From: Ruminiclostridium sp.
GTDB lineage: Bacteria > Bacillota > Clostridia > Oscillospirales > Ruminococcaceae
DNA: 35,366 nucleotides
Assembly: GCA_017625405.1 (NCBI GenBank)
Contig: JAGALB010000009.1
Coordinates: 1 to 35,366, forward strand
Reading direction: 5' to 3'
The notes beneath the pieces are model-generated. The model was given only the letters and a program-made list of their open reading frames with translations. It searched no databases and was not told the origin of the DNA. Both the position numbers and the translations under genes were made by a program. Below are positions 1 to 35,366 of the stretch, piece by piece (position 1 is the first letter of the stretch; every line of letters begins with the position of its first letter).

Positions 1-885
1 GATATTCCCGACTATACCGAATCCGAAAACACACCCAATGCCGCTGAAATAAAGAATCTCACACACAAATACAGTGTCGGTACTCCCTTTGAATCAGTGG
101 CAGTCGATAATGTAAGCCTTGAAATCAAGAAAGGCTCATTTATCGGTGTTATCGGTCATACAGGCAGCGGTAAATCCACACTTATACAACACCTTAACGG
201 ACTTTTAAAGCCTACAAGCGGCGAAATTTTCGTTAACGGCAAAAATATATGGGGTAAGGATTCCGACATCCGTGCGGTACGCTTTATGGCAGGACTTGTG
301 TTCCAGTACTCCGAGTATCAGCTTTTTGAAGAAACTGTTTATAAAGATATCGCTTTCGGCCCGAAGAACATGGGGCTTTCCGATGAAGAAATTGACAGAA
401 GAGTAAGAGCCGCGGCAAAGAGTATGGGACTTTCCGACAAGCTTCTGGAACGTTCTCCTTTTGACCTGTCAGGCGGTCAGAAAAGACGTGCGGCACTGGC
501 AGGCGTTATCGCCATGGAGCCTGAAATCCTCATTCTGGATGAACCCGCAGCAGGACTTGACCCAAAAGGCCGTGACAAGGTGCTGGACGAAATCCACCAG
601 TATCATGAAGAATCGGGCACTACAATCCTTCTTGTCTCACACTCAATGGAGGATATTGTCAGATATGCGGACAAGGTTCTTGTAATGAATCACGGCAGAC
701 TTTTCTGTTACGAAAACACCGATGTTGTTTTCAGCCGTGCAAGAGAAATAAGACAGGTGGGACTGGATATCCCACAGATTACAAAACTCTCCCATCTGCT
801 TTTTGAAAACGGCATTGACCTGGGAGAAGATATTTACACCGTTGAACGTGCAAAAGAAAGATTACTCACTATTCTGAACAAATAA
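1..885 (+). CDS. ecfA2: ECF transporter ATPase EcfA2, 5' end outside window
   Basis: ATP-binding subunit of an energy-coupling-factor transporter, which powers vitamin or metal uptake with EcfT and an S component at the membrane. The frame is open from base 1 and has no ATG, GTG or TTG before a GTG at 97. Starting at 97 would remove the conserved EIKNLTHKYS strand with its A-loop Tyr, so the true start lies upstream of the window. Counting from that GTG: Walker A GHTGSGKST at 20-28, Q-loop near 70, signature LSGGQ at 124-128, Walker B with DEP at 148-150, H-loop His 182. The residues before EIKNL look like an extra N-terminal tail, or the end of a linker; the missing upstream bases would show which. 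ecfT follows after 12 bases, the usual order being ecfA1-ecfA2-ecfT-truA. EcfA2 rather than EcfA1 is inferred from that order. Confidence 0.93.
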   Translation, partial: DIPDYTESENTPNAAEIKNLTHKYSVGTPFESVAVDNVSLEIKKGSFIGVIGHTGSGKSTLIQHLNGLLKPTSGEIFVNGKNIWGKDSDIRAVRFMAGLVFQYSEYQLFEETVYKDIAFGPKNMGLSDEEIDRRVRAAAKSMGLSDKLLERSPFDLSGGQKRRAALAGVIAMEPEILILDEPAAGLDPKGRDKVLDEIHQYHEESGTTILLVSHSMEDIVRYADKVLVMNHGRLFCYENTDVVFSRAREIRQVGLDIPQITKLSHLLFENGIDLGEDIYTVERAKERLLTILNK

Positions 886-897
886 AGGAACAACACA

Positions 898-1704
898 ATG
901 CTTAAAGATATTACCATAGGACAGTTTTTTCCCGGCAACTCCGTAATTCACCGTATGGACAGCCGTGTAAAAATCATCCTTGAGCTTATATATATTGTAA
1001 TGCTGTTCATGGCGCAGAATTTTTACGGGCTTGCCATTGCAGGCATTTTCATGCTTACCGCCTTTATCGTTTCGGGCATCAGCCTGAGAATGATTCTGAA
1101 GAGCCTTAAGCCTATTCTGCCTATTATACTTTTTACAGCAGCACTGAATATTCTTTTTGTAAAAGGCGACAATGAACCGCTTCTCTCCTTCTGGATATTT
1201 GAAATCCACTACGAAGGTATTGAGCTTTCATTATTCATGATAATCAGAATTATTTTCCTTATCGTCGGCATGTCGCTGCTCACCTACACCACCTCCCCTA
1301 TTGTTCTTACAGACGCTATCGAAAGCCTTATGTCACCGCTGAAAAAAGTAAAATTCCCCGTGCATGAGCTGGCTATGATGATGACTATTGCCCTGCGCTT
1401 TATACCGACGCTTGTGGAAGAAACCGACAAGATAATGATGGCACAGAAGGCAAGAGGTGCAAGTCTTGACAGCGGCGGACTTATGAAGCGTGCAAAATCC
1501 CTTGTACCGATTCTGATTCCGCTTTTTGTAAGCGCATTCAAACGTGCAAACGAGCTTGCAACGGCTATGGAATGCCGCTGCTATAAAGGCGGTGAGGGAC
1601 GCACAAAGCTCAGGACACTCAGGGCTACAAAGCTTGACTTCTGCATAATCATGATTACGCTGTGCGTTTTCGGCTTTGTAATTATCAACAATATTGCTTT
1701 CTGA
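898..1704 (+). CDS. ecfT: ECF transporter transmembrane subunit EcfT
   Basis: Membrane-embedded coupling subunit that links the EcfA ATPases to substrate-binding S components. The 268-aa protein has several hydrophobic helices (about residues 25-60, 70-90, 105-130 and 245-265). The cytoplasmic coupling helices carry the family's short Ala-Arg-Gly-type motifs: KARGAS near residue 181 and a variant AMECRCY near 222, where AMEARGY is more usual. An AAAGGAAC ribosome site precedes the ATG. It sits between ecfA2 and truA with very short gaps, so it is almost certainly co-transcribed with them. The length fits the family. Confidence 0.92.
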   Translation: MLKDITIGQFFPGNSVIHRMDSRVKIILELIYIVMLFMAQNFYGLAIAGIFMLTAFIVSGISLRMILKSLKPILPIILFTAALNILFVKGDNEPLLSFWIFEIHYEGIELSLFMIIRIIFLIVGMSLLTYTTSPIVLTDAIESLMSPLKKVKFPVHELAMMMTIALRFIPTLVEETDKIMMAQKARGASLDSGGLMKRAKSLVPILIPLFVSAFKRANELATAMECRCYKGGEGRTKLRTLRATKLDFCIIMITLCVFGFVIINNIAF

Positions 1705-1716
1705 CAGGTATATACT

Positions 1717-2460
1717 ATGCGAAATCTGAAGGTCTGCATCTCCTATAACGGTGCAGCTTATCATGGCTTTCAGCGGCAGAACAATGCTCCGTCCGTACAA
1801 CAGACGGTTGAAGAAGCATTAAGCAGGCTGCTGGGTCAGAGCGTGACAATAAACGGCTGTTCAAGAACAGATACGGGTGTTCACGCAAAGGAATTCTACT
1901 TCAATGTAAAAATTGACAATAATATTCCCTGCGACGGCTTCATCAAGGGCATGAATTCACTTCTGCCGCACGATATTGCGGTTCATTCCTGCTGTGACGC
2001 AGATGATGATTTTCATGCAAGATACTGCTCAAAGGGAAAAGAATATATCTATGTTGTGAATATGTCGCCTGTACGTGATGTTTTTTCGGGCAAGCTGGCA
2101 CTTCACTATCAGGGTGCGCTTGATATTGAAAAAATGAATAAGGCCGCAAGGCTTTTTATAGGCGAGCATGACTTCGGTGCCTTCTGCAAGGCAGAAGCAA
2201 AGGAGCATCTTAAATCCACCGTAAGGACAGTAACCTTCTTCGGCGTTTCACAGGAGGGCAATAAGGCTGTTTTTACCGTGCGGGGCAACGGCTTTCTTCA
2301 CAATATGGTAAGAATAATGGTGGGCTCTCTCATTTATATCAGCGAGGGCAAACGCACCGAAGAGGATATAATCCGTGCGCTTGAAACAGGCGACCGTGAA
2401 TCCGCAGGAAAAACTATTCCGCCGGAAGGTTTATATCTCAACAGAGTCTTTTATGATTAA
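1717..2460 (+). CDS. truA: tRNA pseudouridine(38-40) synthase TruA
   Basis: Isomerises uridines 38, 39 and 40 in the anticodon arm of tRNAs to pseudouridine. The catalytic Asp is D52 in GCSRTDTGVHA, the TruA signature. The N-terminal YNGAAYHGFQRQ and C-terminal GNGFLHNMVRIMVG blocks are also family hallmarks. At 247 aa it is full length. It follows ecfT by 12 bases in the common ecfA-ecfT-truA arrangement. In many Firmicutes rplM-rpsI come next, but here they are replaced by an unrelated membrane-protein block. Confidence 0.96.
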   Translation: MRNLKVCISYNGAAYHGFQRQNNAPSVQQTVEEALSRLLGQSVTINGCSRTDTGVHAKEFYFNVKIDNNIPCDGFIKGMNSLLPHDIAVHSCCDADDDFHARYCSKGKEYIYVVNMSPVRDVFSGKLALHYQGALDIEKMNKAARLFIGEHDFGAFCKAEAKEHLKSTVRTVTFFGVSQEGNKAVFTVRGNGFLHNMVRIMVGSLIYISEGKRTEEDIIRALETGDRESAGKTIPPEGLYLNRVFYD

Positions 2461-2481
2461 ATATTTTGGAAAGGTACAGAA

Positions 2482-3723
2482 ATGAAGATACCTGAAAAAG
2501 AAAAAAGAAATGTGGAGCTTGCAGCATCTGCAAAAGCGGCCGAGTCTTCTAAAAAAGAGACCACTGCCAGAAAGACAAACCTGTCCCAGCTCCGCAAAAA
2601 TGCAAAGAACAGAAAAACTCTCCTTAAGCTGCTGGCAGTGCTGGCGTTCCTGATTTTATTTGCGGCAGTATGGATGAACGCAGATACTATTTTTGAGCCT
2701 CTGCGTGGTATTGCTTCAAAAATTGAAACAAGAACCTCCACTTCAGTGGGCTTCCCTGTTTCGCTCCCCGGAAGTGCGGGCTATTCCTTTGAAAAATTCG
2801 GAGAGAATTTTTCCTTGCTTACCGACACATATCTTTACACATACAGAACAACAGGTGAGCAGATTTACGCTTTAAGACACGGATACAGTAACCCTTCCCA
2901 GATAACAACTGACAGACGTATCCTGCTGTACGACAAGGCCTCTTACAGCTTTGCACTCTATAACAAAACCAGTCTTATCTACGAAAAGACGGTCGAGGAT
3001 AAAATTCTTTTCGGCGCACTGAGCAATGACGATATGGCTGTTATTGTCACCAACTCTCCCCGTTACTCAAATATCCTGTATGTTTATGACAGCGGCGGAA
3101 ACTGGAAATACACCAAAAAATTTGCTGACGAAAACGTTATGCAGGTTGCCTTCACCGAAGACGGTGAGCATATCATTGTTTCAACAATCAGCGTTGACAG
3201 CGGTGAAATTGTCACATCCCTCTATAAGTATTCCATCAGAAGCGACGAGGGATATAAATGGAAATATTCCTTCAGAGGAAACAGTATGCCCTGCGGTCTG
3301 TACGCAGACCTTTACAAGGTAACCTGTATCTGTGATAATAGTGCCGTTATGGTCAGCTGCTCCGACGGCTCCCTTATCAACGAATACAATTTCGGCGGAA
3401 ATCTCCGTGATTTTGTTATTTCATCCGATTTCACGGCAATATATTATAATGACGCTTCCACCAACCTCAATACCATTGTTTCACTGGACGGTGCTCTTAA
3501 TCCCGTCGCAACAGTAAACGCAGGCGCTAATGCGCAGAAAATCCTGCTCAGCAATGATATCGTCTATGTTCTTGACGGTATGCAGATAAAAACTTTCAGC
3601 GGTACGCTGCTTGAAAGCACTGATTCCATTGCACTCAGCGAGGATTGCTCCGACTTCATAAAAATCGCAGACAGTGTATATCTGCTGGGCTACGACACAG
3701 TAAATACCGAAAGGATTAATTAA
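2482..3723 (+). CDS. membrane-anchored beta-propeller-like protein (DUF5711-type)
   Basis: Function unknown. The 413-aa protein starts with about 45 charged residues rich in Lys and Glu, followed by one transmembrane helix at about 47-65. The rest is extracytoplasmic: repeated beta-strand blades with patterns such as LLYDKASYSFALYNK and SILYVYDSGGNWK suggest a WD40-like propeller. The architecture resembles the DUF5711 family of Clostridia, an assignment made from memory of that family. A GGAAAGG ribosome site precedes the ATG. The stop codon directly abuts the ATG of the next gene, a CvpA-like membrane protein, so the two are translationally linked and may work together in the envelope. Confidence 0.7.
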   Translation: MKIPEKEKRNVELAASAKAAESSKKETTARKTNLSQLRKNAKNRKTLLKLLAVLAFLILFAAVWMNADTIFEPLRGIASKIETRTSTSVGFPVSLPGSAGYSFEKFGENFSLLTDTYLYTYRTTGEQIYALRHGYSNPSQITTDRRILLYDKASYSFALYNKTSLIYEKTVEDKILFGALSNDDMAVIVTNSPRYSNILYVYDSGGNWKYTKKFADENVMQVAFTEDGEHIIVSTISVDSGEIVTSLYKYSIRSDEGYKWKYSFRGNSMPCGLYADLYKVTCICDNSAVMVSCSDGSLINEYNFGGNLRDFVISSDFTAIYYNDASTNLNTIVSLDGALNPVATVNAGANAQKILLSNDIVYVLDGMQIKTFSGTLLESTDSIALSEDCSDFIKIADSVYLLGYDTVNTERIN

Positions 3724-4770
3724 ATGGGCACAAGCTTTTTCTGGTTCTATGACATTGTTTTGCTTGCAATTATTGCAGGCGTTACCTTCCGCAGTCTGAA
3801 AAAGGGCGGTGTTGCGGTAATTATCAGCACCGCAGCGGTTATAATAGCATTTATTGCCGCTTTTATAATCAGCAATACCGTTTCTGACGCAATATACAGA
3901 AATTATATCGAAGAACCGCTTCTTGATTATATCGACGAAACTATTGATGAAACTGTCGGTGATAACGTAATTTCCGATCTTCAGAAAATAGATATGTCAA
4001 AGGCTGTTATAGGCGGGCAGTTCCTCGGTAATATGGAATTTACTCCTGACTCCGCAGGCGAAATTACCCTTGATCTTTCAGATATTGACCTTACCGAAAC
4101 AGGTATGCAGGAAGTTGACCTTACCATTTTCGGTATAGATGAAAATTTCGACTACTCTCTTGTAAAAGTGGGAAATGTTGAAATTCATGAGAATGAGCTG
4201 AAGGACAGAAGCATAGAATCCATTGTTCTGGCAAGAGTTCTTACCACAAATATCAAATCAGGCGAACTTTTCACAGCCTTTGAGGATATCGGAACAAAAA
4301 TTTCAGAAGCTATACCTGTGGTTTTCGGCGATTACTCTGAAAAAATTTCTGACGGAAACAATGATATAATCTATGATCTCATACTCAGCGTAACAGATAT
4401 GAGCTATGACAATCACGGCAAGGCGGTACTTGCAAATATCGTTGACCCGATTGTTATTGTACCCATGAAAATAGTTATTTTCCTGCTGGTTTTCACTATC
4501 GTTTCAATTGCACTTGAAGCACTTGCAAACGCTTCTAAAATAATCAACAGAATCCCTGTTATTTCCTCGGCGAATGAAGCTCTCGGCGGAATTCTCGGAC
4601 TTCTCAAATCAGCAGTTATTATTCTGGTTATCTGCATAGGTGTTCAGTTCCTCGTTTCTGTAACGAATGACTCGCTTGTGTTTATAAATACTTCTACTAT
4701 TCAGGAGACTGTGTTCTTCAAACATATATATAATCTGGACCTTATTAATCTCCTGAAAGCGTATGTGTGA
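3724..4770 (+). CDS. CvpA-like membrane protein
   Basis: Integral membrane protein of unknown exact role. Two hydrophobic helices lie at about residues 5-22 and 29-50, a hydrophilic extracytoplasmic domain rich in Asp, Glu and Ile covers about 60-240, and two more helices lie at about 243-267 and 288-313. The start (FYDIVLLAII, then a short basic loop and a second helix) and the C-terminal helix pair match the CvpA / colicin V production superfamily, but the 190-residue inserted domain makes it much longer than typical CvpA. The ATG immediately follows the previous stop, and the gene ends 20 bases before clpE. Confidence is moderate for the family name and high that it is a real gene. Confidence 0.72.
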   Translation: MGTSFFWFYDIVLLAIIAGVTFRSLKKGGVAVIISTAAVIIAFIAAFIISNTVSDAIYRNYIEEPLLDYIDETIDETVGDNVISDLQKIDMSKAVIGGQFLGNMEFTPDSAGEITLDLSDIDLTETGMQEVDLTIFGIDENFDYSLVKVGNVEIHENELKDRSIESIVLARVLTTNIKSGELFTAFEDIGTKISEAIPVVFGDYSEKISDGNNDIIYDLILSVTDMSYDNHGKAVLANIVDPIVIVPMKIVIFLLVFTIVSIALEALANASKIINRIPVISSANEALGGILGLLKSAVIILVICIGVQFLVSVTNDSLVFINTSTIQETVFFKHIYNLDLINLLKAYV

Positions 4771-4790
4771 CATGGAAAGGATAGATAATT

Positions 4791-7118
4791 ATGATGATGT
4801 GTTCAAGGTGCGGTAAGCGCCCTGCGGTAGTTTTTCTCGCAGGACTCAACGGCACAGAAAAATTTGAAAAAGGGTACTGTCTTACCTGTGCAAAGGAAAT
4901 GGGTGTACCTCAGGTGAACGAATACCTGAAGCAGATGGGTATTACCGATGAAGACCTGGAAAACGGTCTTGATATGCTTATGGGTATGGGAACCGATGAA
5001 ATGAATAATTCCGACGATGATTTCAGCGATATGCTCATGAATGACGAAGATGATGACGAGGACAGCGTAGGCGGATTCCAGAAGGGCGGCGCAAATATCC
5101 TCCCCCCTTTTATGGAAAAGTTTTTCGGCGGTACATCAAGCAACTCCGATTCAGACAAGAGTGCTGACAAGGATAAAAAAGAAAAGAAAAAGAAGAACAA
5201 GGATGCCAAAAAGCGCAAATTCCTTGAAACCTTCTGTACCAACCTCACAGGTAAGGCGAAAGACGGCAAAACCGACAGAATTATCGGCAGAGATAAGGAA
5301 ATCGAACGTGTTATCCAGATTCTCTCCCGCCGTACTAAAAACAACCCTTGTCTTATCGGCGAACCCGGCGTAGGTAAAACCGCTATTGCCGAAGGTATTG
5401 CCCAGAGAATCGTTGCAGGCGATGTTCCTTTCCGTTTACAGGATAAGGAGCTTTATCTCCTTGACCTTACCTCTCTTATTGCTGGCACACAGTTCCGTGG
5501 TCAGTTTGAAAGCCGTGTGAAGTCCCTCATTGACGAAATCAAGACAGCAGGCAATATTATTCTGTTTATTGATGAAGTTCACAATCTTGTCGGTACAGGC
5601 GGCGACGGCGAAGGAAATATGAACGCCGCAAATATGTTCAAGCCTGCCCTCTCCCGTGGAGAATTACAGGTTATCGGTGCTACCACATTTGCAGAATACA
5701 GAAAGCACATCGAAAAGGACAGCGCCCTTGAGCGCCGTTTCCAGCCCGTAACAGTGCTTGAACCTACTGTTGATGAAACAATTGAGCTTTTGAAGGGCAT
5801 CAAGGACTACTATGAAAATCACCACAAGGTAAAGATTTCCGAGAGCCTTATCCGTCCCTGTGTAACACTTTCGGAAAGATATATCACTGACAGATTTCTG
5901 CCCGATAAGGCAATTGACCTGCTCGACGAGGCTTCTGCCTGCGCAAGCATAAGAAGTGCGGAGCTTACTGATTTTGAACGTCTGACCAAGGAAAACAAGG
6001 CGCTTGAAGCAAAAGAATCCGAGCTTATGAGCGAAACTGAAATCGACTACGAAAAGCTTGCGGAAATCAAGACTGCACGTGCAAAGAATGATGAAAAACT
6101 CAAGGCGCTTGAGCCTATTGTTGAAAACGTAGAGCTTACAGCTTCCGATTTATCAACAGTTATAGAAATGTGGACCGGTATTCCCGCAAAGAAGATTATG
6201 GAAACCGAGTTCAAGAAGATTGCAAAGCTTGAAAACGTACTGAAAGAAAAAATCATCGGTCAGGACGAAGCCTGTGAAACGGTTGCCGCTGCGGTAAAGC
6301 GTACAAGAGTACAGCTTTCGGTAAAGCGCAGACCTGCTTCCTTTATTTTCGTAGGCCCCACAGGTGTCGGTAAAACACAGCTTGTAAAGGTGCTTGCCGA
6401 GGAATTATTCAGCGGTGTTGACCCCCTTATAAGACTGGATATGTCCGAATATATGGAAAAGCACAGCGTTTCCAAAATCATCGGTTCACCTCCCGGATAT
6501 GTGGGCTTTGACGATGCAGGACAGCTTACCGAAAAGGTACGCCGTAAGCCTTACAGCGTTATTCTTTTCGATGAAATCGAAAAGGCTCACCCTGATGTCA
6601 TGAACATCCTTTTACAGATTCTTGACGAGGGTAAGGTAAACGACTCTCACGGCAGAAGCGTAAACTTTGAAAATACCATTATCTGCATGACTTCAAACGC
6701 AGGCTCATCCGACAACTCCACAGGTCTTGGTTTCGGCAAGACTGCAGGGGATATTTCTAAGGAAAAGGCTATGAAGGCGCTCAGAGAATTCCTCCGTCCC
6801 GAATTTATCGGCAGAGTTGATGAAATCGTGGTATTCTCTCCCCTTACCGTGGAAAACTACGCAGATATCGCAAAGCTTATGCTTGAAGATATGACTCTTG
6901 CTCTTGAAGAAAACGGCATAAAGCTTACTATTGCTGACGAAGCTTATATGTGGATAGCCAAGAAGGCACACGGCGGTAAATACGGCGGCAGAGATATCCG
7001 CAAGGTTATCAGAAAGCAGATTGAGGATAAGGTTGCAAACCTTATTATTGACGCCGATACTCCCTTAAAGAAAATCAGCATTAAGGTAAACAAGACGGAT
7101 GAACTGGTAATAAAATGA
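4791..7118 (+). CDS. clpE: Clp AAA+ unfoldase with N-terminal zinc finger (ClpE-type)
   Basis: ATP-driven protein unfoldase that feeds substrates to the ClpP protease. The N-terminus is a CxxC...CxxC zinc finger (C4, C7, C30, C33) as in ClpE, not the double Clp-N repeat of ClpC. A long low-complexity linker follows: acidic at about 70-92 and strongly Lys-rich at 125-143. AAA domain 1 has Walker A GEPGVGKT at 190-197 and Walker B FIDE near 259. A short middle coiled coil spans about 395-445. AAA domain 2 has Walker A GPTGVGKT at 522-529 and Walker B FDE near 593. The tripeptide LGF at 646-648 lies where the ClpP-docking loop is expected. At 775 aa it is longer than Bacillus ClpE, mainly because of the linker. 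No CtsR or McsAB genes are nearby. Confidence 0.88.
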
Positions 7119-7807
7119 AAACTGCAATTATAACAGGCGGTACAGGCGCTATCGGAAAGGCGCTTGTTGCCGAATTTTCCAGAGACTATAACGTTGTCTT
7201 CACCTTCAACAACAACGAAGATGACGCAATGCTTCTTTCCGACAAATACGGGGCAACCCCTGTAAAATGCGATATAAGCAGTCCCGACGAAATAAAGAAG
7301 CTTGAGCCATATATAAAGGGCTGTTCCCTGCTGATAAACAATGCGGGTATCTCACAGATAAAGCTCTTTACCGATATCACAGATGAAGACTGGGCGCAGA
7401 TGATAGGTGTAAACCTGTCGGGCGTATTCTATCTTACCCGTGCGGTTGTACCTGAAATGGTGCATAACAAGTTCGGCTCAATTATCAATATTTCTTCTGT
7501 ATGGGGTGTTCACGGTGCTTCCTGCGAGGTGCACTACTCCGCTGCAAAGGCAGGAGTAATCGGGCTTACCAAGGCTCTTGCAAAGGAGCTTGGACCGTCG
7601 GATATCAGAGTAAACTGTATTGCTCCGGGTGTGATTGACAGCAGAATGAATGCGCATCTGAACGCCGACGAGCTGCTTGAATTAACCGACTCCACTCCTC
7701 TCGGAAGAATGGGAACGCCCGAAGAAATTGCTCATGCGGCACGCTTCTTTGAGCAGAACAGATTTGCCACGGGGCAGATTCTGGGTGTAGACGGCGGATT
7801 TTATTAA
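7115..7807 (+). CDS. SDR oxidoreductase, FabG/YmfI-like
   Basis: NAD(P)H-dependent short-chain dehydrogenase/reductase of 230 aa. The cofactor-binding TGGTGAIG is at 7-14, NNAG at 75-78, and the catalytic triad is S128, Y141, K145 (YSAAK). The block SSVWGVHGASCEVHYSAAK looks more like the YmfI-type reductases, which reduce the 5-aminopentanone modification on elongation factor P, than like FabG of fatty acid synthesis; this is a memory-based impression. No fab genes or efp are in the window. The ATG overlaps the clpE stop (ATGA), so translation is coupled. A hairpin terminator follows. The SDR family is certain, the substrate is not. Confidence 0.85.
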   Translation: MKTAIITGGTGAIGKALVAEFSRDYNVVFTFNNNEDDAMLLSDKYGATPVKCDISSPDEIKKLEPYIKGCSLLINNAGISQIKLFTDITDEDWAQMIGVNLSGVFYLTRAVVPEMVHNKFGSIINISSVWGVHGASCEVHYSAAKAGVIGLTKALAKELGPSDIRVNCIAPGVIDSRMNAHLNADELLELTDSTPLGRMGTPEEIAHAARFFEQNRFATGQILGVDGGFY

Positions 7808-7816
7808 ACAACTCAA

Positions 7817-7842
7817 AAGCCTTCTCCTTTCGGAGAAGGCTT
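7817..7842. terminator. hairpin terminator after the SDR gene
   Basis: An 11-bp perfect stem (AAGCCTTCTCC and its complement) closes a TTTC loop at 7828-7831. The plus-strand exit is A-rich with few Ts, while the minus-strand side has TTTTG, so the hairpin may act partly in both directions. It separates the clpE block from the murL-murD pair. Confidence 0.6.
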
Positions 7843-7863
7843 AAAAAGAAATGAGGTAGCATT

Positions 7864-9186
7864 TTGGAGAAATTTTTACAGCTGAGAAAAGATAATCCCG
7901 AATTCATATACCACAGCTACGAAATCACAGACGAGGGCTTCTCCTTTCATTTTTCCATAGGTGAATTTCATTTCAGACCCTGCTGGAAATGGAACGGAAA
8001 TTATATCACCGAAAAAACAGATATGAAGCTATTAGAAACAATGGTATTCTCCCTCGGTATGGCAGAGCTTGTAAGCTACTGGAAATGTGCCTGCCCGCCT
8101 ACGGTGCTTGTAAAGTGCGGTGCTCTTGACAATTTCCAGATTGAATGGTGGAAAAAGCTGTACTATAACGGTCTTTCCGAATTCTTCTACCGCAACGGGA
8201 TTGAAACCGACAGAGAAAGCTTCATGAATATTATTCCTGACAGCTGCGATGTACCCCGCTTCACAGAAGAAGGCTCTGACCGTAAAGGCGCACTTATTGC
8301 TGTCGGCGGCGGTAAGGACAGCGTTGTAACCTTGGAGCTGCTTAAAGGCATGCAGAGCGATAACCTGTGCTATATCATAAATCCCAGAGGCGCTACCCTT
8401 AACTGTGCCCGCACCGCAGGCTATGACGACGGTCAGATTGTCGGTCTCACACGCACAATTGACAAGACTCTCCTTGAACGCAATGCCGCAGGCTGGCTCA
8501 ACGGGCATACTCCCTTTTCTGCAATCGTTGCCTTTTCATCGTACATCGGTGCTGTGCTTACAGGTAAGAAATATATTGCTCTTTCCAACGAAAGCAGCGC
8601 AAATGAAACATATGTAAGCGGTGCGGAAATCAATCACCAGTACAGCAAAAGCACTGAATTTGAACGTGATTTCAGAGAATATACAAGCAGGTATTTCCTT
8701 TCCTGCCCCGAATATTTCAGCCTGCTACGCCCCTGGAGTGAATGGCAGATTGCAAGGGAATTTGTAAAATATCCGAAATATTTCCCCGTTTTCCAGAGCT
8801 GTAATCTCGGCAGTAAAACGGACAGCTGGTGCGGTAAATGCGCTAAATGCCTCTATGTGTATATACTGCTTTCGGCTTTCCTTACGGACGATGTGCTTGT
8901 AAAAATCTTCGGCTGTAATATGCTGGATAATACGGATTTTCTGGAAATGTTCGACGGGCTTGTGCTGGACGGAAAGGATAAACCCTTTGAATGCGTGGGT
9001 ACTAAATCAGAGGTAAGATTATCCCTTGAAATGTCCCTTGCACTGAGAAAAAACAATCCCCCTGCTCTCCTTAAAGCCTACTACGGTTATAAGGAAATCG
9101 GAGGTTTTGACATCCCCGACCTGTCAGACTTTTTCGATAACGACAACTTTGTGCCTGCGGAGCTTCTTCCGCTTCTGAAAGGATAA
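7864..9186 (+). CDS. murL: probable UDP-MurNAc-L-Ala-L-Glu epimerase MurL
   Basis: Probably converts UDP-MurNAc-L-Ala-L-Glu to the D-Glu form with ATP consumed to AMP and PPi, a cytoplasmic step of peptidoglycan synthesis. The 440-aa protein has a PP-loop-like GGGKDS at 148-153, as expected for an enzyme releasing PPi. It also has SNESSANE at 241-248, RPWSEWQIA near 289, and a Cys cluster WCGKCAKC (C323, C326, C329) that could bind metal. These blocks and the length match my recollection of the MurL family. The start is TTG with a GAGG site seven bases upstream; no ATG fits the conserved N-terminus better. Directly downstream is a MurD-like ligase, the known partner arrangement (murD2-murL in Xanthomonas, there in the other order). 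An unrelated PP-loop enzyme is the main alternative. Confidence 0.78.
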   Translation: MEKFLQLRKDNPEFIYHSYEITDEGFSFHFSIGEFHFRPCWKWNGNYITEKTDMKLLETMVFSLGMAELVSYWKCACPPTVLVKCGALDNFQIEWWKKLYYNGLSEFFYRNGIETDRESFMNIIPDSCDVPRFTEEGSDRKGALIAVGGGKDSVVTLELLKGMQSDNLCYIINPRGATLNCARTAGYDDGQIVGLTRTIDKTLLERNAAGWLNGHTPFSAIVAFSSYIGAVLTGKKYIALSNESSANETYVSGAEINHQYSKSTEFERDFREYTSRYFLSCPEYFSLLRPWSEWQIAREFVKYPKYFPVFQSCNLGSKTDSWCGKCAKCLYVYILLSAFLTDDVLVKIFGCNMLDNTDFLEMFDGLVLDGKDKPFECVGTKSEVRLSLEMSLALRKNNPPALLKAYYGYKEIGGFDIPDLSDFFDNDNFVPAELLPLLKG

Positions 9187-9190
9187 AAAT

Positions 9191-10492
9191 ATGATAAAGA
9201 AGCTTGAAAATTTCTTTAAAGGTAAACGTGTACTTATTCTCGGTCTTGGCAGAGAGGGCCGCTCTACCCTTGATATACTCAGAAATATTGACTGTACAAT
9301 AGGCATTGCTGACAAGAATCTCACACCCACAACAGAGCTTATGCAGTACGAGCTTTATCTGGGTGAGAACTATCTTGACTGCCTTGATAAATTCGATATT
9401 ATCATGAAATCCCCGGGGATTGCTCTGCTTGATAAAATCTCTGATGAGGTTAAGACCAGAATTACAAGCCAGACTGACCTGCTTCTGCGTTTTCGTAAGA
9501 ATACCCTTATCGGTATCACGGGAACAAAGGGCAAATCCACAACCTCCTCCCTTACCTGTCACATTCTGAAGGAATGCGGCAAAAATGCGGTGCTTATCGG
9601 CAATATCGGCGTTCCTCCCCTTGAACGCATGGGTGAATTTGAGGAAGATACAATAATCGTATGCGAAATGTCCTGTCATCAGCTGGAATACGTGCAGGCA
9701 TCCCCCGATATTGCGGTGCTGCTCAACGTTTTTGAAGAGCATCTTGACCACTATGTGGATTTTAACGCATACAAGAATGCCAAGGAAAACATTTACCACT
9801 ACATGAACGAAAAAGGTACTCTTATCATCGGTTCAGACTGCGTACATGACAGCTTTGGTTGTGACGTTGTTACCGCAAGTCTCGACTGCGGCGACGCCGA
9901 CATTTTTGTAACAAAGGATATGCTCAGCATAAACGGCATAGAAATTCCCCTTTCGGGTATCAGCACAAAGCTTATCGGTCATCATAATTTCTACAATATC
10001 GGTATTGCCATGTGTATCGCCCTTACTCTCGGCTGCGACAAGGACGAAGCGCTGAAAGCTGTAGCTTCCTTCAACGGTCTGCCTCATCGCCTTGAAAACG
10101 TCGGTACATTCGGCGGCGTGCAGTACATCAACGACAGCATAAGCACCTGCCCCAGTACAGCAATTGCCGCTGTGAAATCCTTCGACAAGGTTGACACAAT
10201 CATTATCGGCGGTATGGACAGAGGTATCGACTATACTGAGCTTGTGAAATTCTTAAATGACTCGGATATTGAAAACGTAATACTCCTGCCTGACAGCGGA
10301 TACCGTATTTATCCCGAACTTGACGGCGGAAAGCGCAGCATATACAAGGCTGAAAGCCTTATAGACGCAGTAAGACATGCAAAGAACGTCACAAAGGTAC
10401 GCTGTCTTCTTTCCCCTGCGGCGGCAAGCTACGGTTTCTACAAGAATTTTGAGGAACGTGGCGAGCATTTCAAGAAACTGGTCAGTGAATAA
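9191..10492 (+). CDS. murD2: Mur ligase, MurD/MurD2-type (probably adds L-Glu)
   Basis: ATP-dependent ligase that adds glutamate to UDP-MurNAc-L-Ala. The N-terminal Rossmann-like ILGLGREG is at 16-23, the P-loop GTKGKSTT at 111-118, the central NVFEEHLDHY near 179-188, and the C-terminal LLSPAAASYGFYKNFEERGEH near 406-426 as in MurD. Two glutamate-site motifs differ from canonical MurD: NDSISTCP at 314-321 replaces the usual NDSKATN, and GGMDRGID replaces the GG..KG.D block. Together with the murL neighbour four bases upstream, this suggests the L-Glu-specific MurD2 class. Ordinary MurD with D-Glu specificity is the alternative. The gene ends at a strong terminator, so murL-murD2 forms a two-gene unit. 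Confidence 0.85.
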   Translation: MIKKLENFFKGKRVLILGLGREGRSTLDILRNIDCTIGIADKNLTPTTELMQYELYLGENYLDCLDKFDIIMKSPGIALLDKISDEVKTRITSQTDLLLRFRKNTLIGITGTKGKSTTSSLTCHILKECGKNAVLIGNIGVPPLERMGEFEEDTIIVCEMSCHQLEYVQASPDIAVLLNVFEEHLDHYVDFNAYKNAKENIYHYMNEKGTLIIGSDCVHDSFGCDVVTASLDCGDADIFVTKDMLSINGIEIPLSGISTKLIGHHNFYNIGIAMCIALTLGCDKDEALKAVASFNGLPHRLENVGTFGGVQYINDSISTCPSTAIAAVKSFDKVDTIIIGGMDRGIDYTELVKFLNDSDIENVILLPDSGYRIYPELDGGKRSIYKAESLIDAVRHAKNVTKVRCLLSPAAASYGFYKNFEERGEHFKKLVSE

Positions 10493-10495
10493 TAT

Positions 10496-10532
10496 AAAAG
10501 CCTCAGAAGCTTTGAAGCTTCTGAGGCTTTTT
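10496..10532 (+). terminator. strong intrinsic terminator of murL-murD2
   Basis: A 17-bp perfect stem (arms 10496-10512 and 10515-10531, AAAAGCCTCAGAAGCTT and its complement) with a tiny loop, ending in a run of Ts. The complementary A-run also gives Ts on the other strand, so it could stop the convergent minus-strand transcript of the broken methyltransferase gene. Confidence 0.9.
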
Positions 10533-10566
10533 AAATTGGGGTTTTATTGTGCTGGGAAATTGGAAT

Positions 10567-11493
10567 TTATCTTTCAACGAGTTTTCGTGCAATACATTCC
10601 ATGTGTCTATTATCAGTACCACAACAGCCACCCCAAATCTGAAATGCCCCAATACCTGACAATTTTATCATATCGTTTGAAAAATCCTCAGGTTATGAGC
10701 ATTTTAAATCTATGGCCCCATCTAATTCCGAGTAAGATAATGGCGATGTATTCGCTTGAATTCCTTTAAAACGCTCTTTTACTAATTTTATATCATTGAA
10801 AGAATGTGATAATGCTTTATAAACAATACTGGGATGTACACAATTTGCCATATAGCAAACAGGTTTATTGACCGTGGTGGCATCAATATATTGGATTGCA
10901 TCTGCAATCGTTGTTCCATCAATTAATTTTCCATCCTGCTGAATGGTAAAACTGATAATATAAGGAATTTCTGTATCATCAATTGCTTTTGCCAATCCCG
11001 TTGCTTCAGGTAATGTAGGCATAATTCCCGCATATAAAAAATCAACATTTGTTTTTCTGAATTGTTCTGTCGTCCATCTATGAAATGTAAATGCTTCTGA
11101 TTCGGATAAGCACCCTTCTCCTGAATATGCATCTCCTTTACATCCCATCAGGCCACCAATATACATTTCGATTCCGCTATTTTTTTCTATAGTTCTCAAA
11201 AAAGAAACATTATCAAGGATCACTTGTTCAGTTTCATTCGACTTAAAAATGCGCTCATAATTTGCTCGTCGAGTAGGCGTTGTTGCAATAAACGGAAGAT
11301 GATATTTTCTGGCAATGTCAATGTATTCATTCCATAGCTTCGATAGTGCAGATACTCCATCTTGACTATAAATCAAGTTTGCCATGGCAATATTCTCATC
11401 AAATTTTAGACCATATTCTCTTTTCAACCGTTCTCCAAGTGCTCCTTCCATAAGGATGTTTTTATTAGACTCTAAGCAAGTTCTAAAACCCAT
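10567..11493 (-). pseudogene. homocysteine S-methyltransferase family gene broken by one in-frame stop
   Basis: Family enzymes transfer a methyl group to homocysteine using a zinc site made of one early Cys and a C-terminal GGCC pair. Codons 1-266 encode most of the barrel, including LMEGALGERL near the start and the NC motif (C218). Codon 267 is TAA at 10693-10695. The same frame then continues without a shift for 41 more codons (PEDFSNDMIK..., IWGGCCGTDNRHMECIARK) to a natural TAA at 10567-10569. One base change thus removes two of three zinc ligands (C290, C291). The gene is visibly more AT-rich in codon choice than its neighbours and stands alone, which suggests recent transfer and decay. 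A sequencing error or stop read-through cannot be excluded from one sequence. Confidence 0.88.
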
Positions 11494-11528
11494 ACTCTCA
11501 CCACCAAATTCTCATTTATCACTCTGCC

Positions 11529-12446
11529 TTATTTATACAGCTTCCCCTGAAAGCTGTCCCTTTCCGCCTGAGCCTTATCTATTCCACCGAGAACGGAAAT
11601 CTTATCCATGCTCCAGAGAGGTGCAATAAGTTTTGTCTTATCGCCGTCGCCTGTAATACGCTCGATTACCGTTTCGGGCGGTAAAAGTTCAAGCTGACGG
11701 ACGGTTATATCAATATACTCTTCCTTTGTAAGGGGCGTATACTCACCCTTTTCGTACATTTCGTGAAGCTTTGTGCCACGTATCACATGAAGCAGATGTA
11801 TCTTCACACCGTCGGGACGCAGCTTTCCGAGGCTTTCCACTGTTTTCAGCATCATTTCTGCGGTTTCACAGGGCAGTCCGTTTATTATATGCACGCAGAC
11901 TCTTATTCCTGCGTTTTTCAACATATTGTAGCCTGCGAGGAACTCGGTAAAAATATGCCCGCGGTTGATGATTTCGGCGGTGCTGTCATGAACGCTCTGA
12001 AGTCCCAGCTCTACTGTCACGGGAACGGACAGCTCCTTTATTACACTGATAATTTCTTCGTTTATACAGTCGGCACGGGTTGCGATTGCAATGCTTTTTA
12101 CACCGAAAGCTACTGCTTCACCGTAAATTCTGCGGAGAACATCAGGACTTGCATAGGTGTTTGTATGCGCCTGAAAATAGGCAGAAATCGCCGCATCGGG
12201 ATTCTTTGCGGTGATACGCTCCTTTTCCTTTCTGAGCTGCTCTGTAACGCTTATACTGCCTGTGGTAAAATAACCGCTGCCTCCATCGCAGAAGATACAG
12301 CCGCCTTTGCTTTTCGTACCGTCAAGATTGGGACAGGTAAAACCTGCGTCAATAACCGCCTTGTAAATTCTGCCGCCGTAGGTATGTTTATTATGGTAAT
12401 TCAGCGTATGATAACGCTTGTTGTCATCTGAATAAATGAACTTCAT
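11529..12446 (-). CDS. radical SAM protein, YhcC / TIGR01212-like
   Basis: Radical S-adenosylmethionine protein of 305 aa with unknown substrate. The cluster-binding cysteines are C38, C50 and C53 (CPNLDGTKSKGGCIFC), the spacing of the YhcC-like family rather than classic CxxxCxxC. The following GGSGYF and the VELGLQSVHD and HIINGLPCET blocks also fit. The start overlaps the last four bases of the upstream walJ-like gene (ATGA-type overlap), so the two are co-translated. The gene runs to a TAA at 11529, 35 bases from the broken methyltransferase gene. Confidence 0.85.
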   Translation of the reverse strand: MKFIYSDDNKRYHTLNYHNKHTYGGRIYKAVIDAGFTCPNLDGTKSKGGCIFCDGGSGYFTTGSISVTEQLRKEKERITAKNPDAAISAYFQAHTNTYASPDVLRRIYGEAVAFGVKSIAIATRADCINEEIISVIKELSVPVTVELGLQSVHDSTAEIINRGHIFTEFLAGYNMLKNAGIRVCVHIINGLPCETAEMMLKTVESLGKLRPDGVKIHLLHVIRGTKLHEMYEKGEYTPLTKEEYIDITVRQLELLPPETVIERITGDGDKTKLIAPLWSMDKISVLGGIDKAQAERDSFQGKLYK

Positions 12447-13231
12447 ACTATTATTCTCCTGGCGTTTCCGTTTACCTCGGCTATATCCAGTGCATAGTCA
12501 CGGTTTACCTGTGCACCCACGGCAAGAAGCGAGCTTACCATATTGTTGTAGGCGGTTTCGGGAGTGTTGTTCTCCTGACTGAGATGTCCCAGCAGCAAGG
12601 ACACAGTACCCGAATTTATAAGCTCTCTTGCAAACACACCGCTGTCGGGATTGGAAAGATGTCCCCTGTTGCTGCGGATACGTTCCTTTAAAACGGGAGG
12701 ATATTTTATATTTCTGATAAGCATCATGGGGTCATAGTTGGATTCAAGGAGAACGAAACGGCATCCCAGAAGGTTTTTCCGCACCTCCTCCGTAATATGC
12801 CCTATATCGGTGCATACAGCGGCTCTGACGCTTCCTGTGTCAAAGGTATATCCCATGCTTTCCGCACTGTCATGAGGCGTGTGGAAGGCGTTTACAGAGA
12901 AGTTTAAGGGCACTGACGAAAGCTCAGCCGTTGTATGAAGGTTTTTCTCCGAAAATACTTTCTTTTCGCCCACAATCCGCATAAGTGTACCCTCGGACGC
13001 ATACACGGGGATTTCGGTATTCTTTGTAAGCTGCATAAGTCCTGCTATATGGTCGCTGTGCTCGTGGGTTATGAATACAGCGCTTATATTTTCAACACTG
13101 CGGTCGATTTTCGCAAGCCCGTCCTTCAGCATTTTATAGCTGCAGCCCATATCAACAAGAATTCCCTGGCCTTCATGCTCTATATAGGTTGAATTTGCCT
13201 TGCTGGAGCTGCAAAGAGATGTAACTCTCAT
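12443..13231 (-). CDS. walJ: MBL-fold hydrolase, WalJ/YycJ-like
   Basis: Metallo-beta-lactamase-fold protein of 262 aa. The metal-binding THEHSDH is at 55-61, with further ligands in FHTPHDS (about 107) and VCTDIGH (about 131), and a late LLLGHLSQENN. The opening MRVTSLCSSSKANSTYIEH is typical of the WalJ/YycJ group, which in Bacillus sits beside the cell-wall WalRK system. Here no walRK is present; the gene lies between murA and a radical SAM gene. An AAAGGAAAAAG-type site precedes the ATG. Because the murA terminator lies only 19 bases upstream, expression depends on read-through or on a promoter inside that gap that I cannot define. Confidence 0.82.
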   Translation of the reverse strand: MRVTSLCSSSKANSTYIEHEGQGILVDMGCSYKMLKDGLAKIDRSVENISAVFITHEHSDHIAGLMQLTKNTEIPVYASEGTLMRIVGEKKVFSEKNLHTTAELSSVPLNFSVNAFHTPHDSAESMGYTFDTGSVRAAVCTDIGHITEEVRKNLLGCRFVLLESNYDPMMLIRNIKYPPVLKERIRSNRGHLSNPDSGVFARELINSGTVSLLLGHLSQENNTPETAYNNMVSSLLAVGAQVNRDYALDIAEVNGNARRIIV

Positions 13232-13250
13232 TCTTTTTCCTTTCTATGTA

Positions 13251-13278
13251 AAAAGCGGCAAGAGCGTTGCTCTTGCCG
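13251..13278 (-). terminator. terminator downstream of murA
   Basis: Read on the minus strand, a 10-bp perfect stem (13256-13265 with 13269-13278, CGGCAAGAGC and its complement) with a 3-base loop is followed by CTTTTT. It lies five bases after the murA stop and 19 bases before the walJ start, so walJ must be reached by read-through. Confidence 0.82.
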
Positions 13279-13283
13279 TATTA

Positions 13284-14564
13284 TTATAATGCTTTTCTGA
13301 TATTTGCGGGAATTTCACGCTTATAGATGTCAGCGCCCATTTTTCTGAGCTTTTCATCCATATTTTCGTATCCACGCTCAACGTGATAAATATCCTCGAT
13401 TTCGGTTGTACCGTTTGTACTGAGACCAGCGATAATAAGCGCTGCGCCTGCACGGAGGTCGGACGCCTTTACAGGTGCACCTGTAAGGTGGCTTACACCC
13501 TCAATCATTGCAACGTTGCCGTCAACGGAGATATCTGCACCCATACGGCGAAGCTCGTCCACATAACGGAAACGGTTATCGAAAATACCCTCATTGATAA
13601 TGCTTGTACCCTTTGCAAGAGTCAGAAGAGCAGCAAGCTGAGGCTGCATATCTGTGGGGAAGCCGGGGTGAGGCATTGTCTTTACGGTAATTCTTTCATA
13701 GCTGTCCTGACCGATTACACGCACGCTGTCATCATATTCCATTACAACAACACCGATTTTGCGGAGCTTGGAGGTAATAGGTTCAAGATGCTTGGGGATT
13801 ACGTTCTTGATAAGAGCGTCGCCCTTTGTTGCGGCTACGGCAATCATAAATGTGCCTGCCTCAATCTGGTCGGGAATAATTGAATATGTTGCACCGTGAA
13901 GCTCTGATACACCACGGATTTTGATTACATCAGTACCTGCGCCCATAATATCCGCACCCATAGAGTTGAGGAAGTTGGCGAGGTCAACGATATGAGGTTC
14001 CTTGGCTGAGTTTTCAAGGATAGTAAGGCCTTCAGCCTTTACAGCCGCAAGCATGGCGTTGATTGTAGCGCCGACGGAAACCTTGTCAAAGTAAATCTGT
14101 GTTCCGAAAAGGAAATCAGCATCAAGCTCAACAATACCGTGTTCAATTGTATAGTTGGAGCCTAATGCACGGAAGCACTTGAGATGCTGATCCATAGGTC
14201 TGTCGCCGAGATCACAGCCGCCGGGCATGGGAACGCTGGCGTGACGGAACTTGCTTAAAAGTGTTCCGAGGAAATAATAAGAAGCTCTCATTGAGCGTGC
14301 AAGCTCATAGGGAACTGCTACGTCACGTATGTTTCTGGGGTCGATGCGGATTGTTGAATTATTTATAACCGTTACTTCTGCACCAAGCTCACGAAGTATT
14401 CTCAGATCAATGGAAACGTCGTTGATGTTGGGGACGTTTTCAAGAATACAAGGGCTGTCCGCAAGTAAAGTTGCAGGAATGATTGCAACAGCCGCATTCT
14501 TCGCACCGCTGATTTCAACCTCTCCTGTAAGGCGGTTGCCGCCGTTTATAATAAATTTTTCCAA
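13284..14564 (-). CDS. murA: UDP-N-acetylglucosamine 1-carboxyvinyltransferase MurA
   Basis: First committed enzyme of peptidoglycan synthesis: transfers enolpyruvate from phosphoenolpyruvate to UDP-GlcNAc in the cytoplasm. The 426-aa protein has K22-N23 in SGAKNA and the catalytic Cys at C117 in PGGCDLGDRP, the loop that reacts with fosfomycin. The rest of the inside-out barrel is intact. The start is TTG at 14562-14564 with an AGAGGTAAGAT site upstream; no ATG is nearby. It has its own promoter and an unusually structured leader, and ends at a strong terminator, so it is probably monocistronic. Many Firmicutes carry two MurA paralogs; whether this is MurA1 or MurA2 is undecided. Confidence 0.96.
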   Translation of the reverse strand: MEKFIINGGNRLTGEVEISGAKNAAVAIIPATLLADSPCILENVPNINDVSIDLRILRELGAEVTVINNSTIRIDPRNIRDVAVPYELARSMRASYYFLGTLLSKFRHASVPMPGGCDLGDRPMDQHLKCFRALGSNYTIEHGIVELDADFLFGTQIYFDKVSVGATINAMLAAVKAEGLTILENSAKEPHIVDLANFLNSMGADIMGAGTDVIKIRGVSELHGATYSIIPDQIEAGTFMIAVAATKGDALIKNVIPKHLEPITSKLRKIGVVVMEYDDSVRVIGQDSYERITVKTMPHPGFPTDMQPQLAALLTLAKGTSIINEGIFDNRFRYVDELRRMGADISVDGNVAMIEGVSHLTGAPVKASDLRAGAALIIAGLSTNGTTEIEDIYHVERGYENMDEKLRKMGADIYKREIPANIRKAL

Positions 14565-14580
14565 AATCTTACCTCTTTTT

Positions 14581-14676
14581 TACCCTGTAAGGGTTTATTT
14601 ATATAAGATGAACGGATAATCATCCGTCATCGGGAAATGCAATATAAAACAGCGCACGCTGTTAGGTTATATTATA
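14581..14676 (-). promoter_or_regulatory. murA promoter and leader with three consecutive hairpins
   Basis: On the minus strand an extended -10 (TGATATAAT, TATAAT at 14671-14676) has no clear -35. Just downstream come three inverted repeats: AACAGCGTGCGCTGTT at 14648-14663, ACGGATGATTATCCGT at 14612-14627, and CCCTTACAGGG at 14583-14593. The ribosome site and TTG start follow. The rest of the 345-base gap up to 14909 holds the terminator at 14806-14852 and nothing else I can recognise. Confidence 0.55.
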
Positions 14677-14805
14677 TCACAATCTGAAAAAAAAGAAAAG
14701 CCTTTTTTTATAAAATCTACATTTTCACTATATATCTTTGACGGGAAAATGCGCTTTATTCCGTGCGACTTTTTTTAAAACCCACGTAAAGCCCTGTTTT
14801 AACGC

Positions 14806-14852
14806 AAAAACACGGCAGTTTTTTTATTTTTTAATGAAACTGCCGTGTTTTT
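14806..14852 (-). terminator. terminator of the tandem cyclophilin operon
   Basis: A 16-bp perfect stem (14806-14821 with 14837-14852, core ACACGGCAGTTT) closes a 15-base A/T loop. On the minus strand it ends in TTTTTG. It lies 57 bases after the lipoprotein cyclophilin stop. The long A and T runs make it potentially bidirectional. Confidence 0.8.
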
Positions 14853-14909
14853 CTGATTTCAACGTAATATTCCGAATTTGGCAATTATGCACAAATATCG
14901 TTATCGGTA

Positions 14910-15860
14910 TTATCCGATACTTACAAGGGTATTGAGCGGAACTTCCGTTGTAGTTTCAGGTGTTGTTTCGGGCGTTGTTGTTATCAGTGTTTCCGCAACA
15001 ACCTGTGTTGTCGTAGTTGTTGTGGTCTTTTTGGTTGACTTTTTGGTTTCTTCTGTTTCTTCAGCCTGAATCCTTATTATTTCAACCGACTCAATTACTA
15101 TTGAATAAATCGGTTTTGATGGAATGCCGTTTGCATCATCAATAGCATTTCCTGTAACAACCTCGCTTGCCGTTATGGCTTCAAGCACGCTGTAACCGTC
15201 GATTATCTGTCCGAAAACGGTCTGTGTACCGTCAAGGTAATAAAGACCGCCCTTTGAATTGTACTTTTCAACTACCTCTGCGGGTATTTTCTTTAACTTA
15301 CCGAGATACTCGGTGTAGTACGCCTTGTCTTCCGCAGTAAGTCTTGATGCGATTGATTCATCGCCCAGCTGTTCTTCCAGCAATGTAATTACCGCATTTA
15401 TATCCTGGGGAGTGTTGTTGTCCACTATGCAGAACTGCGAGAAGCTGCCCTTTGAATTTGCTGCAAAACAGAGAGCACCATAGAAATGTCTTGCCTGCTC
15501 GCTTGTTTCAAGTGCAACATAATCAGCATCGGGAATCTCGCCGTCTGTGCCGTCACCGTTAAGAGAACCGCCCTGTATTGCGTAGTTGTCGATAACTCTG
15601 TGGATAGTCTTCATATCGTAGAAGCCGCGCTCGGCAAGCTCAGTGAACTTCGCCACAGAATTGGGGGCTACCTCAGGGAAAAGCTTTGCGGTAATCTCAC
15701 CGTAGTCCATAACCTTTATCACCGCATAAACGTCACCGGGTAAAAGCTCTACATCGCCCACATTACCAACAGGCTTGCCTTCACCGCCGCAGGCAGAAAG
15801 CGAAATCAGCATTGCTCCGCAAAGTAAAGCGGCACCGATTTTTCTGAAAAGATGTTTCAT
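14910..15860 (-). CDS. cyclophilin-type peptidyl-prolyl isomerase, lipoprotein
   Basis: Probably catalyses proline cis-trans isomerisation in proteins folding outside the membrane. The signal peptide (basic MKHLFRK, hydrophobic stretch) ends in the lipobox LSAC with Cys 24 as the lipid site. The cyclophilin domain (about 45-265) keeps the catalytic HRV motif (R88) and the following QGG, plus FSQFCIVDN and GTQTVFGQIIDG. After the domain comes a Thr-rich tail of about 50 residues (KSTKKTTTTTTT, then TTPETTPETTT) that ends soon after. The ATG overlaps the stop of the upstream cyclophilin by one base (TAATG), so the two are made together. Confidence 0.9.
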   Translation of the reverse strand: MKHLFRKIGAALLCGAMLISLSACGGEGKPVGNVGDVELLPGDVYAVIKVMDYGEITAKLFPEVAPNSVAKFTELAERGFYDMKTIHRVIDNYAIQGGSLNGDGTDGEIPDADYVALETSEQARHFYGALCFAANSKGSFSQFCIVDNNTPQDINAVITLLEEQLGDESIASRLTAEDKAYYTEYLGKLKKIPAEVVEKYNSKGGLYYLDGTQTVFGQIIDGYSVLEAITASEVVTGNAIDDANGIPSKPIYSIVIESVEIIRIQAEETEETKKSTKKTTTTTTTQVVAETLITTTPETTPETTTEVPLNTLVSIG

Positions 15861-16612
15861 TACTGAACCTCCTCTTCACCTTTATATTCCGTAATTGTAA
15901 TTGAATTGATTTTTATTTCATTTACAGGTCTCATTGTCTGCGCATCGTATTCACTGTCGCAGATTTTTTCAATAACCTCAAATCCTTCAATTGTCTGTCC
16001 GAATACCGTATGTGTTCCCGCAAGGTGAATTATTCCCTTGTGCTCGGCATAAGCCGTAAGCAGTTCTTCAGGAACAATCTGCTCGCCGTCTTCATTTTTT
16101 CTTGAACGAAGCTCAGCAAATTCCTCTTCTGTAACAGGAAATTCATCAACAATATAAAAACGGCTGTCACCGTAGCCTGTCTGTCCGCTGTAAGAACAGA
16201 GTGCACCCTTGAAAGTCCACAGGTCAACGCTGTTTTCGTTGGCAATAGGATTTCCGTCGTTGGTGAAGCCCTGTGTTCCCTCTTCGTTATAAGAACCTGT
16301 CATAAACAGGCATTCATTGATAATTGCATACACGCTCTTATTGTCATAAAAGCCTTCATTTGCACGAGCCACGAAATTATCAACGGTATTGGGTGCATAT
16401 TCGGGATAAAGAACAGCCTTGATAACACCCTCAGTTGTATCTATGACAGCCATCATCTGTCCGTCTTTCGGCGCTTCAAGCTGTACTAAATCCATTTCAT
16501 CAAAGTTGTAGCCTGACATGGCATTTGAGCCTTTGCTGTTATTGATTGCTGTAATCATAACAACTGCGATAATAACGCTGATTGCAGCCACTGCAATAAA
16601 AATTTTCTTCAT
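15860..16612 (-). CDS. membrane-anchored cyclophilin-like protein lacking the catalytic Arg
   Basis: Cyclophilin-fold protein of 250 aa with one N-terminal transmembrane anchor (about 4-24) and no lipobox. An in-frame ATG at 16627 lies inside the ribosome site; the ATG at 16612 has GGAAAGGGA at good distance and is preferred. Fold motifs are present (YAPNTVDNF, SRFYIVDEF, GTHTVFGQTIEG). The catalytic HRV is replaced by YAI (Y95, A96, I97) and the QGG by MTG, so isomerase activity is doubtful. It may instead act as a binding chaperone or scaffold for its lipoprotein partner encoded one base overlap downstream. The pair probably arose by tandem duplication. Confidence 0.85.
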   Translation of the reverse strand: MKKIFIAVAAISVIIAVVMITAINNSKGSNAMSGYNFDEMDLVQLEAPKDGQMMAVIDTTEGVIKAVLYPEYAPNTVDNFVARANEGFYDNKSVYAIINECLFMTGSYNEEGTQGFTNDGNPIANENSVDLWTFKGALCSYSGQTGYGDSRFYIVDEFPVTEEEFAELRSRKNEDGEQIVPEELLTAYAEHKGIIHLAGTHTVFGQTIEGFEVIEKICDSEYDAQTMRPVNEIKINSITITEYKGEEEVQ

Positions 16613-16634
16613 AGAGTCCCTTTCCATATAAACA

Positions 16635-16661
16635 ACACCGCAGGATTATTACATGCGGTGT
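16635..16661 (-). terminator. weak hairpin between cysS and the cyclophilins
   Basis: An 8-bp stem (ACACCGCA at 16635-16642 with TGCGGTGT at 16654-16661) follows the cysS stop on the minus strand and is followed by TGTTTATAT. The short stem and interrupted T-run make it a weak terminator or an attenuating hairpin. Confidence 0.42.
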
Positions 16662-16699
16662 ATTTGTTTATTCAATTATACCTCAATTTTTGCCTTTAG

Positions 16700-18115
16700 T
16701 CAAGCCTTTTTAATGATAGTACCCTGTCGTGTTTCTTCGATGATATAGCCCATAGCTGTAATCTTGTCACGAAGCTCATCAGCAAGTGCAAAATTCTTTG
16801 CCTTTCTTGCTTCTGCACGCTGTGCAGCAAGCTCTGCTACTTCGGCAGGAAGCTCTTCGCCCTTGTCTTCATTTTCAAGAGCCTTCTGTGCGCCTTCAAT
16901 AAGACCGATGCCCAGAACCTTGTCAAATTCCTTTAAAAGCGCAAGCTTTGTAGCATTGGATGCGTCAGCCTTGAGAACGTAATGAACAACTGTTATTGCA
17001 AGGGATGTGTTAAGGTCGTTGTTGAGTGCTTCCCTGAACGCCGTCATAAGCTCGTCATACTTATCCTGCTCGATTTCACCCTGTTCGCCCTTGAGGAAAG
17101 TTGCAATCTTTGATGTGATCTTGTTGTATGCAACAACCGCATTATCAAGATTTTCATAGGAGAATACAAGCGACTTTCTGTAATGGGACTGGAGGCAGAA
17201 GAAGCGGTAAACAAGAGGATCATAACCCTTGCTTTCAAGGAGGGAAACTGTAAGGAATTCGCCGCTTGACTTGCTCATCTTGCCGCTGTTTGTATTAAGA
17301 TGGAGAATATGGAACCAGTACTTGCACCATTCGTGACCGAGATATGCTTCGGACTGTGCAATTTCGTTTGTGTGGTGAGGGAATGCGTTATCGATACCGC
17401 CGCAGTGAATATCAAGATATTCGCCCAGATGCTTCATGCTGATGCAGGAGCATTCGATATGCCAGCCGGGATAACCGATACCCCAGGGGCTGTCCCACTT
17501 AAGCTCCTGGTCATCGAACTTTGACTTTGTGAACCAGAGAACGAAGTCAGCCTTGTTCTTCTTGTTGCCGTCTTCTTCAACGCCTTCACGTACGCCTACT
17601 GCAAGGTCTTCTTCCTTGAAATCATTGAAGATGTAGTACTGCTTTAATTTTGATGTATCAAAGTAGATGTTTCCGCCTGCTTCGTATGCAAAGCCCTTTT
17701 CAATAAGGCTTTCGATAACTCTGATAAATTCATCAATGCACTGTGTTGCAGGCTCTACAACGTCAGGACGCTTGATGTTGAGCTTCTTGCAATCCTCAAA
17801 GAATGCATCCGTGTAGAACTGTGCAATTTCCATTACAGTCTTCTTTTCACGCTTTGCTCCCTTTAACATCTTGTCATCGCCTGTGTCGCCGTCACTTGTA
17901 AGATGGCCTACGTCGGTAATATTCATTACACGCTTTACATCATAGCCTGTAAAACGGAGATACTTTTCAAGTACGTCTTCCATAATATAGCTTCTGAGGT
18001 TACCGATATGAGCATAGTGATAAACGGTAGGTCCGCAGGTATACATGCTTACCTTGCCTTCAAAACGGGGAATGAATTCTTCTTTCTTTCTTGTAGCTGT
18101 GTTGTAAAGATACAT
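16700..18115 (-). CDS. cysS: cysteinyl-tRNA synthetase
   Basis: Charges tRNA-Cys with cysteine. The 471-aa class I synthetase has the zinc Cys C27 in TCGPTVY, the HIGH-type HIGN at 36-39, WHIECSCISM (zinc ligands) near 210, and KMSKS near 275. The C-terminal anticodon-binding region (about 400-471) is rich in Ala, Glu and Lys as usual. It lies 15 bases after cysE, with an AAAGGACAG ribosome site, and belongs to the same transcript under the T-box leader. Cysteine synthesis and tRNA charging are therefore controlled together by the level of uncharged tRNA-Cys. Confidence 0.97.
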   Translation of the reverse strand: MYLYNTATRKKEEFIPRFEGKVSMYTCGPTVYHYAHIGNLRSYIMEDVLEKYLRFTGYDVKRVMNITDVGHLTSDGDTGDDKMLKGAKREKKTVMEIAQFYTDAFFEDCKKLNIKRPDVVEPATQCIDEFIRVIESLIEKGFAYEAGGNIYFDTSKLKQYYIFNDFKEEDLAVGVREGVEEDGNKKNKADFVLWFTKSKFDDQELKWDSPWGIGYPGWHIECSCISMKHLGEYLDIHCGGIDNAFPHHTNEIAQSEAYLGHEWCKYWFHILHLNTNSGKMSKSSGEFLTVSLLESKGYDPLVYRFFCLQSHYRKSLVFSYENLDNAVVAYNKITSKIATFLKGEQGEIEQDKYDELMTAFREALNNDLNTSLAITVVHYVLKADASNATKLALLKEFDKVLGIGLIEGAQKALENEDKGEELPAEVAELAAQRAEARKAKNFALADELRDKITAMGYIIEETRQGTIIKKA

Positions 18116-18130
18116 ATTATCTGTCCTTTC

Positions 18131-18790
18131 TTATTTATCTGTAAGCTTTTCTTCAAGCTCTTTTATCTTTGCGTTGAGCAGGTCAATCTGTGCATTCATA
18201 GCGCAGAACTGCTGTGATACAGGGTCAGGAATGTGAATCTGGTCCAGTTCAGCCGCAGGGCTTACCTTTACACCGTCACGCTTCACTATTCTCGCAGGAA
18301 CACCTACCGCTGTGGAATTGGGAGGAACCTCGCTGAGAACAACCGCATTTGCAGCAATCTTTGCATTATCGCCTACCTTGAACGGGCCTAATACTCTTGC
18401 GCCTGAGCCTACCATTACGTTGTTGCCAAGGGTGGGGTGACGCTTTCCTGTGTCCTTACCCGTACCGCCGAGGGTTACATTCTGGTAGATTGTGCAGTTG
18501 TCGCCGATTTCGGTAGTTTCACCGATAACCACACCGCTTCCGTGGTCGATAAACAGACCCTTGCCGATAGTAGCACCGGGGTGAATTTCTATTCCCGTAC
18601 GCTTGAGGGCGTTCTGGGAAATAAGGCGTGCCCAGAAATAATGCTTTTTCAGATACAGCTTATGGGCTCTGCGGTATGCACGTATTGCCTTGAAGCTGGG
18701 ATACAGGAAAAACACTTCAAGGTCGCTGTGCACCGCAGGGTCACGGGCACGGATTGACGCTATATCCTCTTTTATATTTTTAAAAAACAT
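18131..18790 (-). CDS. cysE: serine O-acetyltransferase
   Basis: Makes O-acetylserine from serine and acetyl-CoA, the first step of cysteine synthesis. With the start at 18790 (ATG preceded by AGAGAGG at seven bases) the protein has 219 aa; the longer reading from 18823 would run into the T-box terminator and is rejected. Left-handed beta-helix repeats cover about 70-180. The catalytic His lies in DHGSGVVIGE and a second in GKRHPTLGN. The C-terminal third is a short coiled-coil-like tail (DLLNAKIKELEEKL). The first gene of the cysE-cysS operon. Confidence 0.95.
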   Translation of the reverse strand: MFFKNIKEDIASIRARDPAVHSDLEVFFLYPSFKAIRAYRRAHKLYLKKHYFWARLISQNALKRTGIEIHPGATIGKGLFIDHGSGVVIGETTEIGDNCTIYQNVTLGGTGKDTGKRHPTLGNNVMVGSGARVLGPFKVGDNAKIAANAVVLSEVPPNSTAVGVPARIVKRDGVKVSPAAELDQIHIPDPVSQQFCAMNAQIDLLNAKIKELEEKLTDK

Positions 18791-18810
18791 ATAAAACCTC
18801 TCTATAAAAC

Positions 18811-19050
18811 AAAAAGCCTCCATAACGGAAAAACCGTTACAAAGGCGCTTTTAACGCTGTTCCACTTTGCTTCCCCGATATATTATCGGGCTCATTACCT
18901 TTAACGCAGGTCTTACGGACAGGAATACTTTCTTCCTCCTGCCGACTGGATAAACGCACTTTCACGGTAACCGCCTGCCGATTTCCACCCTCACGGCTCT
19001 CTGTAAGGCTTCATATCCGTTACTCTGAATATCTCATACGTCATTTTAAT
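18811..19050 (-). ncRNA. T-box leader, tRNA-Cys specific, controlling cysE-cysS
   Basis: Transcribed on the minus strand from the promoter at 19060-19088. Stem I carries the AGAGAG and GGTGGAA motifs (about 18990-19000). A TGC triplet at 18956-18958, in the 3' part of stem I, is the candidate cysteine specifier codon. The T-box sequence AAAGTGGAACAGCG is at 18855-18868. It forms an antiterminator with helix CAAAG/CTTTG, a 7-nt bulge TGGAACA, and helix GCG/CGC. The bulge TGGA would pair with a UCCA tRNA end, i.e. discriminator U73 as in tRNA-Cys. The competing terminator is at 18811-18846: a 13-bp stem with three G-U pairs, then TTTTT. Confidence 0.92.
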
Positions 19051-19059
19051 TATTAATTT

Positions 19060-19088
19060 ATAATATCATAACCATTGAAAAATGTCAA
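19060..19088 (-). promoter_or_regulatory. sigma-A promoter of the T-box-cysE-cysS transcript
   Basis: Minus strand: -35 TTGACA at 19083-19088, 17-base spacer, -10 TATTAT at 19060-19065. The -35 starts just after the stop codon of the 39-aa membrane protein gene. Confidence 0.88.
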
Positions 19089-19089
19089 G

Positions 19090-19209
19090 TCAGACAAAAT
19101 AATAGCAGATAATTATAAGAATAAGAGTGACAATAGTAATTATCCAGTTGCGTGTTACACGCTTGCGGAATTTTTTGTCTTCTTCTTCCTTGTTGTATTT
19201 TTTACGCAT
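19090..19209 (-). CDS. 39-aa single-span membrane protein
   Basis: Too short for usual gene calling. The ATG at 19207-19209 has TAAGGAAA upstream, which includes the ruvX stop codon, so it starts only nine bases after ruvX ends. The peptide begins with a very basic/acidic stretch (MRKKYNKEEEDKKFRKRV), followed by one hydrophobic helix (about residues 22-38, IITIVTLILIIICYYF) and ends FV. This is a convincing cytoplasmic-in single-span topology. It is the last gene of the ruvX operon. I do not recognise a family; small membrane proteins often tune a larger partner, but no partner is evident. Confidence 0.72.
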   Translation of the reverse strand: MRKKYNKEEEDKKFRKRVTRNWIITIVTLILIIICYYFV

Positions 19210-19218
19210 AATATTTCC

Positions 19219-19638
19219 TTATCTGTGGTTGGCTCTGTAAGCAAGATAGTTTTCAAGGATAACCGCCGCAGCCACTGCGTCAATTACCGCCTTGCGCTTC
19301 TTGCCTCTTTTGTTTACCTCGTTCATCATATTATGAGCTGTTACGGTAGTGGAACGTTCATCCCACATAACCACATCAACGCTTAAACGCTCACGGAGCA
19401 GATCCGCAAACTGACAGCATTTTTCACTTCTGGGACCGTATGTGCCGTTCATATTTATGGGGTTTCCCACAACTACCAGCTGACCACCGATTTCCTTTAT
19501 CTTTTCCGCAACCTTGTCAGCGCAGACTTCAAACCTTTTTTCGTCGATTATGCACACGGGAGTTGCCAGCATTTCCATAAAGTCGCTTGCGGCAATGCCT
19601 GTATGGCTGTCGCCGAAGTCAACTGCTACTATCTTCAT
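19219..19638 (-). CDS. ruvX: RuvX/YqgF-family nuclease (Holliday junction resolvase-like)
   Basis: RNase H-fold protein of 139 aa, implicated in pre-16S rRNA 5' processing and annotated as Holliday-junction resolvase. The opening MKIVAVDFGDSHTG carries the first catalytic Asp (D7). VVVGNPINMNGTYGPRSEK and WDERSTTVTAHNMM are family signatures, and the last Asp lies in KKRKAVIDAVAAAVILENYL. The start overlaps the end of the NUDIX gene by four bases (ATGA). It is followed within nine bases by the 39-aa membrane protein gene. Length and motifs are standard. Confidence 0.92.
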   Translation of the reverse strand: MKIVAVDFGDSHTGIAASDFMEMLATPVCIIDEKRFEVCADKVAEKIKEIGGQLVVVGNPINMNGTYGPRSEKCCQFADLLRERLSVDVVMWDERSTTVTAHNMMNEVNKRGKKRKAVIDAVAAAVILENYLAYRANHR

Positions 19639-20132
19639 GTTTCAAGTTCCTTTAAAATGTCGTTATAATGTCTGTCAACTATCGGCGGACAGATTTTACC
19701 TTCAGCGGTAAGCCTTTTGAATTCATCAGCAGTTACCAGCCTTGCATCAACGGTTTCACCTTCCTGAAGAACTATATCCTTTTCGGAAATATCCGCTTCA
19801 ACGTGATACAGATGATAAAGCGCATGATTGCCGGGATATTTTCTGCAGAATGTCAGCTTTTCCTTAGGAACACAAATCCCCGTTTCCTCGCACAGCTCAC
19901 GCTGTGCAGCAGTAAGGCTGTCTTCGCCTGCAACCACAGAGCCGCCTGTTATCTCCCATGTATTGCCATGATGCTTATCGGGATGCCGCAGAGTCAGCAG
20001 GACACGCTTATCAGGTGTTGTCACCATAATCCCCACAACAAGGTGATAGTCGCCGTCTTTGACGGGCTTGCCTCTTTCGTGGGTGTAGCCTTTCGGGATT
20101 CCGTTTTCGTCAAGAATGTCCCAAAGCTCCAT
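19635..20132 (-). CDS. NUDIX hydrolase
   Basis: Pyrophosphohydrolase of 165 aa, probably acting on a nucleoside diphosphate derivative or prenyl diphosphate. The NUDIX box is complete at about 64-86 (GSVVAGEDSLTAAQREL followed by CEETGI), with the REL..EE metal ligands present. The N-terminal WDILDENGIPKG and HLVVGIMV resemble the isopentenyl-diphosphate isomerase-like NUDIX subgroup, so the substrate is open. It overlaps ruvX by four bases and the TSCPD gene by one base, so it lies inside a tightly packed operon. Confidence 0.88.
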   Translation of the reverse strand: MELWDILDENGIPKGYTHERGKPVKDGDYHLVVGIMVTTPDKRVLLTLRHPDKHHGNTWEITGGSVVAGEDSLTAAQRELCEETGICVPKEKLTFCRKYPGNHALYHLYHVEADISEKDIVLQEGETVDARLVTADEFKRLTAEGKICPPIVDRHYNDILKELET

Positions 20133-20377
20133 TATTCTGTTGCTTCTTTCAGTGCCTTTGCAAGCTGGTCGGGACAGGATGTGCCCTTGAAGCCGCAGTT
20201 GATGCCTTCAAGCCTTTTGATTACTTCATCAACAGGCATTCCCTTTACAAGGGAGCTGATGCCCTGTAAATTACCGTTGCAGCCGCCCATTATCTGAACA
20301 TCTGTAACTATACCGTCATCAATTTCTATAATCATCTTGCGGGAGCATACTCCCCTTGGTGTATATTCGTAAGTCAT
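20132..20377 (-). CDS. TSCPD-domain protein (TIGR03905-like)
   Basis: 81-aa protein made of a single TSCPD domain, named for the GTSCPDQL near its end. The domain is also found at the C-terminus of ribonucleotide reductases and is thought to bind metal through conserved cysteines. Here the cysteines are C11, C33, C61 and C68 (GVCSRKM, GGCNGN, NCGFKG, TSCPD). The exact role of stand-alone members is unknown. It sits 15 bases after the malic enzyme and overlaps the NUDIX gene by one base. Confidence 0.88.
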   Translation of the reverse strand: MTYEYTPRGVCSRKMIIEIDDGIVTDVQIMGGCNGNLQGISSLVKGMPVDEVIKRLEGINCGFKGTSCPDQLAKALKEATE

Positions 20378-20392
20378 TATATGTTTCCTTCC

Positions 20393-21556
20393 TTACTTCT
20401 GCGACTGAACCCAGCAATCCGCAACAGCCTTTGCAACACTTGCGGCAACTGCCTTGTTGAGAGGGCTTGCTATAATGTTTTCACGTGTGATTTCATCATC
20501 AGGAATAACAGCAGCAATAGCGTAAGCCGCTGCCATCTTCATTTCCTCGGTGATCTGCTTTGCGCTTACGGAAAGAGCACCCTTGAAAAGACCGGGGAAC
20601 ACAAGAACGTTATTTATCTGGTTGGGGAAGTCGCTTCTGCCTGTTCCGACAATATATGCGCCCGCTGCCTTTGCCTTGTCAGGCATGATTTCGGGAGTGG
20701 GGTTTGCCATTGCAAAGACAATCGGCTTTTTTGCCATACTCTTTACCATTTCATCGGTAACAAGGTCAGGCTTTGATACGCCTACAAAAACATCCGCACC
20801 AACCATGGCGTCGGCAAGTGTACCCTTGCGGCAGTCCTTGTTGGAAATAAGCTTTATTTCATTATGTGCAGGATTTTCGTAATTATCATCACGATTGATT
20901 ATACCGCACAGGTCAACCATAACAAGGTCACCGATACCGAGCTTCAGTAAGAATGTACCGATAGCAATACCTGCTGCGCCCGCACCGTTGATTACAACTC
21001 TTAAATCGGAAAGCTTCTTGCCTGCACACTTTGCAGCATTGATAAGAGCTGCGCCCACGACTACCGCTGTACCGTGCTGGTCATCATGGAAAACGGGAAT
21101 ATCAAGACTTTCCTTGAGTCTTCTTTCGATTTCAAAGCAGCGGGGTGCAGAAATATCCTCTAAATTGATTCCGCCGAAGCTGTCAGCTATAAGCTCGATT
21201 GTATGTACTATTTCGTCAACATCCTTGCTCTTTACGCAGAGAGGAAATGCATCAACATCAGCAAATTCCTTGAAAAGACAGCACTTGCCTTCCATTACGG
21301 GCATACCTGCAAGTCCGCCGATGTCGCCAAGACCTAAAACCGCTGTACCGTCGGTGATAACCGCTACAAGATTCTTTCTTCTTGTAAGCTCATAGGATAA
21401 TTCAGGCTTATCCTTTATTTCAAGACATGCCTGCGCAACACCGGGTGTGTATGCAAGTGACAGATCTTCTCTTGTTTCAATAGGCGCACGGGAAATGACT
21501 TCAATCTTTCCCTGCCATTCGTAATGCTTTTTAAGTGCTTCTTCCTTAATATCCAT
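20393..21556 (-). CDS. NAD(P)-dependent malic enzyme
   Basis: Oxidatively decarboxylates malate to pyruvate and CO2, linking C4 acids to pyruvate metabolism. At 387 aa it is the short bacterial form without a phosphotransacetylase domain. YTPGVAQACLEI near 37, a catalytic Lys in VMEGKCCLFKEF (about 90-101), metal ligands in DISAPRCFEIE and FHDDQHGTA, and the nucleotide site INGAGAAGIAIG near 190 are present. A consensus AAAGGAGG site precedes the ATG. It follows the PHP gene by 47 bases and probably shares the transcript starting at 23403. NAD or NADP preference is not decided. Confidence 0.94.
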   Translation of the reverse strand: MDIKEEALKKHYEWQGKIEVISRAPIETREDLSLAYTPGVAQACLEIKDKPELSYELTRRKNLVAVITDGTAVLGLGDIGGLAGMPVMEGKCCLFKEFADVDAFPLCVKSKDVDEIVHTIELIADSFGGINLEDISAPRCFEIERRLKESLDIPVFHDDQHGTAVVVGAALINAAKCAGKKLSDLRVVINGAGAAGIAIGTFLLKLGIGDLVMVDLCGIINRDDNYENPAHNEIKLISNKDCRKGTLADAMVGADVFVGVSKPDLVTDEMVKSMAKKPIVFAMANPTPEIMPDKAKAAGAYIVGTGRSDFPNQINNVLVFPGLFKGALSVSAKQITEEMKMAAAYAIAAVIPDDEITRENIIASPLNKAVAASVAKAVADCWVQSQK

Positions 21557-21603
21557 CGAAAGAGCCTCCTTTATTTTCTTTTGTTCTTTATATCAATCTG
21601 AAA

Positions 21604-22449
21604 TCAGCTTTCAAATTTTGTAATTATCTTTCTTACGCTTTCTTCAGGTGTGAACTTATAACCGAGAGAAATTGCATAGTGGTTGTAGAAGCCGTGGAAG
21701 TCAGAGCCGCCTGTGGGCATTACTCCGTACTTTTCGCAGAGTGCTTCAAGGCGCTTTTCGCATTCCTCATCAGCACTTTCGTGATAGACTTCAATACCGT
21801 CAATCTTTTCAGCAGCCGCAAGCTCCTCGATAAGCTCAAAGCTGTCGTATACCTTGGGGTGAGCAATAACCGCTGTACCGCCTGCGGAACGGATAAGCTC
21901 CAGTGCAAAACGTACATCGGGGTTGCTTTCGGTTTCGTGCTTTACTTCTTCCGCACACAGACCATACTGTGCGTTGAAAAGAGATTCGTAAACCTCGCCA
22001 TAAAGCTCGGTTGTATAACCGTAGTCCATGAGAGCGTGCATAATGTGGCATTTGTAGATTGCCTTGCCGCCTGCGGCATAACGCACGATATTTTCAAGCG
22101 CAATAGGATACCTTTCCATAACCTTAAGCGCCATCTGCTTGCCACGCTGCTTTCTTGATTCACAGGTGCGCAGGCATAAGCCTTCAAGACGGTCAGGCTT
22201 CTTGGGCATATAGCAAAGAATATGTACCTTCTTGCCTCTCTGTGTATCCACGGCTGAAATTTCAACTGCGGGAAGAACTCTGATACCATAACGCTGGCCG
22301 AGAACAACAGCTCTCGAAGTGGAAGCAAGGTTATCGTGGTCGGTTATAGCAAGACAGTCGATATTGTTTCTCTTTGCCTGTGCGATAACTTCTTCAATAC
22401 CCAGGGAACCATCGGATAATGTGGTATGACAATGCAAATCTGCTCTCAT
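21604..22449 (-). CDS. PHP-domain phosphoesterase (TrpH / RNase AM-like)
   Basis: Metal-dependent phosphoesterase of 281 aa. The opening MRADLHCHTTLSDG carries the HxH pair (H6, H8), followed by ITDHDN near 36-41, AVEIS near 60, a middle insertion of about 100 residues, and C-terminal VIAHPKV and GGSDFHG. This is the PHP layout of the TrpH / YciV group, some of which act on 3',5'-bisphosphonucleotides or trim RNA 5' ends. Substrate here is not known. An AAAGAGG ribosome site precedes the ATG; the DUF624 gene ends 31 bases upstream. Confidence 0.88.
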   Translation of the reverse strand: MRADLHCHTTLSDGSLGIEEVIAQAKRNNIDCLAITDHDNLASTSRAVVLGQRYGIRVLPAVEISAVDTQRGKKVHILCYMPKKPDRLEGLCLRTCESRKQRGKQMALKVMERYPIALENIVRYAAGGKAIYKCHIMHALMDYGYTTELYGEVYESLFNAQYGLCAEEVKHETESNPDVRFALELIRSAGGTAVIAHPKVYDSFELIEELAAAEKIDGIEVYHESADEECEKRLEALCEKYGVMPTGGSDFHGFYNHYAISLGYKFTPEESVRKIITKFES

Positions 22450-22480
22450 AAAATACCTCTTTCGTAATCATCGTGAACGC

Positions 22481-23341
22481 TCAGCGGATAACCTTACCTT
22501 TAAGCTTTACCTTGTCGGTCTTGGTGTGCTGAACTTCCTTTCTGCTGCCTGATGTGTCGGTTGGTTCTTCAAAGCCGCCCTTGTCTTCAAAGAGGGCTTC
22601 ATCTGTTGTTTCATAACGGGCGTATTCGGGATTCTTCTCGCCCCTTGCTTCATAGTACGGGTCAACTATATGCTTCTGGATTACGGGATATGCACAGAAT
22701 GTAGTGATGAAACACATCCATGCTGCAGGAACAAGAGGGAGTGCCAGAAGCGAATAGGGATAACCCAGTGCCATTATAACCACGATTGCCGCTGTCGCAA
22801 AAAAGCCTGCAAAGCTGCGCTTTATGCCGAGAATCATAAGAAGGAACGAGTTCTTTATAATCTGCGGCATTTTAAGATTCAGCGCCACAATCTGCGGATA
22901 GATGTAGAAATGCATCATATAGATGATAAAACCGAATGCCAGAGATAACGCAAGCATCGCCTTGTTCTGGAAGCTCTGGTCGGCTTCGATGGATGCAATG
23001 TAGAAATTGATGTTGTAAATAATCAGTATAACCAGTCCGATATCCACGATACCGACGCCGATTGACTGCTTGAAATTCTTCTTGAAGGCTTCCTTGAATT
23101 CATGGAAGACGAATATAGGCTCGCCTATTACAAACTTACGCATTACCTGAGTCATTGCCGCAAGGGCAGGGCCAAAGGTAACCACAGGTAAACAGAACAG
23201 AGTGAAAATCAGATTTATCTGAAAGAATTTCCAGAACTTGTTTCCGAAAATTTCCCAGAAGAGAAAGAACGGCTTTTTCTTCGGCCCGCCTTTCTGTACA
23301 CCCTTGCCTGCCTTGCCATATTTAAATAAATCAATTGCCAT
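22481..23341 (-). CDS. DUF624 / YesL-family membrane protein
   Basis: Integral membrane protein of 286 aa with four or five helices (around residues 40-65, 95-120, 135-160, 175-200 and 205-230) and a hydrophilic C-terminal tail. The N-terminal KKPFFLFWEIFGNKFWKFF and the LPVVTFGPALAAM block are DUF624/YesL hallmarks. In several Firmicutes such genes lie beside sugar-uptake systems, but not here. The ATG at 23341 with AAAGGA upstream is preferred to an upstream ATG at 23380, which has no ribosome site. First gene of the minus-strand operon running to 19090. Confidence 0.85.
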   Translation of the reverse strand: MAIDLFKYGKAGKGVQKGGPKKKPFFLFWEIFGNKFWKFFQINLIFTLFCLPVVTFGPALAAMTQVMRKFVIGEPIFVFHEFKEAFKKNFKQSIGVGIVDIGLVILIIYNINFYIASIEADQSFQNKAMLALSLAFGFIIYMMHFYIYPQIVALNLKMPQIIKNSFLLMILGIKRSFAGFFATAAIVVIMALGYPYSLLALPLVPAAWMCFITTFCAYPVIQKHIVDPYYEARGEKNPEYARYETTDEALFEDKGGFEEPTDTSGSRKEVQHTKTDKVKLKGKVIR

Positions 23342-23402
23342 AAAATAAATAATCCTTTCGCCTGAGACCTTATAATACATAAAAATGCATTATAATAGTT
23401 TT

Positions 23403-23431
23403 ATTATATCACTTTCCGAGTATTTTTGCAA
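23403..23431 (-). promoter_or_regulatory. sigma-A promoter of the DUF624-to-ruvX operon
   Basis: Minus strand: -35 TTGCAA at 23426-23431, 17-base spacer, perfect -10 TATAAT at 23403-23408. It stands about 60 bases upstream of the DUF624 start. Confidence 0.82.
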
Positions 23432-23496
23432 GTGTTTTTTCGCTGAAATAAGCCTTTTTTCAGCATTTTTTTACATTTCACCGCCTGTTATAACGC

Positions 23497-23528
23497 AAAA
23501 GCCGCATACAGCATCCGCTGTATGCGGC
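23497..23528 (-). terminator. terminator of the FliD-like gene
   Basis: A 12-bp perfect stem (GCCGCATACAGC at 23501-23512 with its complement at 23517-23528, loop ATCC), followed on the minus strand by TTTTG. It lies 35 bases downstream of the FliD-like stop. The rest of the gap to 23403 is T-rich and holds nothing else I recognise. Confidence 0.83.
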
Positions 23529-23563
23529 CCGAATCCGTCACGGCACTATGACGGAACAGAATT

Positions 23564-24250
23564 TTAACCAAGCATATTGAGATATGCACCGCTTGCATTT
23601 ACAATATTGGTTATATTTCCTGTCTGGTTATAAGCGTTAAGCTTATTGTAGCGGTCGCTTTCGGCATACGCCTCCAGCTGCTTTGACTGCTCGCCCATAA
23701 AGCTTGCGAAAGAATCTTCCTTTCCGAAAACTCTGTCAAGCTGAGTAGCAGTGGCGGAATTGAAGGCTTCCTTATCAATAGCAAGTGTTCCGTCGGATTT
23801 TACGCTGATACCTACCTTATCAAGACGGTTGGTATAAGCATTTGTCATGTTGGCAACAAAGCTGTTCTTGTTGGAAACCGTACTGTCGCCCGAAGAGCCG
23901 ATACCTGATACGAAATCGTTATAGCTCTTAACGAAGTTTTCTGCTGCAGTATATGCAGCGTCATAATCAATTTCACCTGTTTCCTTGTCCTCTGCAAAGG
24001 CAGCTTCAAGCTTCTTTACAGACTCGGAAACAGCATTGGAGAGAGAGCCGAGCTTATCCTCGTAAACCTTTTCCGTAGAAGTGTTTATGAGCTTCTGGAT
24101 ATAGCTTTCGGAGGATGATGTGTCTTCGGACTTCTGCATAGCGAAGTATTCCTTATAAAGGTTCTTGCTTACACGGAAATCAGACCACTGGTTGATTACG
24201 TTGCTCATTGAACTATAAATGTTATAGTTGCTGTTAAGAGAGTTCAACAT
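23564..24250 (-). CDS. FliD-like secreted or filament-associated protein, orphan
   Basis: Protein of 228 aa with no signal peptide, no membrane helix and almost no Cys. It is rich in Ser, Asn, Ala and Lys and mostly helical. The segment LDKVGISVKSDGTLAIDKEAF followed by a Phe near a GKEDSF turn (about 140-180) resembles the C-terminal region of FliD (flagellar hook-associated protein 2). The polar Asn/Tyr-rich N-terminus recalls flagellar axial proteins exported without a signal. A very strong AAAGGAGGG ribosome site and a SigD-type promoter precede it, and a terminator follows, so it is transcribed alone. No flagellar genes are in the window. FliD relationship is an inference from short segments. 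Confidence 0.6.
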   Translation of the reverse strand: MLNSLNSNYNIYSSMSNVINQWSDFRVSKNLYKEYFAMQKSEDTSSSESYIQKLINTSTEKVYEDKLGSLSNAVSESVKKLEAAFAEDKETGEIDYDAAYTAAENFVKSYNDFVSGIGSSGDSTVSNKNSFVANMTNAYTNRLDKVGISVKSDGTLAIDKEAFNSATATQLDRVFGKEDSFASFMGEQSKQLEAYAESDRYNKLNAYNQTGNITNIVNASGAYLNMLG

Positions 24251-24300
24251 ATAAATCCCTCCTTTCTCCTGATAAATAAGTGCCTATTTATTCATATGTT

Positions 24301-24327
24301 ATATCGTCATATTATTTCTGAACTTTA
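24301..24327 (-). promoter_or_regulatory. SigD (sigma-28) type promoter
   Basis: Minus strand: TAAA at 24324-24327, 15-base spacer, GACGATAT at 24301-24308. The flagellar sigma consensus is TAAA, about 15 bases, GCCGATAT, so only one base differs. No good sigma-A -35 fits this position. It stands 50 bases upstream of the FliD-like ATG. A small inverted repeat (AAATA/TATTT) lies in the leader. Confidence 0.75.
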
Positions 24328-24333
24328 GCTTTT

Positions 24334-25062
24334 TCAGAGATTTTCTTCATTTTTTCCCAGCATTCCCGAAAGCCAGTTTTCTATATCCATTTCCTTTTTC
24401 TCTTCCTTTGCACGGACATAGGCCCTGGCGGTTTCGGAATCGGGATTGTCTTTCACGTACAATTCCATCCGTTCTTCGTAAAGCTGGTCATTGCTTTTCT
24501 TTTCAGGAAAGCGGATAAGGGATTTTTCTTCTGTTTTTTCTTCATACATAAGCGTCGCATTGAAATGAGGATAACCGTCAATTCCCGACAACAGCTTATC
24601 CTCCTTGTACGCCTTTATACAATCACCGCACACGCATATCATTGCAATGCAGCAGATTATTGCAGCTGCATAGGTGTATTTTTCATAATTTTTCATTATC
24701 ATAATAAGGCTTATAACAACGAAAACCATAGAAGTCCCCATGTAAGTATAAATTGCAATAAGGCGACGCGTGCCGAAAGCAAAATACCCCAGTATCACAA
24801 AAACAACACAGGCAATCATAGGCGGATAATTGAATTCAAAATATATATTTCCGGCAGGAATACTTGTCGGCTCAATCATTACAGAAACCAGTCCCATATC
24901 AAGAACCAGCAAGCGCAGCACAAAATAAACCACTTGTAACAGCAGAAGAAAGACAGGCATCCAGAAACACACCCATCCCGCAAAACCAAAGCTTTTTTCA
25001 ACAGCTTTTTTTCTGAGCCGCAATGATTCTATTATCTTGACATAAGCAAAATTATCTATCAT
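24334..25062 (-). CDS. four-helix membrane protein of unknown function
   Basis: 242-aa protein not recognised as a named family. It starts with about 25 mostly polar residues, then hydrophobic segments at about 27-53, 75-92, 97-115 and 122-140, and ends with a charged cytoplasmic tail of about 95 residues rich in Glu and Lys. The ATG at 25062 has GAGGGTGGGATA directly upstream; a longer frame to 25188 would overrun the promoter and is rejected. A perfect consensus promoter sits in the 125-base space shared with spoIIGA, which is divergent. That position hints at a sporulation link, but there is no direct sign of it. Confidence 0.75.
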   Translation of the reverse strand: MIDNFAYVKIIESLRLRKKAVEKSFGFAGWVCFWMPVFLLLLQVVYFVLRLLVLDMGLVSVMIEPTSIPAGNIYFEFNYPPMIACVVFVILGYFAFGTRRLIAIYTYMGTSMVFVVISLIMIMKNYEKYTYAAAIICCIAMICVCGDCIKAYKEDKLLSGIDGYPHFNATLMYEEKTEEKSLIRFPEKKSNDQLYEERMELYVKDNPDSETARAYVRAKEEKKEMDIENWLSGMLGKNEENL

Positions 25063-25084
25063 TATCCCACCCTCTTTCGATTTA

Positions 25085-25113
25085 ATTATACCCCCGTAAA
25101 AATTTCCTGTCAA
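25085..25113 (-). promoter_or_regulatory. perfect consensus sigma-A promoter of the membrane protein gene
   Basis: Minus strand: TTGACA at 25108-25113, 17-base spacer, TATAAT at 25085-25090; all twelve positions match consensus. A promoter this strong is often held down by a repressor. Confidence 0.9.
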
Positions 25114-25121
25114 TACCCCGA

Positions 25122-25155
25122 AGCGACATATTTCACGGACAAAACCGAGTATAAT
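25122..25155 (+). promoter_or_regulatory. candidate spoIIG promoter with a Spo0A-like box
   Basis: A plus-strand -10 TATAAT at 25150-25155 lies 32 bases before the spoIIGA ATG and has no matching -35. A weak Spo0A-box-like sequence (AGCGACA at 25122-25128, reverse complement TGTCGCT, against TGTCGAA) lies upstream, where an activator would be needed. In Bacillus the spoIIG promoter is Spo0A-activated and lacks normal -35 spacing, so this is plausible but not proven. Confidence 0.45.
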
Positions 25156-25187
25156 TGAAACATAACAAATATCGGAACGGTGATTCA

Positions 25188-26000
25188 ATGGTTATATATC
25201 TCGATGTACTTATGGCAGTGAATTTCCTGATTACATATTTTTCGCTGAAGGCTGCCGCACGGCTGCTGCACGCAGGATACAGCACACGGCGGCTTATTGC
25301 CGCTTCCGTCTTCGGCGGTATCTCTTCGCTTTCAGCTGTTATTCCTCTCGGTTTTGTCGCTTCATTACTGCTGAAAATCTCCCTTACTGCCGTTATAACG
25401 TTTATCGCTTTCGGCTTCGGCGGAACATCCGCTTTTTCGCTGCGCACCCTTGTTACCGCAATTACAGGCGCACTGGTATGCGGAACAACAATTCTGCTCA
25501 GGGAACTTACAGGCAGCAGTTTTTTCGGTGCGGCAGGCGGATATCCGTATTTTGACATATCTGTTTTTCATCTGATAATCTCCACAACCGCAGTTTACAT
25601 AATCATCAGCATATACCGACGCATATGCGACAAGCCACAGAAAGGCGAGCTGATAAAACTCGTTATAAAAAAAGGCGGCAACACCGCAGAAATAACCGCC
25701 TACCCTGACAGCGGAAACAATCTGCGTGATTTTCTCACGGGACTGCCTGTGATTGTATGCCGAAAGGACAGATTGAAAAGCATAATGCCTGATTTTTCCG
25801 AGCCTGCCGCAGGTATCAGACTTATCCCTTTTTCTTCGGTGGGAGGAAACGGAGTAATCGCCGCTTTCCGTGCGGACAGTATTGTCGCATACCGCGAAAA
25901 CGGAGCAAAAACACAGATTGAAGCGCTTATCGGCAGTTATGAAAACTCTCTCGTAAATGAAAGCTTTGACGCTGTTATAAATCCTAAAATAATCGTATGA
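25188..26000 (+). CDS. spoIIGA: sigma-E processing peptidase SpoIIGA
   Basis: Membrane-bound aspartic-type protease that removes the pro-sequence from sigma-E in the mother cell once the forespore signals. The 270-aa protein has five or so N-terminal helices (about residues 1-140), beginning with the typical [20 protein letters not shown]-terminal protease domain follows with the catalytic DSGN at 174-177 in [18 protein letters not shown]. The ATG at 25188 is preferred to a TTG at 25155 because the family begins at this MxIYLD motif. The stop overlaps the first possible start of sigE; the pair spoIIGA-sigE is the classical spoIIG operon and marks a spore former. Confidence 0.9.
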
Positions 26001-26020
26001 ACAAAGAAAGGAAAATCAAT

Positions 26021-26734
26021 ATGAACACAGTTACAAAACAATTTACCGCCTTTGTGGGAAGGATTCTGAAAACAGAAAATGCTTCGGGGATTTATTACAT
26101 AAACGGAGCTGACAGTCTTCCGCCGCCGCTTACCAAAGAAGAAGAGGACGAAGCCTTTGCTCTGCTGGAAAATGATTTTTCAAAGGGAAGGGATATTCTT
26201 ATTACACATAATCTCAGGCTTGTGGTATACATTGCCAAAAAATTTGAATCAACAGGAATCGGAATCGAAGACCTTATTTCTATCGGCACTATCGGTCTGA
26301 TAAAAGCGGTAAACACCTTCAGCACCGACAAGAATATAAAGCTTGCGACATATGCTTCACGCTGTATAGAAAACGAAATCCTCATGTTCCTGAGAAAATC
26401 CAATCAGCACAAAATGGATATTTCCATAGAAGAACCGCTGAATATCGACTGGGACGGAAACGAACTTCTGCTTTCGGATGTTCTCGGCACAGACGGCGAT
26501 ACGGTAAACGAAAATATCGAAAATGAAGCTGAGAAACAACTGCTGCTGGAATCAGTCGCAAGGCTTTCACCCAGAGAACGGTTCATTATGGAAAAGCGGT
26601 TCGGGCTGATAGATGGCAAGGAGCTTACACAAAAGGAGGTTGCCGACCTTATCGGCATTTCCCAGAGTTATATTTCACGTCTTGAAAAGCGGATTATAAA
26701 AAGACTCAGAAAGGAACTTGAGAAGATAACATAA
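26021..26734 (+). CDS. sigE: RNA polymerase sigma factor SigE
   Basis: Early mother-cell sporulation sigma factor, made as an inactive pro-protein and cut by SpoIIGA. With the ATG at 26021 (AAAGGA site eight bases upstream) the protein has 237 aa; an ATG at 25997 overlaps the spoIIGA stop but has no ribosome site. Region 2 has [21 protein letters not shown] and [10 protein letters not shown] with core- and -10-binding positions; region 4 ends in [24 protein letters not shown], a helix-turn-helix for the -35 element. The N-terminal 30 residues before this would be the pro-sequence. It is the last gene of spoIIG; the usual sigG neighbour is absent here. Confidence 0.94.
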
Positions 26735-26737
26735 AAC

Positions 26738-26769
26738 AAGAAACGCCGTCTGTCAAAGCGGCGTTTCTT
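26738..26769. terminator. bidirectional terminator between sigE and the convergent membrane gene
   Basis: An 11-bp perfect stem (AAGAAACGCCG at 26738-26748 with its complement at 26759-26769, 10-base loop). The minus strand continues CTTGTTTTATG, and the plus strand ends in TTTCTT inside the stem, so it works best for the minus-strand gene and probably for both. Confidence 0.7.
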
Positions 26770-26801
26770 AGCTTATGCTGTTATTTAACCTGAATAATTC
26801 C

Positions 26802-27701
26802 TTATTCGACTGTATCATTTTTTTCTGCTATCTGCCGGATTTCCCTTGAGTTCTTCACAATACTGTACACCGACATGGCGACTATAATTACGCTGATCCC
26901 CGCACCGGTAAGAGCAATCATTAACCATCTGTCGTCATTCGACATTTCTCCGCCGAACTCGGAAAGCATCGCCGTTTCAAGGGACAGCATGGATACCAGT
27001 GCTGCCGCCATGCTTATGATTTTCGTCATGGACATTACGGGACTGCCCAGCTTTTTGTACTTTATGAGATTCTTTATCGCTACCGCCGTAAGCCAGAAGG
27101 TATATACCGCCATGACATAGATAAGTATGCCCTGATATTCATAACCCTTGTCCTGATACAGAATCATAAGCACTGCACCTGACAGGAACAGATTAATGGC
27201 AAGCAGAAAATATCCACACAGTCTTGAACAGTGCAATTCCTTTAAAAGGTCGTTTCCGATACCTGTTCTGTTCACAAAGCGAAGCAGCAGAAAGCGCATA
27301 ACCGCCAGAATAATATAATAAAAGGCAAGCACGTGAAACCATGCAGTATGATTAATAACTCCTGAAACAATATTTACCGCAGCATACAGAAAATTAAATC
27401 CAAGTGAGCCGTACAGAGTTACATGTGTTCTGAACTTCATGTCAGTCATGAAACGGTTTCCCAAAGTGTTGTCATAAACAGCGTTTTTAACCGTTCTGTA
27501 ATGCTTTGGTACTGTTTTTATACACCTCATGACGATGCAGGTAAGTGTGTAGAAGGACAACACATATACCAAATATGCGAGAGGGTGTTCCTCATAACCG
27601 CCTACGAAAGTATATATGAGCGTCACCGCACAAACAGGTACAAGCAGAGCTATCAGCCATACGGGCGGATAAACAAGCTTTATCATATCCTTAAGCTTCA
27701 T
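26802..27701 (-). CDS. polytopic membrane protein of unknown function
   Basis: 299-aa protein with about eight hydrophobic helices (starting near residues 12, 38, 95, 120, 162, 187, 225 and 262). Between helices are basic loops such as CIKTVPKHYRTVKNAVYDN. No catalytic motif that I can name; similar uncharacterised proteins occur in Clostridia. Its ATG begins one base after the mtaB stop (TAAAATG), so it is translated by coupling to mtaB. A functional link to tRNA modification is not otherwise indicated. Confidence 0.8.
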   Translation of the reverse strand: MKLKDMIKLVYPPVWLIALLVPVCAVTLIYTFVGGYEEHPLAYLVYVLSFYTLTCIVMRCIKTVPKHYRTVKNAVYDNTLGNRFMTDMKFRTHVTLYGSLGFNFLYAAVNIVSGVINHTAWFHVLAFYYIILAVMRFLLLRFVNRTGIGNDLLKELHCSRLCGYFLLAINLFLSGAVLMILYQDKGYEYQGILIYVMAVYTFWLTAVAIKNLIKYKKLGSPVMSMTKIISMAAALVSMLSLETAMLSEFGGEMSNDDRWLMIALTGAGISVIIVAMSVYSIVKNSREIRQIAEKNDTVE

Positions 27702-27702
27702 T

Positions 27703-28989
27703 TTAGTCCCTCATCTCCTCACCTGTACAATACCCGTTTTCTGCGCCTGTGATTTTAACCTTTACGACGCTGTGACGAGGCACATCGGCGCCGTAAACCC
27801 TTACAGGTGTGTAATTGGGTGTATAGCCGTTGATATAATCGGGAGATTTACGCTTTTCAACAAGAATTTCCTGCTGCGTCCCCACCTGAGCCGTAAGGAA
27901 TTCCGCGTGCATTTTCTCGTCAATATCAGAAAGGATTCTGTAACGCTCTCCCTTGATATTTTCCGCAATATGGTCCGTGCGCTTTGCGGCGGCTGTGCCC
28001 TCACGGATTGAATATGAAAACACATGGATTTTTGCAAAACCTACCTTCTGGGCAAAAGCACAGCTTTCAGCAAACTCTTCCTCCGTTTCTCCTGCAAAAC
28101 CCACCATAATATCCGTAGTTATTGCCGCATTTGGAAAACGTCTGCGGATATTGCACACAATTTCGTAATATTCATCTGCGGTGTAATGACGGTTCATCCG
28201 TTTAAGGGTTGTGTTGCTTCCGCTCTGCAAGGAAAGATGAAAATGCGGACACAGCTTTTTCTGGGCAGAAAGCCTGTCAAGCATTCTGTCATCAAGCAGT
28301 TCGGGTTCAAGCGATGACAAACGGACTCTCTCAACACCTTCAACTGCACATACCGCTTCAACTGCATCGGCAAGGTTGCTTCCCGTGTCCTGACCGTAGC
28401 AGGAAAGATTTATTCCTACAAGAACAATCTCCTTCTGCCCTGCCCCTGCACATCCGGTAACCTCTGACACAATATCCTCAATGCTGCGTGAACGGACTCT
28501 TCCTCTTGCGTAGGGAATAATACAGTAGGAACAGAAACGGTTGCAGCCATCCTCGATTTTTATAAATGCACGGGTCTTTTCGCCCTGCCTGCAAAGCTCC
28601 ATGCCTTCGTAAGCCGTCGGCATTGGTGTAACAGATACAATTTTCTGCCGCTCTGACATATATTTTTTCAGAACCTCGGGTATACTGCTTTTGGAAGCAT
28701 TACCTGTAACGATATCCGCACAGGATTTTTCTGCTTCGGCAGGAAATGCCTGAGGAAAGCAGCCTGTGAGAACAATTACCGCTTCAGGATTAAGCCTTTT
28801 CAGCCGTCCTGCCTCATGGCAGGCCTTTTTATCGCCTGTACCCGTTACCGAACAGGAATTTATTATTATAATATCAGCTGTTTTTTCGTCATAGGTTTCT
28901 TCAAATCCCGCTTTCCGCATGGCTGTGGAGATTCCTATGCTTTCATACTGATTGACCTTACAGCCGAAGGTTTTTACCGTAAAATACAT
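27703..28989 (-). CDS. mtaB: tRNA (N6-threonylcarbamoyladenosine-C2)-methylthiotransferase MtaB
   Basis: Radical SAM enzyme that adds a methylthio group to t6A37 of tRNAs reading ANN codons. The 428-aa protein opens with FGCKVNQYES, the MtaB hallmark; further N-terminal cysteines lie in NSCSVTG and LTGCFPQ, binding the auxiliary cluster. The radical SAM cluster is in CNRFCSYCIIPYARGRVRSR. A C-terminal TRAM-like segment (about 365-428) ends in EEMRD. The ribosome site GTAGGTG precedes the ATG. No obvious promoter was found in the AT-rich 5' region. Confidence 0.94.
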   Translation of the reverse strand: MYFTVKTFGCKVNQYESIGISTAMRKAGFEETYDEKTADIIIINSCSVTGTGDKKACHEAGRLKRLNPEAVIVLTGCFPQAFPAEAEKSCADIVTGNASKSSIPEVLKKYMSERQKIVSVTPMPTAYEGMELCRQGEKTRAFIKIEDGCNRFCSYCIIPYARGRVRSRSIEDIVSEVTGCAGAGQKEIVLVGINLSCYGQDTGSNLADAVEAVCAVEGVERVRLSSLEPELLDDRMLDRLSAQKKLCPHFHLSLQSGSNTTLKRMNRHYTADEYYEIVCNIRRRFPNAAITTDIMVGFAGETEEEFAESCAFAQKVGFAKIHVFSYSIREGTAAAKRTDHIAENIKGERYRILSDIDEKMHAEFLTAQVGTQQEILVEKRKSPDYINGYTPNYTPVRVYGADVPRHSVVKVKITGAENGYCTGEEMRD

Positions 28990-29080
28990 TCTACACCTAC
29001 ATTTCTGTTGTAATGTTGCACAAATTGCAAAGGTTCGGTTTGTTATTTATTGCTAAATCTCCAAATTTTCAAAAACCCCC

Positions 29081-29143
29081 TTGACAATTCCCGTATTTAT
29101 GCTATTATATGGTTAAAGGTTACGGAGATGTAACTTGCGTAAC
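29081..29143 (+). promoter_or_regulatory. promoter and inverted-repeat operator candidate of the HPr-like gene
   Basis: TTGACA at 29081-29086, 16-base spacer, TATTAT at 29103-29108. Near the likely transcription start, GTTACG at 29119-29124 and CGTAAC at 29138-29143 form an inverted repeat, with a further GTAAC at 29130-29134 between them. This could be a repressor site or a leader hairpin. The remainder up to the ATG at 29207 is A-rich leader. Confidence 0.7.
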
Positions 29144-29206
29144 TTTAAATATAAAGTAAATATAGAAACAAAAGAAAGTAAATTAATTAAACAGGAGGAA
29201 TTTACC

Positions 29207-29437
29207 ATGACAGAATTCAATGTAAAAATCACAACAATCAACGATGTTAAGAAGTTCGTTTCCACAGTTATGACATTTGATTATGACATCGATCTCGTAA
29301 GCGGCAGATACGCAATTGACGCAAAGTCTATCATGGGTATCTTCAGCATCGACCTCTCCAAGGAATTAAAGCTCATCGCTCACACAGATGACGCAGCTGA
29401 ACTCAAGGAAGCTGTTAACGAATTTATCGTAAAGTAA
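29207..29437 (+). CDS. HPr/Crh-like small protein lacking the active-site His
   Basis: 76-aa HPr-fold protein. The ATG at 29207 has a perfect AGGAGG eight bases upstream; an in-frame TTG at 29135 would add 24 residues not typical of the family and is rejected. The C-terminal half fits HPr well: YAIDAKSIMGIFSIDL (K40-S41-I42-M43-G44), including the Ser that HPr kinase phosphorylates. The N-terminal GLHARP with the phospho-His is absent; TTINDVKKFV stands in its place. That is the pattern of Crh, a regulatory HPr paralog in Bacillus that is Ser-phosphorylated only. A promoter and a terminator enclose it, so it is monocistronic and probably well expressed. Confidence 0.78.
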   Translation: MTEFNVKITTINDVKKFVSTVMTFDYDIDLVSGRYAIDAKSIMGIFSIDLSKELKLIAHTDDAAELKEAVNEFIVK

Positions 29438-29521
29438 GACACCATTCAAGCGCACACATCCACCGTGCGTTATCAGCCTGAAGCTGCGAAATTACGCTTG
29501 CACGCAGCTTTACGGGAAAAT

Positions 29522-29555
29522 AAAGCCGTAGCTCCTCAGAGCACGGCTTTTTTAT
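29522..29555 (+). terminator. terminator of the HPr-like gene
   Basis: Stem AAAGCCGT (29522-29529) with ACGGCTTT (29543-29550), plus an inner GCTC/GAGC helix, followed by a run of six Ts and ATTTTT. It overlaps the end of the convergent nitroreductase gene. The preceding 85 bases hold only short inverted repeats. Confidence 0.87.
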
Positions 29556-30082
29556 TTTTGTCCGAAGCCGTTAAACCACGCTCTTTCTTCAAAGGCTTTC
29601 TTCTGCGGTGCCTTTACTGTTTTGGCGGCAACGCCCACAGGAAGAAGACACACCAGCTCATATCCGTCGGGAACGCCGAGAATTGCCGCCATTTTATCGC
29701 ATATTCTGTCGTCATCGGTGATATGTCCCTCATACCAGCAGCTTTCATAGCCGAGAGCCGTTATCATAAGCAGCATATTTTCGATTGCCGCTGAATAATC
29801 CTGCACTGCAAAGCACTTGTCACGGTAGGCGTTGATACGCTGCGTAAGCACACAGATTGCCGCAGGGGCAGTTTCTGCCACAGGCGGGTCAATAATGCCG
29901 AGAAGCTTTGACAAAATCTCTTTATCGTCTACTGCAATAAGGCTCACCGTCTGCTTGTTGCAGCCCGACGGTGCAGCAAGACCTGCCTCCATGATTTTCC
30001 GAAGGTCTTCCCTGGGCACAGGGACAGGCTTATATTTTCCACGGTAGCTGCGGCGGGAGTCTATTATATCAAAAATGTTCAT
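29552..30082 (-). CDS. nitroreductase-family protein
   Basis: FMN-dependent reductase-type protein of 176 aa. The N-terminal DIIDSRRSYRGKY with the FMN-contacting Arg pair, LAAPSGCNKQT near residue 37, and AIENMLLMITALGYESCWYEG near 95-115 follow the nitroreductase fold. The C-terminus LVCLLPVGVAA is the last conserved strand. Physiological substrate unknown. It follows the acetyltransferase gene by 23 bases and is probably in one transcript with it. Confidence 0.88.
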   Translation of the reverse strand: MNIFDIIDSRRSYRGKYKPVPVPREDLRKIMEAGLAAPSGCNKQTVSLIAVDDKEILSKLLGIIDPPVAETAPAAICVLTQRINAYRDKCFAVQDYSAAIENMLLMITALGYESCWYEGHITDDDRICDKMAAILGVPDGYELVCLLPVGVAAKTVKAPQKKAFEERAWFNGFGQK

Positions 30083-30105
30083 TTTTACCTCTGTAAACCG
30101 GACTT

Positions 30106-30546
30106 TTATTCCACCTTAAAATCTGTCCATTCAATTTTATTATACTGCATGACTTCTTCAGATTTCACCATACCCAGTTTTTCATAAAAGGGAATTGCGT
30201 CTTCATTAGCTATCAGATAAACAGCAATATCCTTTTCTCCGCCTGAAATTTCATGAGCTTTCTTCATTAACTGTCTGCCTATTCCCTGTTTTGCGTATGC
30301 TCTGTCTACTCCCAGATCCGTCACATAAAGCCAATATGCAAAATCAGTCAGTCCAAACAGAACACCTACAGCGACACCGCTTACATTACGGGCAACAATA
30401 CTTATGGAAACATTCCTGACAAGTTTTTCAATACGTTCATCAAATCTTTCTTTCGGATATTGAGAACCCAGGTCCGATCTTTTTAAAAAATCCACATATT
30501 CTTCTGCTGAAATTCTTTCCTGCATAATTGTAATTTTTTCATTCAT
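30106..30546 (-). CDS. GNAT-family N-acetyltransferase
   Basis: Acetyl-CoA-dependent transferase of 146 aa. The start at 30546 has GGAGGTG five bases upstream; the longer frame to 30612 lacks a site and adds a non-family tail. The core motif for CoA pyrophosphate is DRAYAKQGIGRQLMKKA (Q/R-x-x-G-x-G/A), preceded by YWLYVTDLGV and followed by IANEDAIPFYEKLGMVK, the usual motif B. Substrate not predictable. Confidence 0.86.
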   Translation of the reverse strand: MNEKITIMQERISAEEYVDFLKRSDLGSQYPKERFDERIEKLVRNVSISIVARNVSGVAVGVLFGLTDFAYWLYVTDLGVDRAYAKQGIGRQLMKKAHEISGGEKDIAVYLIANEDAIPFYEKLGMVKSEEVMQYNKIEWTDFKVE

Positions 30547-30621
30547 ATGGCACCTCCGCCAATTCACATTTATCATACCATTCATTATACCAACAACCCA
30601 AAAAAATGTCAATTATAATCC

Positions 30622-30670
30622 GTCGGCTATGCCGACTCCTCAACTTTTCATTCTTCGCTCTTCACTTTTC
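30622..30670. repeat. short palindrome and degenerate pyrimidine-rich heptad repeats
   Basis: GTCGGC at 30622-30627 and GCCGAC at 30631-30636 form a hairpin. They are followed by degenerate units of the type CTTCACT/TTTCACT (about 30643-30670). Such sequences recur between genes in several Firmicute genomes, as far as I recall. No ORF here. Confidence 0.55.
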
Positions 30671-30673
30671 ACT

Positions 30674-30911
30674 AAATAAAAAAAGACGGCTTTAGGATGT
30701 CCGCCATATAGAAGTTTTTAATCCCGCCGTTTCTCAACTGCGGGATTAATCATTTCTTATAAAAGGCGGGAACTGCCCAAAGGGGCTCCCTTTGGTGCGT
30801 CCGCCATATAGAAGTTCTTAACCCCGCCGTTTTGCAACTGCGGGGTTAGCTGTTTCATATAAAAGGCGGGGATTGCCCAAGGCGGCACACCTTCGCCGTC
30901 CTTTTTTATTT
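30674..30911. repeat. structured element: two 100-bp tandem repeats with inverted ends
   Basis: Two units of exactly 100 bases (30699-30798 and 30799-30898) begin with GTCCGCCATATAGAAGTT. Each holds an inverted repeat: AATCCCGC/GCGGGATT in unit 1 and AACCCCGC/GCGGGGTT in unit 2, with the base change mirrored on both arms. Outer flanks AAATAAAAAAAGACGGC (30674-30690) and GCCGTCCTTTTTTATTTT (30894-30911) are near-perfect inverted repeats. The element fills the gap between clpB and the acetyltransferase gene; its right end reaches the clpB stop at 30906. No ORF or transposase. Confidence 0.82.
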
Positions 30912-33503
30912 TATATAAAGCCCGTTTTCATCCGCATCAATGGTTATCATATCCCCTGCGTGGAGCTTGTCGCCGATAATTGCTCTTGCAATAAGGGTTT
31001 CCGCCTTACGCTGAATGAAGCGTGCAAGGGGTCTTGCACCGTAAATCGGGTCATAGCCGTTGTCGATGATATATTCCTTAGCCTGTGGTGTAAGCTGTAC
31101 CGATAATTGCTTGTCTGCAAGGCGCTTGCCGAGGGAAGCGATCATCAGGTCAACAATATCTGCAATTTCAGCTCTGCCTAAAGGCTTGTAATACACAATC
31201 TCATCAAGACGATTCAAAAATTCAGGTCTGAAGGACTGCTTCAGCAGCATATCAACCTGCTCCTTCGCTTCTTCGCTGATTTCTCCGTCAGAGGTGATAC
31301 CGTCAAGAATAAAGGGCGAGCCTAAGTTTGATGTCATAATGAGAATTGTATTCTTGAAATCCACAGTTCTGCCCTGACTGTCGGTAATTCTGCCGTCGTC
31401 AAGCACCTGCAAGAGAATATTGAACACATCGGGGTGCGCCTTTTCAACCTCGTCAAAAAGGATTACCGCATAGGGCTTTCTGCGTACCGCTTCGGTAAGC
31501 TGTCCGCCTTCGTCATAGCCTACATATCCGGGAGGTGCGCCGATTAAGCGTGACACGCTGAATTTTTCCATATACTCGCTCATATCAATGCGGACAATGC
31601 TGTTTTCATCATCGAAAAGCGCTTCTGCCAGCGCCTTTGCAAGCTCGGTCTTACCTACGCCCGTAGGCCCTAAGAACAGGAACGAGCCTAGGGGTCTGTT
31701 CGGATTCTGGATGCCTGCACGGGAACGCAGAATTGCCTCGCTGACCTTTTCAACTGCTTCATTCTGGCCTATAACACGCTTATGGAGAATTGCCTCCATA
31801 TTGAGAAGCTTTTCTCGTTCGCCTTCCATAAGCTTTGCCACAGGGATACCTGTCCAGCGGCAGATAATCTTTGCGATTTCTTCCTCTGTCACCTTATCAC
31901 GGAGAAGAGTGGAATTATTTTTCTGCTGTTCAGCCGCTTTTTCCGCAGCTTCAAGCTCGGCTTTCAGCTGCGGCAGTCTGCCGTACTGAAGTTCCGCCGC
32001 CTTGTTCAGATTATACTCACGCTTTGCCCTGTCGATTTCGCCGCCGATCTGCTCCATTTCCTTACGCAGATCCTGCAATTTCGTAATGGAGCTGCGCTCA
32101 TTTTCCCAGCGTGCTTTCATTGCAGAGAACTGCTCACGCATATCGGACAGCTCCTTGCGGATTTCGTCAAGATGCTCCTTTGAAAGATTGTCGCTTTCCT
32201 TTGTAAGCGCCGCTTCTTCGATTTCGTGCTGCATAATCTGTCTGGATAAATCATCAAGCTCGGTCGGCATGGATTCCATTTCCGTCTTGATAAGCGCACA
32301 GGCTTCATCCACAAGGTCTATTGCCTTATCAGGCAGGAAGCGGTCGGAAATATAACGGTTGGAAAGAGTTGCCGCAGCAATAAGCGCTGTGTCCTGAATC
32401 TTTACGCCGTGGAAAACCTCGTAACGTTCCTTTAAGCCACGTAAAATCGAGATAGTATCCTCAACGGTAGGCTCTCCTACAATAACAGGCTGGAAACGGC
32501 GTTCAAGCGCCGCATCCTTTTCGATATACTGGCGGTATTCGTTAAGTGTTGTTGCACCGATACAGTGAAGCTCACCACGTGCAAGCATAGGCTTTAAAAT
32601 ATTGCCTGCGTCCATTGCGCCGTCGGTTTTGCCTGCGCCTACAATAAGGTGAAGCTCGTCTATAAAGAGGATGATTCTGCCCTCGCTCTTCTTGATTTCC
32701 TGCAGCACCGCCTTGAGTCTTTCTTCAAATTCACCACGGTATTTCGCGCCTGCCACAAGAGCACCCATATCAAGGGAAAAGAGCTGTCTGTCCTTTAAGG
32801 AATTCGGCACATCCCCTCTTACAATACGCAGAGCAAGTCCCTCTGCAATAGCAGTCTTACCTACACCAGGCTCGCCGATAAGAACGGGATTGTTCTTGCT
32901 TTTACGGGAGAGGATACGGATAACGTTTCTGATTTCGCTGTCACGTCCGATTACAGGGTCAAGCTTGTTGTTCCTTGCAAGCTCAACCAGATCCTGACCG
33001 TATTTTTTCAGAACATCATAGGTGTTTTCGGGGTTGTCACTGGTTACATTTGTGTTTCCACGTACATTTTTAAGCGCCGCTAAAAACTTATCCTTTGTCA
33101 CATTGAAAGCCGAAAGGATTTCCTTAGTCTTGTCCTTTCCCTTTTCAATAAGCGCAAGGAAAATGTGTTCCACCGAAACATATTCATCGCCCATACGCTC
33201 AGCTGTTTCCTCTGCGCAGTTCAGTACACGGTCAGTATCCTGAGTGATGTAAACCTCATCGGGGCGTCTGCCGCTGCCTGTAACCCTGGGAAGTGCGGAA
33301 ACCGACTTTTCAGCCTGCTCAGCCATTGCCGCTTCATCAACGCCCATACTTTTCAGAAGCTGGGGAATAAGACCCTCCTGCTGTGTAAGGAGAGACAAAA
33401 GCAGATGCAGGGTATCAATCTGCTGGTTGGAATTTGACACTGCAATACTCTGGGCATTCTGTATTGCTTCAACTGATTTTCTTGTTAATTTCTGTGTGTT
33501 CAT
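30906..33503 (-). CDS. clpB: ATP-dependent disaggregase ClpB
   Basis: Chaperone that pulls apart protein aggregates with DnaK, in the cytoplasm. The 865-aa protein has two Clp-N repeats (about 1-150), AAA domain 1 with Walker A GEPGVGKT at 210-217 and Walker B FIDE near 285, a long coiled-coil middle domain (about 410-530) specific to ClpB, and AAA domain 2 with GPTGVGKT near 610 and [17 protein letters not shown]. There is no LGF/IGF ClpP-docking loop in domain 2, so it does not partner ClpP. Ribosome site AAAGGAG. It follows an RHH-type DNA-binding protein by 27 bases with no terminator between; no CIRCE or CtsR box was seen at the promoter. Confidence 0.97.
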
Positions 33504-33530
33504 ATTGTTCTCCTTTCTTTTGTCCGAAAA

Positions 33531-34193
33531 TTATATAATTACTATTCCGTTCTCCAGATACTCGTAATACCTGTCCACGGAAAGCTTTGCAGCAAGTCTG
33601 CGGTTTTCTATATTACCGAAATATATTTTCAGTATCTCATCAAACATTTTTATATATTCAGATATTGCCTTTGCAATTTCATCGTTACTTCGGTGTTCAA
33701 TCGCTTCGGGAAGTCTGAAGGTGCGGGTGAATCTGCCGTCCTCGATAGTATAGGAAATACCCTCGGGGAAGAACTTCATAATGTACTTGTTTTCAAGCTC
33801 TGCCCACAACTCAAGGAATTCGGTAAGATCCGCCTTGAGGTTTTCCGACTGTGTTCTGAAGGATACACGAAGCTGACCCATTGTCTTGTCAAAACTGCGG
33901 TAAAGCTCAAGCCCGTACCTTATGACAGGCTTGTATTTATATTTCAGAGCAGAGCGTATTGAAAGCATTGCATCAGAAGGCTGAGGCTGGATCTGAAAGC
34001 CCGTGCTTCCCATAAAGGCTTCAATGGCACCGAAAATATCGTTCATCCTCTTTTCGGGCGTTGTGTAGGACACCGCCTCCGCCAGAATTCCGTTTATCAT
34101 TGCAGAACGGCTGGTTCCCTTGCTGTATGCAAGGCGGTCGATAGCCTCAACAACGTCATCAGACAGCACAAGGCTGTATACGCTTTTCTTCAT
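33531..34193 (-). CDS. RHH-type DNA-binding protein upstream of clpB
   Basis: 220-aa protein with a predicted ribbon-helix-helix N-terminus: strand YSLVLS (5-10), then helices DDVVEAIDRLAYSKG and SRSAMINGILAEAV (11-42), the CopG/MetJ/Arc-like layout. The rest (about 45-220) is a helical domain that I do not recognise; it has a Tyr/Lys-rich middle (LKYKYKPVIRYGLELY) and could sense a ligand, a client or ClpB. First gene of the operon with clpB. A perfect 16-bp inverted repeat overlaps its own promoter, as expected for self-repression. ATG with AAAGGAGC. Role as clpB repressor is an inference from fold and position. Confidence 0.75.
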   Translation of the reverse strand: MKKSVYSLVLSDDVVEAIDRLAYSKGTSRSAMINGILAEAVSYTTPEKRMNDIFGAIEAFMGSTGFQIQPQPSDAMLSIRSALKYKYKPVIRYGLELYRSFDKTMGQLRVSFRTQSENLKADLTEFLELWAELENKYIMKFFPEGISYTIEDGRFTRTFRLPEAIEHRSNDEIAKAISEYIKMFDEILKIYFGNIENRRLAAKLSVDRYYEYLENGIVII

Positions 34194-34225
34194 ATTATAG
34201 CTGCTCCTTTCTCTTGTCTGAGGTT

Positions 34226-34254
34226 ATTGTATCATAATTTTAATAACTTGTCAA
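34226..34254 (-). promoter_or_regulatory. sigma-A promoter of the RHH-clpB operon
   Basis: Minus strand: TTGACA at 34249-34254, 17-base spacer, TACAAT at 34226-34231. The spacer and the edge of the -35 are covered by one arm of the 34236-34290 inverted repeat. Confidence 0.9.
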
Positions 34255-34290
34255 TAGTTTTATTAATTTTAATTACAAGTTATTAAAATT
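34236..34290. promoter_or_regulatory. perfect 16-bp inverted repeat, candidate RHH operator
   Basis: AATTTTAATAACTTGT at 34236-34251 is repeated as its exact reverse complement at 34275-34290, centres 39 bases apart. One arm lies in the RHH-clpB promoter; the other lies seven bases upstream of the -35 of the divergent carboxypeptidase gene. Half-sites nearly four helical turns apart suit cooperative binding by RHH dimers. Confidence 0.78.
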
Positions 34291-34296
34291 CTCCCC

Positions 34297-34325
34297 TTGA
34301 TTTTTTTGTCGTAATAGGTTATACT
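34297..34325 (+). promoter_or_regulatory. sigma-A promoter of the carboxypeptidase gene
   Basis: TTGATT at 34297-34302, 17-base spacer, TATACT at 34320-34325; divergent from the RHH-clpB promoter and next to one operator arm. Confidence 0.75.
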
Positions 34326-34362
34326 TTAAAGAAAACGGGCATTTTACGAAAGGAGGCAAGAC

Positions 34363-35088
34363 ATGAGCACAAAAAAGATATTTATTATCAATATGATTAT
34401 GCTGGCTCTGGCGGCAATTGTCTTTACCGTTATAAATCTTGTCCCCAATGATGCCGATAAACTGAAGCAGATACAGGAAAACTACGCCGAAGAAGCTCAG
34501 AAAGGCATAGACAACAGCTGGGCGTACTTTCTTATAAACGAAGAATTTCCTCTTCCCGACGGATATACACCTGAGCTTGCCCATGTCCAGGGCGTTTATA
34601 TGATGGATGAACGGTGTGCGGAATATGCAAAGACAATGATCGAAGCGGCAGCGGCAGACGGAATAGATTTATGTGTGGTATCGGCCTACCGCAGCATAGA
34701 AAAGCAGCAGGAAAATCTTGAGAGCTATACTCAGCGGCTTATAAACGAAGGGCACGCTCCCGAAGAGGCTGAAAAGCTCGCTCTTATGGAGATTGCTGAA
34801 CCTGGAAAAAGCGAACACAATGCAGGGCTTGCCCTTGATATACTTACATATGACTGGTGGGAAACACATGACGATGTAACCGCAGACTTTGAAAACACAG
34901 AAGAATTTCTGTGGCTTCAGGAAAACGCCCACAAATACGGTTTTATAATGCGCTATCCCAAAGAATGGGAAAATACTACAGGCTATACTTATGAGCCGTG
35001 GCATTACAGATTTGTAGGACTCTACTACGCAAAGGAAATCAGAAATTCAGGACTGCCCTTTGAATATTATTACAAGATGAACTTCTGA
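34363..35088 (+). CDS. D-alanyl-D-alanine carboxypeptidase, VanY/M15B-type
   Basis: Zinc peptidase of the M15B group that trims the terminal D-Ala from peptidoglycan stem peptides outside the membrane. The 241-aa protein has one N-terminal anchor helix (about 6-26). The substrate Arg/Gln block SAYRSIEKQ is at 107-115, SEHNAGLALD at 150-159 carries zinc ligands H152 and D159, and YEPWHYRFVG carries H214. Catalytic Glu is E211. AAAGGAGG precedes the ATG. Nothing suggests a vancomycin-resistance cluster; a housekeeping wall-remodelling role is more likely. Its promoter shares an inverted repeat with the divergent RHH-clpB operon. Confidence 0.92.
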   Translation: MSTKKIFIINMIMLALAAIVFTVINLVPNDADKLKQIQENYAEEAQKGIDNSWAYFLINEEFPLPDGYTPELAHVQGVYMMDERCAEYAKTMIEAAAADGIDLCVVSAYRSIEKQQENLESYTQRLINEGHAPEEAEKLALMEIAEPGKSEHNAGLALDILTYDWWETHDDVTADFENTEEFLWLQENAHKYGFIMRYPKEWENTTGYTYEPWHYRFVGLYYAKEIRNSGLPFEYYYKMNF

Positions 35089-35148
35089 GGAGTGCACCTC
35101 GGGCAATTTATTTATACAACCAAAAAGCTCAGGCTTAAGGTGGATATC

Positions 35149-35365
35149 CGTATAGAAGCTTTACAGGCATTACTGAGGAAAACCCTTTTGTAAAAGGGCT
35201 TTTCCGGGGCCTCCTTTCCGAAAACCTTTAATTTTAATTTAAGCCTGACAGGGTAATTTACCCTGTCAGGCTTAAATCATTATTAAAGTCTTTGGAAGGG
35301 GGTTCGGGGGATAACCTTTCTACAGAAAGGTGTCCCACGATAAATACTTATAAAGCTTCTATATG
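35149..35365. repeat. large palindromic element with covarying hairpins
   Basis: The two arms (35149-35256 and, in reverse complement, 35258-35365) align without gaps around base 35257 and are about two-thirds identical. The centre is a perfect 41-base palindrome at 35237-35277 (arm ATTTAAGCCTGACAGGGTAA). The tips start TATAGAAGCTTTA. Each arm has its own hairpin: CCCTTTT-GT-AAAAGGG in the left and ACCTTTCT-GT-AGAAAGGT in the right, different in sequence but both perfectly paired. There is no T-run after the central palindrome, so it is not a simple terminator. 35089-35148 before it holds only a partial match to the arm. No ORF. Confidence 0.82.
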
Positions 35366-35366
35366 A

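Follow-up and report, generated by a model that had tools for sequence, protein, structure and literature searches.

The rhh-clpB locus

The window analysed here, the whole stretch of 35,366 nucleotides, is one entire contig (C64) of a 2.1 Mb assembly that is 99.93% complete. Towards its right end, a gene for a predicted ribbon-helix-helix (RHH) protein, here called rhh, precedes clpB on the minus strand with a gap of 27 bp, and a scan of 33400-34400 found no terminator-like site on the minus strand. The features of the locus are the following:

30906-33503, minus strand: clpB, the second gene of the operon, encoding a full-length disaggregase (TIGR03346 ClpB equivalog, 1339.8 bits against a cut-off of 1232.1)
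33531-34193, minus strand: rhh, 220 aa, ATG start, N-terminal RHH and a C-terminal domain of ~170 residues
34226-34254, minus strand: operon promoter, TTGACA at 34254-34249, 17-nt spacer, TACAAT at 34231-34226, 11 of 12 consensus bases
34236-34251: promoter-proximal repeat arm, perfect, 16 bp, inside the -35/-10 spacer, most of which it covers, and reaching the edge of the -35
34239-34288, minus strand: 50-bp candidate operator, model R1 (arm, centre, arm), 41.7 bits, E 2.4e-10
34258-34269: central element, family consensus TTATATAA; the window copy lacks one base and reads TTAATAA on the minus strand
34275-34290: promoter-distal repeat arm, perfect, 16 bp
34363-35088, plus strand: VanY-type carboxypeptidase gene, divergent from rhh, a neighbour only and outside the conserved unit

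An earlier note on this DNA had placed the RHH protein first in an operon with clpB, and this arrangement held, with an RHH_5 domain match at its cut-off, the ClpB equivalog threshold passed and the short intergenic gap. The -10 element of the operon promoter is extended, TG preceding TACAAT. The VanY gene has a promoter candidate at 34297-34325 that matches just 9 of 12 consensus bases, and the scanned region of the locus contains four promoter-like sites against 2.8 expected. The note had also tied the inverted repeat to this divergent gene. Co-regulation of VanY through a repeat shared by the two genes was considered and dropped: among 30 loci, only the fetched stretches of L001-L003 include VanY, and among the best 80 only those of L031-L033 do, and since it adjoins rhh in the closest relatives only, its presence is incidental.

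Two adjoining direct repeats of 100 nt, 80% identical, lie directly downstream of clpB at window 30690-30889. A second Clp ATPase is encoded on the plus strand at window 4791-7118; its N-terminus carries CxxC, it is ClpE/ClpC-like by eye, and it falls under the ClpB cut-off.

Domain composition of the RHH protein

By its sequence, the window protein belongs to the ribbon-helix-helix superfamily, with individual domain scores that are modest. Pfam RHH_5 matches residues 8-42 (E 7.5e-6) at 26 bits, equal to the cut-off of 26 bits, RHH_1 lies under its cut-off (E 0.0022), and the best PDB match is CopG over residues 7-37 (E 0.027); the domain itself extends over about residues 3-45. Among 73 homologues, RHH_1 was matched by 56 and RHH_5 by four at E<=0.01. 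Searches of Pfam, NCBIfam, PHROGs and PADLOC assigned the C-terminal ~170 residues to no family convincingly; the weak match to OGT_N, seen in two of the 73 homologues, does not reach the cut-off for the window protein.

All 24 homologues found by means other than the KSVYSLVL peptide carry the strand KSVYSLVL unchanged, and the recognition strand varies beyond the close set (L203, L205-L208, L212, L219 and G074). No position that is invariant or nearly so across the 73 homologues is a Cys or a His, a mild argument against a thiol or metal switch.

Association of rhh with clpB across genomes

A single copy of rhh was found in each of 43 of 99 related genomes, the window's own included, the other proteins being 38 to 78% identical to that of the window, and clpB lies directly after it on the same strand in all 43 (30 loci were fetched and the remaining 13 judged from the coordinates of the search matches). 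True ClpB was judged present in 54 of the 99 (51 with an E of 0, the other three being high-identity pieces truncated at contig ends), 45 genomes have neither protein, and none has the RHH protein without ClpB (Fisher p 5.8e-18, genomes treated as unrelated). In G023 and G030 there is one stop within the clpB match.

A scan of named genomes, partly overlapping these 99, was seeded by short family peptides including KSVYSLVL and is therefore biased to members carrying that strand; it matched 263 relatives, and the best 80 were retained. Among these best 80 of 263 matches, clpB was downstream in all 77 assessable loci, at most 600 bp away in 74 and at about 1.35 kb in three (L092, L093 and L097; in L092 one gene of 437 aa separates it from rhh), and in three of the 80 the contig stops within 210 bp of rhh. 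The record titles of rhh loci name Oscillospiraceae, Lachnospiraceae (Catonella, Cuneatibacter, Hominifimenecus, Marvinbryantia) and Christensenella (Christensenellaceae); one record titled Bacteroides is taken for a mislabelled MAG.

Across the class, 22 of 291 genomes matched the RHH protein, comprising 20 members and two weak matches without clpB (L217, L218). All 18 class-wide loci L199-L216 have clpB next, at identities down to 29%; at least three of them come from genomes that the earlier sets had included, and the sets overlap. Stops fall within the matched stretch in two class-wide members (G278 and G357). ClpB was detected at E 1e-300 in 124 of the 291 genomes, 17 of which are RHH members (clpB is cut by contig ends in the remaining three members), which argues that most ClpB genomes of the class use other control. 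Across the phylum, four of 398 genomes matched, three of them previously counted, and the fourth (L219) also has clpB next. On a ClpB tree considered for signs of a regulator swap (first 450 residues, a quick method, 96 rows from 106 loci, ten having failed the coverage cut), the RHH label requires five changes and the seven RHH-less rows are scattered, with 25 of the 91 inner branches open.

Structure of the candidate operator

The earlier note had reported a perfect 16-bp inverted repeat over the spacer of the operon promoter, and the repeat is real: when the 169-bp intergenic stretch was shuffled 1,500 times with dinucleotides preserved, the longest perfect arm was 13, and in extended form the repeat reaches 21 nt at 90%. 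Perfect arms of this length are a local feature, found only in the window (16 bp) and its closest relative L031 (15), with 11 in L033. The form that is conserved is a palindromic operator of ~50 bp with a central element, rather than two arms alone, lying over a near-consensus promoter, and the window repeat is its local version.

The consensus of 72 selected sites, TTTAATAATTTGTAAATAAAATTATATAAAACTATTGACAAATTATTAAA, is followed by the extended -10 and is near its own reverse complement, with arms at positions 3-12 and 39-48 (TAATAATTTG and CAAATTATTA) symmetric about TTATATAA at 22-29 (axis 25.5). Scored as a dyad, the 72 operators reach 0.626 at their central axis, whereas the 80 centres tried average 0.343 (sd 0.055). 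When the upstream regions of rhh were aligned, anchored on the best operator-core match, the operator block was far better conserved than its flanks, with conserved bases between the -35 and the -10 as well as in an arm situated 23-32 bp before the -35. Of 81 upstream regions, 72 match a 26-position operator core at 22 or more positions, a level that none of 1,620 shuffles reaches (shuffle maximum 20); the regions under 22 were L033, L062 and L089 (21), L103 (19), L088 and L100 (17), L087 and L090 (16), and L070, of which only 73 bp are available. Symmetric covariation of the arms was tested as proof of pairing and dropped, the observed value across species (0.617) being that expected from the columns (0.617).

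The operator drifts at some loci. By eye, L087, L088, L090 and L100 are without the usual operator and carry another block: upstream of rhh in L087, TTGCAAA adjoins the perfect palindrome GTTATTAATAAC, of which L088, L090 and L100 have imperfect versions, with a TTGCAA -35. The KSVYSLVL strand is unchanged in these loci. Upstream of rhh in L210, the operator centre is lengthened to a 22-bp palindrome, AATGATGTTATATAACATCATT, which supports TTATATAA as the axis of the operator.

Genomic distribution of the candidate operator

Model R1 was built from 52 training rows, the window copy among them, and applied with stricter filters to 60 genomes of the genus, many of which are sources of training rows; since the model was trained partly on genus sequences, only the uniqueness of the site and the blank RHH-negative genomes are informative. 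One strong site of 33.5-50.5 bits, at rhh-clpB, was found in each of 38 of the 39 RHH-positive genomes, the exception being G030, where the contig begins inside rhh, and none of the 21 RHH-negative genomes has a site. Six extra rows are the same sites on the opposite strand, as expected of a palindrome, and three rows elsewhere score 21.5 to 23.0 bits. The recurrence of gene pair and operator in related genomes, which the earlier note had offered as a check on its reading, is thus found for both across Clostridia, in 43 of 43 carriers for the pairing and in 38 of 39 RHH-positive genus genomes for the operator.

In the class-wide set, R1 sites at E<=0.001 were found at rhh-clpB in 12 of the 20 RHH genomes and were absent in eight under strict filters. 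Twelve class-wide sites reach 26 bits, 11 of them at rhh-clpB and one before hrcA in the RHH genome G356; weak sites of at most 23.1 bits occur in 11 of 271 RHH-negative class genomes. The operator is nearly restricted to one operon per genome.

Five class-wide secondary sites were opened, with genes named by eye: four of them precede hrcA (G356), a Fur-like gene, a 74-aa frame and a frame of 371 aa containing a membrane-like stretch; after the fifth, the contig ends before any frame of 60 aa. In the window's genome the next-best R1 site, at 21.5 bits, precedes an apparent thiamine-transporter gene (thiT). A wider regulon was considered and rejected on the basis of the six opened secondary sites (thiT and the five class-wide ones), five of which resemble ordinary strong promoters with A-tracts, the exception being the hrcA site of G356. 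That site (L230, G356:C1:101488-101525, 27.7 bits) lies before an apparent hrcA and is followed by a CIRCE-like half (by eye), and possibly reflects a link between the two repressors, or chance. The thiT site (L158, G000:C55:14820-14848) is a strong promoter like the right half of the operator, with a leader that resembles a TPP riboswitch by eye only, before the likely thiamine transporter gene.

Standard heat-shock regulators and comparison with known systems

The earlier note had seen no box for CtsR or HrcA, and scans confirmed this: the window has no CIRCE at up to three mismatches and no CtsR box at up to two, and no CIRCE and no exact match to the CtsR box was found in 81 upstream regions of rhh of at most 400 bp, some of them shorter. 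No HspR box was found near rhh-clpB, the sole window match, at 1220 with two mismatches, being fewer than chance expects. No match to the CtsR domain PF05848 was found in the window's genome or in the other 59 genomes of the genus, an absence common to RHH-negative members as well and thus not independent evidence; CtsR is present in 25 of the 99 related genomes and coexists with the RHH protein only in G074. The window RHH protein itself gave no CtsR match in Pfam up to E 1.

HrcA is present in the window's genome, where perfect CIRCEs precede groES-groEL, hrcA-grpE-dnaK and htpG (groE, htpG, grpE and dnaK being named by eye from translations) and none is found at clpB. Eleven of the 99 related genomes have ClpB without the RHH protein, and seven of these were examined upstream of clpB: CIRCE precedes the gene in G066, G072, G090 and G098, a near-CIRCE (by eye) in G082, and neither is found in G067 or G086. 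Of the other four, the contigs of G007 and G070 start inside clpB, that of G055 ends 87 bp upstream, and the clpB start of G097 is ambiguous.

HspR, one of the known chaperone repressors, is a MerR-type protein. It represses clpB in actinobacteria (PMC2687793) and is under DnaK feedback (PMC6032397); it differs from the system described here in that its regulon includes several genes. CtsR is described in PMC3472708 as the main repressor of clp genes in Gram-positives, and it differs in that neither its domain nor its box was found, in the genome and at rhh-clpB respectively. The likeness to HrcA/CIRCE is one of arrangement, in that a repressor is often encoded together with the chaperones it controls, as rhh is with clpB in every one of the 43 carriers; HrcA depends on GroE for its activity and loses it when GroE is titrated away (PMC6032397). 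The difference is that the RHH protein is of another family and the operator is another. By the sequence and box tests made, the RHH protein is not CtsR, HrcA or HspR. With CopG, AmrZ, Arc and MetJ it shares the predicted N-terminal ribbon-helix-helix, and binding as dimers to half-sites with autorepression is proposed here too, as described for AmrZ, an N-terminal RHH protein that binds repeated half-sites as dimers and represses its own gene (PMC3325190). It differs from these proteins in its chaperone-gene partner, the three-part palindrome of ~50 bp and the long C-terminal domain without a known family.

Proposed mechanism and alternative explanations

The single-copy pairing, the conservation of the operator, its near restriction to one operon and the lack of standard sites at clpB together argue for a dedicated repressor. 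We consider it probable (roughly 0.8, a figure that covers this core and no particular signal) that the RHH protein is an autorepressor dedicated to the rhh-clpB operon. RHH dimers would occupy the two arms and the central TTATATAA of the palindrome, and because the proximal arm falls in the promoter spacer and the centre directly precedes the -35, bound protein should keep RNA polymerase off the operon promoter. Upon relief of repression, the repressor and ClpB would rise together. Binding, repression and induction by heat or stress are inferred from sequence; repression is suggested by the overlap of the site with an already strong promoter and by the habit of the RHH family, most members of which are repressors according to PMC3325190. 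The most likely signal, by analogy with HrcA-GroE and HspR-DnaK (PMC6032397), would be proteotoxic stress, sensed through the C-terminal domain itself or, alternatively, through loss of the free ClpB that normally supports the repressor.

Nested within the dedicated-repressor explanation is the possibility that the protein does repress clpB and responds to a signal other than protein damage, such as a metabolite or a growth-phase cue. The C-terminal domain without a family match would be consistent with this; the only conserved target, however, is a disaggregase, an enzyme that serves in protein damage, and we regard such a signal as somewhat unlikely.

Activation of the operon by the RHH protein, rather than repression, appears improbable. 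In its favour, the centre of the operator falls immediately before the -35, a position near -45 that is in itself compatible with activation, and the RHH proteins AmrZ and H. pylori NikR can activate (PMC3325190). However, the near-consensus, TG-extended promoter needs no help, and the proximal arm sits within the -35/-10 spacer.

The conserved block could also be merely a strong promoter with an AT-rich UP element, the RHH protein acting elsewhere or as a cofactor of ClpB. It does contain the -35 and A/T-rich upstream sequence, and weak model matches occur at other strong promoters (thiT, the five class-wide sites and the 11 RHH-negative genomes). Yet particular bases of the spacer and of the far upstream arm are conserved, the block forms a dyad, and no genus site other than that at rhh-clpB scores above 33 bits, so that we give this explanation little credence. 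That the RHH protein is the antitoxin of a toxin-antitoxin module adjoining clpB by chance is most improbable: the NCBIfam matches to antitoxin families such as VapB and BrnA are weak, with the window protein far under the cut-off, whereas the constant partner in assessable loci is clpB and no toxin gene, and PADLOC gives no match.

A more specific form of the dedicated repressor can be put forward tentatively. The C-terminal domain of the RHH protein may be read by ClpB, such that a disaggregase engaged with aggregates would stop supporting the repression of its own operon, and in several lineages of Clostridia this arrangement may have taken over the control of clpB from CIRCE or CtsR.

Significance

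How clpB is controlled in Clostridia that have neither CtsR nor a CIRCE at the gene is a question without an answer in the open-licence literature searched, and no description of an RHH regulator of clpB was found in the open-licence literature of PubMed Central. The earlier note had proposed a new class of chaperone regulator; of this, the part that stands is a predicted RHH regulator tied to clpB by gene pairing, operator and the absence of CtsR and HrcA sites. The rhh-clpB pair and its near genome-unique control site point to an undescribed switch for the clpB stress gene, and the system offers one protein, a precise candidate operator and a regulon of nearly one operon. If ClpB or aggregates are what the repressor senses, it would add a further design of chaperone-feedback repressor beside HrcA-GroE and HspR-DnaK. 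A repressor read by ClpB would, if that proposal is true, represent a new class of chaperone-coupled heat-shock repressor, with feedback through ClpB and not through GroE or DnaK.
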